Assembly (NCBI GenBank): GCA_039938515.1
Contig: JBDUUL010000024.1
Span: 248,001 to 312,000, forward strand
Direction: 5' to 3'
DNA length: 64,000 nt
From: Nitrososphaera sp.
Lineage (GTDB): Archaea; Thermoproteota; Nitrososphaeria; Nitrososphaerales; Nitrososphaeraceae
Part shown: positions 1 to 64,000 of the stretch, piece by piece
Position numbering within the stretch: the first letter of the stretch is position 1
How the letters are laid out: each line of letters opens with the position of its first letter
Notes under the pieces: model-generated
The model's database searches: none
What the model was told of the DNA's origin: nothing
The model's input: the letters and a program-made list of their open reading frames with translations, nothing else
Translations under genes and position numbers: made by a program

Positions 1-6
1 CCAAAG

Positions 7-819
7 GTGCAGCTTCGCTATGGCCAAAAGCTCGACGACGTACTGGGACGCGAAAGCGCGGCGGAGTTTCTCAAGTTTGTCCTCCGGGCGTCGTCCGAGC
101 TGCAGCTTGAAGGCAAATCTAGGCCGTTTATTAGAGACGAAATAAGTGCGGAGCTGGCCCGACGCTTTCGCGGCATTTATGAAAATCTTCTCGAAATAGC
201 ATCTCTACACGCAGAGCTTGTTGTGGAAACAAGCGCCGCGGCAGTCGATGCGGTAATCCAGATTTTGACGCAAAGCCAGACTCCCTCAGAGCTTCACAGG
301 ATACTCGCCCGGGCAGGGGTGTGGGAAACGCGTGCGGACAATCTGCTCAACACCGCCCGACAGGCCATCAAGCGTTCTCGAGCCCCTCCGATTGTGGAGC
401 AAATAATCAGCGAGGCTGACGATGCGATAGACTCGATCGAAGAAGCTATCTTCCTGCTGACTCTGACGCCCTCAGGTCCGCTACCCTTTGGCGAGCCGCT
501 ACGCGAGCTTGCTGAGCTGTCCAACAAGACTGCAATGGAATACCTCAAGGCTGCTGAATGCTCCAAGCTCGTTCGGCGGGCCGGACAGGATATAATCGAC
601 GACCTGCTGGCCGCGGTTGACATGACTACTGTTCTTGAGCACGAGCAGGATCAGGCATACAGGAGTACAAAGGAGGCGATTGTCAGCGGGGCTTCGGACT
701 TTAGGCAGCTGCACCTCTTTGCAGAAATCGCCGCCAAAATGGAACAGAGCACCGACTCGCTGATGAAGTCCGCCGTACTGCTCCGCGAATACGTTATGGA
801 AGAGGTGATGGCACAATGA
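7..819 (+). CDS. PhoU-like (DUF47) phosphate transport regulator-like protein
   Basis: This 270-residue all-helical protein has regularly spaced charged and hydrophobic heptads across its length and looks like the DUF47/PhoU-like family, whose members accompany phosphate transporters and act as cytoplasmic regulators. The GTG at position 7 is the first start in the window, but the frame is open to position 1, so the true start may lie upstream. Its TGA overlaps the ATG of the next gene by four bases (ATGA), so the two are translationally coupled. There is no Pit-type transporter next to it here; instead the partner is a PEP-synthase-like enzyme, which suggests a role in phosphoryl-transfer control rather than simple transport. 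The family assignment is by fold pattern only. Confidence 0.6.
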   Translation: MQLRYGQKLDDVLGRESAAEFLKFVLRASSELQLEGKSRPFIRDEISAELARRFRGIYENLLEIASLHAELVVETSAAAVDAVIQILTQSQTPSELHRILARAGVWETRADNLLNTARQAIKRSRAPPIVEQIISEADDAIDSIEEAIFLLTLTPSGPLPFGEPLRELAELSNKTAMEYLKAAECSKLVRRAGQDIIDDLLAAVDMTTVLEHEQDQAYRSTKEAIVSGASDFRQLHLFAEIAAKMEQSTDSLMKSAVLLREYVMEEVMAQ

Positions 820-2495
820 CTGAGCCCGATACCGCAGACTTGGGCATCGCTCAGGAAGGCATTCATTTCTTTGGAATTTTGCCGGGTTCCGGCTCGAGGC
901 CCAGTTCTGGCTCAGAGGCAGTCTCTCGCCAAGAGGTCGGCTCCAAGGCGTTTAACCTGATGCGAATGTCAGACATTGGCATACCAGTCCCGCCCGGTTT
1001 TGTGGTCGGTGCCCAGTTTTGCCGCAAGTACCTTGAAGAGCGGGCAACTAAGCTGCCGTCATCACTGGTGGCAACTATAGAGAAGGGATTGCGCGTAATT
1101 GAGAAGAGCACCGGCCTGACGTTCGGTGGATTCCGAAGGCCTCTTTTGGTTTCAGTGCGATCCGGCGCAGCTATCTCGATGCCCGGCATGATGGACACGC
1201 TGCTAAATATTGGCCTGAGCGACGCGACTGTCTCAAGCTTGGTGAGGATGACGGGCAATCCACATTTTGCAAGGGATTCATACAGAAGGCTTATCCAGAG
1301 TTATGCGGAAGTGGTTTACGGGGCCCCTGCCCGGCCGTTTGACGAGGCTCTGGCCGAGCTTCTCAGGACGGACAAATTGCTGCGGGGTGTCGCGGACCTT
1401 GACTCGCAAGAGCTTTTGCAACTCTGCCGAAAGTACCTAGAAATTTTCGAGGAGAGTACAAGCAGAGCCTTTCCGCAGGACTGTGTCGATCAGCTTACCG
1501 GCGCAGTCGAAGCCGTATTCCGGTCTTGGGAGAGCCCCAGGGCAAGAGAGTACAGGCGGATTCATAACATTACGGGTGTTTCTGGAACCGCCGTCACTGT
1601 TCAGTCGATGGTTTTTGGAAATATAGGCTCTAGCTCCGGATCCGGAGTGGGTTTCACGCGAAATCCGGTCACAGGGGAGAACAGCGGAATCTATCTGGAC
1701 TTTGCGTTCAATGCTCAGGGCGAGGACGTAGTCTCTGGAAGGAATCTGATGCAGGATCAGGCTGACAGCCGCCGGCGCACAAAGCTGGAGTGGGTCCTTC
1801 CAGCTGTCTTTGAACAGGTTCAGAATCTCGGAAAGCAGCTTGAACTTGCGTTTAAGGATATGCAGGACTTTGAGTTTACCGTACAGGAAGGCAAGCTGTA
1901 CGTCCTGCAATGCAGGACAGGAAAGAGGACCCCATGGGCCGCGCTTAGAATCGCTGTGGATATGGTCAAAGAAGGCGTGATAGATCGCTCGGTTGCGCTT
2001 CAGCGGCTTGAAGGATACGACCTCGCCTCGATCAGCCACGCCAGGCTGGCAGCGCCAAATTCAAAGCCGCTTGCGGCCGGCATTTCGGCAAACAGAGGCG
2101 TAGCGACTGGTGAAATCGCGCTCGACTCGGACAGGGCAGTCGAGCGCTCGAGGCTTGGGCACCCGGTCATTCTTGTCCGAGATGACACTGCCACGGCGGA
2201 TATAGCGGGCATGGTTTCGGCGGCAGGCATCCTAACCAAGGCCGGCGGTAAGACTTCCCACGCCGCGGTAGTAGCGCGTCAGATGGACAAGGTGTGCATC
2301 GTCGGCTGCAATTCGCTTTCAATAAGACCGAGTGAGAGGGTCTGCTCGTTTTCTGACAGGAGCCTTCGTGAGGGCGAAATAATCTCGCTTGATGGCGACT
2401 CGGGCAATGTCTACGAGGGCAGGCTGGACATTGTAATGGAAAGACCAGCGGCACTTGTCAGCGAGGTGCGGAGCTGGAAATCTGGCCTGGCGTAA
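816..2495 (+). CDS. Pyruvate phosphate dikinase-like protein lacking the PEP-binding barrel
   Basis: Residues about 35-390 form the ATP-grasp domain of pyruvate phosphate dikinase: the region after VPPGF, the SVRSGA and SMPGMMDT motifs, the GVGFTRNP motif and the YVLQCRTGKR motif are all present. Residues about 420-530 form the swivelling phosphohistidine domain, with the catalytic His at residue 482 in GGKTSHAAVVARQ. Full PPDK is about 870 residues; this protein stops at 559, directly after the His domain, so the C-terminal barrel that binds PEP/pyruvate is absent. It could phosphorylate its His from ATP and pass the group to another acceptor, as rifampin phosphotransferase-type relatives do with a different domain set, or need a separate barrel protein. 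Translation is coupled to the upstream PhoU-like gene. The domain reading is strong; the substrate is unknown. Confidence 0.88.
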   Translation: MTEPDTADLGIAQEGIHFFGILPGSGSRPSSGSEAVSRQEVGSKAFNLMRMSDIGIPVPPGFVVGAQFCRKYLEERATKLPSSLVATIEKGLRVIEKSTGLTFGGFRRPLLVSVRSGAAISMPGMMDTLLNIGLSDATVSSLVRMTGNPHFARDSYRRLIQSYAEVVYGAPARPFDEALAELLRTDKLLRGVADLDSQELLQLCRKYLEIFEESTSRAFPQDCVDQLTGAVEAVFRSWESPRAREYRRIHNITGVSGTAVTVQSMVFGNIGSSSGSGVGFTRNPVTGENSGIYLDFAFNAQGEDVVSGRNLMQDQADSRRRTKLEWVLPAVFEQVQNLGKQLELAFKDMQDFEFTVQEGKLYVLQCRTGKRTPWAALRIAVDMVKEGVIDRSVALQRLEGYDLASISHARLAAPNSKPLAAGISANRGVATGEIALDSDRAVERSRLGHPVILVRDDTATADIAGMVSAAGILTKAGGKTSHAAVVARQMDKVCIVGCNSLSIRPSERVCSFSDRSLREGEIISLDGDSGNVYEGRLDIVMERPAALVSEVRSWKSGLA

Positions 2496-2517
2496 TGCTC
2501 CTGGGCGAGCCGACTGG

Positions 2518-3174
2518 TCAGCCGTCCACCATTGCCTTGAGCTTTAGGAACTCGTCAACGGTTATCTCGCCCTTGGCCAGTCTGACCTTTAGAACCCTAA
2601 GGGGGTCATCTGAGGCAGGTGCCGCCGCTGCGGCCGTCGCGGCTGCCAGACTACCGGGAACGCTGACCTGCTGCTGTGCAGTGGCAGGTGGTGCGTCCAT
2701 TACTTTTGAGTCAGATCCGGCAGGACTAATGCCGCCCGGGGCAGTCTTGCTTTTGGTTGCATCAGGCACGCACAGGCGTGCAGCTTCGTCCCAGTCATTT
2801 CTACAGACCCATCTTTTGCAGACTTGGCAATTAAAGAAGTGGCTCTTTGCCTCGATTATTGCTCCCGACATTGCAGCATCGTGTTCTTGATGCCAGGCGG
2901 CCGAATTGCCGGCGGATTGCTGGTTGTGAATCAATTGGTCCGCACCGCTTTTTAGGGTCTGCGCAATTCTCGGATCCTTTGAGTAGGTTCCGAGCTCGGC
3001 TCCAAGGTTGGCTACTTCGGCAAGGCCGTGCAGAAAGCTCGCCTTTTTTGCACTTTTGGATTGGACAAACGCTGATTTGTAGGGCTGCTGACAAATGTCG
3101 CAGTAGAAAATGAACTGAAAGCCGTTCTGGGCACTGGCGTCGGTGACTTTTTTTGTAAATGGCTCAGAGCTCAA
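2518..3174 (-). CDS. Zinc-ribbon protein with C-terminal SHOCT domain
   Basis: The 218-residue protein has an N-terminal CxxC pair (YCDICQQPY), a second Cys set near residues 117-128 (FFNCQVCKRWVC) and a further Cys about 14 residues on, consistent with one or two zinc ribbons. An Ala-rich linker follows, and the last 30 residues are a SHOCT motif (LKVRLAKGEITVDEFLKLK). SHOCT domains usually mediate oligomerisation of larger proteins. It is convergent with the PPDK-like gene. There is no membrane segment. Function is unknown; a nucleic-acid or protein-binding role is only a guess. Confidence 0.75.
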   Translation of the reverse strand: MSSEPFTKKVTDASAQNGFQFIFYCDICQQPYKSAFVQSKSAKKASFLHGLAEVANLGAELGTYSKDPRIAQTLKSGADQLIHNQQSAGNSAAWHQEHDAAMSGAIIEAKSHFFNCQVCKRWVCRNDWDEAARLCVPDATKSKTAPGGISPAGSDSKVMDAPPATAQQQVSVPGSLAAATAAAAAPASDDPLRVLKVRLAKGEITVDEFLKLKAMVDG

Positions 3175-3329
3175 TCAGAGGGAACCTCAGGATGCTACCG
3201 ACAGGCAAGCTATAAAGGCTTTTACGAATTGAGCCAATAACCGATTGACACGCGCGAGTAATCACTGCTTTACCGCCAGTCCAAGACAGGCGCAAACCCT
3301 CTTGTAGCTTGTCGTGTAACTGATAACCC

Positions 3330-3509
3330 ATGAGTGACACGCCACATGACGACCCCAAAAGATCGGCGGCGCGGGTTGTAGAGCATCAGGAGAAATTCAA
3401 TGTCCCTGTCCAGACCGAACAGGAGGAAGCGGAAACTCAGGAGGACGCGACAGTCGAGCACTATGCAGACCCACTTGAAGTAAAGAGAAAGAAAGAAGGT
3501 CTGGACTAG
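3330..3509 (+). CDS. Small acidic hypothetical protein
   Basis: A 59-codon frame starts at ATG 3330 and encodes a charged, Glu/Gln-rich peptide with a basic end (KRKKEGLD). Codon use with G/C at third positions resembles the neighbours. It is divergent from the zinc-ribbon/SHOCT gene. There is no recognisable domain, no Cys and no membrane segment. It is likely a real microprotein but could be a chance frame. Confidence 0.45.
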   Translation: MSDTPHDDPKRSAARVVEHQEKFNVPVQTEQEEAETQEDATVEHYADPLEVKRKKEGLD

Positions 3510-3620
3510 CTACGACAGAAAATCGATGACCATGTTTTTCTGACTGAAAGAGCCGCAAATTGCTTGCGTGTGGGTGATTGACGAATCACTAATGAACGGG
3601 TTAAAACCCACCGGACTGTC

Positions 3621-3824
3621 ATGGGCAAGGGATTTGATTTCAAGTGGAAGCTTGTCGAGAACTATTGTGCCGCCATAGTAGGAGCAGTTTTTATCTGGCT
3701 TCTGGTCGAGGGTGTTACCAGGAATGACTCTGCAAAACTGGCCATTGCTATCGCAATAATTGCCGTCGCCCCTTTTCTAGTAACATTTATTGACAAAAAG
3801 TCTGCCGCGCCAAACGTTGGGTAG
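3621..3824 (+). CDS. Small two-helix membrane protein
   Basis: The 67-residue product has two hydrophobic segments, roughly residues 15-32 (AAIVGAVFIWLLVEGV) and 40-57 (LAIAIAIIAVAPFLVTFI), separated by a short charged turn, with a Lys-rich tail. A TATA-like stretch (gggttaaaac) precedes the ATG. It ends four bases before the convergent Lrp-like gene. No family is recognised. Confidence 0.55.
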   Translation: MGKGFDFKWKLVENYCAAIVGAVFIWLLVEGVTRNDSAKLAIAIAIIAVAPFLVTFIDKKSAAPNVG

Positions 3825-3828
3825 CGGA

Positions 3829-4773
3829 TCACTGCCTCTTTGCCTGCTCCTCAATGACGCGGTCAATGGATTTAAGAGAATGATAGGTCTTGCCCGCATA
3901 ATCAATGAGTGCGACCTTTACCCCCAGTATCTTCTGAGCCCGCAGATAGCTTGCCTCTGCTTCTCGGGAGTCTTTCGCAGACATTAGAAAAATGACGGCG
4001 CCTGACGGGCTCAGTATCCTGTAGTATGTTCTTTCGGATAGGGCGCTTGCCAGTCTTTCGACAAGCGTATTCAGATCTGTCGAGCCATCAGGAATGAACA
4101 GTAGCGCGTATAATGTAAAGGATGCAAGTTTTTGCTCGTCAGTGACGGGCACGACAAGCAGGAGGTTGGAATCGACCAGCTTTTTTAGCGAACGGACAGT
4201 GCTATCGACAGGCGCGCCGACTTCCATTGCCAGGATTTCGGGAGCTTTGAGCGAGTCGGAGCGCAGGGCGCGGATGACCTTCCAGTCTATTGCATGCAGT
4301 TCCGGCAACTGTTCGCCGGGCACGTCAGCCTTCGACTCGTGCAATAAGAGGGGTTCCTGTGAAAGCGCCGCCTTGCCGCTTAGTTTCGCGACTTTTGACA
4401 GGCTTTGCTCGATGTCCGCGTCGCCCTTGTACAGAATTGTAAACGCAATGGAGTTGAGGTATTCGTCAATCCGGATTATGTCATCGATAAGCATAAGGTC
4501 GGCTGCAGCGCTACCCTTTGAAAGCGGGTCTGGAAAAGGGAGGAGGTACGTCCTCAGTTTGTATCCAAGCAGCAGCGAGACGTTTGGAATTGCGATGTAA
4601 CCCCTGATTAGATTGATTTCTTCAAATCGCAATATCCTGCTTTCAACCTCGCTTTGTGAAAGCCCTACTTCTGCGCCTATCCTTTTGAAGTCTGGTCGAC
4701 GGTTTTCCGCCGAAGCCGGTCCGTAGTATCTAAAGCACGCTTGGAAGAAAACCTTAAAATCGATAGTGTCCAA
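3829..4773 (-). CDS. Lrp/AsnC-like transcriptional regulator with two helix-turn-helix segments
   Basis: The 314-residue protein opens with a winged-helix segment (residues about 10-60, ending in the recognition-like stretch SQSEVESRILRFEEINLI) followed by a Lrp-type alpha/beta region, then a second helix-turn-helix at about residues 165-205 (LKAPEILAMEVG). Such duplicated Lrp-like architectures are common in thaumarchaea, which expand this class of transcription factor. It lies between a small membrane protein and an ABC exporter on the same strand as the exporter, but about 60 bases separate them, so operon membership is unclear. The DNA target and effector are unknown. Confidence 0.65.
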   Translation of the reverse strand: MDTIDFKVFFQACFRYYGPASAENRRPDFKRIGAEVGLSQSEVESRILRFEEINLIRGYIAIPNVSLLLGYKLRTYLLPFPDPLSKGSAAADLMLIDDIIRIDEYLNSIAFTILYKGDADIEQSLSKVAKLSGKAALSQEPLLLHESKADVPGEQLPELHAIDWKVIRALRSDSLKAPEILAMEVGAPVDSTVRSLKKLVDSNLLLVVPVTDEQKLASFTLYALLFIPDGSTDLNTLVERLASALSERTYYRILSPSGAVIFLMSAKDSREAEASYLRAQKILGVKVALIDYAGKTYHSLKSIDRVIEEQAKRQ

Positions 4774-4830
4774 ACGGCAGCCTCGCCAGACTAACTAGTC
4801 CTGGTTCACTATTAAGCAATGCGCCGCGGG

Positions 4831-6489
4831 TCAAGCCTGCACGTTAGAAAGCCATGCGACTACGCCTTTCTTGCAGTAAAGATACGCAACCAAGCAGACG
4901 CTTGCCCCTATCGCCGTGGTGGCCAAGTACGATTGAAATGCAGCCGCGGGTGAGATGTGTCCAAACGATGCAAGCCCAAAAGAGAGGCGCACAATAGTCG
5001 GAGCAAATATCGTAACAGCGGCCGCTCCGCCGAGCATAAAGCCCGTCAAAAAGCCTGTGAGAGTCACGTACATTCCCCTCTGTCCGCTCGCATAGTAGTC
5101 AGGGTGCCTTGCCGCAATTCCAAGGCCGATAAAGCTCTCGGCGGCAATTACAAAAATGCTCGAAAATATCGTCAGGTACGTCCCATAGCTCCCCGCGGGC
5201 GAGACGATGCTAAATACGGTGATCATGGCAATAGTTGCGGCAAAGGCTATCACCCAGGATGGAAGTAGTTTTCCCTTTATCACCTGCTTCGCTGAAATGG
5301 GGAGCATGCACAGGTTGATAACCGACCTCCCCTCCTGCCCGATCGACATCATGGAAAACAAAAGAGGAACCATGAATGGAACAAATCCTGCCAGAATCAG
5401 GCCGGGCGCCCTGCCAGGGTTGTCCGAGGCGGGGGTCAAAAATGTCGGCAAAAAGAACGACACGACGAGGATGACAGGCATTGACATGAACCGCGCAAGC
5501 TCCTTGCGTCGGAGGAGCGCCCGAAACTCCTTGAGCGCAATCGCGGCATCAACAGGACCAAAGCCCAGCAGGGATAGTGTGATGCTTTTTCGGGGCGAAT
5601 AGCCGCGCTGGCCTTCCGTGACCGCGATTACAACCGGAACCGACGACCAGAACCGGGTTCTCAGGTTTACTGCGACAACAAAAATTCCTGCCGTAAAAGC
5701 TGCTGCTAGTCCTGCAAATATGCCGGCCTGAAGGTCCTGGTGGGCCAGCAGATCAAGCGTTGAGACTGAGGGCCAGACCATGGGCACGAACCACACAAGC
5801 TCCACACCGCGTACGATGACCCCCAGTGCCCGGTACAGAAAGTACGAGTTAAATGAAAGCTGGGTCACTACCAGGAGCGCGGTGATGAGAATGAGCCGCG
5901 AAGCAAAACCAAATTTGCCGCTCCTGCGATAAACACTGGTAGATAGCCTGTTGGTTACTGCCCGCAGGGCCTCGACGGTAAAAGCACCTAGGAGCAGCGC
6001 CAAGACAGAAAGAAGGGCCGCCAGCGGCCATACCGGCATCAGACCGAACTTCATGGCAAGAGGAAGGCTTATGCTGATTCCGGCCATCAGAAATGGAGAG
6101 TATACTGCAGTCATGGATAGAGCGGACGCCGTGACGTACTCGCGCGGCGTCAGCGGAAGCCAATTCACTGACTCGCTTGAGGAGAAGATTGACCCCCTGC
6201 CTAGCTCCAAGAGTATTCCGGAAAGTATGACAGCTGAGGTCAGGCCGATGGGAAGGCCGGTGATTACCTGGGAGGCGACGTCGCCAAACGAAGCGGCATT
6301 CTTGCCGGACAGGTTTGGGAGAATCGCAAACTGGAGCACCGCAAAGGGGATCAAGAGTACGATCGCGTCTATTAGTATCAGTATCCAAGGCCGGGTGAAG
6401 CGGACGTTCGCGCTGTTAGTGCTCCTGCTAGCCCGCAGGTATGACTTGACAAGCACAGACGAGAGCGAGAGTACCGCAGAAGATCGCAC
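4831..6489 (-). CDS. ABC transporter permease
   Basis: The 552-residue polytopic membrane protein has about ten or more hydrophobic segments and no soluble enzymatic domain. It begins at GTG 6489, four bases after the stop of the ATPase gene, so the two form one transcription unit. The permease is large and single, as in ABC-2-like exporters that pair with one ATPase. The substrate cannot be told from sequence; candidates include drugs, lipids or peptides. Confidence 0.82.
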   Translation of the reverse strand: MRSSAVLSLSSVLVKSYLRASRSTNSANVRFTRPWILILIDAIVLLIPFAVLQFAILPNLSGKNAASFGDVASQVITGLPIGLTSAVILSGILLELGRGSIFSSSESVNWLPLTPREYVTASALSMTAVYSPFLMAGISISLPLAMKFGLMPVWPLAALLSVLALLLGAFTVEALRAVTNRLSTSVYRRSGKFGFASRLILITALLVVTQLSFNSYFLYRALGVIVRGVELVWFVPMVWPSVSTLDLLAHQDLQAGIFAGLAAAFTAGIFVVAVNLRTRFWSSVPVVIAVTEGQRGYSPRKSITLSLLGFGPVDAAIALKEFRALLRRKELARFMSMPVILVVSFFLPTFLTPASDNPGRAPGLILAGFVPFMVPLLFSMMSIGQEGRSVINLCMLPISAKQVIKGKLLPSWVIAFAATIAMITVFSIVSPAGSYGTYLTIFSSIFVIAAESFIGLGIAARHPDYYASGQRGMYVTLTGFLTGFMLGGAAAVTIFAPTIVRLSFGLASFGHISPAAAFQSYLATTAIGASVCLVAYLYCKKGVVAWLSNVQA

Positions 6490-6493
6490 GATG

Positions 6494-7282
6494 TCAATAC
6501 CTCAGAGCTTCGGCTATTCTTGCAGTGTCCTCGCTTCCGGTGAGCTTCAGAAAGACGTCTTCTAGGCTTGAACCCTGCATGCCCGTCATAGACCTGAGCT
6601 CCTGAACGGAGCCCTCGGCAAGCACCGCGCCCTTGCTCATTATTGTCACCCTCTGGCAGACTCCCTCGGCGATCTCGAGGATATGCGTGCTAAATAGCAC
6701 GGCGACCTGTTCATCGCGTGCCAGCCTGTGCAGGATCTCCTTGACTATTCTTGCAGAGCGGGGGTCAAGGCCGTTGAGCGCTTCGTCAAGAACGAGCACT
6801 TTTGGCCTGTGGAGCAGTGCGGCGGTAATTGCGATCTTTTGCCTCATGCCCTGGGAGAATCCGCTCATTACCTCGTTTACTCGGTCGGCCATCTGGAACG
6901 CACCAAGAAACTCTTCGACACGCTTCTTCCGGACATCACTGGGAATTCCGTACGCCTCCCCTATGAAATCCAGGTACTCCGCCGCGGTAAGGTAGTCGTA
7001 AATCTGGGGGATCTCGGGCACGTACCCGACGTACCTCCGCGATTCTACCGGCTGCGCCCTGACGTTGATGTCGTTTACAAAGATCTCGCCCTGGTCTGGC
7101 GGCAGAATTCCCATAATCATTTTCATTGCAGTGCTTTTGCCGGAGCCGTTTGGTCCAAGGAGCCCGCGGATCTCGCCGGCAGGGACTGCAAGGTTTAAAC
7201 CGGAAACTGCCTTCACGTTCCCAAACGATTTTGATACGTGTTTGGTCAGTATTGCCTCCAACTCATCCTGTCTCCTATTCAA
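6494..7282 (-). CDS. ABC transporter ATP-binding protein
   Basis: The 262-residue protein has a Walker A motif GPNGSGKS at residues 43-50, a Q-loop region, a signature motif SGFSQGMRQ near residue 140, Walker B VLVLDEALNGLDP, and a switch His in STHILE. The presence of EALNGLDP and the length are typical of the CcmA/ABC-2 exporter ATPase group. It is first in a two-gene operon with the permease downstream. It should energise export across the cytoplasmic membrane. Confidence 0.93.
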   Translation of the reverse strand: MNRRQDELEAILTKHVSKSFGNVKAVSGLNLAVPAGEIRGLLGPNGSGKSTAMKMIMGILPPDQGEIFVNDINVRAQPVESRRYVGYVPEIPQIYDYLTAAEYLDFIGEAYGIPSDVRKKRVEEFLGAFQMADRVNEVMSGFSQGMRQKIAITAALLHRPKVLVLDEALNGLDPRSARIVKEILHRLARDEQVAVLFSTHILEIAEGVCQRVTIMSKGAVLAEGSVQELRSMTGMQGSSLEDVFLKLTGSEDTARIAEALRY

Positions 7283-7424
7283 TCCGGCAGCTGTATGGCG
7301 GGCTTAGACACGGGAGCAAAAATCGCATAATCCGCCTCCAGGCAAGCAGTGAGCCAATGTATTTTCACCGCGCAGTTCCATTCTTTGTTGTAGGTTACCT
7401 CACTTAAAGATTTGATATTGCATT

Positions 7425-8717
7425 GTGGGTCGGGAACACGGTTATCAGGAATTGGCAGACAATGTTATAACTTGCAGCCCCAAGAAAAGACCTAGAATGT
7501 CAAACTCGGCTAGAGACGACGCGATTAACCTCCACCGCATGCTCAAGGGCAAGATCGAAATCCAGAGCAGGATTTCCCCCGAGGCGGTTTTTGAGGAAGG
7601 AAAGGGGGTTCTGGGGCTTATCTACACTCCGAACGTATCATACGTCGCCAGGGAGGTCAGCATGAATAAGGAGCTCGCGTACGACTATACTTCAAAGTGG
7701 AACAATGTAGCAATTGTTTGCGACGGCACCCGCGTACTTGGTCTTGGCAATATCGGCCCGGAGGGCGCCCTGCCGGTCATGGAAGGCAAGTCGGTCCTTT
7801 TCAAGACGCTGGGGGGGATAAACGCGTTCCCACTTTGCATTGCGACCAGGGACAAGGAGGAGATTATCAGGTTTGTAAAGGCAATCGAGCCGGTCTTCGG
7901 GGCAGTCAACATCGAGGACATCGAGTCGCCGAAGGTCCTCGAGATTGTGGAGCGGCTTCAATCAGAGGTCTCTATTCCAGTATTTCATGACGACCAGCAT
8001 GGCACTGCCGTGATCGCACTGGCAGCCCTTCTAAATGCCCTCAAACTGGTCAGGAAGCAGATGCAGGGTGTGCGGGTGGTAATCGCGGGGGCCGGCTCTG
8101 CAGGCTATGGCATCTACAAGATACTCGCCGCAGCAGGCTGCAAGGAGATAATCGTAATTGATAGCAAGGGAGCGATTTATCAGGGAAGGGATGAATATAA
8201 TCAGAGGCCGCCTGGCGATGCAGCCGGCAACCCGTACAAGGAAGAAATTGCAACCAGGACAAATCCCCGCAGACTGCAGGGCGATCTCGGCAGTGTCATG
8301 GCCGGTGCTGATGTCTTTATCGGCGTGTCGGGAAAGGGAGGAATTGTCAATGCAGACATGGTAAGGTCGATGTCAAGTAATGCGATCGTCTTTGCGCTGA
8401 GCAACCCTGACCCGGAGATATACCCCGCGGAGGCGACAGCTGCGGGTGCGCGGATAGTCGCGACCGGGCGCTCGGACTTTTCAAATCAGGTAAACAATGC
8501 AGTCGTATTTCCGTCAGTGCTGCGCACCCTGCTGGACCTGCGGGCGCGTGGGCTGAACGAGTCGATGCTAGTTGCGGTGGCAACCGCGATCGCGGATCTT
8601 ATTGATCCTGTGCATCTAAAGGAGGACTTTATAGTTCCCAAGGTAAATGATCCCAGGATTATGCCAGTTGTCAACAATACTCTGAAGGAGCACATGCAGC
8701 AGCACATTCAAAAGTGA
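7425..8717 (+). CDS. Malic enzyme (oxaloacetate-decarboxylating malate dehydrogenase)
   Basis: The protein has the N-terminal malic-enzyme core (LIYTPNVSYVA, GLGNIGPEGALPVMEGK), the metal/substrate motif PVFHDDQHGTA, and a Rossmann domain with GAGSAGYGI. It converts malate to pyruvate and CO2 with reduction of NAD(P). The GTG at 7425 lies about 27 bases after a TATA-like cttaaag, fitting leaderless translation; an ATG at 7497 gives a 406-residue protein that matches the usual family N-terminus better, so the 24-residue extension is doubtful. It may supply pyruvate or NADPH to biosynthesis in this autotroph. Confidence 0.93.
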   Translation: MGREHGYQELADNVITCSPKKRPRMSNSARDDAINLHRMLKGKIEIQSRISPEAVFEEGKGVLGLIYTPNVSYVAREVSMNKELAYDYTSKWNNVAIVCDGTRVLGLGNIGPEGALPVMEGKSVLFKTLGGINAFPLCIATRDKEEIIRFVKAIEPVFGAVNIEDIESPKVLEIVERLQSEVSIPVFHDDQHGTAVIALAALLNALKLVRKQMQGVRVVIAGAGSAGYGIYKILAAAGCKEIIVIDSKGAIYQGRDEYNQRPPGDAAGNPYKEEIATRTNPRRLQGDLGSVMAGADVFIGVSGKGGIVNADMVRSMSSNAIVFALSNPDPEIYPAEATAAGARIVATGRSDFSNQVNNAVVFPSVLRTLLDLRARGLNESMLVAVATAIADLIDPVHLKEDFIVPKVNDPRIMPVVNNTLKEHMQQHIQK

Positions 8718-8779
8718 TCTGACAGTCTCTTATCAGGAGAAAAATTCTTTTGTGCAATACCATCCACTAGAGTGCAGAA

Positions 8780-9574
8780 TTGCAATTGCCCGTAGATAAG
8801 GCGACCTGCGAATCGGCCAGCGCGGAACTGATTGAGCGCACATTTCCGCACAACAAAAAGGTTTCAGAGCAGTATGCTGACCCACAGACGCTTGATTACG
8901 TCAGGGCCTTAATACCGCATGAGGTGCTGCAGCTGCAAGGCCCGCATCTTGTAAGGGGGTTGCTGGACTGGTTCAAGGCAGATTTTATGCGCTGGCTGCC
9001 AAGCCAGATGAGGTGTGAATTTTGCACCACCAAGGCACCAGACGGTGCGGAGGCAGGGACCGTTATGCAGGTAACTATTGAGCCTGGTTCCACCTGGCAG
9101 TTGCGCAAGGTAGAGCGGTACAAATGCCCTTCATGCGGAGCAGAGCGGGTTTACCCTAGGTACAGCGATGTGCGCAAGATAGCAGAGTACAGGCTGGGGC
9201 GCTGCGGCGAATGGTCGATTCTCTTTGGCGCGGTTCTCAACGCCGCCTCCCTGCGCGGGAGGATAGTCCATGATTTTCTTGACCACTGCTGGAACGAGGC
9301 ACTGGTTGACGGGCATTGGATGCACCTCGACTCTACGCTCCAGTACCCGACTTTCCTTGACCATCCATACCACTATGAGAGGAACTGGGGCAAGCAGTAC
9401 ACCTTTGTGATTGGCTTTGAGCCTGACACTCTACAAGACGTAACCCTGCGCTATACTGAGCACTGGCAGACGGTCCTGCAGAGAAGGGAAAAGTTCTTTG
9501 GCTTGCATGATATCCAGGGAGGAGGACGGATGGCCGAGGAAAACCTGCAGCGCCTGTATTCCAGTATCAGGTAG
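8780..9574 (+). CDS. Transglutaminase-fold protein resembling eukaryotic peptide:N-glycanase (PNG1/NGLY1)
   Basis: The 264-residue protein carries a zinc site of two CxxC pairs (Cys79/82 and Cys116/119) followed by the transglutaminase-like catalytic triad in the order and context found in cytosolic PNGase: Cys142 in RRGRCGEW-like RLGRCGEW, His169 in DHCWNE, and Asp184 in HLDST. The stretches FPRY-like YPRYSD, and WGK plus YVIAF-like TFVIGF, further match PNG1. PNGase removes N-glycans from misfolded glycoproteins. The only usable start is TTG 8780, since a stop lies in frame just before and the first ATG is deep in the fold. It is convergent with the MFS gene by eight bases. It has no signal peptide, so it acts in the cytoplasm. 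Archaeal function is inferred, and another amidase or protease role is possible. Confidence 0.8.
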   Translation: MQLPVDKATCESASAELIERTFPHNKKVSEQYADPQTLDYVRALIPHEVLQLQGPHLVRGLLDWFKADFMRWLPSQMRCEFCTTKAPDGAEAGTVMQVTIEPGSTWQLRKVERYKCPSCGAERVYPRYSDVRKIAEYRLGRCGEWSILFGAVLNAASLRGRIVHDFLDHCWNEALVDGHWMHLDSTLQYPTFLDHPYHYERNWGKQYTFVIGFEPDTLQDVTLRYTEHWQTVLQRREKFFGLHDIQGGGRMAEENLQRLYSSIR

Positions 9575-11078
9575 AATTCGTCTTGAGCTGCGCCGCGCCT
9601 AACTTTGTTCCCAGCCTTCCAAAAAGAGTTGCAGCGACAACCACCGCAGCGGCAAACTCCAGCAGGGTAAATGCGTAGAACGGCAGAGCGTATCTGACTG
9701 AAAACAGTATTCCGCCGGCAATCAGCCCACCGAACCTGCAGACGTTTGACAGGATGTCATAGACTGCGAAAAGGGAAGGACGCTTTTCTCTTGGCGTCAG
9801 CTCTATCTGCAGCGCCTCGTGCGTTGGCCCGTAGTAGATCCCCGTAGCGACCATTGCGAGCGAAAGACCAAGGATTGCCCAGAACGAGCTGACAAAAACA
9901 AATGCCGATGCGAGTGGTGCCGTCATTAGAATAGACAGCAGGATCACCTTTCTTTTGTCAAACCTGTCTGCAGCCATTCCAAGCGGCGTCCGGATAAGGT
10001 TTGCCAGGACCGCCTGAATGCTCAATACAAGCCCCCAGTGAAAGGTGTCCATTTTTGCATTGCTTGTCGCATAGAAAATAAAGTAAGGGCCTGTCGCCGA
10101 ATTTGCAAACGTTACCAGGGCGTATGCCGCAAGCAGTGGCGCCAGTACCCTTGGAAGGCTGGCCCCATTTGCCAGAAATGCCCTGAGGTGCGACACTATT
10201 GAAGGAATGAAGTGCTGCGTGCTTGATTGCTCGGAGATTTTGCCTGCCGCAGGCCCTGCAGCCTGGACGGAGTCAGAAGCGCGACTCGCCGCTACCAAGC
10301 CCCGGGGCTTTGTTTCTCGCAAGAATCTGACAATAAGTATGGTCGACGCGACTGATGTCAAAACGGCTACCAGGGCGGCCAGCCTAAAGCCCTCAATCGT
10401 CCCCAGAGTCGTTATCAGGTAACCACCCGCTGCTGGCGAGCACATGGCAGGAACCGTGGACAGAGTCTGGTAAAGCGAGAGCTGCCCCGTACGGCTTTTT
10501 GCGCTTGTCGCATCGGCTATCAGCTGCCTCGAGGCTATTGAGCCGAGGCTGCCGGTTCCGGCCAAGACTACTACCACCGACAATACCTTCCAGTCTGCAG
10601 AAAGATAGTAGCCGAGTAGAAAAGCGGGGGCAATCCAAGAGGCTGCAACTACAATCCTGCGAAGGCCAAACCGGGGAATTATGACCCCGCCGAAAAGAGT
10701 CGATGGAATTCCTGCGGCCATTCCAAGCGCCGTGACAAACCCGTACTGCGCAACAGACCCGCCCAGGGCCGTAAAATAGACGGGAAGAAACGCCAAGGCA
10801 ATGCTCGACAGGCTGCTAAGGGCCGCCGCTGCGGTCAGCACTGCAAGGTTTCCCTTTGGCATGACGCCAGCCAGCTGGCCCGAAGGGGTTGAGCTGGAGC
10901 GCAGCATTGCTATTGCCGAAAAGACCCACTTGTACGAAATGGCGATCGGCGCGTATTGCGATATGGTGCTACTTGTTCTTTTGTACGCTAGCGATGCGAG
11001 TGCGTCTGGCACGGCAGGCGCATGTGCCGCCGAGGAGGCAAGGCACAAGTTTGCCTGGGACGCGGCTCGTGCAGACAA
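9567..11078 (-). CDS. Major facilitator superfamily transporter
   Basis: The product has about twelve hydrophobic segments with MFS loop motifs (GVIIPRFGLRRIVV between helices 2 and 3; MAADRFDKRKVI in the second half). TTG 11078 lies 23 bases after a TATA-like aatttagc, but the first 57-72 residues precede the first membrane helix and an ATG at 10907 or 10862 would also serve, so the start is open. It probably exports small molecules such as drugs or metabolites. An inverted-repeat element lies upstream at 11135-11187. Confidence 0.85.
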   Translation of the reverse strand: MSARAASQANLCLASSAAHAPAVPDALASLAYKRTSSTISQYAPIAISYKWVFSAIAMLRSSSTPSGQLAGVMPKGNLAVLTAAAALSSLSSIALAFLPVYFTALGGSVAQYGFVTALGMAAGIPSTLFGGVIIPRFGLRRIVVAASWIAPAFLLGYYLSADWKVLSVVVVLAGTGSLGSIASRQLIADATSAKSRTGQLSLYQTLSTVPAMCSPAAGGYLITTLGTIEGFRLAALVAVLTSVASTILIVRFLRETKPRGLVAASRASDSVQAAGPAAGKISEQSSTQHFIPSIVSHLRAFLANGASLPRVLAPLLAAYALVTFANSATGPYFIFYATSNAKMDTFHWGLVLSIQAVLANLIRTPLGMAADRFDKRKVILLSILMTAPLASAFVFVSSFWAILGLSLAMVATGIYYGPTHEALQIELTPREKRPSLFAVYDILSNVCRFGGLIAGGILFSVRYALPFYAFTLLEFAAAVVVAATLFGRLGTKLGAAQLKTNST

Positions 11079-11134
11079 TCAAGACGTTGTCGGCAAGCTA
11101 AATTCCGGCGCAGAGGCAATAGGTGAAAAGCTAG

Positions 11135-11187
11135 CCCATCCTGACTGATTTTCTCGTCAGTCATGAATAGCAGGCAACCAGGATGGG
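11135..11187. repeat. Inverted-repeat structure with AGGCAACC motif
   Basis: CCCATCCTG (11135-11143) is complementary to CAGGATGGG (11179-11187). Inside it a second hairpin, TGACTGA (11142-11148) with TCAGTCA (11157-11163), competes for the outer arm. AGGCAACC lies at 11172-11179, the same octamer found in the structured elements at 46535 and 50582. On the minus strand a T-run follows the outer stem. It sits between the MFS gene and a divergent zinc-ribbon gene and could be an RNA switch, small RNA or terminator. Confidence 0.45.
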
Positions 11188-11203
11188 TTTCTATTTGTCA
11201 GCA

Positions 11204-11236
11204 CCCCCTCCCCCTTTGGTGATTCATATGTTATAA
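11204..11236 (+). promoter_or_regulatory. C5-T-C5 / GGTG / TATA promoter module, copy 1
   Basis: CCCCCTCCCCC (11204-11214), a 3-base gap, GGTG (11218-11221), then the palindromic TATA box TTATAA (11231-11236). The central T is 24.5 bases from the TATA centre. The downstream leaderless zinc-ribbon gene starts at 11264, about 30 bases after the TATA centre. The same elements with the same spacing occur at 20438-20471 and 42662-42694. It is probably an upstream activator site; transcription the other way from the same TATA is also possible. Confidence 0.6.
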
Positions 11237-11263
11237 GCGAGAGATACCACGATTGTGGCACTT

Positions 11264-11434
11264 ATGGCGGTTGTCGAGCTGACGACACAATCAGAGTCTT
11301 TTGACAGGACGCTGCACGACGAGATTGAGTGCCCCCGATGCAACGGTTCTATGCTCCTGTGCTCCGACTTTGACGGTTTGTACTATTCTTGCGAGGAGTG
11401 CGACTTTATGCTGCACCCCAAGCCTGCCTGCTGA
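11264..11434 (+). CDS. Zinc-ribbon microprotein
   Basis: The 56-residue protein has two Cys pairs, CPRC at residues 23-26 and CEEC at 43-46, the classic spacing of a zinc ribbon, with the C-terminus ending in a further Cys. ATG 11264 lies about 30 bases after the TATA box of the C5-T-C5 promoter module, so translation is leaderless. It is followed after 20 bases by another small gene and probably shares its transcript. It may bind nucleic acid or act as an adaptor; function is unknown. Confidence 0.75.
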   Translation: MAVVELTTQSESFDRTLHDEIECPRCNGSMLLCSDFDGLYYSCEECDFMLHPKPAC

Positions 11435-11454
11435 ATTGGCAGGTGCCGTGTTTC

Positions 11455-11724
11455 ATGGGCAGGACGCTTCCCACAATTACGCAGATTCTGGCCTACGAGT
11501 ATCAGAACTGGAAGCCCTTCCGCCAGGCTTTGAACAAGGCGCAGAAAAATTCGTTTGACCTCATGTGGGACACGGCTTCTCAGCACAGGCTTGCCATGAT
11601 GTATGCAAACAGGCCGGCACCCATTCAATCGATAATGATGGCAATCCTGTTTGAACACTACAGAGAGCTCCTCGCCCTCACAGGCCGGAACGGGCGCGGA
11701 GGCCAAGCTACGACTGTTCGCTAG
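11455..11724 (+). CDS. Conserved small hypothetical protein
   Basis: Starting at ATG 11455 this gives an 89-residue helical protein rich in Gln, Met and aromatic residues (KPFRQALNKAQK, DLMWDTASQHR). The longer reading frame begins inside the upstream zinc-ribbon gene and is not needed. It is 20 bases downstream of that gene, so probably co-transcribed. Its 3' end overlaps the convergent antiporter gene by 17 bases. No family with known function is recognised. Confidence 0.6.
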   Translation: MGRTLPTITQILAYEYQNWKPFRQALNKAQKNSFDLMWDTASQHRLAMMYANRPAPIQSIMMAILFEHYRELLALTGRNGRGGQATTVR

Positions 11725-12961
11725 GAACCTCTAGCGCTTGAAGGTGCTTTGCCTTTGCAGCCGCTACGAGGGGCCTTGCGGTTAGTGGTGTGATAAGTGT
11801 TGTAACAAAGCCGATGGCAACGGCGATCGAAAAGAGCGAGGTGTCGATTATTCCTGCCGCATAGCCAATTGCGGCTATCGCCAGCTCCACAGCGCCCCTG
11901 CCATTCATAAGAAAGGCAAGGGCCAACCCCGCCTGACCTGAAAAGCGGGCAATTCGCACCCCCAGGTAGGCCCCGCCAATCTTGGCCACAATCGCCACTG
12001 CGAGGAGAGCGCCAAACAACGGCAGCAGACCCGAGATCGCCTGCAGGTTTATCTCGACGCCAATGAGGCCAAAGAATATGGGCCCAAAGAAGCCAAAAGT
12101 AATCGCTGAGACAATGCCGTGGAATTTTGAAAAATTCTCCTTTCCGATTATCTGCTTGTTGGCGACAAGCCCTGCAAAGAATGTCCCGATAATAAAGTGC
12201 AGTCCCATGTTGCTTGCCGCAAGCGAAATTCCGATCGCAGCTATCAAGAGGAGGCTAAAGCCCGCCTCGCGAGTGTGAAGAACCCGAAACAGCGGGCTTA
12301 CTTTCTGGAGCAGCGCGTTGCCTGCAGAGGTCTTCATTCCAAAGATAAGGTAGAACAGAATGATGGCTGACACGAACAGCGTAATCTTGACAATAGACAG
12401 CCAGAGATCAATATAGCTAATATGACCGCCTCCGACCGCGGTCGAGTGAGCGGCCTGTATGATTATCGAGAGGGCCACAAGCGACATGATGTCGTTTATC
12501 ACCGCCGCTGCCATCACGGTGTTTCCAAGCCTGGTGTTGAGCACGCCAAGCTGCATGAGGATTATGGCGCTTACCGGGACGGCTGTGATCGAAAGGAGCA
12601 GTCCCATGAACCAGGCCTGCGTGCTCGCCAGTCCAAAGAGCGTGCCGGTATAGTACCCGGCAAGAAGGGGCGTCACGAAAGCAAATACCGATACTATGAT
12701 GGCCTGCTTTCCAGCCTTCCTTAGCTCCCTTGGATCCATCTCAAGGCCGGCAAGAAACATCAGGAAAAAGACAGAGATGTCCGACAGGAAGGAATAGTCT
12801 TTCGAAAAGCTGACCAGGCCTAGAATTGAGGGCCCGATTATGATACCGGCCAAAAGCTCGCCAACGATGGCCGGCTGCTTCAAACGCTGAAACACCTCGC
12901 CGAGGACTCGCGCCCCAACCAGCATAGCAATGATTGCTATGAAGAGCTGTTCCGCGGCCAC
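11708..12961 (-). CDS. Cation:proton antiporter (KefB/CPA2-type)
   Basis: The 417-residue protein has about twelve membrane segments and the CPA2 signatures: LKQPAIVGELLAGIIIGPSILG near the N-terminus, the FLAGLEMDP motif, and a discontinuous-helix region with AVINDIMSLVAL. It lacks the C-terminal TrkA-N/KTN domain of full KefB, which is usual for archaeal Na+/H+ antiporters of this group. It exchanges Na+ or K+ for protons at the cytoplasmic membrane and would help pH and salt balance. Confidence 0.9.
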   Translation of the reverse strand: MAAEQLFIAIIAMLVGARVLGEVFQRLKQPAIVGELLAGIIIGPSILGLVSFSKDYSFLSDISVFFLMFLAGLEMDPRELRKAGKQAIIVSVFAFVTPLLAGYYTGTLFGLASTQAWFMGLLLSITAVPVSAIILMQLGVLNTRLGNTVMAAAVINDIMSLVALSIIIQAAHSTAVGGGHISYIDLWLSIVKITLFVSAIILFYLIFGMKTSAGNALLQKVSPLFRVLHTREAGFSLLLIAAIGISLAASNMGLHFIIGTFFAGLVANKQIIGKENFSKFHGIVSAITFGFFGPIFFGLIGVEINLQAISGLLPLFGALLAVAIVAKIGGAYLGVRIARFSGQAGLALAFLMNGRGAVELAIAAIGYAAGIIDTSLFSIAVAIGFVTTLITPLTARPLVAAAKAKHLQALEVPSEQS

Positions 12962-13044
12962 TCTGCTGGTCTATCGCAGGATTATAAATCGATTTCCCGG
13001 AGGCAATACATAGAGCATATGGCGCGAAACGCAGCTGCACTGCT

Positions 13045-14103
13045 CTACCATCGGCTGCGATATTCGTCGCCGCAGTCGCCTATAGTTTCATACAGCTCGT
13101 TTGACTTTTGGCACACGGCCTCTATCCTGCTGATGTCTGAGCCGGTCAACTTTGTGCCAAAGGTGCGCAGGTTGTCGCTCCTGTGCTCGGCGATTCCGAG
13201 GCGAGCCCCTATTATCGCTCCTGCTACGGCAGGTCTGTCAAGAATGTACCTTGTCGCGACGTTCGCAATGCTGGCATTGTGCGCCTTTGCGATAGCGTCC
13301 AGCTCGCGCAGAAGCTCTTGAAAAAGCTTCCAGCCGCCCCAGCTGTCTATCATGCGCTTGTACTTTTGCAGGCTAGGCGTGTTAAGCTCAAGTCCGCGCG
13401 GCTCGGGCCTTCCAAGGTACCTGTCAGTCAACAGACCCCCACACAGCACGCCGTATGCCAGGAGGCTCGTTTTTGCGTGGCTGTCTTTTTGATTCAGGCA
13501 GTATGGCACCATCCTTACCTCGGGCCTTCTATCGATGATTGAATACTGGACCTGATTTGATGTGATATGGATTCCTGCGTCGTTCATTATTTCCATTCGC
13601 TCGGTGTCAAAGTTAGTAAGGCCAAGGCACCTTATCCTGCCCTCATCGCGGAGCTCTGAAAGGTACTTCAGGGCGTCAATATAGTACGGGTTTCCATAAT
13701 CCCACCAGTGGAACTGCAGCAGATCGATGGTACTTGCGCGCATTCGCTCAAGGGACCTCTTGATGCTCGACCTGACCAGCTCCCTTGTTATGGTCCTTGG
13801 CTCCGGAACCCATTTTGTAAGCGCCTTGACATTCTGCAGCTGCGCCGGACCGAGCCCCGATTCTAGCTTTTTGCAGAATTCACCGATAAGGTCCTCGGCA
13901 GGGCCGTAAATGTCCGCGAGATCCCAGGTCGTAAGACCTGCAAGGTGATACTGGACCATCTCTTCCACAGCGCGGCCTGCGTCAATGTAGCCATGGCCTC
14001 CCGCGACCTGCCACATCCCGTTCACGATCCGAACTATTGCAAAATCCGGAGCCAGATCGTACCGCTCCACCTCAGGCTGTGCACTTTGCCCCCTGACGCC
14101 CAA
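13045..14103 (-). CDS. Aldo/keto reductase
   Basis: The 352-residue protein shows the AKR barrel order: WQVAGGHGYID near the start, the DLADIYGPAE region carrying the active-site Asp and Tyr, a KW motif for the catalytic Lys (VKALTKWVPEP), the QFHWWDY strand and SNQVQYS, and a C-terminal cofactor segment (ATRYILDRPAVAGAIIGAR). It should reduce a carbonyl with NAD(P)H in the cytoplasm. The substrate is unknown. Confidence 0.9.
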   Translation of the reverse strand: MGVRGQSAQPEVERYDLAPDFAIVRIVNGMWQVAGGHGYIDAGRAVEEMVQYHLAGLTTWDLADIYGPAEDLIGEFCKKLESGLGPAQLQNVKALTKWVPEPRTITRELVRSSIKRSLERMRASTIDLLQFHWWDYGNPYYIDALKYLSELRDEGRIRCLGLTNFDTERMEIMNDAGIHITSNQVQYSIIDRRPEVRMVPYCLNQKDSHAKTSLLAYGVLCGGLLTDRYLGRPEPRGLELNTPSLQKYKRMIDSWGGWKLFQELLRELDAIAKAHNASIANVATRYILDRPAVAGAIIGARLGIAEHRSDNLRTFGTKLTGSDISRIEAVCQKSNELYETIGDCGDEYRSRW

Positions 14104-14189
14104 CTGCCTTACCGGTTACCTTCACTTATAATAAAAGCATTGAACGGTGCCAGTCAGCAGGCCTAGATTCCATCGGCCTTGGGTCTGCC

Positions 14190-14936
14190 TCAGGGAACAA
14201 AGCGCAATCCGACCCTGGCAAGCGCTACGGTAATGTTGTCTATTCCGCCGCGCTGGTTGGCTTCATTGACAAGCTTTGCACAAATCTGATCGGGATCGGA
14301 ACTTTGAGAAACAACGTCCGCAATTGACTCGTCGCCTACCATATTGGTAAGGCCGTCGGAACAGACGAGAATAGAGTCGTTGTTCTCGAGCATGAGTTCG
14401 TCTGAGTATACTGACAGAGGCATGCTCGCTCCGACTGCCTGCGAAAGCACGTTGCCCCTTGACTGGTCCTTTGTAAGAAGCCTTATTCTGCCTGACCTGA
14501 CAAGGTAGCACCGAGAATCGCCGACGTGGCCGATAAGACAGCGGCCCTGGTCCAGAAATGCTGCAGTAAGCGTGGTTGCCATGCCCGTGTACCGGGGATT
14601 CTGGACAGAGGACCTGCTTACCTCGGCGTTAGCAAGCTCGAACGACTGCAAGAGAGGCCTGACCTGGCTGTTCATTCCGGCCTGCAAGTCGGAAGCCGAC
14701 CTCAACAATACAGATTCGACGAATTTTCTGAAAAAGAAGGCTATCGCGAGTTTGCTGGCAACCTCGCCCGCGGGTCCGCCTCCAACGCCGTCTGCCACCG
14801 CCAGGATTGCAGAGTTGCCCCCGGCATCATAGAATGAGCAGTTGAGTGCGACAGTCATCACGCTGTCCTGGTTTATTTCGCGGACCATTCCTACATGCGA
14901 GGCCGAGCCAAGGGCATACCTGTACTCAAACGGCAT
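14190..14936 (-). CDS. PP2C-type serine/threonine protein phosphatase
   Basis: All main PPM/PP2C motifs are present over 248 residues: REINQDS (residues about 19-25), AVADGVGG, GMATTLTAAF, IGHVGDSR, the acidic CSDGLTNMV motif and RGGIDNITV at the end. The Asp residues coordinate the two metal ions. It is close to the Stp/PrpC soluble group of phosphatases. A large P-loop ATPase lies 57 bases downstream on the other side in the same orientation (the ATPase is upstream in transcription only if it initiates separately), suggesting a shared signalling role, but no kinase gene is adjacent. Confidence 0.92.
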   Translation of the reverse strand: MPFEYRYALGSASHVGMVREINQDSVMTVALNCSFYDAGGNSAILAVADGVGGGPAGEVASKLAIAFFFRKFVESVLLRSASDLQAGMNSQVRPLLQSFELANAEVSRSSVQNPRYTGMATTLTAAFLDQGRCLIGHVGDSRCYLVRSGRIRLLTKDQSRGNVLSQAVGASMPLSVYSDELMLENNDSILVCSDGLTNMVGDESIADVVSQSSDPDQICAKLVNEANQRGGIDNITVALARVGLRFVP

Positions 14937-14993
14937 TTCGAAAGCTCAATGCCGAAGGTATCTTTTATTCTATTAGCATGCCTTGAAAGGGCT

Positions 14994-16712
14994 TCAGCAC
15001 AGCCTTATTGATCGTGCAAGGTTGACGGCCTTTTCAGAGTCGTCCTTTTGAATTGAATTGTTCTTGTACTTGTTGCTAAAGTAAATCAGGTCTATCATCC
15101 TCCTCCGGTCGATGCTCACAATGCTGCCAGTGTCCTCGGCGTCGGCAGCCGCATCCGTGAGTATTACGACCTTGTCCACAAACTGGGTCGACTTGAGCGT
15201 GTTTGAAATTTGCTCAGAGCTCTTTTTCGAGTCGTTGTTGTTCATGACTACTGCCACTGCCACCTTTGAGCCGTTGGTGCTGCTATATACGACATCGATT
15301 CCGCCCTGGGGGCTTGCCTGAGCCGGGTTCTTTTGAGCCCAGACCGGCCGGGCAACCATGCCAACCTGATGCGTGAACGACACCAGGTCGCGCACGGCGG
15401 TCCTTATGCCTGTTTCAAGAGCATTATTGTCGCTGCAGCTGCGCTTGATGCGGATAAACTCCGACAGGGGTATATCCATCATGCTCTCGCTGATGCGCAA
15501 GCCCGGATGCGCGTTCTTCATTGTTTCATCTATTGCATGCTCGTCAATAGAAGGAACGCTTCTTTTCGAAGCATCCTCAAATGAATGGTACATTATGTTG
15601 AGAAACGACCGTATGCCTCGAAGTTCGGGAAACTCGTCATAGATTACCTTAATCTTTGAAGCAAGCTCGCCTTCCTCCCCTGAACTAAAGCCGGTCGCAT
15701 CAAACGAGTTTGCGGCCCTAATGTATTCCAGGGCAATATCAAGGACTTCTTCAAAGCTGGCAAGAGGAAGGTCTAACTCTAGGCTGCTTGACAGGACATC
15801 CGCAATTGATGGCTCGGCCGAAGCAATCTGGTCGCGCAGCGACGGCTCGACTATCAATAATACCGCGGCGGCTGGGAACTTTGCGTCGCAGATTGCCCTG
15901 ATTACTTTGAGGAGGTCGGCCTCCGGGCCAAGATCGTCAAACTCAAACAGCGTTATCTTTTTTAGAAATCTCAGGTTGAGAGATGACATGGCCCTTACCC
16001 ACGAAAGCAATTCCGTCTCGCTCGCTGCGGCCGGGATTCCAGATCCGAGCCCGGCCTGGCTGCTGCCATAAAGAACCTGCTTCAGAATGCCAAGCTCTTC
16101 CGGTGAAAAGGAATCCTTGGCCAGCACCGTGCAGAGCGCTGCGTTATTTGGAACCATCTCGCCGGCGAGAACCTGCTTTGCCTTGGAGGCAAGACTCCTG
16201 CCGGACATCACGTCTACAAAGTCAAAGTTGAACACCTTTCGCGCGCCTTCCACGTTGCGCTCCGCCTTTTCAAGCAAATATTTCACCAGAGCCTCCCTCA
16301 ACTGGGCGCTGTACTGCTCGCCAAAACCTTCCATCATGGCGATATGGAGCCCCTGCACGTCTCTTGTACGGATAGATGGCAGACTTATGTGGGTGACCGC
16401 AGCCACATGGCTGCCGAACTGCATGTCGCGCAGGTGCATTGCGAGGTGGGTTTTTCCAGATCCTGCAACACCGCTCAGAAGAATTGTACCACGATCAGGG
16501 TTCTGCTGACCGGCGTCTGTCGCGGAGAGACCTAACGCCCTTGACTGAAACTGCTCCAGGGCAGACCAAAGCGCAGCCCTTGCCGCCTTGTGATGCGGTC
16601 CCCCGAACACCCGCGGGTCTTGCGGCTGCTGTCTGAGTGTTTCTGGAAAGGGATTGGTTGCAAGCCCGTAAGGATACAAGACGGGTACCTCACTTGGAGG
16701 GGTTTGCCGCAA
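14994..16712 (-). CDS. Large P-loop ATPase (AAA/STAND-like) with C-terminal alpha/beta domain
   Basis: The 572-residue protein opens with YPYGLATNPFPE and FGGPHHK, a start seen in a group of archaeal ATPases that open with NPF-type motifs, then a Walker A motif LLSGVAGSGKTHLA near residue 78, and a Walker B-like LFEFDDLG near residue 265. The C-terminal 150 residues (KVAVAVVMNNND, KVVILTD) form an alpha/beta segment reminiscent of nuclease-like or Rossmann sensor domains. It is transcribed towards the PP2C gene, 57 bases upstream. It might be an Orc/Cdc6-like or regulatory ATPase; the exact family is not recognised. Confidence 0.7.
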   Translation of the reverse strand: MRQTPPSEVPVLYPYGLATNPFPETLRQQPQDPRVFGGPHHKAARAALWSALEQFQSRALGLSATDAGQQNPDRGTILLSGVAGSGKTHLAMHLRDMQFGSHVAAVTHISLPSIRTRDVQGLHIAMMEGFGEQYSAQLREALVKYLLEKAERNVEGARKVFNFDFVDVMSGRSLASKAKQVLAGEMVPNNAALCTVLAKDSFSPEELGILKQVLYGSSQAGLGSGIPAAASETELLSWVRAMSSLNLRFLKKITLFEFDDLGPEADLLKVIRAICDAKFPAAAVLLIVEPSLRDQIASAEPSIADVLSSSLELDLPLASFEEVLDIALEYIRAANSFDATGFSSGEEGELASKIKVIYDEFPELRGIRSFLNIMYHSFEDASKRSVPSIDEHAIDETMKNAHPGLRISESMMDIPLSEFIRIKRSCSDNNALETGIRTAVRDLVSFTHQVGMVARPVWAQKNPAQASPQGGIDVVYSSTNGSKVAVAVVMNNNDSKKSSEQISNTLKSTQFVDKVVILTDAAADAEDTGSIVSIDRRRMIDLIYFSNKYKNNSIQKDDSEKAVNLARSIRLC

Positions 16713-16898
16713 AACTGCACTGCAGCAGAGTTACCTCGACATAGCGCACGGTGGAACCTGCAGAAAGTACTACTGTTTCTACCGAAAGCGGGGTCTCCCT
16801 GGTCATTACAAGCAGTGCGTGAAAAATTCGTATTTAAGCATCAATACGACGCGGCGTGCGCAAAATTGTCAGCCGTATTTGAGCTAGAGCGACTGGCG

Positions 16899-17150
16899 CT
16901 ATTTTGCGACGACCATCGTGTTGGTACTCTTGATTCCCTTGAGCCTCCGAAGCGACCAAGAGATAACCTCGGCGACGTCTTTTTCCGTTTCTTCTTCGAC
17001 AATGGCCATCATGTCGTACTCGCCGTATAACTGGTAAACCTCCTTTACGCTCCTCATGGACTTGAGTTCCTCGTGCAACAGCTTTTCAAGTCCGGTATCG
17101 GCGTTTATGAGGACGAAAGCTTTTGTCTTGGTCAATGGCTTTCTAGACAC
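16899..17150 (-). CDS. Lrp/AsnC ligand-binding (RAM) domain protein without helix-turn-helix
   Basis: The 83-residue product is a stand-alone RAM domain: TKAFVLINADTG, the SVKEVYQLYGEYDMMA core with the conserved GEYD, and a C-terminal strand TNTMVVAK. Such proteins bind amino acids or modulate full Lrp regulators. A longer frame runs back into the neighbouring gene, but a minus-strand TATA box (ggtatatattg) ends about 21 bases before GTG 17150, which supports a leaderless start there. It lies directly downstream of the PH-like gene with its own promoter. Confidence 0.82.
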   Translation of the reverse strand: MSRKPLTKTKAFVLINADTGLEKLLHEELKSMRSVKEVYQLYGEYDMMAIVEEETEKDVAEVISWSLRRLKGIKSTNTMVVAK

Positions 17151-17179
17151 GCCTGCGCGATCCAATATATACCTGACTT

Positions 17180-17671
17180 TCAAACGGATGTCTTGATCAG
17201 GGCAACGAATGGGCTCCAGTCCATCTTGTGGAACTGGATCGGGTCCTTTGCAGGGTACTTTACCCACCCCTTGACGATTGAAAACCGGTAAACCTGCGAC
17301 TTGTCGCCGAGGTTGACCTTGACCTTGAGAAGCGTTCCCCACCTTTTGTCTTCAGTCGAAACATCCATGATCTGCCTGAACGGAATCTCCAGATTCTCGG
17401 GGCTCTTGTCCAGATCCTTTTCAAGCTGCTCGATTTTGTATCCCTCGGCCGGCCTGAAAACCGCTTCGCCTGCCTCAAACCTGTTGTTCTGCCGCGCCGA
17501 GTAGGTGTGGTGCATGCGGCCCGTCATCTCTGTTTTTGTTATTATTGCAAGCCGCCGGTCAGTAATCACAAGCATGCATTCCTTGCCACGCTTGATCAGC
17601 CCCTCCTTTTCCCACCAGATCCAAAATAGGTGGGCCTTTATCTCCTCGTCCCAGCTCACCAAATACTGCAT
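17180..17671 (-). CDS. PH-like domain hypothetical protein
   Basis: The 163-residue protein contains LVITDRRLAIITKTEM, a pattern typical of bacterial/archaeal PH-like (bPH) and GRAM folds, followed by a beta-rich segment. It has no membrane segment. A TATA-like tttttaataat lies about 27 bases before ATG 17671, indicating a leaderless message. Function is unknown; lipid or peptide binding is possible. Confidence 0.6.
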   Translation of the reverse strand: MQYLVSWDEEIKAHLFWIWWEKEGLIKRGKECMLVITDRRLAIITKTEMTGRMHHTYSARQNNRFEAGEAVFRPAEGYKIEQLEKDLDKSPENLEIPFRQIMDVSTEDKRWGTLLKVKVNLGDKSQVYRFSIVKGWVKYPAKDPIQFHKMDWSPFVALIKTSV

Positions 17672-17768
17672 TTAGCGGGTGCGGAGTATTATTAAAAATC
17701 TTGGCTAGTATAATCGCGTTATTAGGAAAGTGATGTAAAAAGTAAAAAAGGAATTGTTAAGCTCTTGC

Positions 17769-18062
17769 TTAACCTTCTTCCCAGCCCTTCACGAAGAGAC
17801 CGTGCTTCTTCAGTGGGATTGGCTGTCCTGGAGTATAGTCCATTGGCCTCATCCAGAATATTGCCTTTGTTGGGCAAACGCCAATGCAAGCTCCGTCTGA
17901 GATGCATCTTTCTGGATAGAAAACGAATGCTTTGCCTCTCTTCCATCCTTCGACTGGCTTTACTCTCAGTACGTCCGGACCAAGGGCGGTGCAAATCTCT
18001 ACGCAGAGCGCACAACCGATACAGTGTTGTTCGCTAACATCAGGAAGTATAGCTACTGGCAT
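17769..18062 (-). CDS. Ferredoxin, 2x[4Fe-4S]
   Basis: The 97-residue protein has two cluster motifs, CIGCALCVEIC (residues 15-25) and CISDGACIGVCPTKAI (about 52-67), the second with a widened first spacing, as in zinc-type or long archaeal ferredoxins. The C-terminal tail of about 30 residues is longer than in minimal ferredoxins. A TATA box (gtttaaatac) lies about 39 bases before the ATG, so a short leader is likely. It carries electrons in the cytoplasm, for example to 2-oxoacid oxidoreductases or assimilatory reductases. Confidence 0.92.
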   Translation of the reverse strand: MPVAILPDVSEQHCIGCALCVEICTALGPDVLRVKPVEGWKRGKAFVFYPERCISDGACIGVCPTKAIFWMRPMDYTPGQPIPLKKHGLFVKGWEEG

Positions 18063-18204
18063 CTAATTCACTTACCCAAGCGATCCTAGTCGAAAGTATT
18101 TAAACTCTATGTCATTTTTATAACACCGATATATCGCACCATCTGCCGAAAGGGTGCACGGCGCCTAGAATCGTCTATATTCCATCCTCGAACATGAATC
18201 TGAG

Positions 18205-19548
18205 GTGGGTCCCTTGTCAAGCTTGCACATCGCCTTTGACGATACCGATTCGCGTCTTGGCCGCTGTACCACCCACCTTGCCTTTAGGCTTGCAAAGGCG
18301 CTCTTGCAGAGCGGATGCGCAGATTCCTTTATCGACTATCCAAACCTGATAAGGCTCAATCCCAATATTCCCTGGAAAACAAGGGGAAATGGTGCGGTAT
18401 GCCTCAGAATGAGGACCAAGAGGCCTGAAGATGCAAAGGAGTTGGCCGTCGAAGAAATCAAGAACCAGTCTGCCATAGGGGCCGGCGCAAACCCGGGGAT
18501 AGCCCTGTATGAAGGCGACGCCCTGCCTTCAGTCCTGCGGGACTTTAGTTCACGGGCTATGTCCGACGTTTTGAGCAGGCAGCAGGCGGAAAAGGTCGCA
18601 ATACAGGCGGGCGTTGAGTTTAAAGTATTTGGGAACGGGCAGGGGCTTGTAGGAGCCCTTGGCGCTCTCGGCTGCTGGCTTGATGAATTTGATCACACCT
18701 TTGAATTGATAGGCTATAGACGGGATGAGAATTGCGGCACTGCGAGAATCGTCGAACCCGAGAAGGTCAAACAGTTCAGCAGCGAGACATACCCGGACAC
18801 GTTTAACAGCTATGACCCTTATCACGACAGGGTGCTTGTTGCCCCGCACGGCCCGGACCCGGTTTTTTTTGGAATAAGGGGCGAAAGCCCGGAGGCAGTG
18901 TCTCGGGGAATCACGGCCCTGCAGCCTTATGAAGACCTCGAGGGCTTTGCGGTATTTCGGACAAACCAGGGAACCAATATGCACCTGCAGAATGAGCTTT
19001 CCCTTCAGACAATCAAGGCATATACTGCAGGCTTTGCACGCTGCCGGGTGAGCACCCCGCCCGTCATTGCCGAGGGAGGACACGTATTTTTTTCAGTGAA
19101 GCAGGCAGACTATGAAATGCCCGCTGCGGCCTACGAGCCAACCGGACTTTTTCACGTCGTAAGCAAACTGGAACCGGGCGACTTTGTAGAAATTGGCTTT
19201 GGCGTGCGAAAGGGCACTACAAAACATCCAAAGATATTGAATATAGAGTATTTGCGGATTATTCAGCTGGAACAGGTCTTTGAACTTGCCAACCCGCAAT
19301 GCACGGCCTGCGGCAAGAAAATGAAGTCAGAGGGAAGGGGCAAAGGCTTCCAGTGTCCCAGGTGCAAACTCAAAGACCCGCTTGCTTGCAAGGTCAGGCT
19401 CCCGCGAATCAGGGATATTGAGCCCGGATTGTACCTGCCGCACGCAAAGGCACACAGGCACCTGACAAAGCCCCTTCAGCGATACGGGAGGGAGAAGAAA
19501 GGTGCAGCTGCAATGCCGCCGCGGCGTGAGTTCATTTTGCCATCGTAA
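18205..19548 (+). CDS. tiaS: tRNA(Ile2) 2-agmatinylcytidine synthetase TiaS
   Basis: The 447-residue protein begins with the TiaS motif FDDTDS, followed by the RLNPNIPWKTRGNGA segment, a FLD-like central domain, an OB-fold segment (LEPGDFVEIGFGVRKG) and a C-terminal zinc ribbon (CTACGKKM then CPRC). TiaS attaches agmatine to C34 of tRNA-Ile(CAU) so that it reads AUA; it is archaeal. GTG 18205 is 29 bases after the TATA-like tctatatt, so translation is leaderless; TTG 18214 is an alternative. The gene is convergent with an initiator tRNA-Met gene that ends four bases away. Confidence 0.95.
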   Translation: MGPLSSLHIAFDDTDSRLGRCTTHLAFRLAKALLQSGCADSFIDYPNLIRLNPNIPWKTRGNGAVCLRMRTKRPEDAKELAVEEIKNQSAIGAGANPGIALYEGDALPSVLRDFSSRAMSDVLSRQQAEKVAIQAGVEFKVFGNGQGLVGALGALGCWLDEFDHTFELIGYRRDENCGTARIVEPEKVKQFSSETYPDTFNSYDPYHDRVLVAPHGPDPVFFGIRGESPEAVSRGITALQPYEDLEGFAVFRTNQGTNMHLQNELSLQTIKAYTAGFARCRVSTPPVIAEGGHVFFSVKQADYEMPAAAYEPTGLFHVVSKLEPGDFVEIGFGVRKGTTKHPKILNIEYLRIIQLEQVFELANPQCTACGKKMKSEGRGKGFQCPRCKLKDPLACKVRLPRIRDIEPGLYLPHAKAHRHLTKPLQRYGREKKGAAAMPPRREFILPS

Positions 19549-19552
19549 TGAA

Positions 19553-19654
19553 TAGCGGGGGGTGGATTTTCCGGAAACTAGAACTAGTTGCCTGTTGAAC
19601 CACCGCTCTGCGGGTTATGAGCCCGCCGGGATAACCTGGCTTCCCCACCCCGCT
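19553..19654 (-). tRNA. Initiator tRNA-Met (CAU) with a 27-nt intron in the T loop
   Basis: The minus strand gives an AGCGGGG acceptor stem closed by CCCCGCT, a D arm GGGA/TCCC, an anticodon stem GCGGG/CCCGC around CTCATAA, and a T stem GGTGG/CCACC, with A as discriminator and no encoded CCA. The three G-C pairs of the anticodon stem and the A1-U72 pair mark it as initiator. The T loop is interrupted: 27 extra bases (19568-19594, boundaries ambiguous by repeated A) stand between TTCAA and AT. The insert folds as AACTAG/CTAGTT. Removing it leaves a normal 75-nt tRNA. A TATA box (gatatatg) lies about 25 bases upstream. Confidence 0.9.
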
Positions 19655-19971
19655 GCTTGCATTCTTTACTTCGGGGGCATATATCTCTCACTATTGCATC
19701 GAATTTTTCTCCAAAACAGTCAGCTGTCGAGAAAAGATTACAAAAACGCGCGGCCCGACGCCTCATTATTGCACGCAGCCAGGTTCGCTGGTCCGTCTGT
19801 GCCATAGACCCACATTGCTGTAGCTTCTTTTTACGAGCAGCTAGGACGAGTATTGCCGGGCTATGCCGTTCTGGCGCTAGCATAGCGGTCAATAGGGGAG
19901 ATAGAGTCCGAATAATTAGCTAGAAGAAACCACCAAGAGCTTTTTATTTTGACCACCTGTCATGCGAGTTC
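19655..19971. other. Intergenic stretch, no convincing gene
   Basis: Holds the minus-strand TATA box of the tRNA (about 19677-19684) and, at the far end, a plus-strand TATA (tttttatt near 19944) for the small zinc-finger gene. Short frames in between lack promoters, Cys motifs or normal composition. Confidence 0.5.
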
Positions 19972-20121
19972 GTGGATACTGTTCTAAGACAGCAGGCCGA
20001 GCGGTTGGACAAGATTTATTTTTGCAGCAAATGTGAGGCTATCTTTCTTTTCTTGTCTGATGTGGATGATCACAAGACGTTTTACGGGCATGGCGAATTC
20101 CGAACGGCAGCCCTGGAATAG
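19972..20121 (+). CDS. C2H2-type zinc-finger microprotein
   Basis: The 49-residue product has Cys18 and Cys21, then FLF, SDV and His34-Lys, and His40 in a GH pair, giving a possible Cys2His2 site. GTG 19972 follows a TATA-like ttttatt by about 27 bases, so it is leaderless. A clear relative with the same FLF-SDV-HK-GH pattern is encoded at 38526-38657. It may bind DNA or RNA; function is unknown. Confidence 0.6.
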   Translation: MDTVLRQQAERLDKIYFCSKCEAIFLFLSDVDDHKTFYGHGEFRTAALE

Positions 20122-20149
20122 CCGCGGATATTCACAGGCCGCTCAGTGG

Positions 20150-20413
20150 TTAAAGCCGCCTTATCTGGCGCTCAAGCCATTCAAGGGCTTCAAGTTCGGT
20201 GAAGAGCCTTTCCGACTCGTGCGCATCGACACAGCCTTTGACTTCCTTTTTCTTCCATTCAATCAGCTTGTCTAGTTTTGAGAGGTCTGCTGATCGGAGC
20301 ATGTCTATCTGAAGCTGGAACATTTTGTTGACTGCAGGCTTGTTGCTGGCCCTTATCTGCTCCTGCAGGAAATCTATCCTTTGAATAATAATTCCGTCTA
20401 TTACTGTGCTCAA
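20150..20413 (-). CDS. Small coiled-coil hypothetical protein
   Basis: An 87-residue, Leu/Glu/Lys-rich helical protein (LQEQIRAS, LDKLIEWKKKEVK, ELEALEWLERQI) with likely coiled coils and no membrane helix. ATG 20413 is 27 bases from the TATA centre at 20438-20443, the TATA of the second C5-T-C5 promoter module. Function is not recognised. Confidence 0.6.
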   Translation of the reverse strand: MSTVIDGIIIQRIDFLQEQIRASNKPAVNKMFQLQIDMLRSADLSKLDKLIEWKKKEVKGCVDAHESERLFTELEALEWLERQIRRL

Positions 20414-20437
20414 GCACAGATCTCCCGTCTCAGATCA

Positions 20438-20471
20438 TTATAACATAGATAGCACCTGTGGGGGAGGGGGG
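20438..20471 (-). promoter_or_regulatory. C5-T-C5 / GGTG / TATA promoter module, copy 2
   Basis: Read on the minus strand: the C-tract (plus-strand GGGGGAGGGGGG, 20460-20471), GGTG (plus CACC, 20453-20456) and TATA (20438-20443). The A/T at 20465 is 24.5 bases from the TATA centre and nine from the CACC end, exactly as in copies 1 and 3. It drives the leaderless coiled-coil gene at 20413. AGCACC before and GGTGCT after the G-tract could also pair as a hairpin. Confidence 0.6.
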
Positions 20472-20576
20472 TGCTGCACCGCGCAGCATTGCCGGCAGAC
20501 ATTTGACGTGAACATATACACGCACTTGCTTATGTCAGGTCCACTCCTTCTTGCAGCCTGAATTCTACGACAGGAC

Positions 20577-20717
20577 ATGGAGTCAAGAGAACAGATAATA
20601 GCGGAACTTAGGTTGCTTGGGATGAAGGGCAACCTATTCCTGCAAGTCAACCCGACTACAGCTCAGCTAAAATCCCTTCGCGACAGCCTTCGAGAAATCC
20701 TCAGGCTGACACAGTAA
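20577..20717 (+). CDS. Helical microprotein of the ELR-LG family
   Basis: ATG 20577 opens a 46-residue helical peptide (AELRLLGMKGNLFL then VNPTTAQLKSLRDSL). A second copy with the same layout (ELRRLG, VSPTDRDLESL) is at 47093-47257. The two align over about 35 residues, which supports both as coding. No Cys or membrane segment; function unknown. Confidence 0.5.
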   Translation: MESREQIIAELRLLGMKGNLFLQVNPTTAQLKSLRDSLREILRLTQ

Positions 20718-20720
20718 TCA

Positions 20721-20861
20721 TTACTCAACGATGCACCTGCCCGACTCGTCCTGCTTGTGCTTGCCTAAGTGCCGGCTGCAGCCGATTAGCCGATGCTCAG
20801 TGCAGCCGCAGAGAGGACAATGCTTTATCTCGTCCCGTGCGTCCGCGCCTTTGTTTACCAT
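20721..20861 (-). CDS. Zinc-ribbon microprotein
   Basis: A 46-residue protein with CPLCGC at residues 15-20, His23, Cys28, His31 and His35 and a last Cys43, enough for one or two zinc sites. ATG 20861 is about 26 bases after a minus-strand TATA (ctttatagc), so it is leaderless. It is convergent with the preceding microprotein gene. Confidence 0.6.
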   Translation of the reverse strand: MVNKGADARDEIKHCPLCGCTEHRLIGCSRHLGKHKQDESGRCIVE

Positions 20862-20906
20862 ATACTAGTGGAACTGCAATGGCGCTATAAAGTTAGCAGG
20901 TCTGAA

Positions 20907-21302
20907 CTATCCGGCGACTCTGAAGGTATTGTGGTGCGTAAGTATGCTGCATGAACGCATAAACACGCCCTTTGCAGTGGCGCATTCCGTGTCGCATGAA
21001 GCAAGGCTGAAATCATTTTTCCTGCCCTCAATATTCTTCTTGGCCGACAGGGCATATTTTACAAGGCGCACAAGGCCTGCCCTGCCACCGTGCGCCCTGC
21101 CATCTATTATGAACCAGAACATATCAAGTCCATCATAGCCTGTCGGAAACAGCCGAGTCTTGATGTCCCGCCCTTGACGCGAATAGTGGCCTACCATCAG
21201 GGCTTTGCCACCAATGAAGACGTTTGCAATGCGAGCAAATTTTGTGCAGGTGTAGCACAGGTCGTCGTATATCAGAATCGGATAGGACTGCTCGCCTCCC
21301 AT
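20907..21302 (-). CDS. DCC-family (DUF393) thiol-disulfide oxidoreductase-like protein
   Basis: The 131-residue protein starts with ILIYDDLCYTCTKFA, matching the YDGxCxxC motif of the DCC family, whose members have a thioredoxin-like fold and are proposed redox proteins. The family's usual DGxCP is changed to DDLCYTC but both Cys are kept. A TATA-like ttttttagc lies 27 bases before the ATG. No neighbour tells its substrate. Confidence 0.75.
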   Translation of the reverse strand: MGGEQSYPILIYDDLCYTCTKFARIANVFIGGKALMVGHYSRQGRDIKTRLFPTGYDGLDMFWFIIDGRAHGGRAGLVRLVKYALSAKKNIEGRKNDFSLASCDTECATAKGVFMRSCSILTHHNTFRVAG

Positions 21303-21445
21303 GTACTAGTGTAGGGCCCCATCGCTAAAAAATTGTTTTGATCAGGAAAAATCTGGCCGGCAAAGCCAGTTCAGTTGGATCGTTGTGCTGTTGAAGACTA
21401 GTCTTACCTTTTTAAAGCGAATTCTATTAATGATACCACATCGTA

Positions 21446-22732
21446 TTGCCCGCACTTTCTGTTGCATCTTCCTTGTCTTCATCCGAGTACATTATCCCGA
21501 TTTTTCTCGGTACGGTTTTTGCAACTGCCCTTCTTTCCGCAAGGACAAAGATCCCGTACACCATAATGCTCGTCGCCGTGGGTATCGCAATCTCGCTTCT
21601 GAGCCTGTCAAGTTTTAGCGTAATAGGAAAAGGCTTTACCGTTGACCCGAAGCTTATCATAGACTTTGTCATTCCGCCTCTGATCTTTGAAGCCATGATG
21701 AAGGTAAATTACCAGGACTTCAAGAGGGTGAGGATTTCCACACTTCTGCTCGCGACTGTTGGCGTTGTTCTGGCAACTGTAGTTGCGGGGTTCCTTCTGC
21801 TTCTAGTAGCGGGCCTCCCCTTCATTGTGGCGTTTGCCTTCGCGGCCCTGATTTCGCCGACAGACGCTGCTATAGTAATCGAGATCTTCAAGCGGGTGCG
21901 GGTGCCACGACTTCTCAACACGCTGATGGATTCCGAGGCTACGTTTAACGACGCCACTGGGATCATAGCCTTTTCATCGGTCCTCGCAATTGCTTCCAGC
22001 GCCGGATCCCAGCTTGTCTCGACGCAGGGAATTCCAGAGTCCATCAACGTGGACATCTTGGCCCAGGTCTGGCATTTTGCCATAGTGTTCTTTGGAGGCG
22101 CGGGCATTGGGCTCGCGATAGCAGCGGCCACCCAAAGGCTGCACCACCTGATGGACGACCCCTTCTCGGAAACCGCCTTAACGATCGCGATGGTATTCGG
22201 GTCGGTCGGGATTGCAAACTCGCTTGGTGTCTCAGGCCTGGTTGCAGTGGCAGTCGCGGGGCTCTACTTTGGCAACTTTACCCTGAAAAACGAGGCGGCT
22301 ATAAGCGAGCGCGTGAGAAATGCGGCATCCCACTTTTGGGAAATGATTGCATTCTTTGCAAACTCGGCTGCATTCCTCTACCTTGGAGTGACCATGGATA
22401 TGGCCAAGATTAGCCAGAACCTGTGGATTATTGCCCTTGCCTTTGTGTCGGTCCTTGCCGCCAGGGCGGCATCCACTTACCCGATACTTGCGCTTACAAA
22501 CAGGTTTACAAGCGAAAAGTTCCCCCTCGTCTGGAGAAACATCATGGTGCTGGGCGGCATGCGCGGCGCCCTGTCTGTGGCCCTGGCAGCCTCACTCCCG
22601 GACAGCGACTTCAAGACGACTATCGAAACAATTACCTTTGGCGTCGTCCTCTGCTCGCTGGTAATTCAGTATCTGGCGCTATCAGGCTACGTCAGGAAGG
22701 TCTATTCGAAGGGCCTCCTCAAAGAAGCCTGA
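21446..22732 (+). CDS. Na+/H+ antiporter, NhaP-type (CPA1)
   Basis: The 428-residue membrane protein has about twelve helices and the CPA1 features FVIPPLIFEAMMKVN, the paired Asp region ALISPTDAAIV, ATFNDATGII and the GGMRGALSVALA motif near the end. It should exchange Na+ for H+ across the cytoplasmic membrane. The start is TTG 21446, about 30 bases after TATA (ctttttaaag). The gene ends 14 bases inside the convergent winged-helix gene. Confidence 0.93.
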   Translation: MPALSVASSLSSSEYIIPIFLGTVFATALLSARTKIPYTIMLVAVGIAISLLSLSSFSVIGKGFTVDPKLIIDFVIPPLIFEAMMKVNYQDFKRVRISTLLLATVGVVLATVVAGFLLLLVAGLPFIVAFAFAALISPTDAAIVIEIFKRVRVPRLLNTLMDSEATFNDATGIIAFSSVLAIASSAGSQLVSTQGIPESINVDILAQVWHFAIVFFGGAGIGLAIAAATQRLHHLMDDPFSETALTIAMVFGSVGIANSLGVSGLVAVAVAGLYFGNFTLKNEAAISERVRNAASHFWEMIAFFANSAAFLYLGVTMDMAKISQNLWIIALAFVSVLAARAASTYPILALTNRFTSEKFPLVWRNIMVLGGMRGALSVALAASLPDSDFKTTIETITFGVVLCSLVIQYLALSGYVRKVYSKGLLKEA

Positions 22733-23057
22733 ACTGCAGGCACGGTCCTGTCATTTCGAGTGCCATCATCACCGATTCGGGTTTGACATCAAACCTTGTG
22801 ACTCTGACGCGGCTTTTGTACATCAGCAATTTCTTGCCCTTTTCGTCGAGATCAATCCTTTCAATCGAGACTAGGCCGAGTTGCCGCAGCTTCTTGATTT
22901 TCCTGTAGGTGGTAGTCAGAGGAACGCCGGTCGCAGATGCGATTTGAAATGCAGACTTTGGGTGCAGACTAAGCGATTCGATCATCTTGTAGCTTGCCTC
23001 ATCAAGCATTTCACGCAGTGCCTGCCGGGCGTGATCAGCGCTGGACTCGGAATTCAT
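22719..23057 (-). CDS. Winged-helix transcriptional regulator (ArsR/Rrf-like), autoregulated
   Basis: The product (112 residues from ATG 23057; a TTG at 23063 would add two) has a winged helix with recognition segment SAFQIASATGVPLTTTYRKIKKLRQLGL and a wing LDEKGKKLLMY. A TATA box (gtttaaatac) lies about 30 bases upstream, and between it and the start codon sits a double palindrome (23063-23092) that overlaps the expected transcription start. This placement predicts repression of its own gene and perhaps of the divergent membrane-protein gene. The effector is unknown; there is no obvious Cys metal site. Confidence 0.82.
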   Translation of the reverse strand: MNSESSADHARQALREMLDEASYKMIESLSLHPKSAFQIASATGVPLTTTYRKIKKLRQLGLVSIERIDLDEKGKKLLMYKSRVRVTRFDVKPESVMMALEMTGPCLQFRLL

Positions 23058-23062
23058 AGACA

Positions 23063-23092
23063 ATTAGGCGTGCCTAATTAGGATAGCCTAAT
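23063..23092. promoter_or_regulatory. Double palindromic operator (ATTAGG/CCTAAT half-sites)
   Basis: ATTAGGC-GT-GCCTAAT (23063-23078) is a perfect dyad, and ATTAGG-ATAG-CCTAAT (23077-23092) is a second one sharing two bases; the centre CCTAATTAGG is also palindromic. Dyad centres are 14 bases apart. The array lies immediately downstream of a TATA box (about 23093-23103) usable on both strands. A winged-helix dimer repressor is the likely ligand. Confidence 0.8.
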
Positions 23093-23107
23093 GTATTTAA
23101 ACTGTTT

Positions 23108-23818
23108 TTGAACTGGCTATTTTTCGAAAATGCCCTGAGTGAATTTTTTTCTGAACCTGACTTCATGGTCGGAGGGTATCCAGCACTCAAACCATCCAAT
23201 GATGGCCGGGAACAGATGAGCAGGCAAAAAACAGAAGAGAGCCTACGGAAGCGGTGTTGGATACAAATACTATTGATGTACTACGATAGCTTGGACAACT
23301 ACAGATACATGTTCAGGCTTGAGACACAAACTCGCAAGTCGCTTGGAGCGCTCGCGGTAACTTCCGCAGTTTCAACTCTAATCTTTGCCATGATTTACGG
23401 GGTCATTGAGCATACCCTGTTAACAAGCCCCTTGGGCATAGGGATTCTCGAATATCCACTAAGCCTGCATCTCGGCGGCCAACTTTATTTTTACCACATT
23501 CTTCTTTTTCTGCTCGCAGTACTTATCTCGTTTAACCCCTTTTTTGACGTGATTCTGTTTGGAAAGAAGGGCTCTCTCAGGAGCCAGGCATTATTCTGTG
23601 GTGCGGGCAACATTCTCACCTTTATCTGGGTTGAGGACGTGTCGTACTTCACGCTCTTTGGCGAGTGGCCCAAAGACGTCATGACTCCACTGCACCTGTC
23701 AATTTACGGAGTGGTCTGGTGGTATCCTGTCCTGTTCGGCTTGGCGGGTGTCTGTTACTACCTGATGATACAAAGAGGCAGAAGGCACGACCCACGCGAC
23801 GACCAGGACACCCGTTAA
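23108..23818 (+). CDS. Polytopic membrane protein, hypothetical
   Basis: Four hydrophobic segments are visible (around ALAVTSAVSTLIFAMIYGV, LYFYHILLFLLAVLI, SQALFCGAGNILTFIWV and IYGVVWWYPVLFGLAGVCYYL), with a charged C-terminal tail. The TTG at 23108 gives 236 residues, but ATG 23216 (MSRQK) is a likelier start as the first 36 residues look unstructured. It is divergent from the winged-helix repressor and shares its promoter region, so it may be under that repressor's control. It resembles uncharacterised integral proteins with WxxDVxY motifs; no function can be given. Confidence 0.65.
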   Translation: MNWLFFENALSEFFSEPDFMVGGYPALKPSNDGREQMSRQKTEESLRKRCWIQILLMYYDSLDNYRYMFRLETQTRKSLGALAVTSAVSTLIFAMIYGVIEHTLLTSPLGIGILEYPLSLHLGGQLYFYHILLFLLAVLISFNPFFDVILFGKKGSLRSQALFCGAGNILTFIWVEDVSYFTLFGEWPKDVMTPLHLSIYGVVWWYPVLFGLAGVCYYLMIQRGRRHDPRDDQDTR

Positions 23819-23850
23819 TAATTTTGTAGAACATTAGTAAATGCAGCCGA

Positions 23851-25065
23851 TTGGTAGACAGAAAGCTTGCTATGGCCGGTGCGGCGATATTTGCCATAGC
23901 GCTGGTGCTTGCCGCTGTTCTGCTTTCCGGCGGGATGCGCCAGGGTTCCCATCCCGCTAATCAAACCGTCGTGCAGAGTGCATCAAATGCAAGCAACGGC
24001 ACCAAGACTGCCGCGGTGGAAAGCAAACCCGTAGAAAAAACCCCGATTAGCGCAGTATCTGCTCCGCCTGCAGCGGCAGTGGTCCAGCGCTGGGTGGCTC
24101 AGTATAATGCCGAGCAGAACCTTGGAACAGTAAACGCGGAGTATTCTGCGGAGGCAGACCACTCAAGTGGCGAGCTGTACTCCAACGTTTCAAGATTTTT
24201 GCAGTCAAGCTCGGCGGATCAGGCGATAATTGGATATGTGCACTGGCAGGGCACTCCCGAGAATGATTCCGTGATTCTGCCTGTAAGCCCGCAGGCAGTG
24301 TCAGTGGTTTACAATATCCCGAGTTTCCCCGACGTGCCACCGGGGCTTAAGCTTGACGCGCAAACGTTGGGGCGAATTCTCACCGGCAACATCACCTACT
24401 GGGACGACAACAGCATCAAATCACCAAATCCAGGCGCCAATCTTCCGCACCAAAAGATTGTAGTCGTGCGCTACAACGGGAATACTAGTTCCACCGGTAT
24501 GCTGATGAGCTACATCAGCAATGGAACATCGGAGAAGGAGGTAAGGTGGGTCGAGCCCAGCGTTGGAGTGGCGGATACCCAGACCCTGGCCTCCACCGTA
24601 CAGCAGACGCCATATTCCATCGGGTACGCGGATTTTGCGTACGCGTTGCAGGCCAAGATGACTTTTGCATCGCTAAAAAATTCGGATGGCGAGTACGTTT
24701 TGCCAACGACAGAGTCCATCAGGCAATCGATAATGACCGGTGCAGTTGGCTCAAATTCGTCGGGTCCCGCGAATGAAAATTCAACTGCCTTGCAGGCAGG
24801 AAGCGTTCCACCGGGTATTGACGCAACGCGATTTGGCAACGGGTCATACCCCGTAGTGGGGCTGTACTACGCAATGTTTGAAAACTCGACGGGCGGGAAT
24901 AGCACGAGTGCAAACAGCACCAGAGCTGCGGCTGTCGATTTTGGGAAATGGATGGTAGGCACAGAGGGCCAGCGAATACTGCGTGACGTCCAGTACCCGT
25001 CTGTTCTGGATAGCACGGTACTAAGGTCGTACATCACAAAGGAAGGATTTCTGCAAGCCCACTAG
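23851..25065 (+). CDS. pstS: Phosphate-binding protein PstS-like, membrane-anchored
   Basis: The 404-residue protein has an N-terminal hydrophobic anchor (residues about 8-28) with no lipobox Cys, a Ser/Ala/Asn-rich linker, then a periplasmic-binding fold with PstS-like landmarks: VVYNIPS, LTGNITYWDD, VVVRYNGNTSSTG and a SIGYADFAYAL strand. PstS binds phosphate outside the membrane and delivers it to PstCAB. No pstC, pstA or pstB lies near, so it is an orphan copy or serves another function. TTG 23851 follows a TATA-like ttaataatt; ATG 23872 is an alternative. It has many N-x-S/T sites. Confidence 0.83.
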   Translation: MVDRKLAMAGAAIFAIALVLAAVLLSGGMRQGSHPANQTVVQSASNASNGTKTAAVESKPVEKTPISAVSAPPAAAVVQRWVAQYNAEQNLGTVNAEYSAEADHSSGELYSNVSRFLQSSSADQAIIGYVHWQGTPENDSVILPVSPQAVSVVYNIPSFPDVPPGLKLDAQTLGRILTGNITYWDDNSIKSPNPGANLPHQKIVVVRYNGNTSSTGMLMSYISNGTSEKEVRWVEPSVGVADTQTLASTVQQTPYSIGYADFAYALQAKMTFASLKNSDGEYVLPTTESIRQSIMTGAVGSNSSGPANENSTALQAGSVPPGIDATRFGNGSYPVVGLYYAMFENSTGGNSTSANSTRAAAVDFGKWMVGTEGQRILRDVQYPSVLDSTVLRSYITKEGFLQAH

Positions 25066-25086
25066 GACCGTATGCGGATTCTCTGC

Positions 25087-25404
25087 TTATCCGGATTCGC
25101 GCCTTGCAGCAGTCCTTGAAAGCTCTTGATCGAGTGAGCGCAGGACTGTCCACGCACCGGAGCCAAAAATATGCTGCAGCGCAACTTCAACTTCCCTGCG
25201 CGATATCGGTTTCGTGCCTGTCAGCGAGATCCGAAAGTCCTGCTCAAGCTGGCGCCATGCCGCAAGCCTCGAATATTCCCCAAACATCTTTAGCGCCTCG
25301 TTAAGGGCGGCCCGGATGTCACCGGCCGCTTCGCTGGCGCTGCCCTGCCGGGCAATAACACGAATATTATCCTCATTCGCGTCGGGTCTGCTGCACGCGG
25401 CCAT
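25087..25404 (-). CDS. Small helical protein of a paralogous thaumarchaeal family (output-domain-like)
   Basis: The 105-residue protein contains a domain shared with those at 25915, 29871 and the C-terminus of 52044-52928: a first helix, then FRISL, a P-[IL]-x-R-x-EV segment, an AL-x3-FG turn and a last helix. ATG 25404 is about 30 bases after a TATA-like gttttagag. It resembles the stand-alone output domains that thaumarchaea attach to sensors (NOD type), but this is a tentative match. Function unknown. Confidence 0.6.
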   Translation of the reverse strand: MAACSRPDANEDNIRVIARQGSASEAAGDIRAALNEALKMFGEYSRLAAWRQLEQDFRISLTGTKPISRREVEVALQHIFGSGAWTVLRSLDQELSRTAARRESG

Positions 25405-25537
25405 CCTTGCAGTGATCTATCACTGGTGACTCTAAAACATCTGTTGTTTTTGGGAATACTGCAGCAAATTAATGGACAAAAAAGGCGCGGGCTCGTCCGG
25501 CCGTGCTATGCCGGCTTTGGTCCTCAGAGACGCCGGT

Positions 25538-25684
25538 CTAGTATGAATGCATTTCGAGCTTGTGCAGCTTGACTTCTCTCTTTGACTCGAAGGCTCTCCC
25601 GCAAGTACCGCACTGCCACTGCATGCGGCCAAACGGGACGTCTGGGAACAGTAGATTGTTAAACTTTAGAGCAGATTGATTCAT
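25538..25684 (-). CDS. C2H2 zinc-finger microprotein
   Basis: The 48-residue protein is a single classical finger: Cys25-x2-Cys28-x12-His41-x4-His46 with Phe and Leu at the hydrophobic positions (GRAFESKREVKLHKLEMH). ATG 25684 is 27 bases after a TATA-like aataaatag, so it is leaderless. It probably binds DNA, RNA or protein. Confidence 0.75.
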   Translation of the reverse strand: MNQSALKFNNLLFPDVPFGRMQWQCGTCGRAFESKREVKLHKLEMHSY

Positions 25685-25829
25685 GGCCGACCAATGAAAC
25701 TCGATTCTATTTATTCTTGCGATGACCTATTCAAGAAGTATTTTCTAGACCGCGAGCCTGAATTATTTTGAAAAAGGCAAACTAGTCGCATGGCTGCCCC
25801 TTGTTTAAAAAACGATTGACGAATATTTC

Positions 25830-25853
25830 ACGTGTATGTAATTCCTTACACGT
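25830..25853. repeat. Short inverted repeat in intergenic region
   Basis: ACGTGTA (25830-25836) and TACACGT (25847-25853) pair perfectly with a 10-base spacer. It lies about 60 bases upstream of the gene at 25915, a position suited to an operator, but a 7-base dyad alone can be chance. Confidence 0.3.
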
Positions 25854-25914
25854 ACGCTGAGATTATTGTCATGACACGCTAAAGTGCCCGTAATTCGGGA
25901 ACGATAAATTCTGT

Positions 25915-26235
25915 ATGGAAACCGGCTCAGATAAACATTCAAACGCTCCGCGTCTAAATCCAGCGGATCCTGTCAAGGTCGCCCTGGACTATGCGCTCGG
26001 CGAGATTCTAGAGCCGACTGTCAAGGCATCGGTGCTTTACCATTTCGGCCATAGGTACAGGATTTCTCTAAACGACAGGCAGCCCCTGCTGAGAGACGAG
26101 GTGGATTATGCGCTTCGCCAATTCTTTGGCGACGGGGCGACGCTTTTCATGTCAAAGTTTGACAGGAAATATTTCGAGCTGACAAGCTCGCCGCCCGAAA
26201 GGAGCAGTCTCAGAAGGTCTGCACTTGCCGAGTAA
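25915..26235 (+). CDS. Small helical protein of the paralogous output-domain-like family
   Basis: The 106-residue protein is the closest relative of the one at 25087-25404: RYRISL, a PLLRDEV segment and ALRQFFGDGA align without gaps, although the two genes are on opposite strands 0.5 kb apart. This suggests local duplication and inversion. No catalytic residues are evident. It could dimerise or bind a partner of a sensor protein. Confidence 0.65.
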   Translation: METGSDKHSNAPRLNPADPVKVALDYALGEILEPTVKASVLYHFGHRYRISLNDRQPLLRDEVDYALRQFFGDGATLFMSKFDRKYFELTSSPPERSSLRRSALAE

Positions 26236-26278
26236 TGACTGAGCCGCGCGGTTCAGATTTTGGATTGCACCAATCGTG

Positions 26279-26677
26279 CTAGAGACTGGGCGACTTGTCC
26301 CTTACAACAGCAAGGCCTTCGTCATGCTCGCCGGAGTCGGACTGACTTGAAGCGCCGGCGATCTGCGACACTTCAAGTGCAAATTTTTCCAAGTGACGCA
26401 CAGCCTGAAAGTCGTTGTTTAGCCTATACATGCTGGTCTTGCCTATCTTTCTGCTGATGTAGATAAGCTGCATTGACTCCAGGTTAGGGAGTTCTCTGAA
26501 AATTGTCCGAAATGATAGCCCAGTCTTTTTCGCAATCTCGCCTGGCGAGTAGTCAAACTCCTTGTGATCGAGGAAAAAGTCCAGTATCTGGGAAACTGCC
26601 CTCGAGGAAAACACGTTTGAAAGAGCCCCGTCGTATCCTATTTCTTGCGAATCAGGGTCGGAATTATCAGCGCTCAA
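26279..26677 (-). CDS. Winged-helix transcriptional regulator
   Basis: The 132-residue protein has a clear winged helix (residues about 25-95): SQILDFFLDHKEF, GEIAKKTGLSFRTIFRELPNLES and a wing IGKTSMYRLN. Acidic tails flank it. It belongs to the small archaeal HTH class that includes MarR/ArsR relatives. The next gene, divergent at 26802, is a membrane-bound winged-helix protein and could be its target. Confidence 0.75.
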   Translation of the reverse strand: MSADNSDPDSQEIGYDGALSNVFSSRAVSQILDFFLDHKEFDYSPGEIAKKTGLSFRTIFRELPNLESMQLIYISRKIGKTSMYRLNNDFQAVRHLEKFALEVSQIAGASSQSDSGEHDEGLAVVRDKSPSL

Positions 26678-26801
26678 TAGCAGTATTAGTCATTCGGACA
26701 TATTTGTGCTTTTCTAGAGTAAAAAAGATACACTCGTAGCAGCATAATATACGCTTTGTACTGATAAAAAAAATAAATAATACTTTAGCTCACTTGGTTC
26801 C

Positions 26802-27512
26802 ATGAACACCTTTGAAGTGGCCGTGCTTCGGGTTCTTGTGAAAAGGCATGCGCCGCTGAGGGTCGCCGCCCTTGTTGGCGGTTTTCCAGACAGCTGCGAA
26901 GATGGCGTGCTGTCAGCTATTTCGAATCTGCAGCTGGTGGGCTTTCTGCAGATTAGCGAGTTTTCACCGACTGGCCAAATCTCGATTATTCCTTCAAGAA
27001 AGACTGAGGCGTTGAGGATAGTGAACTCTGAACGTGTACTTGAAAGCGAAAGCGTCATTGACGACAATTACTGCAGAGGCTTGGAGCCGTGGGTCACAGG
27101 CGTCCAGCCCGCCGTAGGGGCAGCATCCAGCAGGGTCTCAAAAAAGCCGGGCCCGTTAAAACACGCCATAGTTGCCATGGCTTCTCAGCGAGCCAGAAGC
27201 GCCTCCGTTGCATTTGTTCTTGCCTTTGGGATTGTAGGTATGCTGATGGTTGGCGGAGGTACGCAGTTTGCGCAGAGTCCTGTCCAGCAGCCTGTGGCAT
27301 CTCAAAATCTCCAGCAGGTGCCCCCTGTAACACAGGCCGACGCGGCAGGCAATGGGGGCCACGTTGTGTTCCTGAGGTTTGAAGAAGCCACTCCCGGCAG
27401 CCTGCTCATAACATACTCCAATCATAGAGTTTTGGTCGTTGAAACTTGGAGCAACTCTAGCATGACTTTTGCGACGTATGTAGATACGCCCCATAGGCTG
27501 CCACAGGAATGA
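26802..27512 (+). CDS. Membrane-anchored winged-helix protein with extracytoplasmic domain
   Basis: The first 80 residues form a winged-helix-like cytosolic domain (FEVAVLRVLVKR, CEDGVLSAISNLQLVGFLQ, a wing IIPSRKTEALRI). A single transmembrane helix lies at about residues 130-152 (FVLAFGIVGMLMVG). The last 80 residues are a Gln/Pro linker and a small beta-rich domain outside the membrane (GHVVFLRFEEATPGSLLITY). This is a one-component design in which an outside signal could act on DNA. TATA-like aaataaataat lies 27 bases before the ATG. Confidence 0.65.
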   Translation: MNTFEVAVLRVLVKRHAPLRVAALVGGFPDSCEDGVLSAISNLQLVGFLQISEFSPTGQISIIPSRKTEALRIVNSERVLESESVIDDNYCRGLEPWVTGVQPAVGAASSRVSKKPGPLKHAIVAMASQRARSASVAFVLAFGIVGMLMVGGGTQFAQSPVQQPVASQNLQQVPPVTQADAAGNGGHVVFLRFEEATPGSLLITYSNHRVLVVETWSNSSMTFATYVDTPHRLPQE

Positions 27513-27588
27513 CAACAATTCGGGCCAAATGCCAGACTGCAAAAATCATGTAGACAGCCGAAAGGAATGGAACCAGGTCCGCCGCCAT
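27457..27588 (-). CDS. Possible small membrane peptide
   Basis: ATG 27588 opens 43 codons with one hydrophobic stretch (SAVYMIFAVWHLARIVVIPVAA). It overlaps the 3' end of the membrane-anchored winged-helix gene on the other strand by 56 bases. A 24-residue hydrophobic frame with no start codon (VLLAAFAFAALLGIVILA) lies just upstream of it, after the VOC gene. Both may be chance or remnants. Confidence 0.25.
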   Translation of the reverse strand: MAADLVPFLSAVYMIFAVWHLARIVVIPVAAYGAYLHTSQKSC

Positions 27589-27681
27589 TACTTAGAACCG
27601 AGGGTGCCTCATAGCCAAGATCACAATTCCCAAGAGAGCTGCGAACGCAAACGCCGCCAGAAGAACTCAGGCGCCGGCTGT

Positions 27682-28191
27682 CTAGCCCGCTGGCTTTCTC
27701 CAGAATTGCTCGTAGCTGTGTGAATAGAGCTCGACGATGTTTCCAAAGGGGTCTTCGCAGTAGCAAATCTTTTTTCCCGAGCCCCCCACAAGTTCAAGCG
27801 CGGCAGTCCTTCTCTTGCCGCCGCTTGATGCGATTTTTTCGGCAAGCAAGTCGACATCTTGAGCTGTTATTGCAAGGTGAAAAAACCCAGTTTTCCAGTA
27901 CTCGAAATTGTCGTCTGCCGGCCTCCGTTCGGCCTTCGGCTCGACAAACTTGAAGAGCTCGACGCCGGTGCCATTTTCGGATATCATGTGACAGATCCAA
28001 AAGCTGCCAAGTTTTGGGCCAAATACGCTGCTTACTGTCCGGGCCAGCTCGGCAGGAGTGTCGCCACCGCCTAGGGCTGATACGAGCACAGGCTCCCTCA
28101 GGACTGCCATGCCGAGGACGTCCCTGTACCACCCCATGGCCCGAAAAATGTCAGTCACCGATATGCCCACGTGGTTGAGCAGCCCCGCCAC
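27682..28191 (-). CDS. Glyoxalase/VOC-superfamily protein
   Basis: The 169-residue protein has two beta-alpha-beta-beta-beta units: NHVGISVTDIFRAMGWYRDVLGMAV at the N-terminus and GFFHLAITAQDVDLLAEKI later. Putative metal residues are His8, a Glu in the middle (GVELFKF), His in FFHLA and Glu near the C-terminus (NIVELYSH). It might be a glyoxalase, dioxygenase or epimerase-like enzyme; the substrate is unknown. Confidence 0.85.
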   Translation of the reverse strand: MAGLLNHVGISVTDIFRAMGWYRDVLGMAVLREPVLVSALGGGDTPAELARTVSSVFGPKLGSFWICHMISENGTGVELFKFVEPKAERRPADDNFEYWKTGFFHLAITAQDVDLLAEKIASSGGKRRTAALELVGGSGKKICYCEDPFGNIVELYSHSYEQFWRKPAG

Positions 28192-28247
28192 GTTTTTCCA
28201 AGTTACCGAGGCAGTATAAAAGCGCGGCCTAGACCTGACGGTCCGAA

Positions 28248-28364
28248 TCAGGTGTAACTTGACTTTGGTTCAGTTCTTTGCTGCCAGCATTCAGGACAAA
28301 AGTTTCCTTCGTCCTGGAAGATCTGCGCCTCCCTGATCTCGCACTGGTCGCAGAGGTCGAGCAT
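28248..28364 (-). CDS. Zinc-ribbon microprotein
   Basis: A 38-residue protein with CDQC at residues 5-8 and CPEC at 23-26. ATG 28364 is 27 bases after a TATA-like atttaata, so it is leaderless. The spacing of 14 residues between Cys pairs fits one treble-clef or rubredoxin-like knuckle. Function is unknown. Confidence 0.65.
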   Translation of the reverse strand: MLDLCDQCEIREAQIFQDEGNFCPECWQQRTEPKSSYT

Positions 28365-28520
28365 TTCACCTGTTATTGCCGCTACATGGTATTAAATGGT
28401 AAGGTGAGCGGGGCGATTCTATCTAGAGTCAGGTAGTTTCAGGCTGCGGCACCATTGAAGTTTCCCTCTGGAATGAGTATGTTAAATACCGCTTCCAAGC
28501 TATGATATTGATAGTTCTAC

Positions 28521-29540
28521 TTGGCGGGAACGGGTTCGAAAAAGGCTATCTATGCCGCGCTTTTTGGCAATCTGGCGATAGCCATCGCAAAGTTTGTTGC
28601 AGCGATATTTAGCGGAAGCGCTGCGATGTGGGCAGAGACTTATCACTCGATTTCAGACACTTTCAACCAGGTGCTCCTGCTTATCGGGATCAAGACAAGC
28701 ACCAAGTCGGCAACGGAGCGCCACCCCTTCGGCTACGGCAAGGAGCAGTTCTTCTGGTCATTTCTAGTTGCGACAATGATGTTCGGGATCTCTGGCATAC
28801 TGGCGCTTGAGCAGGGCGCAAGTTCGCTTATGTCAGGGATACACCAGCTGCAAAACCCGACGCTGAGTTATCTCATTCTGGCAATATCAGCCGGCTTCGA
28901 AGGCAACGCGCTGCGCGTGGGCCTGAGCCTGTTCAAAGAGACCATTGAAGCGAGGGGTCAGAAAATGACCTTCGGCTCGGTAGCCGAAGAATTTCGCGAG
29001 AGCAAGGACCCGTCACTTCTCACGGTCATAATCGAGGACACCGCTGCTCTTATTGGAATTGCAATAGCAGCCGGGGGGATATTCCTATCCGAGACTACTG
29101 GAAATACGATGTACGACGCGTTCAGCTCGCTTGCAATCGGCGCGCTGCTGATGGTCTTTGCATTTATCCTTGCCAGGGAAAACAAGAACCTGCTTGTTGG
29201 TGAGGCGATTTCGCGGAAGGACTACAAGCGGGTTGCGGAGCATGTCCTCCAGATTCCGGAGGTAAATCGGATAGTGAGCATGCGGACGATGCACTTTGCT
29301 CCCCAGGACGTTCTTATCGCCATGGAGGTAAACCTCAGGGACGGGCTTGATACGGACAGGATTGAAGTCGTGATAGACCGAATAGAACAGAAAGTAAAGC
29401 AGGCGCTTCCGTACGTAAACCTCTCCAAGGTTTACATTGAACTCGAGCAAGACAGTTGCCCCACCGATTTTAGGCTCCAGAGGGACGGGAGAAAGAGCAG
29501 GTCACCCACGGGGGCGGGCGATACGGGCAGCGTAATTTAA
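28521..29540 (+). CDS. Cation diffusion facilitator (CDF) family transporter
   Basis: The 339-residue protein has six membrane segments and CDF metal-site motifs: HSISDTFNQ in helix II and DTAALIGIA in helix V, followed by a cytoplasmic ferredoxin-like C-terminal domain (about residues 220-310). The pair in helix II reads H-x3-D, and helix V has D-x-A, so it probably exports Zn, Fe or Mn by proton exchange. The start is TTG 28521. The short zinc-ribbon gene on the other strand overlaps its last codon. Confidence 0.9.
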   Translation: MAGTGSKKAIYAALFGNLAIAIAKFVAAIFSGSAAMWAETYHSISDTFNQVLLLIGIKTSTKSATERHPFGYGKEQFFWSFLVATMMFGISGILALEQGASSLMSGIHQLQNPTLSYLILAISAGFEGNALRVGLSLFKETIEARGQKMTFGSVAEEFRESKDPSLLTVIIEDTAALIGIAIAAGGIFLSETTGNTMYDAFSSLAIGALLMVFAFILARENKNLLVGEAISRKDYKRVAEHVLQIPEVNRIVSMRTMHFAPQDVLIAMEVNLRDGLDTDRIEVVIDRIEQKVKQALPYVNLSKVYIELEQDSCPTDFRLQRDGRKSRSPTGAGDTGSVI

Positions 29541-29653
29541 TCGGCCAGCTGCAGTTCCTGAACGCAAAAGTTACAGTATATCGTGTGCTTGAAACCGGCG
29601 TAAACCTCGACTGCGGCCTTGCCGCACGGGCACTTGACCAGAACCTTTGTCAT
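29537..29653 (-). CDS. Zinc-ribbon microprotein
   Basis: A 38-residue protein with CPC at residues 8-10 and CNFC at 27-30. The first knuckle has only one residue between the Cys. Its stop codon lies within the last codons of the convergent CDF gene. Pairing with a metal exporter may be accidental. Confidence 0.55.
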   Translation of the reverse strand: MTKVLVKCPCGKAAVEVYAGFKHTIYCNFCVQELQLAD

Positions 29654-29870
29654 GGTTCCACCAGGACGACTCCTGTCCTCGCTGAAAAATTCCTGACCAA
29701 CCAAAGCTATCTACCGAGAAGCTCAAGACGGCAGTAGATAAGCGGCATGTCCATGCATTGGCTGGTCCCGGAGGATTCAAAGGAAGCTGGCAGGGGAGGA
29801 TGGAGTGACCCTTTTTTTAGTTTGCAATTGCTTTACAGTTCATTTTGACGAATTTCCGTAGTGTCCGCTG

Positions 29871-30272
29871 GTGGAAAAGGAGCCCTACCACCGTGTACGT
29901 ATTTGCTCCTTACAGAATCTCGAATATTGTCATGCTCTCATAGTAGCTTTCCAAGTGCAGAACCAGCGTTCAGAAAAGGCGCAGCGCTACCCGGCAAATG
30001 GTGGTGAAGCCCCCGGCGCGAGATCCACTGTCGGATTGCATGGTTCAGATTCAATTTTTCCGCTTGCATTTCATCTTGTTATGGACAAAGTCGGTGCCGA
30101 CCTAAAGAATGACCTGATCGGCAGGCTGAAGGAGCAGGGCCTGCAATTTGACTCGACTGACAACCCGCGAATGACTCTCCAGGAACTCGAGACGGGCCTG
30201 AATAAACTGCTTGGCGTCGGGTCAGACCTGATAATAAAGTATATTGAAGCAGAGATCCAGAGGCTTTCTTGA
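29871..30272 (+). CDS. Output-domain-like paralogue, start uncertain
   Basis: The last 75 residues (from PLAFHLVMDKVG) match the family of 25087 and 25915: a first helix, MTLQELETGLNKLLGVGSD and a last helix. The 55 residues before them, reached from GTG 29871, have no counterpart and unusual composition, so TTG 30036 may be the real start and would give 78 residues. It is convergent with a Cys-rich gene. Function is unknown. Confidence 0.5.
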   Translation: MEKEPYHRVRICSLQNLEYCHALIVAFQVQNQRSEKAQRYPANGGEAPGARSTVGLHGSDSIFPLAFHLVMDKVGADLKNDLIGRLKEQGLQFDSTDNPRMTLQELETGLNKLLGVGSDLIIKYIEAEIQRLS

Positions 30273-30275
30273 CCG

Positions 30276-30461
30276 CTAGCCGGCAGCCTTTCTCCCAAGC
30301 ACTTCCTCGGCTTCAACCCGCGCAAGGATGGAAAACGTATCCTCGAGCTCGCAGCACTCGCATTTTTCAAGAATGCAGGTTTTGCGCGATTCATGTCCGC
30401 AAATGTGGCACTTGCAATGAAAGAGCTCCTGCGAGTTCATAATTACAGTCTGTGCAGCCAT
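30276..30461 (-). CDS. Cys-rich zinc microprotein linked to a response regulator
   Basis: The 61-residue protein has the pattern C-x-C-x2-C, seven residues, C, four residues, C-x-C-C-x-LED. The protein at 61360-61512 has identical spacing. Both genes sit beside a response regulator, here downstream of the one at 30551-31096 with a 89-base gap on the same strand. It likely binds one or two zinc ions or a metal cluster. It may be the target or partner of the receiver. Confidence 0.65.
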   Translation of the reverse strand: MAAQTVIMNSQELFHCKCHICGHESRKTCILEKCECCELEDTFSILARVEAEEVLGRKAAG

Positions 30462-30550
30462 GCCATTGGCTAAACTAGCAGGTGCTTATTACCAGCTTGA
30501 AATCTTGTGCAGGTAGTTTCTTAGCTAAGACACGGATGCGGGGTTTCATT

Positions 30551-31096
30551 TTATGGGCTGTCGATACGCATGCGGCCAGCCGGAGTCAGTGCGAGCTGCC
30601 TAGGGTCGCTGGCTTCCTTCTTTACTCTTGCCTCCGCATATTCCTGGTCTTTTGCAAGTGGTGACTCGATTTCGCGCCTTATAGTTTCCGCGAGCGATGA
30701 AATAGTAACGGGCTTGCGCACAAAACAGCTCACCTTTATCTTGGGAAAAACTCGTCTGAATTCGTCATAATAGATTTCAAACGCCGTGATAAAGCAAACC
30801 CTCAATTTCTCGTCCCTTGACCTCAGCTCCCTGAAAAGCTGAAAGCCGTTCATGTCTGGCATGTTAATGTCGAGCAGCGCCAGTTCATATTTGCCCGGCG
30901 CCTTGAAACTGTCCAGTGCATCATGCGGGTCGTTGTACACATCTACCTGAAACCCTTCGCGTTCGAGCCCGCGCTTTAGGACGGCAGTGATGTCAGTCTC
31001 GTCATCGACTATCAGGATCCGCTTCCCTCCATTTTGCCCTGTACTGTTGTCCAACTTGTCGTCAACACCGGTCAAAATTGTCGGTAAAGCGTTCAA
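30551..31096 (-). CDS. Response regulator receiver protein
   Basis: A single receiver domain (residues about 25-145): acidic pair DD at 31-32, phospho-acceptor Asp76 in LLDINMPDMNGF, Thr/Lys switch region CFITAF and VRKP. A 35-residue tail follows with no output domain. The stretch EIYYDEFR-VFPKIKVSCFV is almost identical to that of the regulator at 61619, so they are recent paralogues. It must act by protein contact, possibly with the Cys-rich product next door. Confidence 0.93.
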   Translation of the reverse strand: MNALPTILTGVDDKLDNSTGQNGGKRILIVDDETDITAVLKRGLEREGFQVDVYNDPHDALDSFKAPGKYELALLDINMPDMNGFQLFRELRSRDEKLRVCFITAFEIYYDEFRRVFPKIKVSCFVRKPVTISSLAETIRREIESPLAKDQEYAEARVKKEASDPRQLALTPAGRMRIDSP

Positions 31097-31165
31097 AATA
31101 TCGCTTAAGAGGGTTGTCGTCGATTATTCTTCCAGATATTTCTTAGCCCCGTCAGTCCTTAGCTT

Positions 31166-31663
31166 TCAGATTCCTGTCGGCCCCCCGTGAAAGTTGCGAC
31201 GATGGGCGTCAAGTGACCTTGCATCCAGGAATGTTGCATTGCACATGTCGCAGCTATAACCAGCAGGCGCTTCGTAGTTTGGAGATGTTTTTTCGATCGC
31301 TATAGGCGACGACGAGCCGCCTTGTGACATATTTTCGGCCTGCGGTGCCGGCTCGTATCGGATGGTCTGCTTGCCGATGCCAAGGTCTTGGTTTGATTTT
31401 TCTCCGTGAACTAGCGCCGAATTTGGTTTGCCCTCTATTATTTCCCGGCCGTGCAAAAGCTGCTCCTTGGAAAGATTGAGCACGATATTACCTGTGGCGC
31501 TTTCTTTGTGCTCCACGGCCGACCTAGGAATCCTGAACTGCTCTTCTTTTAATAGGCCTTTGCTGTGAACGAGCAGGAACTCGCCATCACTCCCCCTGAG
31601 TTGACCTATCTTCTGACCGTCAGACGAAATGACATCCGCCGATTTTTCAAACCCTGAATTCAT
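31166..31663 (-). CDS. PRC-barrel-like / C2H2 zinc-finger fusion protein
   Basis: Residues about 8-50 (DVISSDGQKIGQLRG, FLLVHSKGLLKEEQFRIPRSAV) look like a PRC-barrel-type beta domain. A flexible linker follows, then a classic C2H2 finger at residues about 137-160: CDMC, 12 residues, H-x3-H. The same N-terminal domain occurs fused to membrane helices at 60341. It is upstream of the response regulator on the same strand, 69 bases away, and may belong to the same unit. Function is unknown. Confidence 0.65.
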   Translation of the reverse strand: MNSGFEKSADVISSDGQKIGQLRGSDGEFLLVHSKGLLKEEQFRIPRSAVEHKESATGNIVLNLSKEQLLHGREIIEGKPNSALVHGEKSNQDLGIGKQTIRYEPAPQAENMSQGGSSSPIAIEKTSPNYEAPAGYSCDMCNATFLDARSLDAHRRNFHGGPTGI

Positions 31664-32039
31664 ATTGCCTCGAGCTTTGACGCGCTACAAGGCGTAAAAG
31701 GGTGCCATTCCTTTCCAGTTGAAGCTCGGGAGCTTTTGCCAAATGATAACGAGAATGTTGAGCAGAGCCCCGAAATTACTAAATTATTGCGAGTTCAGCT
31801 GAACAAGCGTCAATACTTTGATGGATTTGGCAAGTAAATCGTAATTTAAATCCAGAGCCATGCGGCAAAAGCTTTTCTCGCCCAGTGAGCTCCTCAATTC
31901 TAGCCGCGCCTAGCGCACTATATTTGCCTCAAGGCAATAAAATGCGTCCTTCCAGCACGCCATCGAAGATTACAACCAGTTATTCTTTCTGGTATATTCT
32001 TATACTAGATGCTTCTACCCGCACGGTGCGTAGAGGAGC
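31664..32039. other. Long promoter region of the giant surface-protein gene
   Basis: No gene seen. It has AT-rich patches (aatttaaatcc at about 31840, cttatacta at about 31999) that may be TATA boxes, and the second is 35 bases before the expected transcription start. A purine-rich gaggag stands directly before ATG 32040 and could be a ribosome-binding site, unusual in this mostly leaderless window. Confidence 0.45.
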
Positions 32040-35000
32040 ATGAGAGGTATTACAGCTTCAACCAACGACATACCAGCCGCAAGTGGAAAGCGACAACTAT
32101 TCTCGGTCGGCAGATTGATAACGCCGGCTTCTTTTGGCAAAGCGGCTTCCGTCATTCTCTCGGCTCTTTTGGTAATGGGATTCGTGTCCGGTCCGCTTCT
32201 GAGCAGCCGTCAGGCCCACGCCGCGGGCGCGTTTTGCAACTGCGTGGTGATGCGGACCGACGATTATCAGGATTATTGGCTCCACACTGTAGCCTCGTCG
32301 TTGGTTCAACTATTCGTTGACAAGAAGACAATCCAGACAACAGGTCTGATTATGAACGCTTTTGGCGACGATCCGGTAATCGTAAACAAGGTACAGCAGG
32401 CCGTGAGCAGCGGCAACGCGGAACTCGCCGTTCACGGCTGGGATCACGTTGACTTTTCACAGATGTCCCTCAGCCAACAGAATTCCGCCATTCATAACGC
32501 AACCAACAAAATGATGAGTCTGTTCGGCAAGACCTCGCGGATTTTCCTGCCACCGTATAACCTTTTCAACAACAACACCCTTTCAGCACTGAGGTCGAAC
32601 GGTTATACTATTTTTAGCGCCGACAAATTCACCGATACTTACCCCTACGCGCCATCAAGAGACAGCTTTGGCGTAATGCACATCCCCAGCACAATTGAAA
32701 CGGGCTACATTAATGCAAACGGTCACTGGAGCCTTAACGACAACAGCCAGATAATAGCCGCGCTCGATGCGGACGTGGCATCGCAGGGCTACGCCGTCCT
32801 CACGATTCATCCTCAGCAATACGCAATACTTTCTGGCGGACAGGAGGCCGATGTTATCAACCAGACAAGATGGAATCAGCTATCGGACATAATTGACAAC
32901 ATGAAGAGCAAGCACAACATTGTTGGCTTTAGTACAATCGAGAGTGTTTACTCTTCTTCACAGTCCATTTTCATTAATCCTTGGAATGGACCTGCGGGAA
33001 CCCAGGTGACGATTGTTGGGTCAGGGTTTGCTGCCAACTCGCCTTCCAAGATCTACTTTGACGGCAAGCAGGTGTCAACCGTTACGACTAACAGCAGCGG
33101 AGGCATTACTCCCGGGACAGCTACGTTCGCTGTGCCCCTGCCCTACCCTTCCGGCTCAAAACAGGTGATGGTGGCTGACGCCAATGGCGCTGGAAACTCG
33201 GCTACTACGGCCTTTACTATTGTCAATTCAGCCCCGGTAGCAAACGGATCGCGGATCCAGACAGTGCAGAATACTGCTGCCGCTGTTTCACTTGGGGCAT
33301 CTGATGCGAACAACGACCCCCTGACGTATTCGATCGTGTCGGCACCAAGTCATGGCACTCTGGCCGGCGTCGCGCCAAGCCTTATCTATACTCCGGCCTC
33401 AAACTACGTGGGAACCGACTCTTTTGCTTTCAAGGCAAACGACGGAACTGCAGACAGCAATATTGCTACAATTTCGATCAATGTGACATACTCGTCCTCC
33501 ATCTCTGCGAATCCGCAATCATTGAGCACGTATCAGAACGTGCAGAAGTCCATCTTGCTTACAGGCAGCGGCGGAAGCGGCAAGCCTCTTTCGTTTTCAC
33601 TGGTCAACTCGCCAATCCATGGCTCGCTTTACGGCACACCGCCCGACCTCACCTACACCCCATCGCTCAACTACCTCGGTCCTGACAGTTTTTCATTCAC
33701 GGTATCAAATGACACCAGCACCAGTTCCCCTGCCACGGTAACCCTTACAGTATCGCCTCCTGTCACTTATCCTGTGAGTAGGATGTCGGACACCGTAAAA
33801 TCCGGCGCCACTTCCATTTTCGGTCAGAAGCTGCTGGCGTCGGAATTCGTGTCCGCAGGCTCGGCGCTTGTCGGAAAGCAAATTGACTCCATGACGATTG
33901 GGCTGAGCAAATCGGGGACGCCGACAGGGACTGCACAGGTTGGCGTCTTTGGCGCGGACCTGTCCGAGAAAAAGTCCTTTGGAACAAAAGACGTCTCCAC
34001 GCTTACCACCACATCAACCGACTACACCTTCCAGCTCGCAAACAACGACCTTTACACGATTCAATCAGGTGATTACATCGGCGTCGAGTATTCTGGGGGA
34101 AGTGCCTCAAGCTACGTACTTGTAATGAGGGACTGGACCAATAACTTTGATGGCGCTAATTCATACCGCGCTTATTACAACGGAATCTGGAACAACGTAA
34201 CTGGAGACGATATGTACATGACCCTGAAGCAGACGCATCCCGCACCGACCGGCCTTCCTCTTACGGCCAATCCACAAATGCTCACAACGGGCCAGGGTGT
34301 TCCTGTTGCGGTCGCCCTGACCGGAAGCGGTGGGAACGGCAATTCACTCACTTTCAAGACAACGACCGTCGCTGCTCATGGAGTGATTTCCGGTACCGCT
34401 CCAAACTTGACGTACACCCCCGGTCCAAGGTACCATGGCCCTGACTCGTTTAATTTTACTGCAACTGATGGCAGCAGTACCAGCCCGCAGGCAGTAGTGT
34501 CGGTCAACGTCGTCGATACAACCGTGCCGGTCGCCACCCCACAGTCGGCAACGGTCAGAGAAAACGGACAGATTCTTATCAAGCCAGCTGCGACTGACGC
34601 GGATAATGACACTCTTACCTTCGCAATCTCTGCCAGTCCAAACAACGGCGTTGTTATTCTAAACGCTAATGCCACAATAACATACACTCCAAAACACGGG
34701 TTTCAGGGAAGTGATGCGTTCAACTTTACTGCGAGCGACGGCACCAAGGCATCTGCCCCCGCAAGGATAACAATCACCGTGCATGACGACACTGTTCCCG
34801 TTGCATCAAACGTAGCGGCGACGATTGTCGAGAACAGCAATTCGTTGTCAATAACGCCGTCCGCAGCCGACGCAGACGGCGACAACATGACATTTTCCAT
34901 CGTCACTCCGCCTTCTCACGGCTCAGCCCAGGCCAACGTTAATGGCACAATAACTTATGTTCCCTCGCTTAATTACTACGGGTCGGATGCATTCCAGTAC

Positions 35001-37727
35001 GCTGCTCTCGATGACGGCGGCAATCCGTCGCCCGCTGCTAACGTGACGATAACCATCTCGCGCTCAGGGCATCCACCGGTGGCGACTGGCAGCAGCGTCC
35101 AACTTGCCGAGAACTCAAACGCTACCGTTCAGTTGAACGCCGCCGATGCGGACAATGACACCCTTTCATATGTAATTGTGACCGCGCCGGCGCATGGCAC
35201 GCTCAATTCGACTGGGCCCGGCGGTGCGGTCAGGGTCTATACCCCTGCAGCAAACTACCATGGCCTAGACTTCATTGCGTTCAAGGCAAATGACGGCAAA
35301 TTTGACAGCAACATAGCAATGGTGAACCTCACGGTATCTGATACGACCGTTCCTGTCGCAAAATCCCAATCGGTGGCACTGGACAAGAACCAATTCAAGA
35401 TAATAGTTCCTCTGGCAACGGACGCTGATGGCGATAAGGTTAGCTTTGCGATTGCAGCTCCGCCCAGCCACGGCGTAGCCTCACCGAGCTCGAACGGCAC
35501 CATAACGTACACTCCATCGGCTAACTACTCCGGCCCCGATCAGTTCAGCATTACCGCGTCAGACGGGACTAATACTAGTCCGCCGGCGTTGATGAACGTT
35601 ACAGTGCTAGACACAGTCGCGCCCCAGGCCCTCCCGCTGAATATCACTACAAATGAGAATTCCCCCGTCCTAGCTTCCCCATCGGTAGCTAATGCGACTA
35701 TCAATGCAACCATATCGATATCCATCGTTAGTCCTCCTGCTCATGGCAGCGCCGTGCTAAATACCAACGGCACAATGACATATCTCCCCTCATCAAACTA
35801 CCACGGAAAAGACCAGTTCACTTTTGCCGCTTCCGACGGAAGGAACACCGGTCCTTCTGCTACTGCATCGGTTACGGTCATTGACAATTCGATCCCTTCA
35901 GTCTCAAACCAGTCTATTAGCGCGAGCAAGAACACGCCAAAGCTTGTAATGCTTTCAGCTTCCGACCGCGACGGCGACGTTCTTTCGTTCAGCATTTACA
36001 CTGCCCCTGCCCACGGCACGGCAGTCTTGAATGCAAACCGCACGGTGACTTTTACTCCCAACCATGGCTTCTTGGGAAACGATAGCCTTCAAGTCGTCGC
36101 GTATGATGGGACTAACACTAGCCCGCCTGCCTCAATCGGAATTTCGGTGGCAGACAATGTCCTGCCAATCGCTCTATCACTGACAGCTTCCACGGTTCAG
36201 AATGCTTCAGTCGTGATAACGCCCTATGGAATAGACCCTGATGGTGACCCTGTGGCATTTTCAATTACTTCAAGCCCCTCAAACGGCATCATAGGCGATA
36301 ACGGAAACGGCACGGTCACCTACATTCCAAAGCTAGGCTTTTTCGGCTCAGACTCTTTCACCTACTCGGTACATGACGCAGACGGCAATACGTCTCCCAA
36401 GGCCAACGTCAGCATTGCTGTAACCCGCGTCAACCATGCGCCAAATGCATCAGGCGGAACCATCGCGACCAGTGAAAATGCGACTCGTCTGGTGGCGCTC
36501 AATGCGACGGATGCTGACAATGACCCGCTGACGTATATCGTCGTGTCCCTGCCAAACCACGGAACGATTGCAGGCGCCGGGAGCAACAACACCCTTTCCT
36601 ACAGGCCGAATCCCAACTTCCACGGATTTGATTCCATCACGTTCAAGGCGTTTGACCGACAGGCCTTCAGCAACATAGCTAACGTGACCATATTCATAAT
36701 GGATAGCTCCACGCCTGCGGCAAAATCCCAGATGATATCGACCTTTGAGAATACCGCCAAAGCCTTGAGGCTGAACGCGACTGACTTGGACGCTGACCCG
36801 CTGACATTTAGCGTCACGGCTGGTCCATACCACGGAGTCGTAACCGGCACCGCCCCCAACCTGACATACACGCCGGCCTCAAACTACCATGGCACAGATG
36901 CGTTCAACTTTACAGCCTCGGACGGCCGCAACACCAGTCCTTCGACCATCATTCTGGTTAATCTTATCGACAATTCTGTACCTTCAGCCTCGGCGCAGTC
37001 CTTGTCGACCAACGAGAATGCAGCCCTGCTCCTTAGTCCGGCTGCCACTGATTCGGATAATGACAAGCTCACTTTTGCAATAGCCGCCGCCCCCCTGCAT
37101 GGCACCGCGGTGCTAAACTCCAATGGCACGATAACATACACGCCGGCTAACAACTATGCAGGCCAAGATAGGCTGAACTTTACCGCATCAGACGGCACTA
37201 ATACGAGTCCCGCCGCAACCATAAGCCTCACTGTCCTGTCCACAGTAGTATATCCCATAACGCAAATGTCCGACACCGTGGCTTCCGGCGGAACCTCCGT
37301 CTACAGTGCAAAGCAGATGGACACCGAATACGTAAGTGCCACGTCGGTGCTTGTCGGCAAGCAAATAGACTCGATAACCGTGCAGCTGGCCAAGTCTGGA
37401 AGCCCAGCTGGAACGGTGCAGGTAGGCGTCTTTAACTCGACTCTTGGCGTAAAGCAGCTGTTCGGAACGATTGACCCGGCTTCTCTGACTACAAAATACG
37501 CAAACTATACTTTCCAACTTTCCGGAAGTCAACTGTACACAATCAAGCCTGGCGATTACATCGGCATCAAGTTCACCGGTGGAAGCTCAACCAACTATGT
37601 GCTTGTTATGAGGGACTGGTTGAGCAGCTTTGATGGCACAAATACGTACCGTGCTTGGTACAATACCGCCTGGAATAATTACACCGCAGACGACATGTAC
37701 ATGTTGCTCAAGCAGACTCACGGCTAG
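32040..37727 (+). CDS. Giant secreted surface protein: polysaccharide-deacetylase-like domain, IPT/TIG domain, 13 cadherin-like repeats and two copies of a C-terminal-type domain
   Basis: The 1895-residue product has a signal region with a hydrophobic core at about residues 35-58. Residues about 65-310 resemble a NodB-type deacetylase (VVMRTDDYQDY, AVHGWDHVDF, FLPPYN): the acidic pair and a His are seen, but the His-x3-His pair is not obvious, so activity is unproven. An IPT/TIG domain is at about 318-395. Thirteen Tandem-95/cadherin-like repeats of about 85-90 residues follow, each with a D-x-D-D core and a Y-x-G-x-D-x-F turn. A distinct domain of about 150 residues (MSDTV ... VLVMRDW ... 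YMTLKQTH) occurs twice, once after repeat 2 and once at the C-terminus. There is no C-terminal anchor. It probably coats the cell or binds sugars. Confidence 0.85.
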   Translation: MRGITASTNDIPAASGKRQLFSVGRLITPASFGKAASVILSALLVMGFVSGPLLSSRQAHAAGAFCNCVVMRTDDYQDYWLHTVASSLVQLFVDKKTIQTTGLIMNAFGDDPVIVNKVQQAVSSGNAELAVHGWDHVDFSQMSLSQQNSAIHNATNKMMSLFGKTSRIFLPPYNLFNNNTLSALRSNGYTIFSADKFTDTYPYAPSRDSFGVMHIPSTIETGYINANGHWSLNDNSQIIAALDADVASQGYAVLTIHPQQYAILSGGQEADVINQTRWNQLSDIIDNMKSKHNIVGFSTIESVYSSSQSIFINPWNGPAGTQVTIVGSGFAANSPSKIYFDGKQVSTVTTNSSGGITPGTATFAVPLPYPSGSKQVMVADANGAGNSATTAFTIVNSAPVANGSRIQTVQNTAAAVSLGASDANNDPLTYSIVSAPSHGTLAGVAPSLIYTPASNYVGTDSFAFKANDGTADSNIATISINVTYSSSISANPQSLSTYQNVQKSILLTGSGGSGKPLSFSLVNSPIHGSLYGTPPDLTYTPSLNYLGPDSFSFTVSNDTSTSSPATVTLTVSPPVTYPVSRMSDTVKSGATSIFGQKLLASEFVSAGSALVGKQIDSMTIGLSKSGTPTGTAQVGVFGADLSEKKSFGTKDVSTLTTTSTDYTFQLANNDLYTIQSGDYIGVEYSGGSASSYVLVMRDWTNNFDGANSYRAYYNGIWNNVTGDDMYMTLKQTHPAPTGLPLTANPQMLTTGQGVPVAVALTGSGGNGNSLTFKTTTVAAHGVISGTAPNLTYTPGPRYHGPDSFNFTATDGSSTSPQAVVSVNVVDTTVPVATPQSATVRENGQILIKPAATDADNDTLTFAISASPNNGVVILNANATITYTPKHGFQGSDAFNFTASDGTKASAPARITITVHDDTVPVASNVAATIVENSNSLSITPSAADADGDNMTFSIVTPPSHGSAQANVNGTITYVPSLNYYGSDAFQYAALDDGGNPSPAANVTITISRSGHPPVATGSSVQLAENSNATVQLNAADADNDTLSYVIVTAPAHGTLNSTGPGGAVRVYTPAANYHGLDFIAFKANDGKFDSNIAMVNLTVSDTTVPVAKSQSVALDKNQFKIIVPLATDADGDKVSFAIAAPPSHGVASPSSNGTITYTPSANYSGPDQFSITASDGTNTSPPALMNVTVLDTVAPQALPLNITTNENSPVLASPSVANATINATISISIVSPPAHGSAVLNTNGTMTYLPSSNYHGKDQFTFAASDGRNTGPSATASVTVIDNSIPSVSNQSISASKNTPKLVMLSASDRDGDVLSFSIYTAPAHGTAVLNANRTVTFTPNHGFLGNDSLQVVAYDGTNTSPPASIGISVADNVLPIALSLTASTVQNASVVITPYGIDPDGDPVAFSITSSPSNGIIGDNGNGTVTYIPKLGFFGSDSFTYSVHDADGNTSPKANVSIAVTRVNHAPNASGGTIATSENATRLVALNATDADNDPLTYIVVSLPNHGTIAGAGSNNTLSYRPNPNFHGFDSITFKAFDRQAFSNIANVTIFIMDSSTPAAKSQMISTFENTAKALRLNATDLDADPLTFSVTAGPYHGVVTGTAPNLTYTPASNYHGTDAFNFTASDGRNTSPSTIILVNLIDNSVPSASAQSLSTNENAALLLSPAATDSDNDKLTFAIAAAPLHGTAVLNSNGTITYTPANNYAGQDRLNFTASDGTNTSPAATISLTVLSTVVYPITQMSDTVASGGTSVYSAKQMDTEYVSATSVLVGKQIDSITVQLAKSGSPAGTVQVGVFNSTLGVKQLFGTIDPASLTTKYANYTFQLSGSQLYTIKPGDYIGIKFTGGSSTNYVLVMRDWLSSFDGTNTYRAWYNTAWNNYTADDMYMLLKQTHG

Positions 37728-37895
37728 TCGCTTCTAGCACTCAATAACAGAGCAGAAGGCATTAGAGGAAGCTCATTTCAACGCCAAAGCTCCGGAAAGA
37801 AACCTCTTTGCATTTCGTTTCGCGTCAAGAATCTTTATTCCGTGCAAGTTTGTCAAAGCTTGCAAGTGAAGCTTGAAAAAATAGCGGCGAGCAGC

Positions 37896-38159
37896 CTAGC
37901 GCTTTGACTGGTCGGAAACCAGTAGCATGCTGCCAAGCTGCTCTGACATCTGAAGGAGGCGCATCCCTTTTGGAGTTGTCCTGTACATTTGTGTCAGGCT
38001 ATCGTACGTTATCAGATCGTTTTCTACCATATTGGTAAGATACTCCCGTAGCTGGTTGAACGAAAGAAACGCCTTGTACATTATCTTGGTCTTTGTTATG
38101 CCTCCGTTTGCCGCTGTTAGAATGTCGGAAATTATTTCTGTTCTGCTGCGGTATCTCAT
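37896..38159 (-). CDS. Small winged-helix (HTH_45-type) protein
   Basis: The 87-residue protein is a stand-alone winged helix: YRSRTEIISDIL, TKTKIMYKAFLSFNQLREYL, and a wing ending TTPKGMRLL. Close paralogues lie at 45881, 49691 and 62244. Thaumarchaea carry many of these short proteins, thought to be DNA-binding regulators. It is convergent with the giant surface-protein gene. Confidence 0.8.
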   Translation of the reverse strand: MRYRSRTEIISDILTAANGGITKTKIMYKAFLSFNQLREYLTNMVENDLITYDSLTQMYRTTPKGMRLLQMSEQLGSMLLVSDQSKR

Positions 38160-38337
38160 ACTCGCATTACTGGATAATTTGTGATACTATTTATCGAAAT
38201 CCGAGGTCATCTATCATTCAAATTTGGTAACACCAGTGTCCGAAAATCGTATGACTGCAAATGTCAATAATGGCAACTCGCCTGCTGAGATCCTTTAAAT
38301 TCAATGTGACAGTATCCACCGATACAAGATCTGACCG

Positions 38338-38445
38338 GATTGTCCAAGCCTGCGACCCATCACCGCGGGCGCGGCGTGCTTGCTGGCTGTCGCGCCCGCT
38401 GTAGGCTTGAACGTTCTGCTAATAGAGGCTCAGGAAGGAAGATAA
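38338..38445 (+). pseudogene. Remnant of a FAD-dependent oxidoreductase (geranylgeranyl-reductase type) N-terminus
   Basis: In one frame 38362-38445 reads TAGAACLLAVAPAVGLNV followed by LLIEAQEGR and a stop. This is the end of a dinucleotide-binding motif (GAGPAGxxxA..A..GxxVLLIE) as in flavin reductases of the GGR family. The first Gly strand is disrupted (PSLRPI in its place) and nothing follows the stop. It is a small decayed fragment. Confidence 0.4.
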
Positions 38446-38525
38446 GCATAACGATCACCTATAACTGTACAAGAATTCGAAGTATCGAGCGTCAGTTTTT
38501 GCTGAATAAAGCCTTCACCTGTCGG

Positions 38526-38657
38526 TCAGAGGGGCAAGGACTCGACGATATCGTGGCCGAATTCGTTCTTGTGGTGCTCAACGTCAGAGTCAAACAGAAA
38601 CAATGCCCCGCAGGATCTGCATTGATAAACTGCGTCTAGGCGCTCGCATTCGCGCAC
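38526..38657 (-). CDS. C2H2-type zinc-finger microprotein, FLF-SDV family
   Basis: A 43-residue protein with Cys13-x2-Cys16, FLF, SDV, a double His at 28-29 and His35 in GH. It aligns with the one at 19972-20121 from ERLD to GH. GTG 38657 is 26 bases after a minus-strand TATA (caaatact), so it is leaderless. It lies on the other strand to the pseudogene fragment. Function is unknown. Confidence 0.6.
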   Translation of the reverse strand: MRECERLDAVYQCRSCGALFLFDSDVEHHKNEFGHDIVESLPL

Positions 38658-38755
38658 AGTTGCGTCATGATTGGTCCGAGTATTTGAAGTCCGTGGAAGC
38701 TTGCCGCGACTCTAACCTTCAGTGGTACTCCTCCTAAAAAACCCGTCAGCTAGTG

Positions 38756-39118
38756 CTAAGACAAAAGCCCGAGGCGTATGTTGTTAAGTACAATCAGCGC
38801 TGGAATTGCTAGCGAGACGTACGTCAGGTTCTGATTGAGTCCAAGCAGCCTTACAAGGACAAATGAGCCGAACGTCACGGCGGCAAGAGCCCCAAACTCC
38901 GGAAGAAACGCAACATACCAGTAGTGGCCCGATCTGAGATCTGACGCAAACTGGCTGACAAGTGGTCCGGACTCTTTGAGCCCCGGCTTGGCCAGATCAT
39001 AAAGGGTTGAAGCAGCGTCAGCTCCCACGACGATAGCGACCGCAAGCAAGAGGACAGTCAGCTTTGGCCGTGGGATCTTTGCACAACTGGTAACGCGATG
39101 CGTCCTGTGCAGGTACAT
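38756..39118 (-). CDS. Small membrane protein, hypothetical
   Basis: The 120-residue protein has a basic N-terminus and three hydrophobic segments (LTVLLLAVAIVVGADA, FLPEFGALAAVTFGSFVLV, LTYVSLAIPALIVLNNI). The Glu in the second helix and His in the loop (GHYWYVAFLPE) suggest a DUF5658-like domain, but this is only a suggestion. It is divergent from the signal peptidase gene. Confidence 0.55.
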   Translation of the reverse strand: MYLHRTHRVTSCAKIPRPKLTVLLLAVAIVVGADAASTLYDLAKPGLKESGPLVSQFASDLRSGHYWYVAFLPEFGALAAVTFGSFVLVRLLGLNQNLTYVSLAIPALIVLNNIRLGLLS

Positions 39119-39229
39119 CGCGGTTTAATTGTGTGGAAAATATTTCTCGGATTGTATGTATTATAATCGACGAATTTCATGGTTCAAGCGACTGATAGAG
39201 GCAACTAGCAACCAAGCAAATCTAGGTGC

Positions 39230-39775
39230 ATGCTTTTAGGATCGATCAGCCATTACTATTACTGTATGGGCTTTAGCGAGCTTATGCACCAGCTATCGGA
39301 TCCAAAGTACAAGACGAGACTGACTTTCATGATAATGATTTCAGTCGGCCTAACAGCTGGTGTCGGTGTCTACACGCTCGTGATTGTTGCGTCCCATTCG
39401 TTTCGCTTCTTTATCGCAACCACCAGCAGCATGGAGCCTTCAATCTATCCCGGCGACCTTATCGTGGCCGACCCGAACTATCCTTTCCACTCACTCAAGG
39501 TGGGTGACGTTATCGTGTTTAGCGCGCCGAATGGTGCCGACATTATCTCGCATAGAATCGTACAAGTGACCCATATCGATTTCTGGAGGCCGTCTGGAAC
39601 GTCTCGTAGCGTACCCGTGCTTGTCGCAAAGGGGGATGCCAATTCCCACCCGATTTATGGCTTGGACTTTCCGATTTCGCAGCAGAACTATATCGCCAAA
39701 TCAGTCGTGGTGATAAGGGGCGGAGGAGATATCCTCAATTGGCTCGCGCCAAGGCAGATGATGACAAGCCCCTAG
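39230..39775 (+). CDS. Archaeal signal peptidase I (SipW/Sec11 type)
   Basis: The 181-residue protein has one N-terminal membrane helix (about residues 33-56), then the SPase I boxes: Ser67 in TSSMEPSI, the PGDLIVAD strand, and His108 in the ISHRI box, which replaces the bacterial Lys as in archaeal and ER signal peptidases. A last box is seen in LVAKGDAN. It cleaves signal peptides outside the membrane. It stands between two large secreted-protein genes and may process them. GGTG precedes the ATG, a possible ribosome site; ATG further down (residue 13) is an alternative. Confidence 0.92.
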   Translation: MLLGSISHYYYCMGFSELMHQLSDPKYKTRLTFMIMISVGLTAGVGVYTLVIVASHSFRFFIATTSSMEPSIYPGDLIVADPNYPFHSLKVGDVIVFSAPNGADIISHRIVQVTHIDFWRPSGTSRSVPVLVAKGDANSHPIYGLDFPISQQNYIAKSVVVIRGGGDILNWLAPRQMMTSP

Positions 39776-39803
39776 ATTTATCCCAAGTCCCCGGGATGAT
39801 CGG

Positions 39804-40130
39804 TCATTTCGTCTTGCTGTCAATTTCCCCGCGCTTGCTAAACGACCGGAATGCGTACAGAAAAAGCCCGCCTGCAAACCCAAATGCTACGACGGCACCT
39901 GCAATCCATGCTGCCGCGTTGTCCACGTCTGCGGCCTGGTCAACGCCCCCGGGAGAAGGCTGCGGCCTTGCGTAAAGGATGTCATAAACGCCGTATGCGA
40001 TAAAGGCGATTCCAATCGCAATTACAAAGCCTGCAGTCACCCGCCCCGTCCGCAACGTTCTGCTTGGCTTTCCTGCAGGATATAATTCATTGAGCTGCAA
40101 AAAGATCCGGGAACTTGGATAGCCATTCAC
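39804..40130 (-). CDS. Small two-helix membrane protein
   Basis: The 108-residue protein has two hydrophobic segments, residues about 32-52 (VTAGFVIAIGIAFIAYGVYDI) and 72-95, with an acidic loop between (GGVDQAADVDN) and a basic tail (RSFSKRG). A YDIL motif closes helix one. It is convergent with the signal peptidase gene, 28 bases apart. The function is not recognised. Confidence 0.6.
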   Translation of the reverse strand: MNGYPSSRIFLQLNELYPAGKPSRTLRTGRVTAGFVIAIGIAFIAYGVYDILYARPQPSPGGVDQAADVDNAAAWIAGAVVAFGFAGGLFLYAFRSFSKRGEIDSKTK

Positions 40131-40196
40131 GGTTTTTAGAGACGTTTCTTCTCACATAAGTCGCGGATATGTCTGGCACACTGTTAATTACCCATC

Positions 40197-40436
40197 ATGC
40201 GCGTCGAACGCCCAATGTCCGATTCGCAGGGGATACAACGCAACGATCAGGCAAATGACTGGCCCATGCTAATTGCATGCAACGGCTGCGGGAGTCTTTT
40301 CACCTCAATGCAAGAGTTCCAAGCGCATAAGCGCAGTACGTCGCATGACACAGGGTACAGCAAATTGGAGCTGCTGCAATGCGGAAGACTTGAAGAGCCT
40401 GACAAGGTAGTATTCTTGCTAAAAGTCGTTAGCTAG
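40197..40436 (+). CDS. C2H2 zinc-finger protein
   Basis: The 79-residue protein has Cys29-x2-Cys32, then 12 residues and two His (AHKRSTSHD), a single C2H2 finger. ATG 40197 is the first start; ATG 40215 (MSDSQ) lies 27 bases after a TATA-like gttaattac and is the likelier leaderless start. It is one of several single-finger proteins here. Function is unknown. Confidence 0.65.
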   Translation: MRVERPMSDSQGIQRNDQANDWPMLIACNGCGSLFTSMQEFQAHKRSTSHDTGYSKLELLQCGRLEEPDKVVFLLKVVS

Positions 40437-40441
40437 GAGTT

Positions 40442-40474
40442 GTTAAAAACAAAAAGAAGGGGGCTCCCAGCCCC
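40442..40474 (-). terminator. Hairpin terminator of the 682-residue secreted-protein gene
   Basis: On the minus strand GGGGCT (revcomp of 40469-40474), a 3-base loop and AGCCCC (revcomp of 40460-40465) form a 6-bp GC hairpin, followed by a T-rich run (cttctttttgtttttaac). Hairpins are not obligatory for archaeal termination but the U-run is. It lies just after the stop of the gene at 40485 and between convergent genes. Confidence 0.7.
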
Positions 40475-40484
40475 ATCTGGCAGT

Positions 40485-42533
40485 TTATGCTGTTCCTTTT
40501 ACTCTTGTTGCAGCCGTAAAGTGGACGTAGAGGTCACACTTTGAAGTTATCTTGTGACCGTCTAGGTCATAGTACGCAATGTGTACTGTGTAGCTGCCTG
40601 TTGCGTTGTCCATGAAAGTGATGTATATCTTTTCTCCGCTCTTGTACGCCTGGTTGCCAGAGTCAAGCATTACGCCGTCCGGACCCTTTACCATAAAGCG
40701 CATGCCATTTACGTCTGACTTGTTGTCAAACGACTCGCATCTGATTACCTTGCCTGTCGGGATTGTCTTGCCGTTGATGTCCGTAGAGTTGTAGTCCTGG
40801 CATACAAGCGACTCTTCAGCGTGCTTGTGGTGCTTTACAAAGACGTTTATCATGACGCACTGAAGGCTTGCGTCTGCCTTGACCTTGTCAGCTGAAATGG
40901 TGCCGTCCGGTGCACAGTCGCCCTGGAACAGCGTCCTGTACTGGCTTTCCAAGGATGGCGGGTTGAATGACTCGCTGATGTTCTGCTGCTGTCCTGCTGT
41001 TACAGTAGTTGCACTGCCGTTTGTAACTGGCTGGCCGTTTAGCATCAGCGTGAAATTATCCAAGGTGGCCCAGCCGCCTTCTATCTTTTTGATTACGGTG
41101 ACTGAAGCTGTGCTTCCAGTTACGGCAGAGGTTACTGTGATTGTTACCGGCGTGTGTGCTGACAGCCCGTGCGAGTCTGTTACAAAGACGTCAAAGGTAT
41201 AGTTGCCCGGTGTCTGGCCACTGCTGCCGTTTGGTTTCCATGAGAATGCGCCTGTTGTCGCGTTGATGGATGCTCCTGTGGGTGCGCCTGACAATGAGTA
41301 TGTCAGTGTGTCGTTTACGTCAGAGTCATGGCCGACTGCAGTGAATGTGGCTGTAGAGTTGACTGCGACTGTCTGGTTAGCGATTGGGTCGATTGTTGGT
41401 GGGTGGTCAAGGACGGAGCCTGTAATTCCGCCAAAGCCCCATGCAAAGACCGGACCATAGGTGCCGTTCACGTCTGCCACGTTAGTTCCGTTTACGACGG
41501 GCTCGCTGTTGTAGCCGAGCGAGTAAAGCGTCGCATTTACTGCTGCGAGTGCGCCCTTGGTCAGAGCCTCATTTGGAGCAGTTCCATAGTATTCGTTGAA
41601 TGCCACTGTCTGTCCTGCCTTTATTGGGCCAACCTGAAGGTCGAATACTCCACCGTGGTCATCTGGACCGCTGTAGTTGTAGTCTTGGTTGTATGTTCCT
41701 GAATCAACCTGAAAGTCACTTGGTACTATTGCCTGAAGTGGGTCTGAAGTAAGGAACCCGTTGTCTCCGCTGTGAACTAGCCTGCCTGTAGGCTCCAAGT
41801 TTGCTTTGACGCCGTGGTTTCCGACAACTTCAGCAAATTGAGTTGGCTGAATATCCCAGTCCATGACTCGTCTGTATGTGACGTTGTTAAGGTCAGTCGT
41901 GCCGTTGTTTTTGAAACTGACGGTGACTTGATACAAGTATGGTGTAAGTGGTGTCGGGTGATAGTCATGAGTTACGACGATTTTGTTAAATGCCGTGACG
42001 TTGGATACTGCGCTAGAACCGCCGTCGGTGCCTGCAAACGAGTTGACGACCAGGTTTGCAGAACCAGCTGCATTGTTTGCATAGCCTGTTGCATTAGGGT
42101 CTCCAATTGTGTTGCTTGGAATAGCGACTCCCCATCCTTCGCAGAGACATCCTGGCTCTGTTGATGCAAATGAGCCGTTGCCATTGCGTAGGCCGACGTA
42201 ACCTATCGGTGGGTGACCCGGGTCGCTAGTAGGCAATGACCAGCCAGTCCCATTGATTGCCCGGTATGGAACGTTAAGCTGTCCTGCATAGTCAACGCCC
42301 ATTATCACATGACCGTTACCAATGATAGCTCCCATTCCATTGTATATTGGAAGAATTGGTCCGAATGTTGGATGAGTGATCGTCTTTGCGGGTGGATGCG
42401 CATTCTTTGCGTTTTCTGCCGCAAATGCCGATCTGCTTGATAGCACTGGTGCGATGAAGGCCGACAGAATCAAAACTCCTGCCAGAACCATCGCCAGGCT
42501 AGTACGGCTGCTAAGCTGTAAAGCGCCTAACAT
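40485..42533 (-). CDS. Large secreted surface protein with Ig-like domains
   Basis: The 682-residue protein has a signal peptide (hydrophobic core about residues 13-33, cleavage near AFA-AE), a large beta-rich domain (residues about 45-370) rich in Asn-x-Thr/Ser sites, a putative-Ig (He_PIG-like) domain (PPTIDPIANQTVAVN ... GAFSWKP ... FDVFVTDSHG), and a C-terminal domain with His/Cys (KHHKHAEES, CQDYNS). ATG 42533 is about 30 bases after TATA (cttttatat), so the message is leaderless. A strong terminator follows. High expression is likely, as for surface or S-layer-associated proteins. No anchor helix is seen at the C-terminus. Confidence 0.75.
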   Translation of the reverse strand: MLGALQLSSRTSLAMVLAGVLILSAFIAPVLSSRSAFAAENAKNAHPPAKTITHPTFGPILPIYNGMGAIIGNGHVIMGVDYAGQLNVPYRAINGTGWSLPTSDPGHPPIGYVGLRNGNGSFASTEPGCLCEGWGVAIPSNTIGDPNATGYANNAAGSANLVVNSFAGTDGGSSAVSNVTAFNKIVVTHDYHPTPLTPYLYQVTVSFKNNGTTDLNNVTYRRVMDWDIQPTQFAEVVGNHGVKANLEPTGRLVHSGDNGFLTSDPLQAIVPSDFQVDSGTYNQDYNYSGPDDHGGVFDLQVGPIKAGQTVAFNEYYGTAPNEALTKGALAAVNATLYSLGYNSEPVVNGTNVADVNGTYGPVFAWGFGGITGSVLDHPPTIDPIANQTVAVNSTATFTAVGHDSDVNDTLTYSLSGAPTGASINATTGAFSWKPNGSSGQTPGNYTFDVFVTDSHGLSAHTPVTITVTSAVTGSTASVTVIKKIEGGWATLDNFTLMLNGQPVTNGSATTVTAGQQQNISESFNPPSLESQYRTLFQGDCAPDGTISADKVKADASLQCVMINVFVKHHKHAEESLVCQDYNSTDINGKTIPTGKVIRCESFDNKSDVNGMRFMVKGPDGVMLDSGNQAYKSGEKIYITFMDNATGSYTVHIAYYDLDGHKITSKCDLYVHFTAATRVKGTA

Positions 42534-42661
42534 GTCGGCTCTCTACAGAAACAAGTAATATAAAAGAATAACAGTTTGGAGTTATCAGATCTATGGGGCT
42601 TGAGGTGCGATGATCAGATCACATTCTTCTAGCAAACTCTACTAGAACCAAGCAAGTCGAA

Positions 42662-42694
42662 CCCCCTCCCCCCAAGGTGTCAGCTTGGTTATAT
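42662..42694 (+). promoter_or_regulatory. C5-T-C5 / GGTG / TATA promoter module, copy 3
   Basis: CCCCCTCCCCCC (42662-42673), GGTG (42676-42679) and TATA ttatat (42689-42694). The central T (42667) is 24.5 bases from the TATA centre and nine from GGTG, the same as copies 1 and 2. The zinc-ribbon gene at 42723 starts 31 bases later. Confidence 0.6.
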
Positions 42695-42722
42695 GGCAAG
42701 GCGCTCGGAGCTAGCTGTCATT

Positions 42723-42905
42723 ATGCCCTGCACCAGCCTGTGCCAAAAGCTCGGAGTAAAGTCTGCTTCGTACCGCGACGGATGGAGGTACTGCGGCAAG
42801 TGCGAGGTGTTTTGGCATACAAGCGCCGTCCGCTGCCAGTGCTGCAACAACAAGCTCAGGTACAAGCTGACATGGAGCGGAAGCAAGGAGCGATTCAAGC
42901 GTTAA
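42723..42905 (+). CDS. Zinc-ribbon microprotein (CxxC ... CxxC)
   Basis: Starting at ATG 42723 the product is 60 residues with MPCTSLCQ at the start, CGKC at about 24-27 and CQCC at about 38-41, a zinc ribbon familiar in thaumarchaea. An ATG at 42693 in frame lies inside the TATA box and is not used. Leaderless. It stands 24 bases before a 479-codon gene, probably in the same transcript. Confidence 0.7.
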   Translation: MPCTSLCQKLGVKSASYRDGWRYCGKCEVFWHTSAVRCQCCNNKLRYKLTWSGSKERFKR

Positions 42906-42929
42906 ATTCTTTGAGGACGTACAGGCTGC

Positions 42930-44369
42930 ATGTCAAGCAGGGAGACGACCGGCAGGTACCTCTACGCAGACTATACACCCTTTGAAGATAACAAAAACTT
43001 TCTGACCATGCTCAGGGACTTTGTGTCCCTAACAGAACGATTGTTGAGGGCCAAAGGCGAAATCGAGTCTGCCACCCTAGCGCTATCGGCTGCAAGCAGT
43101 ATGTGCACTGATCTGACCCTGCAGTTTAGAAAATTCAAGTCGGAGGTTTCCGCAAGCATGGACTCATTTAATGAAAGGTTCGACGCAGCGCTGGCAGCCG
43201 GGCCTCAAGGTTCAACCGCGTTTGACTCCAAGCCTGCAATCGCTGGTATGCTTGACGATACAGAAAAGAGATTCGCAGCGGAATGCGGCAGGTATGGCGA
43301 ACACCTTTCATCGAGGGTAGCACAGTTGAAAAAGACATCGGCGGAATATTTGCAGCAATGGCTGCTGGCCGACCATGCCAACCTGCCATATACCATAACA
43401 TCAAGGATGTCTGGCGAGGTGAGTGTTTCGATGGGAGACGATTTGAAGCATTATGCCGTTTCGCGCTCCAGCTCGATAGTTCTGGGCGACGCTGCAGGAA
43501 ACGACGGCGCGCTTATCACGTACTCGTTTGATATCGATGCAACCGACCTGGAATTCTGGAGCCGGAAAAGAAAAGTGTCCGACCTTGGTCTCAAAGAAGT
43601 AGTGCTACCAATCGGCTTTAAGGTGTCGATGTCTGAAAGACTAAGAAAGCCATTCAAGCTGTCCCGCGATAGGCCACCTCAGAGAGAGCCGGATTTTGCC
43701 AACGTCGACAGTTATCACATTATCTCCTTAATATTGCGGGCGAATTCGGTCCTTGAAGCCGTCCTGGCGGCCGATGCGTCCAAACCGGATTATGATTGTG
43801 TAAAGATTGCCTTTCCGGACGTTCAGGATGTTAGCTGCAGGCCTATTATTTCCGCCCTGACCAAAGACAAGCATGGAAATATTGTCGAGGAAAGAGACGT
43901 CCTCCAGCACGACCAAGTGCGCGAATCAGCAGACACCAGAAATATCGTGCTCCTTGGCAAGGCGCTTTACGACAGGGCGGAGGTTCTGAAGGACCCGAAG
44001 GTCTATTGCCTTCGCAGCAGGCTTGCATCTGTCATGGTAAGAATCGGGGATTCCCAGCGCCCCGTTGCCCGAATCGCCGCAGACTCGACAGAGTACGATC
44101 CAACCGCTGCGGTACTATTTCTGGAATCCATCGCACGATCATTCTCCCCCATTGTTTCAAAGGTGGGAGAGAAGAGCAGGGAAGGCGAGCTAATTTTGCG
44201 CCAGGAAATCGAGGGAGGGAGCAGGAACGAACATGTCTTGAGACTCGACGCACTGAGCTCACCCCTTTCATTTTCTGAAGAGGGAATCAGGATTGCAAGG
44301 CTCTTGGGCATAACAAGGCCAGCCCCTGATTCGCATATCGCCACATCGGAACGAACCGAGGCTATATGA
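42930..44369 (+). CDS. Large hypothetical protein with N-terminal coiled coil
   Basis: The 479-residue soluble protein starts with an Ala/Lys/Glu helix region (residues about 25-135) with coiled-coil character, then a mixed alpha/beta domain with repeated Asp-rich strands (GALITYSFDIDATDLEFW). No Walker, nuclease or membrane motif is seen. It follows the zinc-ribbon gene by 24 bases. Related proteins may exist in thaumarchaea, but no family is recognised. Confidence 0.65.
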   Translation: MSSRETTGRYLYADYTPFEDNKNFLTMLRDFVSLTERLLRAKGEIESATLALSAASSMCTDLTLQFRKFKSEVSASMDSFNERFDAALAAGPQGSTAFDSKPAIAGMLDDTEKRFAAECGRYGEHLSSRVAQLKKTSAEYLQQWLLADHANLPYTITSRMSGEVSVSMGDDLKHYAVSRSSSIVLGDAAGNDGALITYSFDIDATDLEFWSRKRKVSDLGLKEVVLPIGFKVSMSERLRKPFKLSRDRPPQREPDFANVDSYHIISLILRANSVLEAVLAADASKPDYDCVKIAFPDVQDVSCRPIISALTKDKHGNIVEERDVLQHDQVRESADTRNIVLLGKALYDRAEVLKDPKVYCLRSRLASVMVRIGDSQRPVARIAADSTEYDPTAAVLFLESIARSFSPIVSKVGEKSREGELILRQEIEGGSRNEHVLRLDALSSPLSFSEEGIRIARLLGITRPAPDSHIATSERTEAI

Positions 44370-44681
44370 TTCGGGCCTCTAATTTTCGTTCGAACTGCAG
44401 GTCTTCACGGCAGCAACTTGAATTGGCTGGTCTTGAATACCGCTCAGGAATCTGGCGCGCATACAAGTGCGTACTCACATGGTATTGTCAGAACCGTAAC
44501 CATTTGCAGGCAGCTTTAGGAAAGCCATTACGTGAGAAAAAGAAAGGCTGACAAAGGCGTCGGCAAACCCTCTTGCAATCTTAGTCAGATCTTCTGACAT
44601 GAAAATCACATCTCACTTTCAAGAGTGGAAAAATAAAGCAGCTGCTACAGTTATCCGGCTGACGACTCCACTTCCTGAAGA
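44370..44681. other. Intergenic stretch, nothing recognised
   Basis: Between the 479-residue gene and the secreted protein there are AT-rich patches and no frame with Cys motifs, domain patterns or a TATA box at the right distance. Confidence 0.4.
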
Positions 44682-45212
44682 CTAGGGATGCCAGACTACC
44701 CGGTAGCTCGCCTGCTGTGTGTTTGGCCATGAGCCAATAGTAACGATCTGCTTGGTTATCCCATTAGGATTCGCTTGGCCCATGAACACATTGTGAAGCG
44801 TAACCACGATATCGTGGCTGGCAAGAGCACCGGAAACGCACGTTCCAAGACTATAGCCGAACGCGCTTGTTGAATACCAGACGCTCCCCGGGTTTGTGTT
44901 ACCAGCCGAACTGATCGGCTGGGCGTGCAGAGTTATCGTCATGTCATAGCCGGTAAATGCTTTTTGCCTTATCACTGCCGATGGCTCTGCCAAGACGTCT
45001 ATGTTCTGTCTGGAAGTCTGGATAACCACTGACGTTACCGTCGCGTCGTATCTGTTGTCGCACGAAGTTGGGTTATCGCCCATCGCGAAAGCTCGTTGCA
45101 CTGTGCCGGCCGGGAGCGCTGCAAGGGCAAGCGATAGTAAGGATAGGAGCGAGAATGCTATGCACGAGACGCGTGCATTACGAAAGTGCATTTGGTTCAT
45201 GCTAGATTTCAT
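44682..45212 (-). CDS. Secreted protein, hypothetical
   Basis: The protein (176 residues from the first ATG; the true start may be at MHFRNAR, residue 8) has a signal peptide with a Leu-rich core (CIAFSLLSLLSLALAALPAG) and cleavage near AFA. The mature part is beta-rich with two Cys (SCDNRYD and GTCVSGA) that may form a disulfide. No family is recognised; it might be an adhesion or surface component. Confidence 0.6.
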   Translation of the reverse strand: MKSSMNQMHFRNARVSCIAFSLLSLLSLALAALPAGTVQRAFAMGDNPTSCDNRYDATVTSVVIQTSRQNIDVLAEPSAVIRQKAFTGYDMTITLHAQPISSAGNTNPGSVWYSTSAFGYSLGTCVSGALASHDIVVTLHNVFMGQANPNGITKQIVTIGSWPNTQQASYRVVWHP

Positions 45213-45880
45213 CGATAGCTCTTGTTGCCGGCGGTTCTTAGGTCTCGTGCCGGACTTGTAGTAAAGAAACTATCAGGTTTCACAGTTGCAAGATTGTAAG
45301 AAAAAAACGCACGTTGACTTGCTTTGAGCCAGTTTTCTCCGGGCATGAGAAATGCGTAACGAGTGCGAGCAGTGTGTCGAGCGGAATGACAACCCGCTGT
45401 CCACAGCGGAGAATCTGAAAAGTATCAACAGAATAGAATGGACAGCTTTCTGCGCAAGTTGATGCCCTGGTCATGTCGAGGGCTAGGTACGGTCGCTTCC
45501 CACAACCAATGCGTCATGAGCCAGCGTAACAGCTTGTCGCCCGGGCCCTATTCCTGCTAGCTCGCTTCGTCGATTCTTAGCGGCATTCTGCCGGATACAA
45601 CATAATTCGTGTGCATGGCTGGGCAGCTGTCCGTCGTTAGGCTGGGCCTTACGGAAATAGACCGATTGCAATTTGGCTACAGAGTCGCCGCGCCTAAAAC
45701 GCTGTCTCCGAGGTCAAGTTCCATCTTGCCTTATCAAGAGACTTGTCCCGTCTGGCATTGCAGCGCTTTTAGCATCTTGATAAAGCGTCGAGAAGCCGCC
45801 ATTTCATTGGCAGGCTTGACTGTTCTATCTGAGACCATTGCAGCAGAGGCGCAGTAGAATGTGGGGCTATACAGACTTGC
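45213..45880. other. Gene-poor region with degenerate reading frames
   Basis: It contains a truncated zinc-ribbon frame (45352-45462) and a weak 82-codon frame (45609-45857) without promoter or domain. Composition suggests decayed sequence rather than active genes. Confidence 0.4.
45352..45462 (+). pseudogene. Truncated zinc-ribbon microprotein frame
   Basis: ATG 45352 gives 36 residues with CEQC at about 5-8 and a Cys near the end, then a TGA directly where the fourth Cys should be; the codons after the TGA continue Cys-Pro-Gly-His. It looks like a CxxC ribbon in which a Cys codon became TGA. No TATA is seen at -27. Confidence 0.3.
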
Positions 45881-46150
45881 CTACTGCGCTGCTACCTGAC
45901 CCTCGTGTTCAATCATTTCCCCGAGTCCGCGAGCCAAGGTCAGGAACTGCAGCCCCTTTGGCGTTGTCTGATACGTCTGGCTGCCGCTGTCAAATGATAA
46001 TAGTCCATTTTCGACGACAAGGGCCAGGTACTCCCTCAACTGCGCGTACGAAAGAAATGAAGCATACATGAGCTTGGTTTTAGTCACGCGCTGGCCGTTA
46101 GCGCTTGCCAGCATGCTGGTCACGATCTCTGTTCTACTTCTATATTTCAT
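45881..46150 (-). CDS. Small winged-helix (HTH_45-type) protein
   Basis: An 89-residue paralogue of the one at 37896: YRSRTEIVTSMLA, TKTKLMYASFLSYAQLREYL, a wing TYQTTPKGLQFL and an acidic-basic tail. It is a likely DNA-binding regulator. A structured-RNA candidate lies upstream on the same strand (46531-46625). Confidence 0.8.
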   Translation of the reverse strand: MKYRSRTEIVTSMLASANGQRVTKTKLMYASFLSYAQLREYLALVVENGLLSFDSGSQTYQTTPKGLQFLTLARGLGEMIEHEGQVAAQ

Positions 46151-46530
46151 TACTTTACTATTTCCTAGTTGGTTGATTGCAGTATATATTTCCGCCCTGT
46201 AAAATGTTCGTGGCGTTGTTACAGTAGATTATTCAGGCGGGGAGGTGGCCTACGCAGCGGGCGAATTCCCGAGTCAAGCCGCCACCCGCCTTGTCGAAAC
46301 TCTCTACCCGTGAGAGCTGCATTTACCTTAGGCTTCATTGGATATAACGCATGCCTGTCCGCAGCCTGTAGAAAATGAACTTGTCAAATTGAACCATCTT
46401 GCTAGCGTCTGGAATCTAACAGATTATAGTTTCAATGATTGATACAAAAAATACATCTATTTTGACTATAGCCGGCGAAATGTATATTGCGAACAAGGAA
46501 TAATATTGTCGTCAGAATCTCTGGTTTACG
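46151..46530. other. Intergenic stretch
   Basis: Nothing coding is recognised. It holds the promoter of the winged-helix gene and AT-rich segments (aatacatctattttgac) before the structured element. Confidence 0.4.
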
Positions 46531-46625
46531 AAAAGGGAGAGGGGAGCCTTCGTGACAAGGCAACCATGCTCAACCGTCCCGCGTGACCAAGTATGGCCGA
46601 GCATGGCTTAATTCCCCTCTCCCAA
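46531..46625 (-). ncRNA. Candidate structured small RNA with 11-bp closing stem
   Basis: GGGAGAGGGGA (46535-46545) and TCCCCTCTCCC (46613-46623) pair over 11 bp and close an 89-nt multibranch fold: CCATGCTC/GAGCATGG (46564-46571 with 46599-46606) and GCCTT/AAGGC (46546-46550 with 46557-46561), plus a small GGCCA/TGGTC hairpin inside. On the minus strand a TATA-like gtttaatct lies about 30 bases upstream and a TTTT run follows the stem, so minus transcription fits. It shares AGGGGAGC and AGGCAACC with the element at 50582. No known RNA family is recognised. Confidence 0.5.
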
Positions 46626-47092
46626 GCTGCGATTGTGATCAAACGGTAGATTAAACATTACTGCCCGATCACTGACTGGCGGCTCACCCCGCAAGAATCT
46701 AACCAGCCCCGCAGGAGAGTTCATCCTCTTCCAAGCATGCAGTCGGTATCAGGGGATCGGGAAGGTTTGCTCTTGCTCGCTTGTTACGTGCGCTCAGAAT
46801 TTTCTGACCACTCCATGCAATGCCAGAGAGATGGGAAACACGAGTGCGAGCTCTGCGCCGAGGTGACGTCACGTCGCAGACTTGAAACATGTGTCATTTG
46901 GTCAGATAGAGAGAATTCGGAGATAAAGCTGATGGCACGGTCCCGAACCCAGCATAAAGACGATGTAATACCGACAAGTCGACGGACTCTTACCCGCGGA
47001 TATAGCCGGTTAAGGGCTGATTGCTGCGGTATTTCCATTTGAGGGACAGGCTGATCGGATTGCTTATCTAACCGTCGCTCATAGATGGAGCG
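46626..47092. other. Intergenic stretch
   Basis: Holds the TATA of the candidate RNA. A 101-codon plus frame (46737-47042) has two CxxC-like parts (HECELCAE and CVIW) but odd composition and no promoter, so it is left out. Confidence 0.35.
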
Positions 47093-47257
47093 GTGCCAGA
47101 GGGGGAGGCAGCGCCTAGGACGGCATTTCTGTGCGGTGAACTGCGTCGGCTAGGCGTTGATATTGACTCGATAATGCTAGTTTCCCCAACTGACAGGGAT
47201 CTGGAAAGCCTGCACTCTGCAATCACTCGGATTTTGTATTCTAATTCAGAGACATAA
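47093..47257 (+). CDS. Helical microprotein of the ELR-LG family
   Basis: GTG 47093 opens a 54-residue peptide whose second half (ELRRLGVDIDSIMLV, SPTDRDLESLHSAI) aligns with the one at 20577. A TATA-like cttatctaac lies 27 bases before the GTG, so leaderless translation fits. Function is unknown. Confidence 0.5.
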   Translation: MPEGEAAPRTAFLCGELRRLGVDIDSIMLVSPTDRDLESLHSAITRILYSNSET

Positions 47258-47391
47258 GATGAAATGCGCCGGCGGGATGTGGACTTTCTCCGGATTTGCA
47301 CGTATTTACTACGGTGCTAGGCAATCGGTTCCGTTCGTCCGGCTAGCATCAATCACTTATAGATAAATAGCACCGCTCGCCTCCGTGAGGC

Positions 47392-47868
47392 ATGCAGGCG
47401 CGACCAGGTGCTCCCGACAGCAACAAACTAATCATGCTGGTCGACGACGAGCCTGATATTGTCCAGGTCTCTGTCCGGGCGCTGCAAATGAAGGGGTACC
47501 ATGTTGCAGGATTTACAGACCCCGTCCAGGCGGCAAGGGAGTTTCAGCAAAATCAGGACAAGTACAGCCTGGTAATTTCTGACATCAGGATGCCCGTGAT
47601 GTCCGGCTTTGAGCTCTTGCTGCACGTAAAGCGGCTTAACCCCGATGTCAAGGTTATACTAATGACAGCGTATGATTATGAGAAGGACCAGATAAATTCC
47701 GACCTTCCCGTGGAGGGGTTCCTGATGAAACCGTTGTCGCCTACGCAACTCAAGGACAACATCGACCGGCATTTGGAGCCGGGAAACGCAGGTAATGTTG
47801 GGGCCAAGATGTTTGCCGACCTTCAAGCCCCCGGTCAGGTAGAACCGTCTTTCAGGCTGACAGACTGA
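47392..47868 (+). CDS. Response regulator receiver protein
   Basis: The 158-residue protein is a receiver with DD at residues 18-19, Asp64 in VISDIRMPVMSGFEL, Thr in LMTAYDYE and Lys in FLMKPL, then a short tail. There is no output domain. TATA-like tatagataaa lies about 27 bases before ATG 47392. It is more distant from the two regulators at 30551 and 61619 than they are from each other. No kinase gene is adjacent. Confidence 0.93.
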   Translation: MQARPGAPDSNKLIMLVDDEPDIVQVSVRALQMKGYHVAGFTDPVQAAREFQQNQDKYSLVISDIRMPVMSGFELLLHVKRLNPDVKVILMTAYDYEKDQINSDLPVEGFLMKPLSPTQLKDNIDRHLEPGNAGNVGAKMFADLQAPGQVEPSFRLTD

Positions 47869-47922
47869 GATGCCGGCATTTTAGGCGACCTGCCAGGTTT
47901 TCACCACTTCTAAAAAAACTAA

Positions 47923-49431
47923 TCAATAAGCCTGGGTTCCCAGGTACTTGTTCTCCAGATAAGCCACAAAATAGTCCGGATTGTACCCTTCGCCGAACGC
48001 GCTTTGCAGAAGCGCTTTTGGTGAATAAACTGAACCGTGCCGGTGAATCTTGAGCATGAGCCATTCTCTTATTGGCGCAAAGTCGCTGCTCTGTATGTAT
48101 CCTGCAATGTCGCCCAGGTCAGCGCGCATCTTTGATGCTATAATCGCAGAGATCAGGTTGCCTAGCGTGTACGTCGGGAAGTAGCCAAACAGGCCGCTGC
48201 TCCAGTGTGTATCCTGAAGGACTCCGTGAGCGTCGTCCTTTGGCCTGACTCCGAGCAGCTGGTCCATCCTATCGTCCCAGAACACCGGTATCTCCGGGAC
48301 GCTCAGGTCGCCGCTGAATATTTTCTTCTCGATTTCGTATCTTAGCGCAATGTGCAGGTTGTAGGTGACCTCGTCTGCATCGACGCGGATAAAGTCCGGC
48401 CTGACTGTGTTGAAATAAAGGTACAGCTCTTTGTCGGAAGCATGGCCTGCAAAACTCAGGTTCCTCCTGACCAGAGGTCCAATCAATTGAACAAACGCCC
48501 TGCTTCTGCCGACAATATTTTCCCAGAACCTTGACTGCGACTCGTGGAGTCCGAGCGACGATGCCCCCTCGACTGGGGTGACCGAAAGCGACTGGTCGCA
48601 CTGGAGATCGTAAAGTGCGTGGCCTGCTTCGTGAATAGTGCTTGATATGGACCGTTTGAAATCGCTCCCCTCGTACCTTGTAGTGATCCTCACGTCGTTT
48701 AGCCCGATTGGCTGCGTAAACGGGTGGGTCGATACGTCCATCCTAAAGCGCTCCATGTCAAATTGCAGGAGCGCAAGGATTTCCCGGTTGAGCTTGTCGA
48801 GCTGCTGTGCATCATATTTTTGCTCCGCAAGGGCGCTTTCCTGACAGAATGGGCTGCCAGAGTCCACCAGCTTTTTCAGAATCTTTTGAATGCGCACTGT
48901 GAGGACTTCAAATACTCTGTCAAGGTCGGCCACAGTCAGCTGCTCCTCAAAGTTGTCCAAAAGCGCGTCATAGGGATGTTTTTCATAGCCAAGCCTGTCA
49001 GCTATCTGCGTCTTTATCCCTATCATTTTTTCCAGATGTGGTTGGTAGATTTTAAAGTCGGATTTCGCCCTAGCCTGCCTCCATGCCATGTTTCCACGGA
49101 TTCGCTCAAGGGACTCCTGCTCCGTCAACTCTTTTGGAATCCTTTTCTGCTTGGAAATCTCCCTGTCAAGCACGCGGATTATGCCATTTTCGGCGTCGCT
49201 GAGCCCTTTCTGCTTCTTGCCTGCCTCTACGAGACCGGCGAAGTTGTTGTTCAGCAATAGCTCCTTGTGCAGGACTTGGAGCTGTGAGTCGGCAACTCCT
49301 CTCTGCTCGGTTCCCTTGCGGGGCATGTAAGTTTCAAAGTCCCATTCCATCAGCGCGGTTGCATGTTTGATGGACCAAAGGGGCTTGTAAGCGTCAAGAA
49401 TCTGTTTAATCAGAGGATTTTCTGAGTTCAT
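47923..49431 (-). CDS. Carboxypeptidase Taq (M32 metallopeptidase)
   Basis: The 502-residue protein is nearly all helical, as in M32, with the zinc motif HEAGH at residues 267-271, then the ESQSRFWEN and RYEIEKKIF motifs downstream. It removes C-terminal residues from peptides in the cytoplasm, giving it a role in protein turnover. The length agrees with the family's ~500. Confidence 0.95.
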   Translation of the reverse strand: MNSENPLIKQILDAYKPLWSIKHATALMEWDFETYMPRKGTEQRGVADSQLQVLHKELLLNNNFAGLVEAGKKQKGLSDAENGIIRVLDREISKQKRIPKELTEQESLERIRGNMAWRQARAKSDFKIYQPHLEKMIGIKTQIADRLGYEKHPYDALLDNFEEQLTVADLDRVFEVLTVRIQKILKKLVDSGSPFCQESALAEQKYDAQQLDKLNREILALLQFDMERFRMDVSTHPFTQPIGLNDVRITTRYEGSDFKRSISSTIHEAGHALYDLQCDQSLSVTPVEGASSLGLHESQSRFWENIVGRSRAFVQLIGPLVRRNLSFAGHASDKELYLYFNTVRPDFIRVDADEVTYNLHIALRYEIEKKIFSGDLSVPEIPVFWDDRMDQLLGVRPKDDAHGVLQDTHWSSGLFGYFPTYTLGNLISAIIASKMRADLGDIAGYIQSSDFAPIREWLMLKIHRHGSVYSPKALLQSAFGEGYNPDYFVAYLENKYLGTQAY

Positions 49432-49690
49432 ACTGTCGGATTTCTAAGAACCCGCGCACTTTAGTCTTGTGATTATGCCGCAGAGGCAGCGCATGAGCGC
49501 GTCCAGTATATGCGCGTCATTTGAGATCATCCAGATTCTGTGCAGGCTAGAATGAACTAAGCATGCCCATGCCCAAGCGAGTCTTGCGCGACCGAAGGAT
49601 ACTCCTGTGTTTGAAGAGCGATTTTTAGCAGAAGCTGCTGCGCTAAGATCCCACCCTCAGGCATATATGCCAGATAATTTCCAACATTAT

Positions 49691-49942
49691 GTGAAGTATC
49701 GCTCGAGCACGGATATTCTGGCACAAATGCTAGAATGTGCGTCAAAGTCGGCCCTGTCTAAAACCAAATTGAGATACGCGGCCTTTGTTCCCCACGAACG
49801 AATGAATGAATTTACTGATTTGCTGGTCCATCACGGATTACTTGGATTCGACCATGCCACCCGCCAATACCAGACAACGGGAAAGGGCCTGAAATTTTTG
49901 GACAGCTATGAAAAACTAAACTCATGCCAGTGCAGCGTTTAA
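49691..49942 (+). CDS. Small winged-helix (HTH_45-type) protein
   Basis: GTG 49691 gives an 83-residue paralogue of the winged-helix proteins at 37896 and 45881: KYRSSTDIL, SKTKLRYAAFVPHERMNEF, a wing RQYQTTGKGLKFL. A TATA (catatatgc) ends 27 bases before the GTG, so the longer frame from 49607 is not used. Confidence 0.75.
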   Translation: MKYRSSTDILAQMLECASKSALSKTKLRYAAFVPHERMNEFTDLLVHHGLLGFDHATRQYQTTGKGLKFLDSYEKLNSCQCSV

Positions 49943-50035
49943 GATCATCAGCCGAAGTATCGCCAAGACTTGTTGACGAAAACGCGATGCCTTGAACTTG
50001 GCGTAAGTGATTTGACGTCGCAGCTGCCATAGTTC

Positions 50036-50467
50036 TTAATCGATCGGGTAAAGGTCCGTTCCCTCGCAACCGGACTGTATCAGCGTCTTTAGGATAATTC
50101 CCCTGTGGCACGAATTTATGTCAGCCTCCATACACATGAAACATACAGGCTTGTCGTAAGACTCAAGGATCGATGGATGGATTTTTGGTTTGACGTTCTC
50201 AAGATACCAGTCGAGCGGCTTGCGATGCTGTCTTATCTCGCTTGGGATTCCGTACTCCTTTAGATGGACGTACCGGATTCCTTCTTTACCAAGCCGCGCT
50301 GCGAGGGCTTTTGACCTAAAGTCCGGGTTTCTCGAAGTTGGGTTGAATCTCGAGTCTGCAAGGGTCTTGACCCCATTGTCCTTTAGAATTTGTACAAACC
50401 TGTCAATTCCGAGTCCGGAGTAGCCAATGGTGAAAAAAACTGGTTCTGACAGATGTGTTCGATCCAC
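50036..50467 (-). CDS. DUF488 family protein
   Basis: The 143-residue protein has the DUF488 marks: FFTIGYSGLGIDRFVQIL at the start, DSRFNPTSRNPDF, and the CMEADINSCHRG motif near the end. DUF488 proteins are uncharacterised, with conserved Cys/His that might be catalytic. It has a TATA (gtttatatcgg) upstream on the minus strand at about 50490. Confidence 0.9.
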   Translation of the reverse strand: MDRTHLSEPVFFTIGYSGLGIDRFVQILKDNGVKTLADSRFNPTSRNPDFRSKALAARLGKEGIRYVHLKEYGIPSEIRQHRKPLDWYLENVKPKIHPSILESYDKPVCFMCMEADINSCHRGIILKTLIQSGCEGTDLYPID

Positions 50468-50581
50468 TGACCGTGTTTATGTCAGGCCGATATAAACAGG
50501 CGGTAGTCCGGCAAAGCAAGTTCTCTGACAGATTACATTACGTCAAATAAGGTTTGAACTGGGCACATGCCATTAAAGAAA

Positions 50582-50637
50582 GGGCTAGGGGAGCGAGCAT
50601 GTAGACAGACGGAGGCAACCGCTGCTCAGCCTAGCCC
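50582..50637 (-). ncRNA. Candidate structured small RNA, related to that at 46531
   Basis: GGGCTAGG (50582-50589) pairs with CCTAGCCC (50630-50637); GAGC and GCTC parts form an inner stem. It shares with the element at 46535 the octamers AGGGGAGC (50587-50594) and AGGCAACC (50613-50620) and a GCTCA directly after. On the minus strand a T-rich run (tttcttt) follows and a weak TATA-like ttatctta lies about 35 bases upstream. It sits upstream of the DUF488 gene and could be its leader instead. Confidence 0.42.
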
Positions 50638-50827
50638 CGTTTCAACGGCGCCGACTGTAACCAGGTCAAGTAAGATAAGCATGACGGTGGCTTTCTCTAG
50701 CAACTTCCAGCATACTGCGCCGTAACTGAGCCGCCGCTCAGGTAGACAGTAGTAGAACTAGTCACCGCAAGGGAACTATAGTTCGAATTGGAGAAATTCT
50801 TTCCGGCTATCTCAGGAGTGGCAAGCA

Positions 50828-51073
50828 CTGACCCATCTTTCCAAGAACAATACCGCGGACGACCCCTTAAAGTCAAGAGGGTTTGCTCAGGCATTCTACA
50901 TTGCAAAATGCCTTGAGCGCGGGCTGAGAAAGGAGGACATTATCGAGAAATTCCGCGGCGACGGCCAGCTTGTCGACATGTGGATATCATTTCTTATCCA
51001 CAATAATTTCATTCAGAGGCAAAGCGGAAGGTGGGCCATGACTGACAAGCTGGGCAGGTTCTTCATAGAATAA
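50828..51073 (+). CDS. Partial winged-helix-like protein, start uncertain
   Basis: The frame ending at 51073 encodes GFAQAFYIAKCLERGL, a helix-turn-helix segment and a C-terminal RWAMTDKLGRFF, typical of a winged helix with terminal helix. No ATG, GTG or TTG is found near the expected beginning, and a GTG at 50819 is in another frame, so it is probably N-terminally broken or frameshifted. Given as a fragment. Confidence 0.45.
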   Translation: MTHLSKNNTADDPLKSRGFAQAFYIAKCLERGLRKEDIIEKFRGDGQLVDMWISFLIHNNFIQRQSGRWAMTDKLGRFFIE

Positions 51074-51159
51074 GCTGCTCCTCTTGCCCCGCGATGCATC
51101 AATCGCCATGGAAATGCGCAAAACAGAAAGCATATCTATTGCAGTTCTAGCTCGTAATT

Positions 51160-51570
51160 ATGGCAAAATCCAAGGCCAAATCAGATTTGGTTCTCAGGCT
51201 TAACACCACGTCTACCAAGATCACGGAGGTTGGCCAACAGGGCATCATGAGCGAAATGACCAGCAGGGGTTCGATAACGGGCAAGTACAGGGGAACACAC
51301 TGGGACACGGTTCAGGTGCGCACCAAGACCGACGGAACATCTGAATGGTCAGTCAAGTTTATCCAGATGACAAACAAGGGCATGGTGTATGGCTCAGGAC
51401 AGGGCACGGGCGATTCTCCAAATGCAAAAGGCGTTGCAAGGATGCGAGGTGAAGGCCAGATCTGGACCTCATCGCCAAAACTCTCCGATCTTAACGGTGC
51501 GAACTGGACCTGTGAGGTTGATAATAACCTGATGACTGACAGGGCCATAGTTGCAGTCAACTTCAGGTGA
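51160..51570 (+). CDS. Beta-rich hypothetical protein, family of 53610
   Basis: The 136-residue protein is rich in strands: KITEVGQQG, GKYRGTHWDTVQVRTK, GMVYGSGQGTG and ANWTCEVDNNLM. It aligns in layout, but not in detail, with the one at 53610-54032, both about 140 residues with a G-G-x-T pattern. No catalytic motif. It has TATA-like ttgcag... signals only weakly. It may be a lipocalin-like or allene-oxide-cyclase-like barrel; this is speculation. Confidence 0.6.
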   Translation: MAKSKAKSDLVLRLNTTSTKITEVGQQGIMSEMTSRGSITGKYRGTHWDTVQVRTKTDGTSEWSVKFIQMTNKGMVYGSGQGTGDSPNAKGVARMRGEGQIWTSSPKLSDLNGANWTCEVDNNLMTDRAIVAVNFR

Positions 51571-52043
51571 CTTGGTTCTTCTCATATGATGCAGTTCAGT
51601 GTAGTACCGCAAGCCTGACTAGCCTTCTTATTTCCAGCCGCGTTGTCTAGCAGCGCGCTTTACTGCGCCAAACATGTCGCAGACCACGGCCTGGCAATCG
51701 CAATGACTCGCCGGCTGTGGTCTGTCATAGCCATGTAGCGTTTGGAAGCCTCACTTGCACGACAGATCGGATTTCTGCATTGAGAAACTCCCTTTAGTTG
51801 ACCACTAGACAACAAACATGTATCTCTAGATTATGACCATAGAAATTCAATACCCAAGGAACAATAGTGCCATCACAATTGGCCGTTGAAATGTGAATCG
51901 AGAATTACACGGCCGGAAAACCAAGCTTGACATTGCTGGCGAAGGTCAGATCTTAATTGCCGCTCCCGGGTGTCTGACAGGCAGCAAAACCGCACCCGGC
52001 AATTTCCGCCCAAGTGGCTGCAAAGATGATGTCGCTTAGATTT
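51571..52043. other. Intergenic stretch with a hairpin
   Basis: No gene seen. CAGACCAC (51680-51687) and GTGGTCTG (51717-51724) form an 8-bp stem around a GGCC/GGC segment. It has no nearby TATA or T-run. The rest holds nothing recognised. Confidence 0.4.
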
Positions 52044-52928
52044 CTAGCAGGCTGCAGTATCCCATTCGCCAAAGGTGTAGATATCTCTTCTAAGTTCTGA
52101 AGCAATGGAGTCAATCACCACTCTTGCAGAGCTACCGAGAATTTTTGTCAGCCTTGCCTCAAATACGTCGGGATCGGATACTACTTTTTCCCGGTCGATG
52201 CCATATACGACTTTCAGGGTGTGAAATATCAGCCTGTCAGAGTCACGGCCGAGTACGCTTGTAATGCCTCGACTGATGACATTCTGGATTCTGATGGGAT
52301 GCCACAGCGCATGCCTCTCTGGTCGCGATAAATCAACCATCGAGTCGTGGCAGCGCATGAGCGTTATCAGATGCCTTGGCTCCATTTTGTCGATCGTTTG
52401 CTTGTTATAGCAGCATACCGCCTCGCGAAGACCCAGCTTCCGAATGGTTGCCTGATGCAGGCGGCCGAATTCGGAAACTCTGCTCTCATATTCTATAAGC
52501 CTGTGAAGGTTATTTCGCAACACCTTTTTCATCACCATAGGCTGGTCTGAAATGATTATCACGTTCTTGCTAGTGGGCTTCCGTCTGAGCCCTTTGGCTA
52601 CCTCTATCCACTTTTTCAAGACCCACTCGGGATCTGCATTGTCTTGGCCCTTTTGGTGGAACAGTGAGGTCTCTACCAGCATGATCCTGCCTGATTGGAT
52701 ATATGCTCCTAGAAAGTTGCCCCCGGGTATATTTCTGGCGTCGTCCTGCAGTTGCCTTAACATCCCTTCCTTTTTTCCATCTTCTACCGGAAGGATGACT
52801 GCGTTGTCGTTTGAGCCGAGAAAATATGTCAGAAGAGAAAAGAGTCCTGAGCTTTTGCCATTTCCTTTTTCTATTGCACTCTTTCGGTGCTGGCCGTCAC
52901 TAATTACCAGAGAATGGACAAATGCCAC
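52044..52928 (-). CDS. MEDS-like sensor with C-terminal output-domain-like segment
   Basis: The 294-residue protein has an alpha/beta N-terminus (residues about 15-220) with FSLLTYFLGSNDNAVILPVED, SGRIMLVETS, KNVIIISDQPMVMKKV and a closing strand LREAVCCYNKQTIDKME, resembling the MEDS sensory fold. The last 65 residues match the small paralogues at 25087, 25915 and 29871. GTG 52928 is 27 bases after a TATA (gatatatac), a leaderless start. So here the stand-alone family is fused to its probable sensor. Confidence 0.6.
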   Translation of the reverse strand: MAFVHSLVISDGQHRKSAIEKGNGKSSGLFSLLTYFLGSNDNAVILPVEDGKKEGMLRQLQDDARNIPGGNFLGAYIQSGRIMLVETSLFHQKGQDNADPEWVLKKWIEVAKGLRRKPTSKNVIIISDQPMVMKKVLRNNLHRLIEYESRVSEFGRLHQATIRKLGLREAVCCYNKQTIDKMEPRHLITLMRCHDSMVDLSRPERHALWHPIRIQNVISRGITSVLGRDSDRLIFHTLKVVYGIDREKVVSDPDVFEARLTKILGSSARVVIDSIASELRRDIYTFGEWDTAAC

Positions 52929-52948
52929 GACTTTTGAGGGTCCCAGAA

Positions 52949-52957
52949 GTATATATC
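52949..52957. promoter_or_regulatory. TATA box for the MEDS-like gene
   Basis: The sequence gtatatatc, 27 bases before GTG 52928 on the minus strand, is a strong TATA. It could also fire rightwards towards the roadblock-like gene, though a better-placed TATA (cctataatt, about 53042-53050) exists for that one. Confidence 0.55.
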
Positions 52958-53074
52958 AATACCGGAAATTATGGTCTAAGCGAGGAAGATTTTGCTGACC
53001 TCGCTTTATGTAACTCACAGCTAGTGATCAGCGCACACAATGCCTATAATTCAAGCCCCGCACGTAAGGATGTC

Positions 53075-53524
53075 TTGAGCGTTTCAACAGGGATGAACTT
53101 TCGCCGGCTGTGCGACGATATCCTATCACTTGAAGGCGACCTACGGTTCGTTTGCATTTGCTCTATGCAGGGAAGGATTGTAGCTATCCAATACAGAGAA
53201 GACGCTATCCCGCTACTCGTGGGAGAGCGAACGCAACTCTGGATAATGCAGGCTTTGATAAGGATGAGTTCAAGAAAGACAATGGAGGACAGTCTAGGGA
53301 GTCCATTATTCTCGCTGACTGAATACGAGAAGGTAGTGAAAGCAACCATCCTGGTTCGAGATGCTGCAAACAAGTTCGGCCTCGGAGATGAATTTGTAAT
53401 CGTGCTTTCAATCAGGCCACAAGCACAGAACCCAAGCGCAATGTTAAAGGAAACGGTAATCCCGTATATCAAAAAGCTCCTCAATGCCACGCAAAGACCG
53501 TCCTGCAGTATTGAGGGATGCTGA
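53075..53524 (+). CDS. Roadblock/LC7-like protein (DUF6659-type)
   Basis: From TTG 53075 the product is 149 residues, 27 bases after TATA-like cctataatt. Its pattern FRRLCDDILSL, RFVCICSMQGRIVAIQYRE and LWIMQALIRMSSRKTMED corresponds to the profilin-like fold of roadblock/GAF-like thaumarchaeal proteins; the relative at 57630 aligns end to end (Q-I-A-x-YR and RMS-RKT). The longer frame upstream of it has no counterpart. It may be a small-GTPase partner or sensor, but the match is tentative. It is divergent from the MEDS-like gene. Confidence 0.65.
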   Translation: MSVSTGMNFRRLCDDILSLEGDLRFVCICSMQGRIVAIQYREDAIPLLVGERTQLWIMQALIRMSSRKTMEDSLGSPLFSLTEYEKVVKATILVRDAANKFGLGDEFVIVLSIRPQAQNPSAMLKETVIPYIKKLLNATQRPSCSIEGC

Positions 53525-53609
53525 AATCACCGAGATCTGACTGCAGCATTAACGTTGCAGGGACATCGGCCCGATAATGCTTATCTATCGACAGAATAAT
53601 CACTCCGGC

Positions 53610-54032
53610 ATGGCATTTGGCGAAAAACTGTTTGAGGAAACTGGAAAGGTGACGAACATGAGTGTCGAGTCAGTTCACCCGGTCGAAGGCACCAAGATGA
53701 AGGTAAACTTTGTGTCTGAGATAAGGGGCTTCGGGAATTTCCCGAGTGGCAGGAACATCGGCTCCGGCACAATAAATCAATATCCACACGGCGTTTGGGA
53801 TGCTAGCTATCAAGGCGTTATCATAACCCAGGGCGGCGACCATTACATGTGGTGGGCGCATGAGAAGAGCAGGACTTCTGAGGACGGAAGCAAGGTAAGA
53901 GGTCTTGTCACCATCACAGGATACACCCAGTCCCAAAAGCTGGCCTCCCTAAACAAGCTCATTATAGTGGCGGAAGTGGAGTTCAATCCTGCGGCGCTCG
54001 AGTTTTCCGCAATAGGGTACGAATGGAAATAG
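53610..54032 (+). CDS. Beta-rich hypothetical protein
   Basis: ATG 53610 gives a 140-residue protein, 27 bases after TATA-like cttatcta. It contains KMKVNFVSEIRGFG, GSGTINQYPHGVWDASYQGV and MWWAHEKSR, and a hydrophobic C-terminal strand. The ATG at 53577 lies within the TATA and is not used. It is related in size and pattern to 51160-51570. Function is unknown. Confidence 0.65.
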   Translation: MAFGEKLFEETGKVTNMSVESVHPVEGTKMKVNFVSEIRGFGNFPSGRNIGSGTINQYPHGVWDASYQGVIITQGGDHYMWWAHEKSRTSEDGSKVRGLVTITGYTQSQKLASLNKLIIVAEVEFNPAALEFSAIGYEWK

Positions 54033-54114
54033 GAAAACGTACATCTCGGGGCCGCTCTGCACCGGCCGTTCACAAAAACATAGCACTGCTCCACAGTTGG
54101 CGGCCGGATGGAAG

Positions 54115-54354
54115 CTATGCATCCTTGGCCATTATTCCTGATACCAGGCATACAGAGCCCCCAACCAAGAAAAATAGCGAAACAGCCTGCGCTGCTTTGG
54201 CGTCTTGCAAATCCTGGGCAGCGGTGGGACTGAATAGCTTTTCAAAAGGGTCTTTCGGAACTACTATTTGCTGTGCTGCTGAGGAGTAGAAGGTAAACAA
54301 TGGCACGCTGATGACAAGCATCAGGATGCCTCCAATTATGTATCGCTGGCGCAC
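54115..54354 (-). CDS. Small two-helix membrane protein
   Basis: The 79-residue protein has an N-terminal hydrophobic helix (YIIGGILMLVISVPLFTFY) and a C-terminal one (AVSLFFLVGGSVCLVSGIM) with a polar stretch between them that would be outside or inside the cell depending on topology. Such small proteins recur in this window. No function is known. Confidence 0.55.
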   Translation of the reverse strand: MRQRYIIGGILMLVISVPLFTFYSSAAQQIVVPKDPFEKLFSPTAAQDLQDAKAAQAVSLFFLVGGSVCLVSGIMAKDA

Positions 54355-54579
54355 TCATGACCCGCCCAGAGTGTTTGGCATTTCCTTGGGATATAGGTTG
54401 GATCTAGTAAGCTGCAGCTACGCTGCAATCACTGGTTGCAAGACCGCTGACTTTTAGATGCAAGAATAAGCGCTGTAGACGCAAGCAGCGCAACTTTCTT
54501 ACCGTTGCGCGGTAATCTTCATTGATTTTTGAGTGCATCTGGAAAAAAGGATATTAGCTACATTTGCAGGTTTGACCCC

Positions 54580-54903
54580 ATGGCAAAAAGATTTGCATTA
54601 ACTTTGACGCATCCGCCAAACGTTTGTCCGTCGGGAAACAAGGCTTCACGCGAGGCTTCGATCAAATGGTGGAAGGCGCTGCCCGAACTTACAACACGAC
54701 ACAACCTCAAAATGCTCTCGTTTGACCACTACGACCCAGAGCACCTAATGATCGCAATATTTGAGGCAGAAAGTCTGGAATCGGTCAGGGACTTTGCAAT
54801 GCAGACAGGCATCATTGCCTGGAACGATGTCAAGATTCACGCGCTCACCCCCGTCAGTGCTCTAATGGACAACATTGACCAGGCTCCGCCCACGATTTTT
54901 TAA
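54580..54903 (+). CDS. Ferredoxin-fold-like small protein (DUF3303-like)
   Basis: ATG 54580 gives a 107-residue protein, 27 bases after TATA-like gatattag. It has a beta-alpha-beta pattern with MLSFDHYDPEHLMIAIFEAES and VRDFAMQTGIIAWNDVKIHALTPV, like DUF3303 and other dimeric alpha-beta-barrel proteins. The longer ATG at 54529 lies upstream of the expected transcription start. Function is unknown. Confidence 0.6.
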   Translation: MAKRFALTLTHPPNVCPSGNKASREASIKWWKALPELTTRHNLKMLSFDHYDPEHLMIAIFEAESLESVRDFAMQTGIIAWNDVKIHALTPVSALMDNIDQAPPTIF

Positions 54904-54999
54904 CGTGGCGGCCGGACTTTTTTCAACCTTTTATCCGTGCTTGAGCGGACAATTGATTGATAAGGAAAGCACAAATGTTGTGGTTTAGCCGCTAAACCC

Positions 55000-55350
55000 A
55001 TGAGCAAGCCCAAGGACGTCGAATCGTATATAGCGCTCGCGCCGAGCATTGTTCAGTCTAAGCTACGTGAGCTCCGCGCTGCGATCAAATCGGCTGCACC
55101 GGAAGCTTCTGAAGGCATCAGCTACGGGATGCCCTACTACAATTACAAAGGCTCGCTGGTCTGGTTTGGCCTTATGAAAAATCACATAGGGCTGTATTTC
55201 AGGCCGCCGATCGTCCGGTTATACACGGAGGAACTCGCAAAATACAAGACAACCAAGTCAGCGATTCACATTCCGCTCGACCAAAAGCTGCCGCTCCCCC
55301 TGATTAAGAAGCTAGTCAGGGCTCGCATGAAGATTAACGAAGGCGGATAA
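55000..55350 (+). CDS. DUF1801 family protein
   Basis: The 116-residue protein has the DUF1801 signature ISYGMPYYNYKGSLVWFGLMKNHIGLYF near the middle and IPLDQKLPLPLIKKLVRAR near the end. This family (YdhG/Fra-like) includes putative iron chaperones; here no metal residues are clear. It is a free-standing gene. Confidence 0.88.
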   Translation: MSKPKDVESYIALAPSIVQSKLRELRAAIKSAAPEASEGISYGMPYYNYKGSLVWFGLMKNHIGLYFRPPIVRLYTEELAKYKTTKSAIHIPLDQKLPLPLIKKLVRARMKINEGG

Positions 55351-55959
55351 TAGCCGAATCAATTCTTGAAATCAGTCCTTGTCATTTTCAGCCTGACGGC
55401 TCTCAGCAGCGCCGGCATAAACGGCATCAAGAGACCCCTCCCCGCTATACGCCCCTCGAATGCTTAAAAATCTCCGAATCTGACGTGCAGACAGTGCATG
55501 CCGAATGAGAGAGTCAAGCACGAAAGCTTTCAATGTGCGGTAGTCCGGACATTCCGCTTCTTTCAAATTTCGATCAAGATATTGAGCAACTGGCTGCTCG
55601 CCAGCAGGTGACGCTAGCTATCTGTTAGCAGAGGAGCGTCAAGGGCCGCAAGATTTCTCCGTTTTCATGTAGTGACTTGTGGCGAGTACTTTTTGATACG
55701 CCTACTCCATCCGTCGGAGATGGCAAATCGTGCTTGAAACTGGGAATACAAAATGAGCGAGTGTACAAAAAGAATCGAAACAAGATAACAGCGATGGCAA
55801 TCCCCCAGAGCTCCTTCCAGCTACCGCTGTGGCCTGATTATCCGGTATCCATAGCCATGCCGCTCGAATTTGTCATAAACTCGCTGCAAGCTATTGGCTG
55901 TCACAATGCATATCACAGCATGGTAAATTAAGTGGGATAAAATTCTATATAAGATAGCC
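55351..55959. other. Gene-poor region
   Basis: Two weak frames (55372-55566 minus, 55677-55931 plus) lack promoters and domain motifs. The TATA of the next zinc-ribbon gene (gataaaatt and ttctatata at about 55936-55950) is at the end. Confidence 0.35.
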
Positions 55960-56139
55960 TTGCCAAGTCGGCCAATTGAAACCCGGGAGTACATTCCAAA
56001 AGACCCAGACAAGCCTTCAAACTTTTGCTTTGAGTGTTTTGAGCGTGAGGCGACGATGGAAGCGCTGTTTGAAGCGGACAAAGATGTGCTGATCGTCAGG
56101 CGATATTGCGCCAGATGCTTGCGAAAAGCGTCAATGTAA
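55960..56139 (+). CDS. Zinc-ribbon microprotein
   Basis: A 59-residue protein, from TTG 55960, with CFEC at about 26-29 and CARC at about 51-54, joined by a helix of acidic and hydrophobic residues (REATMEALFEADKDVLIVRR). AT-rich TATA-like sequence lies 20-30 bases upstream. The start is not certain. It ends in KASM. Confidence 0.6.
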   Translation: MPSRPIETREYIPKDPDKPSNFCFECFEREATMEALFEADKDVLIVRRYCARCLRKASM

Positions 56140-56210
56140 GGCCCAGTCATTCACGGCTGGGATGCGCTCTGAAACCTTAATTCCCTCGACTGACAAATCA
56201 GGTTGTCACC

Positions 56211-56342
56211 GTGTCTGGGCCTTCGCTCTGGGTATGGGCCGTTATCGTAGCGGCCATAGTTGCGGCCAAGTTTGCGTGGAGATGGCGATCACTTCAAGTC
56301 CTTGCAAAATTGTCACGTCAGAGAAAATCCACAAATAATTGA
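56211..56342 (+). CDS. Small single-helix membrane protein
   Basis: From GTG 56211, 43 residues with one hydrophobic helix (LWVWAVIVAAIVAAKFAWRW) and a basic tail. A TATA-like ccttaatt lies about 30 bases before it, so it is leaderless. No function is known. Confidence 0.5.
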   Translation: MSGPSLWVWAVIVAAIVAAKFAWRWRSLQVLAKLSRQRKSTNN

Positions 56343-56511
56343 GCATAACGCTGGATTGCGGGCATACTTGGCTGGTGTTACTGAAGACGTTGTGGAAAGC
56401 AAGACTGGGCCTCCACGTCCGCGAATGGGAATATACCCCATTTATCAAAAAATCCTAGTGACAAATACTAGAACAACAGCTCGATGATGTTTTATACCTC
56501 ATGTCGTAGCT

Positions 56512-56844
56512 ATGCGCGTAATTATGCAAGGCGAGGAACCCTTCTCAATTGATGAGCTTTTGTCATTTCTTGATAGTTTGGGCACAGACTGCACCGCGTT
56601 TCGAAAGGCCCGACCGCTTATGAACGAGCAGGAGCTGAGGCACGGGCTGATGCAATTGTTTAGGGCGCACATTATTTACAGAGCCTATTACGAGAGCCGG
56701 AACGTCTGCCACTGGTGCTGCATTGACTATCCCGCGTTTACAAGGCGCTGCCTTCGATGCGACAGTACCCTCCCGCAGGTGCAGCACATTTATCGCCAAA
56801 AGCGCAGGGCGTCTAGACGTGACAGTGCACGGAATGCGAAATAG
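56512..56844 (+). CDS. Zinc-ribbon protein
   Basis: The 110-residue protein has a helical N-terminus (residues about 1-60), CHWC at about 67-70 and CLRC at about 81-84, and a basic C-terminus rich in Arg (RQKRRASRRDSAR). ATG 56512 is about 25 bases after TATA-like ttttatacc. The basic tail suggests nucleic-acid contact. Confidence 0.65.
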   Translation: MRVIMQGEEPFSIDELLSFLDSLGTDCTAFRKARPLMNEQELRHGLMQLFRAHIIYRAYYESRNVCHWCCIDYPAFTRRCLRCDSTLPQVQHIYRQKRRASRRDSARNAK

Positions 56845-56969
56845 CCTGCGTCAGGCAAGCACTTTGCAGGGATTGCTTTGCTGATATTACCTTGAGCTTT
56901 TTTAGCGCATTCAAATCCCGAGAGTTGCCATGTACCGGTAAATCTCACCGATAATCTTACATCGAACAA

Positions 56970-57272
56970 GTGACCCCCATCTTGCCAATGTCACCGCGAA
57001 ATGCCTCAAAGATAATGGCGGCGGGAGGCGCAGCTCTGCTGGTCGGTGGCTTTGCCGCAATGGCATACCTGGAGCCTGCAATAACCAAGGGCTCGCAGCA
57101 GGGATTCAAAGACAGCCAAGGGTTCTGGCTTGGATGGACAGACTACAGCCTGATATTTGTGATAGTCGCAGGTCTATTCCTCCTCGTATACGGATCAGTG
57201 TCATGGCAAAGCGAGTCGCCCGAAGGCAGAATAACAAAGGCGCGTGCAACAAACGCGGCAGCTGCAGCATGA
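56970..57272 (+). CDS. Small two-helix membrane protein
   Basis: The 100-residue protein has two hydrophobic helices (KIMAAGGAALLVGGFAAMAYL and LIFVIVAGLFLLVYGSV) separated by a short loop, with a charged tail and a run of Ala at its end. GTG 56970, TTG 56982 and ATG 56988 are possible starts; TTG 56982 is 27 bases after TATA-like gataatctt. Confidence 0.55.
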   Translation: MTPILPMSPRNASKIMAAGGAALLVGGFAAMAYLEPAITKGSQQGFKDSQGFWLGWTDYSLIFVIVAGLFLLVYGSVSWQSESPEGRITKARATNAAAAA

Positions 57273-57629
57273 TCTAGCTCGCTGCAGCTCCGACCGCCCG
57301 GCTTGGTCGGACTAGGATTTTCAAGTGCTTGCTTGGGGGGTAGTAGGTTTTACGAGTCAGTGCTGGCTAGTTGACCTGACAAGTTTTTGCGCTGCCAACC
57401 GTTGAATTTTCTGCCGAGATCTTCGCGAGCAGGAGTCAATTTATCAATCCGCGACAGAGCAAAAACAATGATTCCCCAGAGACAACAAAACTATAGAAAG
57501 TATTCAATTATCTCATCTTGCCAGTTGAAGTTTCGTATTATGATAGTAGAACGACAGTGACAGCAGGGGATTTGAAGGTCGCGCGTCACTTAGTGCGCGT
57601 CCTGAACGGTCCGCCGTATATTCTATTGC
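57273..57629. other. Intergenic stretch
   Basis: A hairpin CCGACC/GGTCGG (about 57290-57310) follows the membrane-protein gene and may act as its terminator. Otherwise nothing is recognised. Confidence 0.35.
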
Positions 57630-58022
57630 TCAATCAAGTATCTTTCTGCCTGCGCTCCTAAGATAAGGTAGTATTTTTTCTGAAATGATGCTGTCGTGAT
57701 TCGAATCCTTGTCAAGCGAAACCATCACCAGCTCCTCGGTTTCGCTGGCAGAATCATACGCTACGATGGTCGCTCTCTTTACCTTCTGGTAAAGCGCAAA
57801 TGCGTAGATAGGCTTTCCGAGCTGCTTCTCCTGAGTTTTTCTCATGCTCATCCGTATTACCGAATGCATGATCGAAAGTTCGGATTCTTCAGTCGTAAGC
57901 AGTGGCTGCAGGCCGGTTCTGTACTTGGCCGCGAGAATGCTGCCTTGCATCGAGGCAACGCCGACAAACCGAATGGCTGAATCCAGCGAGATCATCTTGT
58001 CGCAGATAGACTGCCAGACCAT
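57630..58022 (-). CDS. Roadblock/LC7-like protein (DUF6659-type)
   Basis: The 130-residue protein aligns with the one at 53075: ICDKMISLDSAIRFVGVASMQGSILAAKYR, LSIMHSVIRMSMRKTQEK and a C-terminal helix. It is a likely profilin-fold signalling protein. A TATA-like aatatta is about 30 bases before ATG 58022. Its partner is unknown. Confidence 0.65.
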   Translation of the reverse strand: MVWQSICDKMISLDSAIRFVGVASMQGSILAAKYRTGLQPLLTTEESELSIMHSVIRMSMRKTQEKQLGKPIYAFALYQKVKRATIVAYDSASETEELVMVSLDKDSNHDSIISEKILPYLRSAGRKILD

Positions 58023-58326
58023 CTATTTCATAGGCGTTTGACACTGTTCTAATATTCTTTATGTAACGTTTACGTGTCTTTTGTACCACAAAAACTCGAT
58101 TTCATGTAATTATGCTAGTTTGTGTCAGCCGTATCGGCCGAGCGGGTCAACTGGCCTCGTTGTAAAATCGGGCTGGTTGTGTACAAGACGCCTTGCCATA
58201 CAGCAATAACAGATCCATAGTCCCGACTATTGAAGATGTTCCCAGCATTACCGGATGAAAAGATAAGCAGCTGATAGCGTCAGATGGAATTGCAGAAAAC
58301 CTATATCATGCCATAAACGACGCGAG
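58023..58326. other. Intergenic stretch
   Basis: Holds promoters for the flanking genes (aatatta at about 58052 and cctatatca at about 58300). No gene is seen. Confidence 0.4.
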
Positions 58327-58935
58327 TTGATGCCACTGGGGTTTGGCAAGAAGGACGAGATTCCATTCAAGACAGACATTACTGACAAAGACGAGCTTGG
58401 CGAGATAAGAAAGATTGCAGACCGGCTTGAGCCGGATGAAAAGGTGCTCGTTGTGGCCAAGCAGTCCAGGGTCAGGCCCGGAGGGTCGGCAATGACGCCC
58501 GCAATAATATTTGCCACAGACAGGCGGCTAATCATCAAGGACCCAAGCGCTCTGGGTCTTAGACAGAGCGTAGAGGACATTCCCTACGTAAACATCACAA
58601 GCGCAAGGCTGCAAAAGGGGGTCTTCTCCTCGAGCATACTCCTCCGGGCTCAGGGTTTTAGCACGATGTCTGAGAGGAATCTTAATTCAATTGAGTTTGG
58701 AAAGCACAGCAACGAGGGCGAGATAGATGCGATTCCAAAGGACAAGGCCCAAGAAATAGTCAATATCATCAGCCAAGGCATAACTAACTCAAAATCGGCT
58801 CAGGTCGCAGCTGCCAGCCCGCCCCTTTCGATTGCTGACGAGCTTGCCAAACTTGCAAAGCTCAAGGAATCCGGCGTACTTACGGATACCGAGTTTATCC
58901 AGATGAAACAAGACCTTATCAGGAAGAGCAGGTAA
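58327..58935 (+). CDS. PH-like domain / SHOCT protein
   Basis: The 202-residue protein has a PH-like (bPH_4/GRAM-type) core at about residues 30-125 (VLVVAKQSRVRPGGS, IIFATDRRLIIKDP, YVNITSARLQKG) and a C-terminal SHOCT motif (ELAKLAKLKESGVLTDTEF). Such proteins sense or bind lipids or act as scaffold. TTG 58327 or ATG 58330 is the start, about 27 bases after TATA (cctatatc), so leaderless. Confidence 0.8.
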   Translation: MMPLGFGKKDEIPFKTDITDKDELGEIRKIADRLEPDEKVLVVAKQSRVRPGGSAMTPAIIFATDRRLIIKDPSALGLRQSVEDIPYVNITSARLQKGVFSSSILLRAQGFSTMSERNLNSIEFGKHSNEGEIDAIPKDKAQEIVNIISQGITNSKSAQVAAASPPLSIADELAKLAKLKESGVLTDTEFIQMKQDLIRKSR

Positions 58936-59079
58936 AAGGGAGCAAAAGAGAGACTGGCTGATGCTGAGCCGGCTGTTCAAGTGAGCTTGGCATTTCAAAT
59001 TCAAGAGCTGCCTTTCTTGCCTTGGCCGAGAGGTTCCGGTCATGGCCCGATACTGCACGTCGTCAAAAGCGATGCAGCA

Positions 59080-60153
59080 TTATGGTTTTTGAATCCCTTG
59101 GATCCATTCAGCAATGCTGCTTACCAGCGTCTCCGGCTTTGTCCCGCCGTCCAGACGGAACAACCTGATTCCGTAGGCGGCGGCCAGCTTTTCCGCCGTG
59201 AGATCCATCTGCCTGGAGGCAATTATCATTTTATGCTTGATACCAGTATCCATACTCTTTGCAAAAACAGACAGGATTGTTGTTTCGTCAGACTCGTACT
59301 GGTCACTAAAGTCCCCGGCGGCAAGCGGCACACTTTCATTGTCATTGGCATAAATTACAATTCCAAACTTCTGAGGCACGCCCGACGCGCCCAAAACGGG
59401 GCAGGGACAGACAGCCTTCAGCTGCTTCTCTCTTAGTTCCCCGGCGAGAACCTGCATTATGTCGTGGTTTGCGCGGGCAAATTTGTCCATGGCCTGGAGC
59501 TTGACCGCATATACAGGGAGCCGCAGCATTACAAGACTGTCCTCGGGAAACTCTTTGCCACACCCAAGGCAAGCAAAAGCCTTTTCCGCGCTTGGCAGAA
59601 GTGCCTTGCAGGACTGGCATCGGTAAAAGACGCCCGGCCTTGAGTAATCTACTCCAAGCGCGTTGAGGCGCTTGTTGCACTTTCTGCAGACAAAGCGCCC
59701 GTACTCGTCTATGTACCGCTCGTCAAAATCCGTGTTGCCGCAGGTGAGGTGCTCGACCACGCTCCCCTTGGCCAGGTTGCCAGACTTGCAGGAATGGCAC
59801 GAGAGCTTGAATGACAAGGCGTAGGAGCTGCAGTCTGGACATTTTAGTGCAAGGACTGCATCCTCGGCTACAGCCAGGCCGTTTCTTTCAAGAAGCTCCA
59901 GCATCTGCAGCTGGTCCTCCAGGGCCTCGACTCCCAGATCAGGATACGTATAGCCGAATTTTTGCTGCAGTACCGGCCTGAAGACCCTGACGTTGTTGTG
60001 CCGGATAAGATCGATTAGCGATGGAAGCGATTTTGCCGCCCGCGAATGCGGGTCTCTGTCCACTGCTGGGCTAGTTGATTGCCTTGATATATTGTAGTCT
60101 GTCATGTACGCGCCACCATGCCTCTCATGGAACCGACTTCGATCAATGTCCAT
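59080..60153 (-). CDS. Cys-rich signalling protein, TackOD1-like
   Basis: The 357-residue protein has a helical N-terminus with an anti-parallel SLIDLIRHNNVRVF region, then a zinc-rich centre (residues about 100-210) with at least four CxxC pairs (CPDC, CHSC, CRKC, CQSC, CLGC) and the sequence VEHLTCGNTDF that marks the thaumarchaeal output domain TackOD1. The C-terminus is an alpha/beta domain ending in EWIQGIQKP. It may be an output module of a signal pathway. There is no sensor fused to it. Confidence 0.6.
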   Translation of the reverse strand: MDIDRSRFHERHGGAYMTDYNISRQSTSPAVDRDPHSRAAKSLPSLIDLIRHNNVRVFRPVLQQKFGYTYPDLGVEALEDQLQMLELLERNGLAVAEDAVLALKCPDCSSYALSFKLSCHSCKSGNLAKGSVVEHLTCGNTDFDERYIDEYGRFVCRKCNKRLNALGVDYSRPGVFYRCQSCKALLPSAEKAFACLGCGKEFPEDSLVMLRLPVYAVKLQAMDKFARANHDIMQVLAGELREKQLKAVCPCPVLGASGVPQKFGIVIYANDNESVPLAAGDFSDQYESDETTILSVFAKSMDTGIKHKMIIASRQMDLTAEKLAAAYGIRLFRLDGGTKPETLVSSIAEWIQGIQKP

Positions 60154-60340
60154 AATCTCGATACGGATTAGGCTATTGGTGTGAAGAATAATCTACATAC
60201 GGTAATTCCGATGGAAGGGTTGAATTTTAGGAGCCCAATTTTGATTTGGCAATGATAAGTGCAGGGGCCTTGCGATGACCTTTTTGTGCTGCTACTAGAT
60301 CATTAAATCCCATTCGAGCCATAGTGTATCCGTCTACGAT

Positions 60341-61201
60341 TTGTCTTCCGGCAGCCCCATAGATAGCGATAGAGATCCCAGTAATCCTTTTGCAGACTGG
60401 TCGGCCCTTGTGCATAGACCCGTTATTTCGTCAGACGGAAGACAGGTGGGAGTTCTTCGCGCTATTGCCGGCGACTTTCTGATAGTCAAAGCGGGATTTG
60501 TCTCGCTCCGCAAATACATCATTCCCAAGTCCGACGCCCTGTCAGTTGACAGCAAGATGAGAATACTGCTGAAAACAAGCACCTCCGCCATAAGATCAAA
60601 AAACTCGCAGCGATACTTGCAGGACTCTTACGCTTCTGACCCTAAACTGCCCGATGCCCACATTAGGCACGATCCTCGGAGAGACAGGGCTCTATTGGCG
60701 CGCGTGTGGTTGACTAGAAACCGGATTGCAGGCCTGGTCGCCATGGTCTCGGGCATCCTCTTCTTGATATCCGGCTACAAGGCCAACATCGCAACCTACG
60801 AAATGATTGAGCAGCAGCTGGCCTCAATAGAGAGCATTAGGGCCTTCTGGGACGTTATCATAATCCCTCTGGGTGTTCTCGCAATCCTGAGCCAGCTGAG
60901 CGGCATTTCGGTTCTGGCTGGCTCGGGATTTTTTATGGCAAACAGGGTAAACGCGGGCAAGTTCCTAGTAATGGTCGGAACCGGTCAGGGCCTGATTACA
61001 ATCGCGTGGAGGATTGCGTCTGAGGTAATTGCAGGAAACTTTACCGCCGCTAACAGCTTTGTTCTCTGGCTGACGTCAACAGCGGCGGGATTGGGAATCA
61101 TATTCGCGATTCTTTCGCAGTCACTCTCAAAGGGCAAGGGAGAGAGCATCTACATGAAGGCTTTTCGTTTTGTGTTTCGCATAAAAAGAAAAGGCAGCTA
61201 G
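60341..61201 (+). CDS. PRC-barrel-like domain fused to four membrane helices
   Basis: The N-terminal region (residues about 25-75: HRPVISSDGRQVGVLRAIAGDFLIV, SLRKYIIPKSD) matches the PRC-barrel-like domain of the C2H2 protein at 31166. The second half has about four hydrophobic helices (AGLVAMVSGILFLISG, FWDVIIIPLGVLAILSQLSGI, KFLVMVGTGQGLITIAWR, SFVLWLTSTAAGLGIIFAIL). TTG 60341 is the start. It could tether a partner at the membrane. Function is unknown. Confidence 0.7.
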   Translation: MSSGSPIDSDRDPSNPFADWSALVHRPVISSDGRQVGVLRAIAGDFLIVKAGFVSLRKYIIPKSDALSVDSKMRILLKTSTSAIRSKNSQRYLQDSYASDPKLPDAHIRHDPRRDRALLARVWLTRNRIAGLVAMVSGILFLISGYKANIATYEMIEQQLASIESIRAFWDVIIIPLGVLAILSQLSGISVLAGSGFFMANRVNAGKFLVMVGTGQGLITIAWRIASEVIAGNFTAANSFVLWLTSTAAGLGIIFAILSQSLSKGKGESIYMKAFRFVFRIKRKGS

Positions 61202-61359
61202 CATGGGGGCTGCAGCGTGACAAATTGATTCCAGGCACGGCCAGCTTGATATTCATGATTTAGAGAAAGGTTAGTTAGCGTAAACTTGGGAAGTTGATCC
61301 GGAAATCTTTGAGCTACCTTGTATATATTAGCGGGAGCATCTGACGTTGAAAATCAAAC

Positions 61360-61512
61360 ATGGAGCATCTCGGAAGGAAAATGTGCCAGTGCATCAATTG
61401 CGTGTCTCACAGGCTTGAGGAATGCGTCGTTAACGATTGCAACTGCTGCAGTCTGGAAGATCAGTACCTGCTGCTGACCAAACTTCCGGACCGCGAATAT
61501 CTTGTGGCCTGA
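61360..61512 (+). CDS. Cys-rich microprotein linked to a response regulator, second copy
   Basis: The 50-residue protein repeats the Cys pattern of 30276-30461: C-x-C-x2-C, seven residues, C, four residues, C-x-C-C-x-LED. ATG 61360 is about 35 bases after TATA (gtatatatt). The response regulator at 61619 follows after 106 bases in the same direction. Confidence 0.65.
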   Translation: MEHLGRKMCQCINCVSHRLEECVVNDCNCCSLEDQYLLLTKLPDREYLVA

Positions 61513-61618
61513 AATTCGCCGGTGAGGATCTGGACAGACTTCTTGTTATTTTGTTATGTTTGATTTCGCGGGCGTAACTTAATAGTTGGAACGTACATAC
61601 AAGTGCCCGTAAAGCCTA

Positions 61619-62047
61619 TTGTCAGCAAACAGAACGAATGGTAAAGGCAGAATACTCGTTGTCGACGATGAGACGGACATTACGTCCGTACTAAAGAGGG
61701 GGCTGGAGGCCAATGGTTACAGTGTGACTGCATACAATGACCCAAGAAAAGCCCTCGACGATTACAGGCCCAGCGCTTACGATCTTATGCTCATTGATAT
61801 TCGCATGCCAAACATGAACGGCTTTGAGCTTTACAGGAAAATCCAGCACATAGACCCCATAGTCAAGATTTGCTTCATAACGGCGTATGAAATCTATTAT
61901 GACGAGTTCCGCAAGGTCTTTCCAAAAATAAAGGTCAGTTGCTTTGTGAAAAAGCCCGTAACTATTGACGAGCTCGGCAGGATAATCGCCATCGAGCTTG
62001 GCCTAGAGCAGCCAGGCGAGCAAACGTCTTCTTTTCAACAGACATAG
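61619..62047 (+). CDS. Response regulator receiver protein
   Basis: The 142-residue protein is a bare receiver: DD at residues 16-17, Asp60 in LIDIRMPNMNGFEL, Thr in CFITAYEIYYD, Lys in VKKP, and a short acidic tail. It is closely similar to that at 30551 (VLKRGLE, YNDP, FPKIKVSCFV). The start is TTG 61619. It has no output domain and no adjacent kinase. Confidence 0.93.
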   Translation: MSANRTNGKGRILVVDDETDITSVLKRGLEANGYSVTAYNDPRKALDDYRPSAYDLMLIDIRMPNMNGFELYRKIQHIDPIVKICFITAYEIYYDEFRKVFPKIKVSCFVKKPVTIDELGRIIAIELGLEQPGEQTSSFQQT

Positions 62048-62243
62048 GCCGGGCTGATTTGCTGCGATTGAGGACACTAGACTCGCTTCTCCACCTGGGG
62101 GCAGGTAGTGCATCGACGGGCAGATGCAATAAGGCATTGAGCTGCGATACCGATGTTTGAGGTCATGTAGATAGGGAAATACTGATTTCGGGCGACCATA
62201 TAGAAGACCGAGAGCGAGACGCCTGGCACTAAAGACTTGAGAA

Positions 62244-62606
62244 TCATTTGTTTATAATGTTCTGGTCGCCGTGCGCTGCAGGCCTGCCTTGCTTTTGATT
62301 CAACAGAGTCTGAGGGCTAGAACTTGGCCATTTGAGTTCGCATGCCCTTAGGAGCTCCAGGAGTTTCCTTCCCTTAGGAGTGATTCTAAAGCTTTTGATC
62401 TGCGGCCCTAATCGTTCTATCAACCCTGACCGCTCAAGCATCTTCAGATAGCTGTCCGCCTGGCGCAGGCCGGTAAGGGTATAGTACATTATTCTCGATC
62501 TCGTCGCGCTTCTTCCGTCTTCAAGCGAGCCGAGTATTTGCTCTAAAATCTCGTTTTTGTCCCTAGCCACGCGAGGTTTTATATTCATATTTTCTCGAAC
62601 CCTCAC
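62244..62606 (-). CDS. Winged-helix (HTH_45-type) protein
   Basis: The 120-residue protein is the longest member of the winged-helix set: KNEILEQILGSLEDG, SRIMYYTLTGLRQADSYLKMLE, a wing SFRITPKGRKLLELL and a polar tail of about 30 residues. It is more distant from those at 37896, 45881 and 49691. It is likely a regulator. Confidence 0.8.
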   Translation of the reverse strand: MRVRENMNIKPRVARDKNEILEQILGSLEDGRSATRSRIMYYTLTGLRQADSYLKMLERSGLIERLGPQIKSFRITPKGRKLLELLRACELKWPSSSPQTLLNQKQGRPAAHGDQNIINK

Positions 62607-62621
62607 TATTGTCAGTTCATG

Positions 62622-62762
62622 CTAGCAGCTTACGCAGACGAACATTTGTTTGGCTTTCGCTGCCTCGTCTAGGATGATGTAGTAGGCTATGCCGCCGCAC
62701 CTCCCGCATCTGTCCTTGACGTCAGGATTACAATCCAGGTGGTTTTTGGTTTCAGATTGCAA
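62622..62762 (-). CDS. Zinc-ribbon microprotein
   Basis: From TTG 62762, 46 residues with Cys11, CGRC at 19-22 and CVSC at 43-46. A TATA-like gttaag lies 27 bases before the TTG. The upstream codons in frame also encode CINC and C (without a start codon), so an older, longer protein may have existed. Function is unknown. Confidence 0.5.
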   Translation of the reverse strand: MQSETKNHLDCNPDVKDRCGRCGGIAYYIILDEAAKAKQMFVCVSC

Positions 62763-62843
62763 TACACTAACATCTTTTGTGCGGCACTTAACGCAATTAA
62801 TGCATTTGATAGTTCAATCCGGGTTGTCCGTGTCATTTTTGCT

Positions 62844-62966
62844 TCAGTATTTCGTTTCCGGTACTGGTTTCGGGTCTCCACATCGGCAGGCTCGAATAGC
62901 TTTACTTTCGTAGAATGGGCAGAAGTAGTCAAGGTAGCTGGCAGTAACCTCGGCTCGGCACTTGAC
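62844..62966 (-). CDS. Cys-rich frame with no ordinary start codon
   Basis: A 41-codon minus frame begins at GTC 62966 and encodes VKCRAEVTASYLDYFC, CPFY, and C-R-C-G followed by DPKPVPETKY. This Cys layout looks real, but no ATG, GTG or TTG precedes it in frame. A TTG at 62968 in another frame is at the expected transcription start (TATA-like ctttatcc 27 bases before). Either a GTC start, an error or a decayed gene. Confidence 0.3.
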   Translation of the reverse strand, partial: VKCRAEVTASYLDYFCPFYESKAIRACRCGDPKPVPETKY

Positions 62967-63117
62967 AAGATATTTGAAAAGGGATAAAGGCGGATTGCTA
63001 CCTGATTGCCCGACTCGCGTTATGATACACTTTTTATTGATAAACGGTCGGCGCCGCTAATCATGCCAAGCTATGGCTGTTTAGATAATATTACCTCCAG
63101 ACAGAAATTTCACAATC

Positions 63118-63675
63118 ATGCGCAAGCTCAAAGGGTCGCCGCAGCCTGATGAACTGCTTGGCATACTGAAGGCGCGTTTTGAAAAGAATACGGGCAGGCA
63201 TAGCGGTCTTGAGTGGGCAAAGATCCAGGCCAGGCTGCAAGGTAAGCCGGAAAGGTTAAGGCCACTGGCGGAAATGGAGAAGACTGGCGGTCAGCCCGAC
63301 GTCGTCGGTTTCGATAAAAAGACTGACGAGTACATTTTTTGTGATTGTTCAGCAGAAAGCCCCGAAGGGCGCAGGAGTACTTGCTATGACCATGAAGCGC
63401 AAATGTCAAGGAAGGAACACAGGCCCGCAAACAACGCCGCTGACATGGCGCGTGACATGGGCATTGAGCTTCTGACGGAGGAGCAATACCGCGAGCTGCA
63501 AAAGCTTGGCTGTTTTGACACAAAGACATCTAGCTGGGCAAAAACACCGCCCGAGATTAGAAAACTCGGTGGTGCCCTCTTTTGCGACCGCCGCTACGAT
63601 AGCGTCTTTTTGTATCACAACGGCGCGTCCTCGTATTATGCTTCAAGGGGATTCCGCGGTGTGCTAAGAGTCTAG
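63118..63675 (+). CDS. DUF4256 family protein
   Basis: The 185-residue protein carries the DUF4256 marks: LEWAKIQARLQGKPERLRPLAEMEKTGGQPDVVG, FCDCSAESPEGRRSTCYDHEA, LLTEEQYRELQKLG and a C-terminal CDRRYDSVFLYHNGA. The family is uncharacterised and occurs widely in bacteria and some archaea. It is a free-standing gene, with an ATG 63118 after AT-rich sequence. Confidence 0.9.
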   Translation: MRKLKGSPQPDELLGILKARFEKNTGRHSGLEWAKIQARLQGKPERLRPLAEMEKTGGQPDVVGFDKKTDEYIFCDCSAESPEGRRSTCYDHEAQMSRKEHRPANNAADMARDMGIELLTEEQYRELQKLGCFDTKTSSWAKTPPEIRKLGGALFCDRRYDSVFLYHNGASSYYASRGFRGVLRV

Positions 63676-63787
63676 ACTTGGTTTTTGCGATCAGGGTGCA
63701 CATAGCCATCCTCGGCCTGCAATCAGTAATCCAAACCCCAAATTTGGTCGCCTAATGTGTAAATCAAATGCTTTCATGATTGTGGAA

Positions 63788-63937
63788 ATGACAAGGATCA
63801 ACGGAAGAAGCAGCAGGGCGGGCATAACGGTGCTAGCTTCGGCACTGGCGGTTCTCATAGTGATTGCCCTGACAATTCGCGTGGGCAATGCGCAGTCCCA
63901 TGTCTCTTCAAAGGATAGGACAGGCCTCAAGCAATGA
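63788..63937 (+). CDS. Small membrane protein
   Basis: From ATG 63788, 49 residues with one hydrophobic helix (AGITVLASALAVLIVIALTI) followed by a polar tail of about 16 residues. TATA-like gtgtaaat lies about 27 bases upstream; the ATG at 63755 is at the TATA itself. The tail would be outside the cell. Confidence 0.5.
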   Translation: MTRINGRSSRAGITVLASALAVLIVIALTIRVGNAQSHVSSKDRTGLKQ

Positions 63938-64000
63938 CGCTGGCAGAATGACGGGGCTCGCAAGTTTTAACGGGCGTGATCCGTCTACAATACTAAAGAT

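Follow-up and report, generated by a model that had tools for sequence, protein, structure and literature searches.

Three small genes in a 64,000-nucleotide stretch of a Nitrososphaera sp. genome (the whole stretch is hereafter called the window) start shortly after what appears to be one and the same promoter module, and the locus raises the question of what this module is and what it controls. An earlier note, made from the letters of the window only, had claimed that a C5-T-C5 tract, GGTG and a TATA box recur with fixed spacing at three unlinked loci, and had argued for one regulator with a small regulon or, alternatively, for a family of G-starting RNAs transcribed in the opposite direction.

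The three sites proved to be exact. The pattern CCCCTCCCC-N4-GGTG-N10-TATA, with 17 specified bases, matched the window three times, each time without a mismatch, and the claimed distances from the T of the tract to GGTG (9 bases) and to the TATA center (24.5 bases) held at all three sites. With up to three mismatches tolerated, still only these three boxes were recovered, against 0.10 expected, and none of 100 shuffled window sequences reached three. The exact form common to the three sites is CCCTCCCCC-N3-GGTG-N10-TATA. A fourth CCCCTCCCC occurs at positions 55435-55443, with TTAAAA approximately 3 nt beyond the usual distance and no GGTG; it is probably not a member of the group.

Table 1. 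Promoter boxes and associated genes in the window (positions numbered from the first base of the window).
Feature	Position	Strand	Basis
Box 1: C5-T-C5 tract, GGTG, N10, TATA (operator + core promoter, the functional roles being inferred)	11204..11236	+	Sequence; 0-mismatch match 11205-11235
Small zinc-ribbon gene, family A, 56 aa, near-leaderless	11264..11434	+	ATG 11264, 28 nt past last TATA base
Box 2: same C-tract/GGTG/N10/TATA module	20438..20471	-	Sequence; 0-mismatch match 20439-20469
Small helical/coiled-coil gene, 87 aa	20150..20413	-	TTG 20413, 25 nt past last TATA base
Box 3: same C-tract/GGTG/N10/TATA module	42662..42694	+	Sequence; 0-mismatch match 42663-42693
Small zinc-ribbon gene, family B, 60 aa	42723..42905	+	ATG 42723, 29 nt past last TATA base
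479-aa ORF, function unknown	42930..44369	+	ORF list; 24 nt downstream of the family B zinc-ribbon gene

We searched the complete genome to which the window belongs (G000, 2.56 Mb; our own handles for genomes, loci and taxa are given where needed) as well as its relatives. In G000, the exact form found 14 sites at up to two mismatches and 16 at up to three, compared with none and one, respectively, for the reversed-pattern control. The box was present in 18/18 sampled genomes of the genus Nitrososphaera (g1), with reversed controls of 0-1, and the 99%-complete genomes of the genus carried 9-16 boxes each. Genus g4 had five sites and other genera 0-1. When the pattern was tightened and its gap allowed to vary, it matched in 17 of the 18 Nitrososphaera genomes, with a single control match overall. 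Across 84,980 species, the exact pattern was found in 13 stretches, 11 of which carry the name Nitrososphaera sp. The CCCCTCCCC tract on its own is unspecific, and, as it reads the same when reversed, the reversed control is uninformative. Any pattern search favors sites that resemble its pattern, which biases the matches reported here, and part of the sample of relatives consists of genomes of MAG quality.

The count of three loci was thus too low, as G000 has about 15 sites, and the genome-wide and genus-wide search that the earlier note had proposed as a check came out in its favor. The idea of a small regulon is supported by these tests, while a single regulator for all sites is still inferred.

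The architecture of the box was examined at 103 sites. Its consensus reads as a C-tract (CYCCCTCYCCY), RGTGC, N9 and TTATAW, and the logo showed information at positions not seeded by the search: C at -2, C at +16 and T at +25. When the complete genomes G000 and G014 were searched for the C-tract with RGTG and no TATA requirement, about 24 of the 31 sites had a TATA-like box at exactly N10, a few more carried a slightly off-consensus box at the same distance, and most of these were followed by an ORF at the expected distance. The observation that would have refuted the module, namely a motif occurring without TATA at the fixed distance, was therefore not made. The claim of fixed spacing needs one refinement: GGTG-N10-TATA is rigid across the genus, and the C-tract can slide by a few bases. 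It lies ~2 nt nearer at the radA of G000 (L025), and a few nt further off at the DUF72-PolIV genes of G010, G016 and G003 and at the SWIM genes of G002 and G004. Among 89 ORF-bearing sites, 76% had a start codon 22-31 nt past the TATA (a median of 25 nt); the criterion for archaeal TATA-dependent leaderless promoters, a start codon ~22-31 nt after the TATA, is met. Apart from the box, the surroundings of the sites share nothing. We also considered an inverted repeat or dimer site (CACC...GGTG) and rejected it, with CACC directly before the matched tract at only 13/103 sites.

The three window genes are not alone in their families in carrying the box. Homologues of the family A zinc ribbon lie under it in seven other genomes (G008, G010, G013, G014, G015, G020 and G032), close homologues of the 87-aa helical protein in two (G005, L138; G012, L299), and members of family B in seven (G003, G005, G007, G010, G011, G015 and G016) as well as at other G000 loci. 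The promoter conservation predicted for orthologues of these genes was thus found, for orthologues or family members, in other genomes. We infer, from sequence alone, that the three genes are conserved regulon members of unknown function. A role of families A and B as transcription factors was considered and set aside: their PDB profile matches, to zinc ribbons including RNA polymerase subunits, are marginal and too weak. The 479-aa ORF behind the family B gene had no match in a Pfam search, and could be the second gene of an operon with it, a possibility that rests on spacing only.

The main point lay beyond the reach of the window: the regulon includes radA, a DNA polymerase IV and other recombination genes. 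Family membership was defined by proteins that start at the right distance from a box and were grouped between genomes. RadA lay under the box in all 18 Nitrososphaera and g4 genomes that yielded this paralogue, and the boxed protein scored 385 bits against TIGR02236 (cut-off 361).

Taken over loci L143-L172 and L300-L329, the order carries two RadA-family paralogues, with the C-tract promoter at only one of them. The boxed paralogue, RadA-1, occurs in family f1 and several others, and RadA-2 is more widespread. A strict C-tract was found upstream of 29/44 RadA-1 genes and 0/18 RadA-2 genes, as compared to 2.6% of random windows. Of the 15 RadA-1 genes without a strict tract, some owe this to a wrongly placed start codon or to a shifted tract, and at others, those of genus g2 and family f14, the tract is truly absent. 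Outside family f1, the tract is found at radA in families f11, f12, f13 and f16, with f13 also having GGTA-N10-TAAA, which indicates that the RadA-1 promoter is old.

Further genes under the box point to lesion tolerance and to recombination. A 612-aa fusion of DUF72 and DNA polymerase IV has the strict box in G013, G014 and G015 and a shifted tract in G003, G010 and G016; the PolIV genes of G000 and G011 lack the box. The fusion of DUF72 to a complete polymerase IV (603-612 aa; L102, L114 and L123) is an unusual architecture seen in Nitrososphaera; long ORFs related to it are present elsewhere in the family, in other genera. A SWIM protein (Pfam SWIM, 7.6e-10) was boxed at 7/7 readable promoters of close orthologues, in some of which RGTA replaces RGTG. 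Its sequence contains CTC...CKHILA and so meets the criterion of the SWS1/Shu2 family, a SWIM domain with the described signature CXC...CXHXXA (PMC6316741). A zinc-ribbon protein with a Rad51 match (2.4e-5) is also boxed, and DprA is boxed in three genomes only (G005, G010 and G020). The nearest relatives of a boxed radical SAM protein are the Rv2578c/PA0069 families, with scores below their cut-offs, and no solved structure of a relative was found. In addition, the box precedes no fewer than 11 genes or gene starts of TnpB (L091, L112, L121, L124, L280, L281, L283, L284, L285, L286 and L288). The boxed TnpB genes span at least three subfamilies, and IS605-like ends lie near some box sites.

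Box sites without an ORF have in common a transcript-like sequence that begins ~22 nt past the TATA. The RNA would fold into an 11-bp stem (GCCTGYAGRRC/GYYCTRCAGGC) with one UCCCC in the loop and a second after the stem, both outside the stem pairing. The stem shows covariation, with three pairs having double changes that preserve pairing; the 8 pairing-preserving double-change cells compare with 3.1 in shuffles, and this number was reached by 1/500 shuffles. A model of the RNA (R1) trained on eight copies and applied independently of the box gave 11 strong matches (E < 1e-6) in 10 genomes (L063, L064, L068, L069, L086, L104, L116, L181, L210, L214 and L215), and 11/11 had a box exactly 51 nt upstream. 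Three of these matches lie outside the training set, one of them (G007) with a three-mismatch box. Since the RNA search ignored the box, this result is an independent confirmation. Matches with E > 1e-3 had no box at the right distance and were treated as noise. Nitrososphaera genomes that carry the RNA have one or two copies. Rfam covariance models gave no match to it, finding only tRNAs and two sub-threshold matches overlapping tRNAs at other positions, and identity with a known Rfam family was rejected. At one G000 site (L042), a perfect C-tract/GGTG box with TTATT precedes an ORF-less, hairpin-capable region containing TCCTCCCCC. This transcript had no convincing match to R1, and whether the region is a diverged copy of the small RNA remains no more than a possibility.

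The motif, its spacing, its conservation throughout the genus, the gene content and the co-occurrence with a covarying RNA are direct results of these analyses. Our preferred explanation is that the box defines a DNA-damage/homologous-recombination regulon, a functional analogue of SOS, a reading that we consider likely (probability of roughly 0.7); damage induction is unproven and no expression data are available. In this model, the module would be an operator fused to a core promoter. A still unidentified transcription factor, most likely an activator, would bind the C-tract and RGTG directly upstream of the BRE/TATA, recruit TBP/TFB and thereby turn on a dispersed regulon of ~10-20 mostly leaderless transcripts. 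The predicted output comprises the RadA recombinase, the translesion polymerase DUF72-PolIV, the Rv2578c/PA0069-related radical SAM protein and TnpB nucleases, together with likely recombination mediators (the SWS1-like SWIM protein, the Rad51-like protein and DprA), small zinc-ribbon and coiled-coil proteins such as those of the window, and one structured small RNA. Activation rather than repression is inferred, and is suggested by the position of the site just upstream of the BRE/TATA. Likewise, DNA damage or recombination intermediates as the signal are inferred from the gene content. Several observations speak against the damage reading: a repair regulon would not predict the many members that are TnpB genes or functionally uncharacterized small proteins, and repair genes are incompletely covered, as the unboxed PolIV genes and the few boxed DprA genes demonstrate. 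The lack of a tract at the radA genes of genus g2 and family f14 counts against it as well.

Other readings of the box have to be weighed against this one. A competence or DNA-uptake regulon would also employ RadA, DprA, SWIM and Rad51-like proteins, in this case to process incoming single strands. In some bacteria, recA and dprA belong to competence regulons, and here RadA is boxed throughout and DprA in three genomes. However, DprA is boxed in no more than those three, none of the boxed genes seen encodes a DNA-uptake function, and the translesion polymerase and the radical SAM protein better fit lesion tolerance, so that we regard this explanation as unlikely. We are similarly skeptical of a general strong-promoter element without stress specificity, next to which repair genes would lie by chance. 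The absence of expression data leaves room for it, as do those members that are TnpB genes or small proteins whose role is unknown, but there are only ~8-20 sites per genome, the same families recur at them, and one RadA paralogue has the tract while the other does not.

The spread of the module by IS605/TnpB elements, with host genes gaining the box by insertion, could draw on the number of boxed TnpB genes and on the IS605-like ends, yet it appears very unlikely. The sites have no other likeness around them, and the tract at radA is kept across families and is older than any single element. The boxed TnpB genes belong to different subfamilies, which suggests capture of the host's box. Moreover, such a spread would leave basal lineages with boxed TnpB and unboxed radA, and the observed order is the reverse. 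The divergent G-starting RNA proposed in the earlier note is not supported and appears the least likely reading of all. The TATA is nearly symmetric, with a G-tract on the opposite strand ~24 nt away, but beyond the tract on that side (past position -5 of the logo) information does not exceed ~0.1 bit, and the ORFs and the structured RNA begin on the TATA side at a fixed distance.

Returning to the damage regulon, a bolder version of it would be an undescribed SOS-like regulon of ammonia-oxidizing archaea that uses a box of its own and an as yet unknown regulator, which is not LexA and has no tie to ANTTTC. It would bring together a translesion polymerase, only one RadA paralogue of the two, the RNA-guided nucleases TnpB and a small RNA induced by damage. 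Through its UCCCC elements, this RNA would either silence targets or titrate a protein that binds C-rich sequences and that might be the regulator. The balance of evidence does not quite tip towards this version. No description of such a response in ammonia-oxidizing archaea was found in the open-access literature searched. How DNA repair is switched in archaea outside the Sulfolobales is largely open, and ammonia-oxidizing archaea are abundant in soil. With the cis element precisely defined, the genes listed for species that can be cultured and a small RNA added to them, the question becomes experimentally testable, and several families of small unknown archaeal proteins are placed in a functional context for the first time.

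In the damage response of Sulfolobales, Orc1-2 binds the ANTTTC DDRE element (PMC9738581). This system resembles ours in being archaeal and dispersed, and in that co-regulated genes have a short promoter element in common. It differs in that the Nitrososphaera element is a C-tract with RGTG, that the regulon here takes in radA, PolIV and a structured RNA, and that the regulator is unknown. ANTTTC occurred only eight times in the 103 box promoters, scattered and always at different positions; judged by its element, the Orc1-2 system was rejected as an explanation. The SWS1/Shu2-Rad51 paralogue module, or Shu complex (PMC6316741), likewise combines a CXC...CXHXXA SWIM protein with a Rad51-like protein, here united by one promoter type, although the Nitrososphaera genes are unlinked and an interaction has not been shown. 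In Deinococcus radiodurans, irradiation induces the transposition of TnpB-bearing IS200/IS605 elements (PMC2806898); both cases tie such elements to a DNA-damage condition, but in Nitrososphaera the link is a common promoter box, without induction data.

The comparison with the bacterial LexA/RecA SOS response cuts both ways. A search for LexA (PF01726) had no match in G000, with the E. coli positive control detected, and gave only weak matches at the winged-helix level (~20-24 bits) in genus members. LexA was therefore discarded as the regulator, and the box regulon is not a strict SOS system. The site also differs in lying upstream of the TATA, suggesting activation and not repression. What the two have in common is an operator that recurs at scattered loci, in front of the main recombinase, of a Y-family polymerase and of small proteins. 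In an SOS regulon, the recA homologue shares its operator with a Y-family polymerase and with further repair genes, a criterion satisfied here by radA and DUF72-PolIV under the same box.

Follow-up and report, generated by a model that had tools for sequence, protein, structure and literature searches.

A candidate lineage-restricted family of small structured RNA genes in a Nitrososphaera genome

An 89-nt element on the minus strand of the 64-kb window (the whole stretch of DNA that was analyzed) at positions 46535–46623 is one of 12 related copies, designated F1, that this genome contains. F1 is likely to represent stand-alone small RNA genes that form a family restricted to this lineage. 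The first-pass annotation had proposed a candidate new structured RNA at this location, a reading that is strengthened by the same-genome copies: these have diverged elsewhere in sequence but retain the fold, the position of the promoter and a segment of 13 nt. At the level of the DNA sequence, the family displays multiple copies, a conserved fold, a strand-specific conserved segment, a fixed promoter position and a T-rich 3′ end. As the promoter is uniform, the end T-rich, and both the fold and the strand conserved, a family of stand-alone small RNA genes is the best reading of these data; the transcription of F1 and its mode of action are inferred. F1 probably is a real new RNA family.

The element in the window and its paralogues

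The sequence from 46623 to 46535 on the minus strand folds into a three-way junction in which a perfect 11-bp stem, P1, encloses two hairpins, P2 and P3. This arrangement agrees with the 11-bp inverted repeat closing an 89-nt segment with two further internal hairpins that was described in the first-pass annotation. The 5′ arm of P1, GGGAGAGGGGA, spans 46613–46623 and is the likely start of the transcript, and the 3′ arm, TCCCCTCTCCC, spans 46535–46545. P2 (46562–46608) possesses 14 outer pairs, including G-U pairs, and the apical extension by which the long form of the element is recognized. P3 (46546–46561) is a 5-bp GCCTT/AAGGC hairpin. The conserved 13-nt segment, GCATGGTTGCCTT (46557–46569), runs from P2, where it lies on the 3′ strand, into the 5′ strand of P3. 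The minimum free energy of the minus strand was −56.1 kcal/mol, dinucleotide shuffles averaged −34.5 ± 3.7 (z −5.89), and none of 200 shuffles was as stable; the plus strand folded less strongly (−46.5, z −4.75). When ORF-free 90-nt segments of the window were scanned, the element ranked first among 742 strand-windows (z −5.4). Exact P1 arms at a spacing of 50–80 nt occurred once in the window and in none of 100 shuffles. The suggestion that all intergenic DNA in the regions scanned is unusually structured was refuted by a mean z of ~−0.1, with z < −3 in ~1% of strand-windows. Separately, several strong-fold windows of G010 resemble rRNA genes by eye.

The element is located in a non-coding gap as noted in the first pass: no ORF of ≥60 aa overlaps it, and a single 43-aa minus-strand frame does so. 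Comparison with Rfam, as proposed earlier, matched nothing known, with zero matches at the gathering score across the 64-kb window and zero matches up to an E-value of 10 in the interval 46400–46750. Likewise, neither the window element nor any F1 copy in the seven loci scanned, a set that does not include the C20 copy, reached the gathering threshold of an Rfam 15 family. The earlier statement that the element is not a tRNA was confirmed with ARAGORN, which together with RF00005 detected neither a tRNA nor a tmRNA in the element, and genome-wide there were 40 tRNA matches, with none of which an F1 copy coincides.

Copies were sought throughout the 2.56 Mb of the source genome, which comprises 24 contigs. 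A DNA search returned ten matches in nine places: the window, C1:55354 (given below as C1:55353), six sites on contig C15, and C20:73844 (below, C20:73843). An RNA model, R1, was built from five short F1 copies with the window copy outside the training set, and identified eleven places of which C15:87840, C15:245705 and C15:324824 were new. The window copy was recovered by this model with 49 bits and an E-value of 3.1e-7 in the genome search, and the untrained copies at C1:55353, C15:87840, C15:245705 and C15:258638 also were recovered, with C15:324824 weakly so. A truncated copy that has lost its 3′ part, C15:252834, was found by the DNA search only. The 12 copies consist of nine on C15 and one each on C1, C20 and C24. 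The extended P2 of the long form occurs in the window, C15:258638, C15:252834 and C1:55353, and the remaining eight copies are of the short form. The 13-nt segment is exact in seven of the 12 copies, an eighth differs from it at one position, and outside F1 just two one-mismatch sites are present in the genome. All nine C15 copies have the same orientation, and the single copies on C1, C20 and C24 are alike relative to their contigs.

Searches beyond this genome with R1, for which the filters were stricter because more than 40 genomes were covered, revealed no F1 copy in 40 relatives (17 of them congeneric) at E ≤0.01 or in a sample of 397 additional genomes of the phylum at E ≤0.001; several of the congeneric genomes are incomplete assemblies. 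A second model, R2, constructed from 11 copies, was applied with looser filters to 30 relatives, and its sole match (G003, E 0.22) was discarded as it exhibited neither a convincing fold nor a TATA box. A scan of viral and GTDB contigs with the exact F1 pattern, and blastn searches of plasmid and phage records, produced zero matches in collections that may omit the source genome. The neighborhood of the C20 copy, which is upstream of sufB, is not conserved in eight congeners. Synteny with the gene-poor region of C15 is absent in three congeners, and 60 kb of each contained no family of dispersed repeats of a similar kind. As far as searched, F1 sequences appear to be limited to one genome.

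Conservation of the fold, the promoter and the 3′ end

As no orthologue was found in the other genomes searched, conservation of F1 was judged on the paralogues alone. The preservation of the stem, which the first-pass annotation had set as a test, was borne out on these paralogues by pair counts and covariation in 11 copies, with no orthologues found in congeners. Standard pairs occupied 91.9% of the pair cells compared to 44–55% in slid controls, and P3 pairs were formed in 92.6% of cells. The covariation score was 0.360 versus 0.224 in shuffled data, a value that was reached in none of 500 shuffles. RNAalifold recovered P1 and P2, but not P3, from the 11-copy alignment, with 10 pairs that have double changes, a count that is inflated since the copies had been aligned to the structure model and the G/A-rich arms of P1 allow register shifts. 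In arm-swap tests, which are free of such shifts, the P1 arms paired better with their own partners in all but 661 of 20,000 permutations (~3%), which is moderate evidence, whereas own and swapped P2 arms did not differ significantly (2856 of 20,000). The truncated copy C15:252834 was excluded from alignment A7 and from both of these tests. Three double changes that are unambiguous in register were discerned by eye: A-U for G-C in P1 of C20:73843, A-U for G-C in P2 of C15:245705, and U-A for C-G in the apical part of P2 of C15:258638. The family shows the structure with compensatory changes that is expected of small RNA genes, subject to the register caveat and to swap tests that are moderate for P1 and not significant for P2. 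When read on the minus strand, P2 contains 16 G-U cells against two A-C cells, although nine of the former derive from one shared U-G pair. This excess argues for an RNA that is produced from the minus strand.

The minus-strand TATA-like box and the T-run that the first-pass annotation placed on either side of the element both are present. The box, TTTAAT (46650–46655, minus strand), starts 32 nt upstream of P1, and the T-run, TTTT (46531–46534, minus strand), directly follows P1 and is a likely terminator. An upstream element, CAGTGATC (46667–46674, minus strand), of which variants occur in part of the F1 copies, was recognized by eye. A TATA-like box starts 29–32 nt upstream of P1 in all 12 copies. 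With a loose set of boxes, which was written post hoc when the sequences already had been seen, 12 of 12 copies scored at this position compared to a mean of 0.48 of 12 at 232 other flank offsets (maximum 3). With a stricter set, eight of the 12 copies scored compared to 0.17 at other offsets (maximum 2). Among tRNA genes of the same genome, for which the 30 of 40 matches that have loci were compared, similar boxes are concentrated between −36 and −31 relative to the mature end, and 20 of the 30 possess a box within −45 to −24. As these distances are similar, F1 has the spacing of a normal promoter from which transcription would begin at P1 or immediately upstream, and the family displays the promoter of its own at archaeal spacing that characterizes small RNA genes. 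A CCCGGA-like motif is common just 3′ of the F1 box, and CCCGG or CCGGA occurs in one of the 30 tRNA upstream regions. The first 12 nt after P1 contain a mean of 4.8 T residues versus 3.2 in the flanks (P ~0.0005 by resampling, 12 copies).

Genomic context and rival explanations

The F1 copies are mostly intergenic with no neighboring gene common to them. Those on C15 are located in gene-poor stretches, with ORF coverage of 20–50% in the 240–260 kb interval, among other dispersed repeats. Homology between closely related copies takes in the promoter, reaching 100–330 nt upstream, and as a rule ends just 3′ of the RNA, and the flanks contain mosaic homologies. In one paralogous pair, C15:87430–88150 and C15:246040–246470, one member is without the stretch that contains F1; the edges are ragged and a duplication is not clear. 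The block by which the two differ also holds a GGGCTAG...CTAGCCC-TTTTT hairpin element. Elsewhere, a plus-strand ORF that is cupin-like by eye (C15:253518–253964) extends at its 3′ end, in antisense, into the F1 copy at 253906–253964, as though the RNA gene had arrived at a position overlapping the end of this ORF.

The main rival to small RNA genes is that F1 is a small repeated DNA or non-autonomous mobile element, akin to MITE, REP or single-stranded DNA hairpin elements, in which the inverted repeat serves transposition and the promoter-like box either belongs to the repeat or directs the synthesis of an RNA related to transposition. We regard this as unlikely. MITE and REP repeats are dispersed and genome-specific with inverted-repeat ends, features that F1 shares in its perfect terminal inverted repeat and its 12 dispersed copies in one genome. 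The single orientation of the nine C15 copies, which is not required of an ordinary gene family, the mosaic homologies of the flanks, the company of other dispersed repeats, and the paralogous pair of which one member is without the F1-bearing stretch also fit this explanation. However, unlike MITE and REP repeats, F1 has its own promoter at a distance that is constant in 12 of 12 copies, a boundary of homology that is asymmetric and includes the promoter instead of two symmetric ends, and a branched fold that is kept by compensatory changes in strongly diverged copies. Moreover, neither a match in the phage, plasmid, viral or other genome sequences searched nor a clear target-site duplication was found. 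A match to a known transposon end, which the first-pass annotation had named as grounds for rejecting an RNA, likewise was not found.

A second structured repeat, F2, also bears on the mobile element explanation, in favor of which it counts, as exactly 82 nt are common at 98–99% identity between sites with differing flanks. F2 (~82 nt, AAGGCGGG...CCCGCCTTTT) has nine copies distributed on both strands, folds strongly, and has the ends GGCGGGTAACGG...GTGCCCGCCTTTT with a closing stem and a T-run. The copies are located on C15 at 92209–92290, 94612–94692, 243535–243605, 247953–248034 and 258944–259026, on the plus strand of C15 at 122917–122998 and 272149–272230, and on C1 at 55657–55738 and 403381–403455. 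Unlike F1 on C15, the F2 copies on this contig occur in both orientations, as do tRNA genes on several contigs. Nothing comparable to F2 was detected in 30 relatives in which one match extended for 26 nt. A diverged F2-like copy tentatively may be present in the window at 46230–46310 (minus strand), where a GGCGGG/CCCGCC stem is preceded by GAGAGTTTCGACA, but a coding stretch at 17250 outscores it in the same alignment test. A further repeat, F3, consists of two hairpins after a TATA-like start at C15:87016–87128, 91459–91574 and 270196–270310; the fold is strong in two of the three copies (z −4.3 to −4.8) and one copy has a T-run. F4 is a weaker hairpin directly 5′ of some F1 copies. F1 and at least two other structured repeats conceivably might be modular small RNA genes that multiply and recombine as cassettes in gene-poor regions, SINE-like or retroposed, and selfish or co-opted, but the probability of this scenario is judged to be low.

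It is very unlikely that F1 is a DNA-level hairpin, a site to which a protein binds, or a neutral repeat that lacks any function. Folding on both strands is compatible with this possibility, but the G-U pairs of P2 favor the minus strand, promoter spacing is fixed, the three-way junction is accompanied by compensatory changes, and ordinary intergenic DNA of the same region is not similarly structured. Similarly little credence is given to a cis-acting leader or 3′-UTR element, riboswitch-like or involved in processing, of adjacent genes: an 89-aa minus-strand ORF, wHTH-like by eye, begins ~385 nt downstream of the window copy, but no gene family recurs beside the 12 copies, the next same-strand ORF often is distant, and the T-rich end directly follows the stem. 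An integron attC site, considered because of the uniform orientation, was rejected as its core-site motif was not seen. Similarly, coding by a short frame from a conserved ATG was dismissed since the length of the P3 loop varies, as judged by eye, by non-multiples of three and the frame consequently is not kept.

Proposed mode of action and relation to known RNAs

As small RNA genes, the F1 copies would be expressed autonomously. For the window element, a TATA promoter of its own would direct the synthesis of a minus-strand RNA that begins at the closing stem or slightly upstream and ends in the T-rich stretch 3′ of the stem. The predicted product is ~60–90 nt in length and forms a three-way junction in which the 5′ and 3′ ends are paired. 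The complement of the 13-nt segment with ≤1 mismatch occurs at two genome sites outside F1, which approximates chance (estimate ~3). Regulation by long antisense complementarity was rejected, as no target candidate exceeded chance, and this mode is disfavored for F1; shorter or imperfect pairing conceivably may occur. Conservation on one strand of the P2 and P3 helices and the absence of a long antisense target favor protein binding. F1 probably acts in trans in this manner as judged from its sequence, with the P2/P3 junction and the conserved GCAUGGUUGCCUU strand presented to a protein. The putative partner may be a regulator or chaperone that is titrated or recruited by the RNA. The copies probably spread as gene-poor intergenic DNA recombined and underwent segmental duplication.

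Archaeal H/ACA guide RNAs and 5S rRNA possess a closing stem and internal hairpins of a size similar to F1, and H/ACA guide RNAs carry an ACA-type box directly 3′ of the stem. Unlike both, F1 has many copies with none found in congeners and no match in Rfam. An H/ACA identity was rejected as the F1 3′ flanks are ACTTT, TTTTC, AGTAT and others with no ACA after the stem.

Multiple structured paralogues in one genome have a parallel in the Yfr103 RNAs of marine Synechococcus, which comprise seven paralogues in one genome with strong conserved secondary structure, have a length of 290–328 nt, are conserved across many related strains, and were shown to be abundant transcripts (PMC5069720). The resemblance implies no sequence link and, unlike Yfr103 as described there, F1 has a predicted product of ~60–90 nt, was found in a single genome, and is known here from its sequence. 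According to a 2012 review, promoter elements were discerned for only 38–44% of archaeal small RNA genes in two species, and no thaumarchaeote yet had been analyzed for small RNAs (PMC3432209). F1 is similar to the genes that are reviewed there in being small, and some of those genes also have basal promoter elements at the right distance, but differs in that a box accompanies every copy and in constituting a family of ~12. No comparable RNA family in these archaea was found in the open-access literature searched. Hardly any exploration of regulatory RNAs has taken place in this archaeal phylum. If the proposed reading of F1 is true, RNA genes can evolve and multiply rapidly in such archaea, and F1 would be a directly testable target.
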